5,754 nucleotides of DNA from Deltaproteobacteria bacterium (GTDB lineage: Bacteria > JAUYMQ01): assembly GCA_030698575.1 (NCBI GenBank), contig JAUYMQ010000231.1, forward strand, positions 1-5,754, given 5' to 3'. A program made the translations under genes and the position numbers. The notes below the pieces were generated by a model. It worked only from the letters and a program-made list of their open reading frames with translations, had not been told where the DNA came from and did not search any database. Positions 1-5,754 of this stretch are shown piece after piece; position 1 is the first letter of the stretch; every line of letters begins with the position of its first letter.

Positions 1-525
1 GGACTTGTTTTTCTTCTGGGGATGTCGCCGCAGTGCCGACGCACGGCGCCCAAGCCCACGCCGACGGAGCCGTCCGCGGAACCGGAAGACGCATTGGTTC
101 CCCCCACGATTCGATTCAGCCACAAGCTTCACGCCGAGCAATCAACGTGCCTGGCCTGCCACCTGGACGCGGAAGAGGGGAAATCGGCGGGCCAGCCGTC
201 TCTGGAAGATTGCACGGACTGCCACGACGGGGTGCAGTCGGAAGCGCCGGAGGATCAGATCGAGGAGGAGAAGCTGGCGTACTTCGTCGAGCGGGATATG
301 GAGATAGAATGGCCGAGACCGGCATTGCTGCTCTCGGGGATCATATTTTCGCATCAGGTCCACGTGGTCGAAGGGGAACTCGACTGCGGGGATTGTCACG
401 AAGACATCGCCGAGACCTCGACGCTTCCCGATCGGACGAACTTCAAATACGATCATGGCGTCTGCGGCGATTGTCACGAGGTGGACGAGACGGACGAAGT
501 TTGCCTGCTGTGCCATCCGCGCTAG
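1..525 (+). CDS. Pentahaem c-type cytochrome (c7/ActA-like), 5'-truncated by the window edge
   Basis: Predicted periplasmic electron-transfer protein carrying five covalently bound c haems. Counting from the ATG at 22 as residue 1, CXXCH motifs lie at residues 43-47 (CLACH), 64-68 (CTDCH), 122-126 (CGDCH), 148-152 (CGDCH) and 161-165 (CLLCH). Two FSHxxH motifs (32-37 and 109-114) and His145 supply five further histidines, so the protein has exactly ten His: enough for bis-His ligation of every haem. The reading frame is open to base 1 and encodes a short hydrophobic run (LVFLLG) just before Met1. The ATG at 22 has no properly spaced ribosome site, so the true start and the signal peptide or anchor probably lie to the left. 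A Pro/Glu-rich linker (about residues 10-28) follows, then an acidic linker with EDQIEEEKL (77-85) between the two haem modules. It ends 13 bases before its paralogue at 539. The cytochrome call is firm; the exact redox partner is inferred. Confidence 0.9.
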   Translation, partial: GLVFLLGMSPQCRRTAPKPTPTEPSAEPEDALVPPTIRFSHKLHAEQSTCLACHLDAEEGKSAGQPSLEDCTDCHDGVQSEAPEDQIEEEKLAYFVERDMEIEWPRPALLLSGIIFSHQVHVVEGELDCGDCHEDIAETSTLPDRTNFKYDHGVCGDCHEVDETDEVCLLCHPR

Positions 526-538
526 TGGGCTTTCTGCC

Positions 539-1093
539 ATGAGCCCGCGAAAGTTATCCTCGACTGGTGGAATTTCCCTGGGGGCCATCGCGCTCTTCGC
601 CGTAGTAACGCTCGGCGCCCTCGTCCTATCCGCCTCTTTCCTCTCGCCGAAATCCGACTCCGTCGCGCAGCCCATGCGCTTCAGCCACAAGGCGCACTTC
701 GAAGACGCAACCTGCGAGACCTGCCACCTGTACGTGATGGAGCTTGCGAGCGCCGGGACGCCCAGCCTGGAGGACTGTGTGGATTGTCACGACAATACAC
801 TTTCGGAGAATGCGGAGGATCAACTGGAAGAGAAGAAGCTCGAGAAGTACGCCGAGGAGGACACGGAGATTCCGTGGATCCATCTGCCGCGTCTCACGGC
901 GGACATCTACTTTTCGCACCGGATGCACGCGGGGCTCGGTGAGAAGCCGCTGGAATGCAAGAACTGCCACGGCGATATCGGGAAGAGCGAGACCCTTCCC
1001 CAGGAACGCCAAATCGCCTTCACGATGAGCTTCTGCGTGGACTGCCACGAGAAGCGCCAGGCGAGCAACGATTGCTTGATGTGTCACAGGTAG
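539..1093 (+). CDS. Membrane-anchored pentahaem c-type cytochrome, paralogue of the preceding gene
   Basis: A 184-residue predicted periplasmic cytochrome. A hydrophobic segment at residues 12-35 after a basic N-terminus is an uncleaved anchor or signal peptide. Five CXXCH motifs follow: 59-63 (CETCH), 80-84 (CVDCH), 140-144 (CKNCH), 166-170 (CVDCH) and 179-183 (CLMCH). FSHxxH motifs at 48-53 and 125-130 give four likely distal haem ligands. The fifth could be His115 or Met163. It aligns without gaps to the upstream cytochrome over the first 85 residues of the haem region (about 45 identities by hand count), and the spacing of the last three haem motifs is also identical. The start at 539 is chosen because it puts the basic N-terminus directly before the hydrophobic segment. 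The in-frame ATG at 455 would add 28 residues inside the upstream gene. The ribosome site is weak (GTGGG about 9 bases upstream), so translation may depend on the upstream gene. Length and architecture resemble the ActA-type cytochromes of alternative complex III. Confidence 0.92.
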   Translation: MSPRKLSSTGGISLGAIALFAVVTLGALVLSASFLSPKSDSVAQPMRFSHKAHFEDATCETCHLYVMELASAGTPSLEDCVDCHDNTLSENAEDQLEEKKLEKYAEEDTEIPWIHLPRLTADIYFSHRMHAGLGEKPLECKNCHGDIGKSETLPQERQIAFTMSFCVDCHEKRQASNDCLMCHR

Positions 1094-1097
1094 GAGA
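1092..1097 (+). promoter_or_regulatory. Ribosome binding site of the molybdoprotein gene
   Basis: AGGAGA overlaps the TAG stop of the pentahaem cytochrome (1091-1093) and lies five bases before ATG 1103. It fixes the start that carries the Tat signal and suggests translational coupling. Confidence 0.75.
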
Positions 1098-1102
1098 CCC
1101 CG

Positions 1103-3544
1103 ATGGAAATCACACGACGCCGGTTCCTGGGCCTGACGGGCGCGGCCGCCGGCCTCTCTCTCCTTCCGGCCGAGCTGGCCGAGCTGATCGGCCTGGCGAG
1201 CCACGAGGAGGAACGCTGGCCGGGACCCGGGGTCGAGACGTGGGTGAATACCGTGTGCCAGCTTTGCCCAGGCGGCTGCGGTCTGCGCGTGCGCCTTCTC
1301 GACGGGTGGCCGGTGCGCGTGAAGGGGAATCCCACCCACCCGATCAACCGGGGCGGGCTCTGCCTGAAGGGCGCGGCGTCGCTCCAGTCGCTCTACGACC
1401 CCGATCGCATCCGGCAGCCGCTCAAGCGCGTGGGGGAGCGGGGCGAGGGAAAATGGGAGGAGATCACCTGGGAGCAGGCGCTGGGAGAGATAACGCCGGT
1501 GCTCAAGCGCCTGCGCGAAGCGGGCCGTCCCGAGAGCCTGGTCGTGATACGCGGGCAGTTCCGCGGGCAGATGGAAGAGATCTGGAAACGATTCCTGGCC
1601 GCCTACGGCTCGCCCAACTACATCTCGCCCTCCGCCAGCTGCGCGACCTCCGACACGATTCTGTGGCTCACCCAGGGCATGCGGAGCCACATCGGCTACG
1701 ACCTCGAGCACACCAACTACCTGCTCGACTTCGGCGTGGGCCTGCTCGAGGCGAGCTGGTCGCCGGTCTGGCAGATGCGTGCCTTCGCCGAGCTTCGGCA
1801 GGGTCGCCCGGGTCAGCAGGTGAAGATCGTGCACGTGGATCCGAGATTCTCGATCACGGCGGCGAAGGCGGACGAATGGGTTCCCATCCGTCCCGGAACC
1901 GACGGGGCCCTGGCGCTGGGCATCGCGAACGTGCTCGTGCGCGAGGGACTCTGCGACAAGGACTTCCTCGCCGCGCGCACCTTCGGTTTCCACGACTGGG
2001 TGGACGGGGCGGGAAGGAAGCACGAAGGCTTCAGCACGATGGTGCTACGCGACTACCCGCCTTCCCGGGCGTCGGAGATCACGGGGATCAAGGAGAAGCG
2101 GATCGTGCGGATCGCGCGCGAGTTCGCGAGCCACCGGCCCGCCATCGCGATGGGAGACCGCGGCGTCCTGCGCTACTCCAACGGCTTCTACACCCGCTGG
2201 GCCATCCATTGCCTGAACGCGCTGGTCGGAAGCGTGGATATCCCGGGCGGGGTTCTCGTCCCGTCCGAAATCCCGTTCACGCCGCTCCCTCCGCTTCCGG
2301 CGGACCCGGTAGCCGAGGCAGGACGCGGGCGCCAGCGGCTGGACGGCGCGGGCTCGCACGGCGCGCCCCTCGCCTCCAGCGTGATCGATCGGCTGCCCGA
2401 GGCGATCAAGACCGGCGTGCCCTATCCGATCGAGGCGCTCTTCGTCTACTACGCGAACCCCCTCTTCTCGCTGTCCGAATCGCTGGGCATGCGCGAGGCG
2501 CTGGAGCGGGTCCCCTTCATCGTCAACTTCTCGCCCTACATGGACGAGACCGCGCAGATGGCCGACCTCATCCTGCCCGACCACAACTTCCTCGAACGCT
2601 GGCAGGACGATCCGACCCCGCCGAACGTCCCGTTCCCCGTTCTGGGCATCCGGCAGCCCGTCAGGCCGCCGCTCTACGACACCCAGGCGACTTCCGACGT
2701 GATCTTCCAGCTCGCCAAGTCGCTGGGCGATCCCGTCGCCGCGGCGTTCCCCTGGGAAAGCACGGAGGCCTTCCTGAAGGAACGGGTGCAGGGCGTGTAC
2801 GAAGCCGGGCGGGGGAAGATCGGCGCCCCTCCGGAATGGCCGTGGATGCCGCCGGAGGAGGAAGAGGAGACCGTTCCCGAGTCCTACGACGAGTTCTGGG
2901 CGAAGCTGCTTGAGCAGGGGGCCTGGTACGAACCGGAATACCTCTATGGCGATTGGCAGCGTACGCTGCGGACGCTATCGGGGCGTTTCGAGTTCTACTC
3001 ACAGAATCTCCGGACGTTGCTGACCACGGCGTCGAAAGAGGGGGGAGCCTCCGAACCCGCATTCGCGACACAGCAACCCCGGGGCGACGGCGCCTACCTG
3101 CCGCGTTTCGAGCCGCCGGAGCCCCTGGGCGACGCGGCGGAATACCCGCTCGTGCTGAACGTCTTCCGGCCGCTCGCGCTGATGGGAGGGCGCACCGCGA
3201 ACATGCCCTACCTGCTCGAGCGCGCGGGGCACCGCATGGGGTCCAACTGGGAGACCTGGATCGAGATCCACCCGGACACGGCCCAGCGCTACGGAATCAC
3301 CGACAAGTCGATGGTGTGGGTCGAGTCACCGCTGGGCAAGGTGAAGGCGCGGGCGCGGGCGCGGCTCCAGCCGGGCGCCCTCGAGGGCGTGGTGAGCATG
3401 CCCTTCGGACTGGGGCACAAGGAGGGAGGGCGCTGGGGCAAGGGAATCGGCGCCAATCCAAACCCGATCCTGGGAGCCACCCTGATGACCGTGACCGGCG
3501 AATCGGTTTCCCGCTTGACCCGGGTCCGGATCTCCGCGGCCTGA
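1103..3544 (+). CDS. Tat-exported molybdopterin oxidoreductase, DMSO reductase superfamily (Psr/Phs/ActB/QrcB-like catalytic subunit)
   Basis: An 813-residue predicted periplasmic catalytic subunit binding bis-MGD and one [4Fe-4S] cluster. The N-terminus has a twin-arginine signal (TRRRFLGL, residues 4-11) with a hydrophobic stretch to about 31. The cluster ligands are Cys52, Cys55, Cys59 and Cys87, followed by Lys89, the usual position of the basic residue between cluster and pterin. Cys180, in GSPNYISPSASC, sits where Psr/Phs-type enzymes place the Mo-coordinating cysteine. DEWVPIRPGTDGALALG (about 255-271) is a typical family segment. The C-terminal pterin-binding domain starts near residue 684, with GRTANMPYLLE resembling the ActB/QrcB branch, and GLGHKEGGRWGKG near 774-786. 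An acidic run, EEEEE, lies near 590. Start: AGGAGA at 1092-1097 is five bases upstream. The substrate is unknown: sulfur-oxyanion, polysulfide or other chemistry cannot be told apart by eye. The superfamily call is very secure; catalytic activity is inferred from retained ligands. Confidence 0.93.
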   Translation: MEITRRRFLGLTGAAAGLSLLPAELAELIGLASHEEERWPGPGVETWVNTVCQLCPGGCGLRVRLLDGWPVRVKGNPTHPINRGGLCLKGAASLQSLYDPDRIRQPLKRVGERGEGKWEEITWEQALGEITPVLKRLREAGRPESLVVIRGQFRGQMEEIWKRFLAAYGSPNYISPSASCATSDTILWLTQGMRSHIGYDLEHTNYLLDFGVGLLEASWSPVWQMRAFAELRQGRPGQQVKIVHVDPRFSITAAKADEWVPIRPGTDGALALGIANVLVREGLCDKDFLAARTFGFHDWVDGAGRKHEGFSTMVLRDYPPSRASEITGIKEKRIVRIAREFASHRPAIAMGDRGVLRYSNGFYTRWAIHCLNALVGSVDIPGGVLVPSEIPFTPLPPLPADPVAEAGRGRQRLDGAGSHGAPLASSVIDRLPEAIKTGVPYPIEALFVYYANPLFSLSESLGMREALERVPFIVNFSPYMDETAQMADLILPDHNFLERWQDDPTPPNVPFPVLGIRQPVRPPLYDTQATSDVIFQLAKSLGDPVAAAFPWESTEAFLKERVQGVYEAGRGKIGAPPEWPWMPPEEEEETVPESYDEFWAKLLEQGAWYEPEYLYGDWQRTLRTLSGRFEFYSQNLRTLLTTASKEGGASEPAFATQQPRGDGAYLPRFEPPEPLGDAAEYPLVLNVFRPLALMGGRTANMPYLLERAGHRMGSNWETWIEIHPDTAQRYGITDKSMVWVESPLGKVKARARARLQPGALEGVVSMPFGLGHKEGGRWGKGIGANPNPILGATLMTVTGESVSRLTRVRISAA

Positions 3545-3549
3545 GGAGG
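3543..3549 (+). promoter_or_regulatory. Ribosome binding site of the FeS subunit gene
   Basis: GAGGAGG overlaps the TGA stop of the molybdoprotein gene (3542-3544) and is five bases before ATG 3555. It decides between ATG 3555 and the out-of-frame ATG 3551, and places the site on the upstream gene's stop codon. Confidence 0.8.
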
Positions 3550-3554
3550 CATGG

Positions 3555-4268
3555 ATGGCGCGATACGGCATGGTGATCGATCTGAACCGCTGCGTGGGCT
3601 GCCAGTCATGCGCGGTCGCCTGCAAGGTGGAGAACAACGTCCGGTTCTCGACACCGGAGGAGGCGAGTCATGGGCGCGAGATCCAGTGGATGCAGGTACT
3701 ACCCGTTGCGGAGGGAGAGTTTCCCAACGTCGTGGAAACGTTCATCCCGGTGCTCTGCAACCATTGTGAGAACCCGAGCTGTGTTCCCGTCTGCCCGACG
3801 GGGGCGACCTACCAGAGCGAGGCAACCGGGATCATCGGGCAGGTCTATACTCGCTGCATCGGCTGCCGGTTCTGCGCCGTGGCGTGTCCCTACATGGCCC
3901 GATACTTCAACTGGTCCAAGCCCCACTGGCCTGAGGAGATGAAAGCCAGGCTCAACCCCGATGTCTCCACGCGCACGAAGAGCGTCATCGAGAAATGCAC
4001 CTTCTGCTCCCATCGGCTGCCGAGGGCGCGTGAGCAGGCCCTCTCTGAGGGGCGCAAGCTGAGGGACGGCGACTATGTGACCGCGTGCATGGAGGCCTGC
4101 CCGACAAGGGCGATCGTTTTCGGCGACCTGGACGACTCGAACAGCCGTGTCGCAGTGCTGTCCCGGGGCCACCGAGCCAAGCGTCTCCGGGAAGAGCTGG
4201 GGAATGAGCCGAAGGTATTCTACCTGGATCAGCAGGGAGGATGGGATGTCGACAACAACGACGGCTGA
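3555..4268 (+). CDS. Four-cluster [4Fe-4S] ferredoxin-like electron-transfer subunit (DmsB/PsrB/NrfC type)
   Basis: A 237-residue predicted electron-wire subunit between the molybdoprotein and the membrane quinone subunit. Sixteen cysteines fall in four groups: 13/16/19/23 (CVGCQSCAVAC), 68/71/76/80 (CNHCENPSCVPVC), 101/104/107/111 (CIGCRFCAVAC) and 148/151/178/182. In this family the last cysteine of each group is shared crosswise, giving four [4Fe-4S] clusters. No ligand is missing and none is replaced, unlike relatives that hold a [3Fe-4S] cluster. There is no signal peptide, which fits co-export with the Tat-bearing Mo subunit, as known for this family. The start at 3555 is set by GAGGAGG at 3543-3549, five bases upstream and overlapping the previous stop; an overlapping ATG at 3551 is in another frame. 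The C-terminal tail overlaps the start of the next gene. In canonical alternative complex III this module is fused to the Mo-like domain, whereas here it is separate. Confidence 0.95.
   Translation: MARYGMVIDLNRCVGCQSCAVACKVENNVRFSTPEEASHGREIQWMQVLPVAEGEFPNVVETFIPVLCNHCENPSCVPVCPTGATYQSEATGIIGQVYTRCIGCRFCAVACPYMARYFNWSKPHWPEEMKARLNPDVSTRTKSVIEKCTFCSHRLPRAREQALSEGRKLRDGDYVTACMEACPTRAIVFGDLDDSNSRVAVLSRGHRAKRLREELGNEPKVFYLDQQGGWDVDNNDG
4236..4240 (+). promoter_or_regulatory. Ribosome binding site of the NrfD-like gene, inside the FeS subunit gene
   Basis: GGAGG five bases before ATG 4246 lies within the coding sequence of the FeS subunit. It favours the overlapping start at 4246 over the in-frame ATG 4270, whose upstream bases show no comparable site. 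Confidence 0.75.
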
Positions 4269-4293
4269 GATGTCGATCACGACGACGGTCGAG
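4246..4293 (+). repeat. Imperfect 24-base tandem duplication at the start of the NrfD-like gene
   Basis: Bases 4246-4269 and 4270-4293 match at 19 of 24 positions. In the membrane-subunit frame they encode MSTTTTAE and MSITTTVE, each beginning with ATG. The first copy also encodes the last residues and the stop of the FeS subunit in its own frame. The repeat is seen directly; that it arose by duplication is inferred. Confidence 0.6.
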
Positions 4294-5754
4294 AGCGAAC
4301 CGCCCTTCCCGACGGAAGTAGAAGACGTTCCCCGGTTCGATCAGCGGCTGTTACTCGCCGCGATCCCGCTGACCCTGCTCGTGCTGGTCGCGGCTTACTT
4401 CTACTTCGTCCAGATCAGCCGTGGAATCGGCCTGGTCGCGGGGCTGAACCGTCCGGTGTTCTGGGGGCTCTACCTCGTCAATTGCATCTTCTTCGTCGGG
4501 GTGAGCACCGGCGGGGTCGTGATCGCCTCGCTCGTGCACGCCTTCGGGCGCATGGAGTTCAAGCCGATCGCGCGCATCGCCGAGCTTATGGCGATCAGCG
4601 CCACCGTGATGGCCACCGCGTCGCTCTTCGTCAACCTCTGCTGGCCGACGCGCATGTTCTACATCCTGCGCTACCCCCACCCGACCTCGCCGATCTTCTG
4701 GGACATGGTGAACATCACCCTGTACATGTTCATTAGCCTCACTTATGCCTATCTGGGGACGCGCGCGGACCTCGCCCGCGTCATGCACGCGAAGCCCCAG
4801 CACGCGTGGCTGTATCGCCTGCTCACGCTGGGGTACACCGATCTGTCCGTGGAAGCGCGGCGGCGCGATCAGCGGCTTCTGCGCATGCTGGCCGTGGCGG
4901 TTCTTTTCACCGAGGTGGCGGTGCAAACGGTCAGCGCCTGGCTCTTCGGACTCCAGAAGGCGCAGCCCGGCTGGTTCGGGGGGATGATGGCGCCGCTCTT
5001 CATCGTGTTCGCCGTCGTCTCAGGGCTGGCGGTTCTGACGGTTTCCCTGGTCGCGACGAAAAGGATCGTCGGGATAGCCATCGAGCACGAACTCGTCCGC
5101 AAGCTCGGGAAGATCGTGCTCTTCCTGCTCCCCGTGCTGGGCTACTTCCTTTTCGTGGAGATGGTCACGGTTCTGTACAGTGCGGAGCCCGCCCGGCTGG
5201 ATGTCTATCGTGCCATGATGTTCGGCCTCTATGCTCCGGTGTTCTGGGGTCACCTGGTCCTCGGCTTGATCTTCCCGATTCTCCTTCTGACGGTGATTCT
5301 GTACGGCGTCTCGCAGCGCACGATCTGGCTCACGGGAATTATCTTGCTCCACGTGTTGGTCGGCCTCGCGACGTGGCTCGACTTCCCGATACCCTACAAG
5401 CCGCTCTGGCCGGGCCTCCAGGTCTGGGCGGTATACACCATCATGGGGCTTACGGGGCTCGGACTTCTTTCATTCTGCGCCCGAGCCAGCGTCGGTGAAG
5501 ACGTGCGAATTGGCATTGCAGCGCTTCTCGTGGCCGCGGGGATCCTGGCCGGGCGGTGGAACATCGTCGTGCCCTCTCTCATGGATCACTCTTACCTTCC
5601 CTACCCGCTTACGCAATACATACCCACGCTCAAGGAGTTCGCCGTCTTTCTGGGCATATACGCGCTGGGAGCGCTTATCTACATCGCCTGCATCGTCATC
5701 TTGCCTCTCCTGGATCGCGAGGAGGCCGAGATAGAAATCGTGAATGAGGAGCGC
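4246..5754 (+). CDS. NrfD/ActC/QrcD-like integral membrane quinone-interacting subunit, 3'-open at the window edge
   Basis: 503 codons run to the window edge with no stop. About ten to twelve hydrophobic helices can be seen, near residues 36-57, 70-98, 109-131, 150-171, 211-235, 247-270, 288-311, 326-353, 358-378, 391-411, 421-441 and 464-489. The number is an eye estimate, consistent with the larger ActC/QrcD/HybB-type members rather than eight-helix PsrC. Family-like stretches are SPIFWDMVNITLYM (148-161) and PGWFGGMMAPLFIVFAVVSG (241-260). His98 and Asp153 are candidates for the quinone site. The charged, acidic end (residues 490-503) after the last helix suggests that only a few residues are missing. 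Start: GGAGG at 4236-4240 is five bases before ATG 4246, giving a 23-base overlap with the upstream gene. ATG 4270 is in frame but lacks a good site. The expected role is quinol oxidation or quinone reduction, possibly with proton translocation; the direction is unknown. Confidence 0.93.
   Translation, partial: MSTTTTAEMSITTTVESEPPFPTEVEDVPRFDQRLLLAAIPLTLLVLVAAYFYFVQISRGIGLVAGLNRPVFWGLYLVNCIFFVGVSTGGVVIASLVHAFGRMEFKPIARIAELMAISATVMATASLFVNLCWPTRMFYILRYPHPTSPIFWDMVNITLYMFISLTYAYLGTRADLARVMHAKPQHAWLYRLLTLGYTDLSVEARRRDQRLLRMLAVAVLFTEVAVQTVSAWLFGLQKAQPGWFGGMMAPLFIVFAVVSGLAVLTVSLVATKRIVGIAIEHELVRKLGKIVLFLLPVLGYFLFVEMVTVLYSAEPARLDVYRAMMFGLYAPVFWGHLVLGLIFPILLLTVILYGVSQRTIWLTGIILLHVLVGLATWLDFPIPYKPLWPGLQVWAVYTIMGLTGLGLLSFCARASVGEDVRIGIAALLVAAGILAGRWNIVVPSLMDHSYLPYPLTQYIPTLKEFAVFLGIYALGALIYIACIVILPLLDREEAEIEIVNEER

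Follow-up and report, generated by a model that had tools for sequence, protein, structure and literature searches.

Here, we report that a contig of 5,754 bases (C19), which makes up the whole of the stretch analysed ("the window"), opens an array of three tandem modules built from pentahaem cytochromes, molybdopterin-type (Mo) subunits, FeS subunits and NrfD-type membrane subunits. Tentatively, and with confidence a little short of even, we read the array as encoding a quinone-linked, periplasm-facing complex that belongs to the ACIII/Qrc group and has an ActA-type haem wire, possibly together with a live Mo site. Cytochrome-Mo-FeS-NrfD operons in many phyla, separate Mo and FeS subunits and a doubled actABCD cluster are already known. 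The features that appear, from sequence comparison, to distinguish the present array are a retained Mo ligand alongside an ActA-type cytochrome, the tandem tripling, an NrfD of mosaic origin that carries an Asp to Asn replacement, and a His in place of Met in the first cytochrome.

Organization of the tandem array

The five genes of the window all lie on the plus strand and are tightly spaced (Table 1), with gaps of 13, 9 and 10 bases between C1 and C2, C2 and Mo1, and Mo1 and FeS1, respectively, and an overlap between FeS1 and NrfD1. The order of two cytochromes followed by Mo, FeS and NrfD subunits is thus as described in the first-pass annotation, and the duplication of the cytochrome that it noted is borne out as well, C1 and C2 being paralogues with 46% identity.

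Table 1. Features of the window and of its junction with the adjoining contig
Feature	Position	Strand	Details
Cytochrome C1, ActA/QrcA type	1..525	+	5 CXXCH; PF14522, 9.6e-13; 5' end cut at contig edge
Cytochrome C2, ActA/QrcA type	539..1093	+	5 CXXCH; N-terminal membrane helix (hydropathy)
Mo1, ActB1/QrcB-like, ArrA-like fold	1103..3544	+	813 aa; PF04879, PF00384, PF01568; Tat signal
FS0 motif C52-C55-C59-C87	1256..1363	+	Invariant in 7-row alignment; CCCC in nearly all relatives
Predicted Mo-ligand Cys180	1640..1642	+	Aligned with ligand Cys of ArrA (6cz7); one residue off that of PsrA (2vpw)
FeS1, four-cluster, QrcC/NrfC/ActB2-like	3555..4268	+	16 Cys in four sets, all conserved
NrfD1, NrfD-type membrane subunit	4246..5754	+	PF03916, 4e-35; stop 27 bases further, in contig C36
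Contig join	5632..5754	+	123-base exact overlap, end of contig C19 = start of contig C36

The genome is a draft of 4.13 Mb in 653 contigs, with 91.6% completeness and 4.6% contamination. Extension of the contig, suggested in the first-pass annotation as a check, led through exact overlaps into C36 and from there into C246, whose first 119 bases are identical to the last 119 of C36. The three joined contigs span 14,933 bases, and the reading frames of NrfD1 and Mo2 are preserved across the joins. Module 1 has the order C1-C2-Mo1-FeS1-NrfD1; module 2 consists of a monohaem cytochrome c followed by C3-Mo2-FeS2-NrfD2; and module 3, C4-Mo3-FeS3, is cut off by the contig end within FeS3. C36 carries the monohaem cytochrome c, C3 and the start of Mo2, and C246 by itself carries the end of Mo2, FeS2 and NrfD2, then C4, Mo3 and the start of FeS3. 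Between modules, the proteins are 62-66% (Mo), 67% (FeS), 81% (C3/C4) and 60% (C2/C3) identical.

The extension thus turned up further module copies and no ordinary Act or Qrc operon. Among the contigs of the genome, we found none that continues the array upstream of base 1 of C19 or downstream of C246. No ActD or ActF gene is present in the approximately 15 kb between the points where the contigs stop, and no gene for a Mo chaperone was found in this interval; both PF02613 genes that the genome contains adjoin other molybdoenzymes, outside the array.

The genomes used for comparison (98) share only the domain with that of the window, and none belongs to the same phylum. A search of 48 family-holding genomes with C2 as the query found no C2-type cytochromes side by side. 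Partial tandems do occur in other genomes, given that at one locus (L143) an NrfD gene lies directly upstream of a full module.

Subunits and their key residues

Against the QrcA model of NCBIfam, for which the cut-off is 180 bits, C1 scores 68 bits (5.5e-19) and C2 scores 99 bits (2.9e-28); C2 also matches ActA chains in sequence (5e-17 to 3e-12). The predicted C1 structure resembles ActA in four ACIII structures (Z 11.7-12.2), and ActA alone appears among the matches listed, in a comparison drawn from Foldseek's candidates where the absence of a family does not count as evidence. Membrane anchors are predicted on C2, C3 and C4.

Haem ligation appears to differ between the two cytochromes of the window. 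In ActA, a single haem, at the point of entry from the cluster FeS1, has His/Met ligation, and most of the others are bis-His (PMC5928083). A Met located three residues ahead of haem motif 4, presumably the ligand of the His/Met haem of ActA, occurs in 62 of 64 five-haem cytochromes, ActA and QrcA included. C2 keeps this residue (Met163, nt 1025-1027), whereas in C1 it is replaced by His152 (nt 454-456), making C1 the sole sequence among the 64 with His alone in the Met column. The haems of C1 are predicted to be all bis-His. The monohaem cytochrome c whose gene lies between modules 1 and 2 could act as an equivalent of ActE.

Mo1 consists of FS0, molybdopterin and dinucleotide-binding domains behind a twin-arginine signal (MEITRRRFLGLTG), and a Tat signal is present on all three tandem Mo copies. 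The earlier impression of an intact Mo site is upheld for the four Cys of FS0 and for the predicted ligand Cys180. The ligand position is occupied by Cys in all three copies even as the flanking residues differ (SPSASC, ATTLGC and SMAMGC). D267 and R353 are also kept in all three, and R697 in two, with Ser in Mo3. Mo1 may bind Mo and possibly holds a working Mo site, and the complex of the window may be catalytic, as the first-pass annotation proposed.

The QrcB, PhsA and ArrA models of NCBIfam are nearly tied for Mo1, at 308, 307 and 289 bits against cut-offs of 440, 694 and 1600, respectively, with QrcB marginally best. The predicted structure (pLDDT 87.9) is closest to ArrA (Z 45.1 over 728 residues), followed by PsrA (36.9) and ActB (29-31). 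Identification as an arsenate reductase was nonetheless rejected: the scores are far under the cut-offs of ArrA and PhsA, and the arsenate-pocket residues of ArrA, which we take to be R165, H189 and K198, are not kept in Mo1 when the two are aligned.

FeS1 scores 284 bits (1.1e-84) against the QrcC model, under its cut-off of 400. NrfD1 reaches only 115 bits with the DsrP model (cut-off, 350), and its sequence matches in the PDB are ActC chains only. In QrcD, S138, Y150, D70 and Y110 are essential (PMC13059093). The equivalents of S138 and Y150 are conserved in the NrfD copies of the array; those of D70 and Y110 are absent, as they are from nearly all relatives and from ActC. At the position of QrcD D120, NrfD1 (nt 4633-4635) and NrfD2 have Asn, where all 61 + 9 relatives tabulated have Asp and ActC has His. 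Because D70 and Y110 are missing and Asp has given way to Asn at the D120 position, the quinone site of NrfD may be altered.

Family spread, ancestry and relation to known systems

Scanning 84,980 species genomes yielded 80 loci, which are spread over Nitrospinota, Methylomirabilota, Rokubacteria, 'Deltaproteobacteria', Acidobacteria, Chloroflexi, Bacteroidetes/Ignavibacteria, Zixibacteria, archaea and others. Most have the order pentahaem cytochrome-Mo-FeS-NrfD, in many cases followed downstream by tetrahaem cytochromes, and a minority consist of Mo-FeS-NrfD with no cytochrome. This family is found widely among uncultured phyla of groundwater and sediment, and its biochemistry is largely missing from the literature we found.

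Cys occupies the Mo-ligand position in 18 of 82 Mo sequences and is lacking in the other 64. The holders are the three tandem copies, L072 (Nitrospinota), L074, L076 and L077 (Methylomirabilota), the cytochrome-free group, L095 and L115; in L072, L074 and L076, the Cys occurs together with an adjoining cytochrome. Most of the cytochrome-bearing relatives lack it and still have the operon; L073, which is among the nearest Mo relatives, lacks it too. Nearly all sequences with the Cys also keep D267, R353 and R697, which are relaxed in the others. The Cys requires five changes on the 41-row tree, and only three supported independent contrasts are available for a link between the Cys and other Mo-site residues; their association is therefore a description rather than a test and is inseparable from ancestry.

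The Mo trees (FastTree and a 41-row IQ-TREE quick search) unite the three tandem copies in one clade (support 100), which groups with Methylomirabilota proteins of cytochrome-bearing operons (support 94, not conclusive). The NrfDs of the array sit instead with those of cytochrome-free Mo operons (support 100/99). A single clade of the tandem Mo copies and the cytochrome-free group was rejected (AU p 0.009), as was one joining the array NrfDs to those of the Methylomirabilota cytochrome-bearing operons (AU p 1.7e-41); both p-values are optimistic because the groups were named after the first trees had been viewed. The effect for NrfD is large enough to stand despite this, and the placement of Mo is of moderate strength. 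The operon is thus a mosaic in which NrfD and Mo differ in ancestry. In both cytochrome-free operons checked (n=2), the gene after NrfD encodes a PF02613 (TorD-type) chaperone.

QrcABCD resembles the array in its A-B-C-D order and in having separate Mo-like and FeS subunits, and its QrcA, QrcC and QrcB are the nearest NCBIfam families for C1 and C2, for FeS1 and, marginally, for Mo1. However, all the scores of the array are below the curated cut-offs, whereas the control operon (L182) reaches 274 bits for QrcA and 970 for QrcB. The QrcD model has no match in the window and scores 750 bits in the control operon with the same library, and the array NrfD lacks D70 and Y110. QrcB is reported to be without the Mo cofactor (PMC6303296); Mo1 has the predicted ligand Cys. 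Genuine QrcABCD and its near relatives form a separate clade in the cytochrome and FeS trees, with weaker support for Mo. Canonical QrcABCD was rejected on the scores for QrcA, QrcB and QrcC, the lack of a QrcD-type subunit and this separation; the family placement and the flanking sequence, which the first-pass annotation had offered as ways to refute its reading, leave that reading in place as far as the contigs reach.

With ACIII, the array shares an ActA-type pentahaem cytochrome, molybdopterin-like and four-cluster FeS parts, an NrfD subunit and a monohaem cytochrome c. It differs in the retained Mo-ligand Cys, the three modules, the second cytochrome with His for Met, an NrfD from another lineage and the lack of ActD and ActF in the 15 kb. 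Canonical ACIII was likewise rejected: its ActB is a fusion of Mo-like and FeS parts, which are encoded by two genes in the window. This separation, put forward earlier as a novelty, is not one, given that QrcB and QrcC are separate and that a split into ActB1 and ActB2 has been published for ACIII-like clusters (PMC4643136, PMC12342949, PMC9386147), in the first two of these from iron oxidisers and Nitrospirales. ACIII-like clusters without ActF are also on record (PMC4643136, PMC12342949), and an MBNT15 genome contains an ACIII-like cluster in which actABCD occurs twice (PMC9386147). The first suggestion, that of a less studied member of the wider ACIII/Qrc group, is borne out by the subunit families.

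ArrAB and PsrABC/PhsABC are similar in the fold, Tat signal, FS0 and predicted Cys ligand of the Mo subunit, and the array differs from them in the pentahaem cytochromes of its operon. The cytochrome-free Mo-FeS-NrfD operons (L075, L078, L083, L101, L107, L136/G097 and L187/G365) contain the nearest NrfDs and an identical position of the Cys ligand, but they have no adjoining pentahaem cytochrome and their Mo subunits form a clade separate from Mo1. In the literature, mostly non-subscription, we found no description of a complex of ACIII or Qrc type in which the Mo ligand is retained.

Proposed electron flow and alternative explanations

Under the quinone-linked reading, the subunits would be exported, assembled as one complex and engaged in branched electron flow. 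NrfD would bind (mena)quinol at the periplasmic face and pass electrons to the FeS subunit, whose first cluster would be the branch point; in ACIII, the haem wire and the FeS wire part at FeS1 (PMC5928083). One branch would run through the haems of the ActA-type pentahaem cytochrome and on to a soluble cytochrome, for which the monohaem cytochrome c is a candidate. The other, additional or alternative, would pass the remaining FeS clusters and FS0 and end in the large subunit, at a Mo-bisMGD site with Cys as the ligand. C1, with its predicted bis-His haems, would extend or replace the haem wire, probably at lower potential. The direction from quinol to cytochrome appears more likely than the reverse. 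A cytochrome c sink is available because the genome encodes two haem-copper oxidase subunit I genes.

Several lines of evidence favour this quinone-linked reading, namely, the subunit families, the Tat signals of the Mo copies and the membrane anchors of C2, C3 and C4, this sink, the conserved equivalents of S138 and Y150 and, from the predicted models, the best fold matches of C1 (ActA) and of Mo1 (ArrA over the metal-free ActB). The Mo site in particular is suggested by the persistence of the ligand Cys across paralogues that are 62-66% identical, set against its loss in most cytochrome-bearing relatives, by the retention of D267 and R353 in all three copies, and by the operons of the nearest NrfDs, with their matching Cys and, in the two checked, a chaperone. 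Counting against the reading are the lack of a chaperone gene in the 15 kb, the loss of the presumed ArrA pocket residues, the change of R697 to Ser in Mo3 and, in NrfD, the missing D70 and Y110 together with the Asp to Asn replacement.

ActB has been reported as closest to ArrAB, with the Mo cofactor lost, and ACIII is thought to derive from an Arr-like Mo complex through loss of the metal (PMC10100899). Because its large subunit has kept the Cys that would bind Mo, the present complex may be a working intermediate between the Mo reductases and their metal-free relatives. The full form of this proposal, a Mo-active, cytochrome-bearing complex between Arr/Psr-type Mo reductases and metal-free ACIII/Qrc, branching at the first FeS cluster, tripled and with differing haem ligation, is doubtful but in our view defensible. 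If true, a haem wire would share one quinone module with a molybdenum site. With the Mo ligand and an ActA-type cytochrome present together, the order of events, with cytochrome gain first and metal loss later, becomes testable.

The best surviving alternative, although in our judgment an unlikely one, is an ordinary ACIII/Qrc-like electron carrier with a metal-free scaffold as its large subunit; Cys180 would then be a remnant, and the copies would serve dosage or different cytochrome partners. The absence of the Cys from L073 and from most cytochrome-bearing relatives with persisting operons, the lack of the Mo cofactor in ActB and QrcB (PMC5928083, PMC6303296) and the absence of a chaperone gene from the array are all compatible with it. 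Yet the Cys, D267 and R353 persist in three paralogues that have diverged by about 35-38%, L072, L074 and L076 hold the Cys beside a cytochrome, and chance retention in all the Cys holders looks unlikely.

Quite improbable is a Psr/Arr-type Mo reductase or oxidase that has the cytochromes instead of quinone as its main partner, with electrons passing from substrate to cytochrome c or in reverse. The ArrA-like fold and Cys ligand, the descent of NrfD from a lineage whose Mo operons lack the cytochrome and are linked to a chaperone, and the Asn at the quinone site of both NrfD copies would fit such an enzyme, but neither NrfD nor the FeS subunit lacks any part, members of the family as a rule have a quinone role, and the contig ends leave no substrate gene context visible. 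Finally, that the tandem array is an artefact of metagenome assembly and the window just one module in which the cytochrome is duplicated is hardly credible: a 653-contig, partly contaminated draft of short contigs with the third NrfD missing would allow for it, but the exact 123- and 119-base joins fall within coding sequence in which the paralogues differ, the frames of NrfD1 and Mo2 continue across them, and C246 alone shows the end of one module followed by C4 and Mo3.

The RpoB of the genome is 70-71% identical to those of several genomes labelled Deltaproteobacteria. Another contig of the same genome (C457) carries a separate pair of a pentahaem cytochrome and an ActB-like protein.

Uneven divergence between modules

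Two of the cytochromes in the tandem modules, C3 and C4, are 81% identical, as against 66% for the Mo genes that adjoin them. The closer similarity of the cytochromes than of their neighbours may reflect either gene conversion or uneven constraint.

Other molybdoenzymes and a separate cytochrome pair in the same genome

The genome that carries the window encodes several type II molybdoenzymes of the DMSO-reductase family, and FeS genes adjoin the large-subunit genes at both loci tabulated. On C457, a pentahaem cytochrome is paired with a Mo-like subunit; in sequence grouping, this pair shows affinity with alternative complex III and not with the window copies.

Features in the genome carrying the window
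Feature	Locus	Contig	Remark
DMSO-reductase type II large subunit	L192:2075-5035	C330	ethylbenzene dehydrogenase model, 1263/2000 bits
DMSO-reductase type II large subunit	L191:1715-4573	C145	ethylbenzene dehydrogenase model, 632/2000 bits
Pentahaem cytochrome and Mo-like subunit	L185:1-2962	C457	truncated by contig end
Cytochrome C3	L036:750-1265	C36	
Cytochrome C4	L034:2845-3360	C246	

Operon variants in relatives

Three archaeal records (L100, L104, L109) contain Mo-FeS-NrfD operons that lack the cytochrome and retain the predicted Mo-ligand Cys. Several delta-type genomes (L081, L086, L091, L092) possess an extra FeS-NrfD pair with a tetrahaem cytochrome, immediately 5' of the cytochrome-Mo-FeS-NrfD operon.
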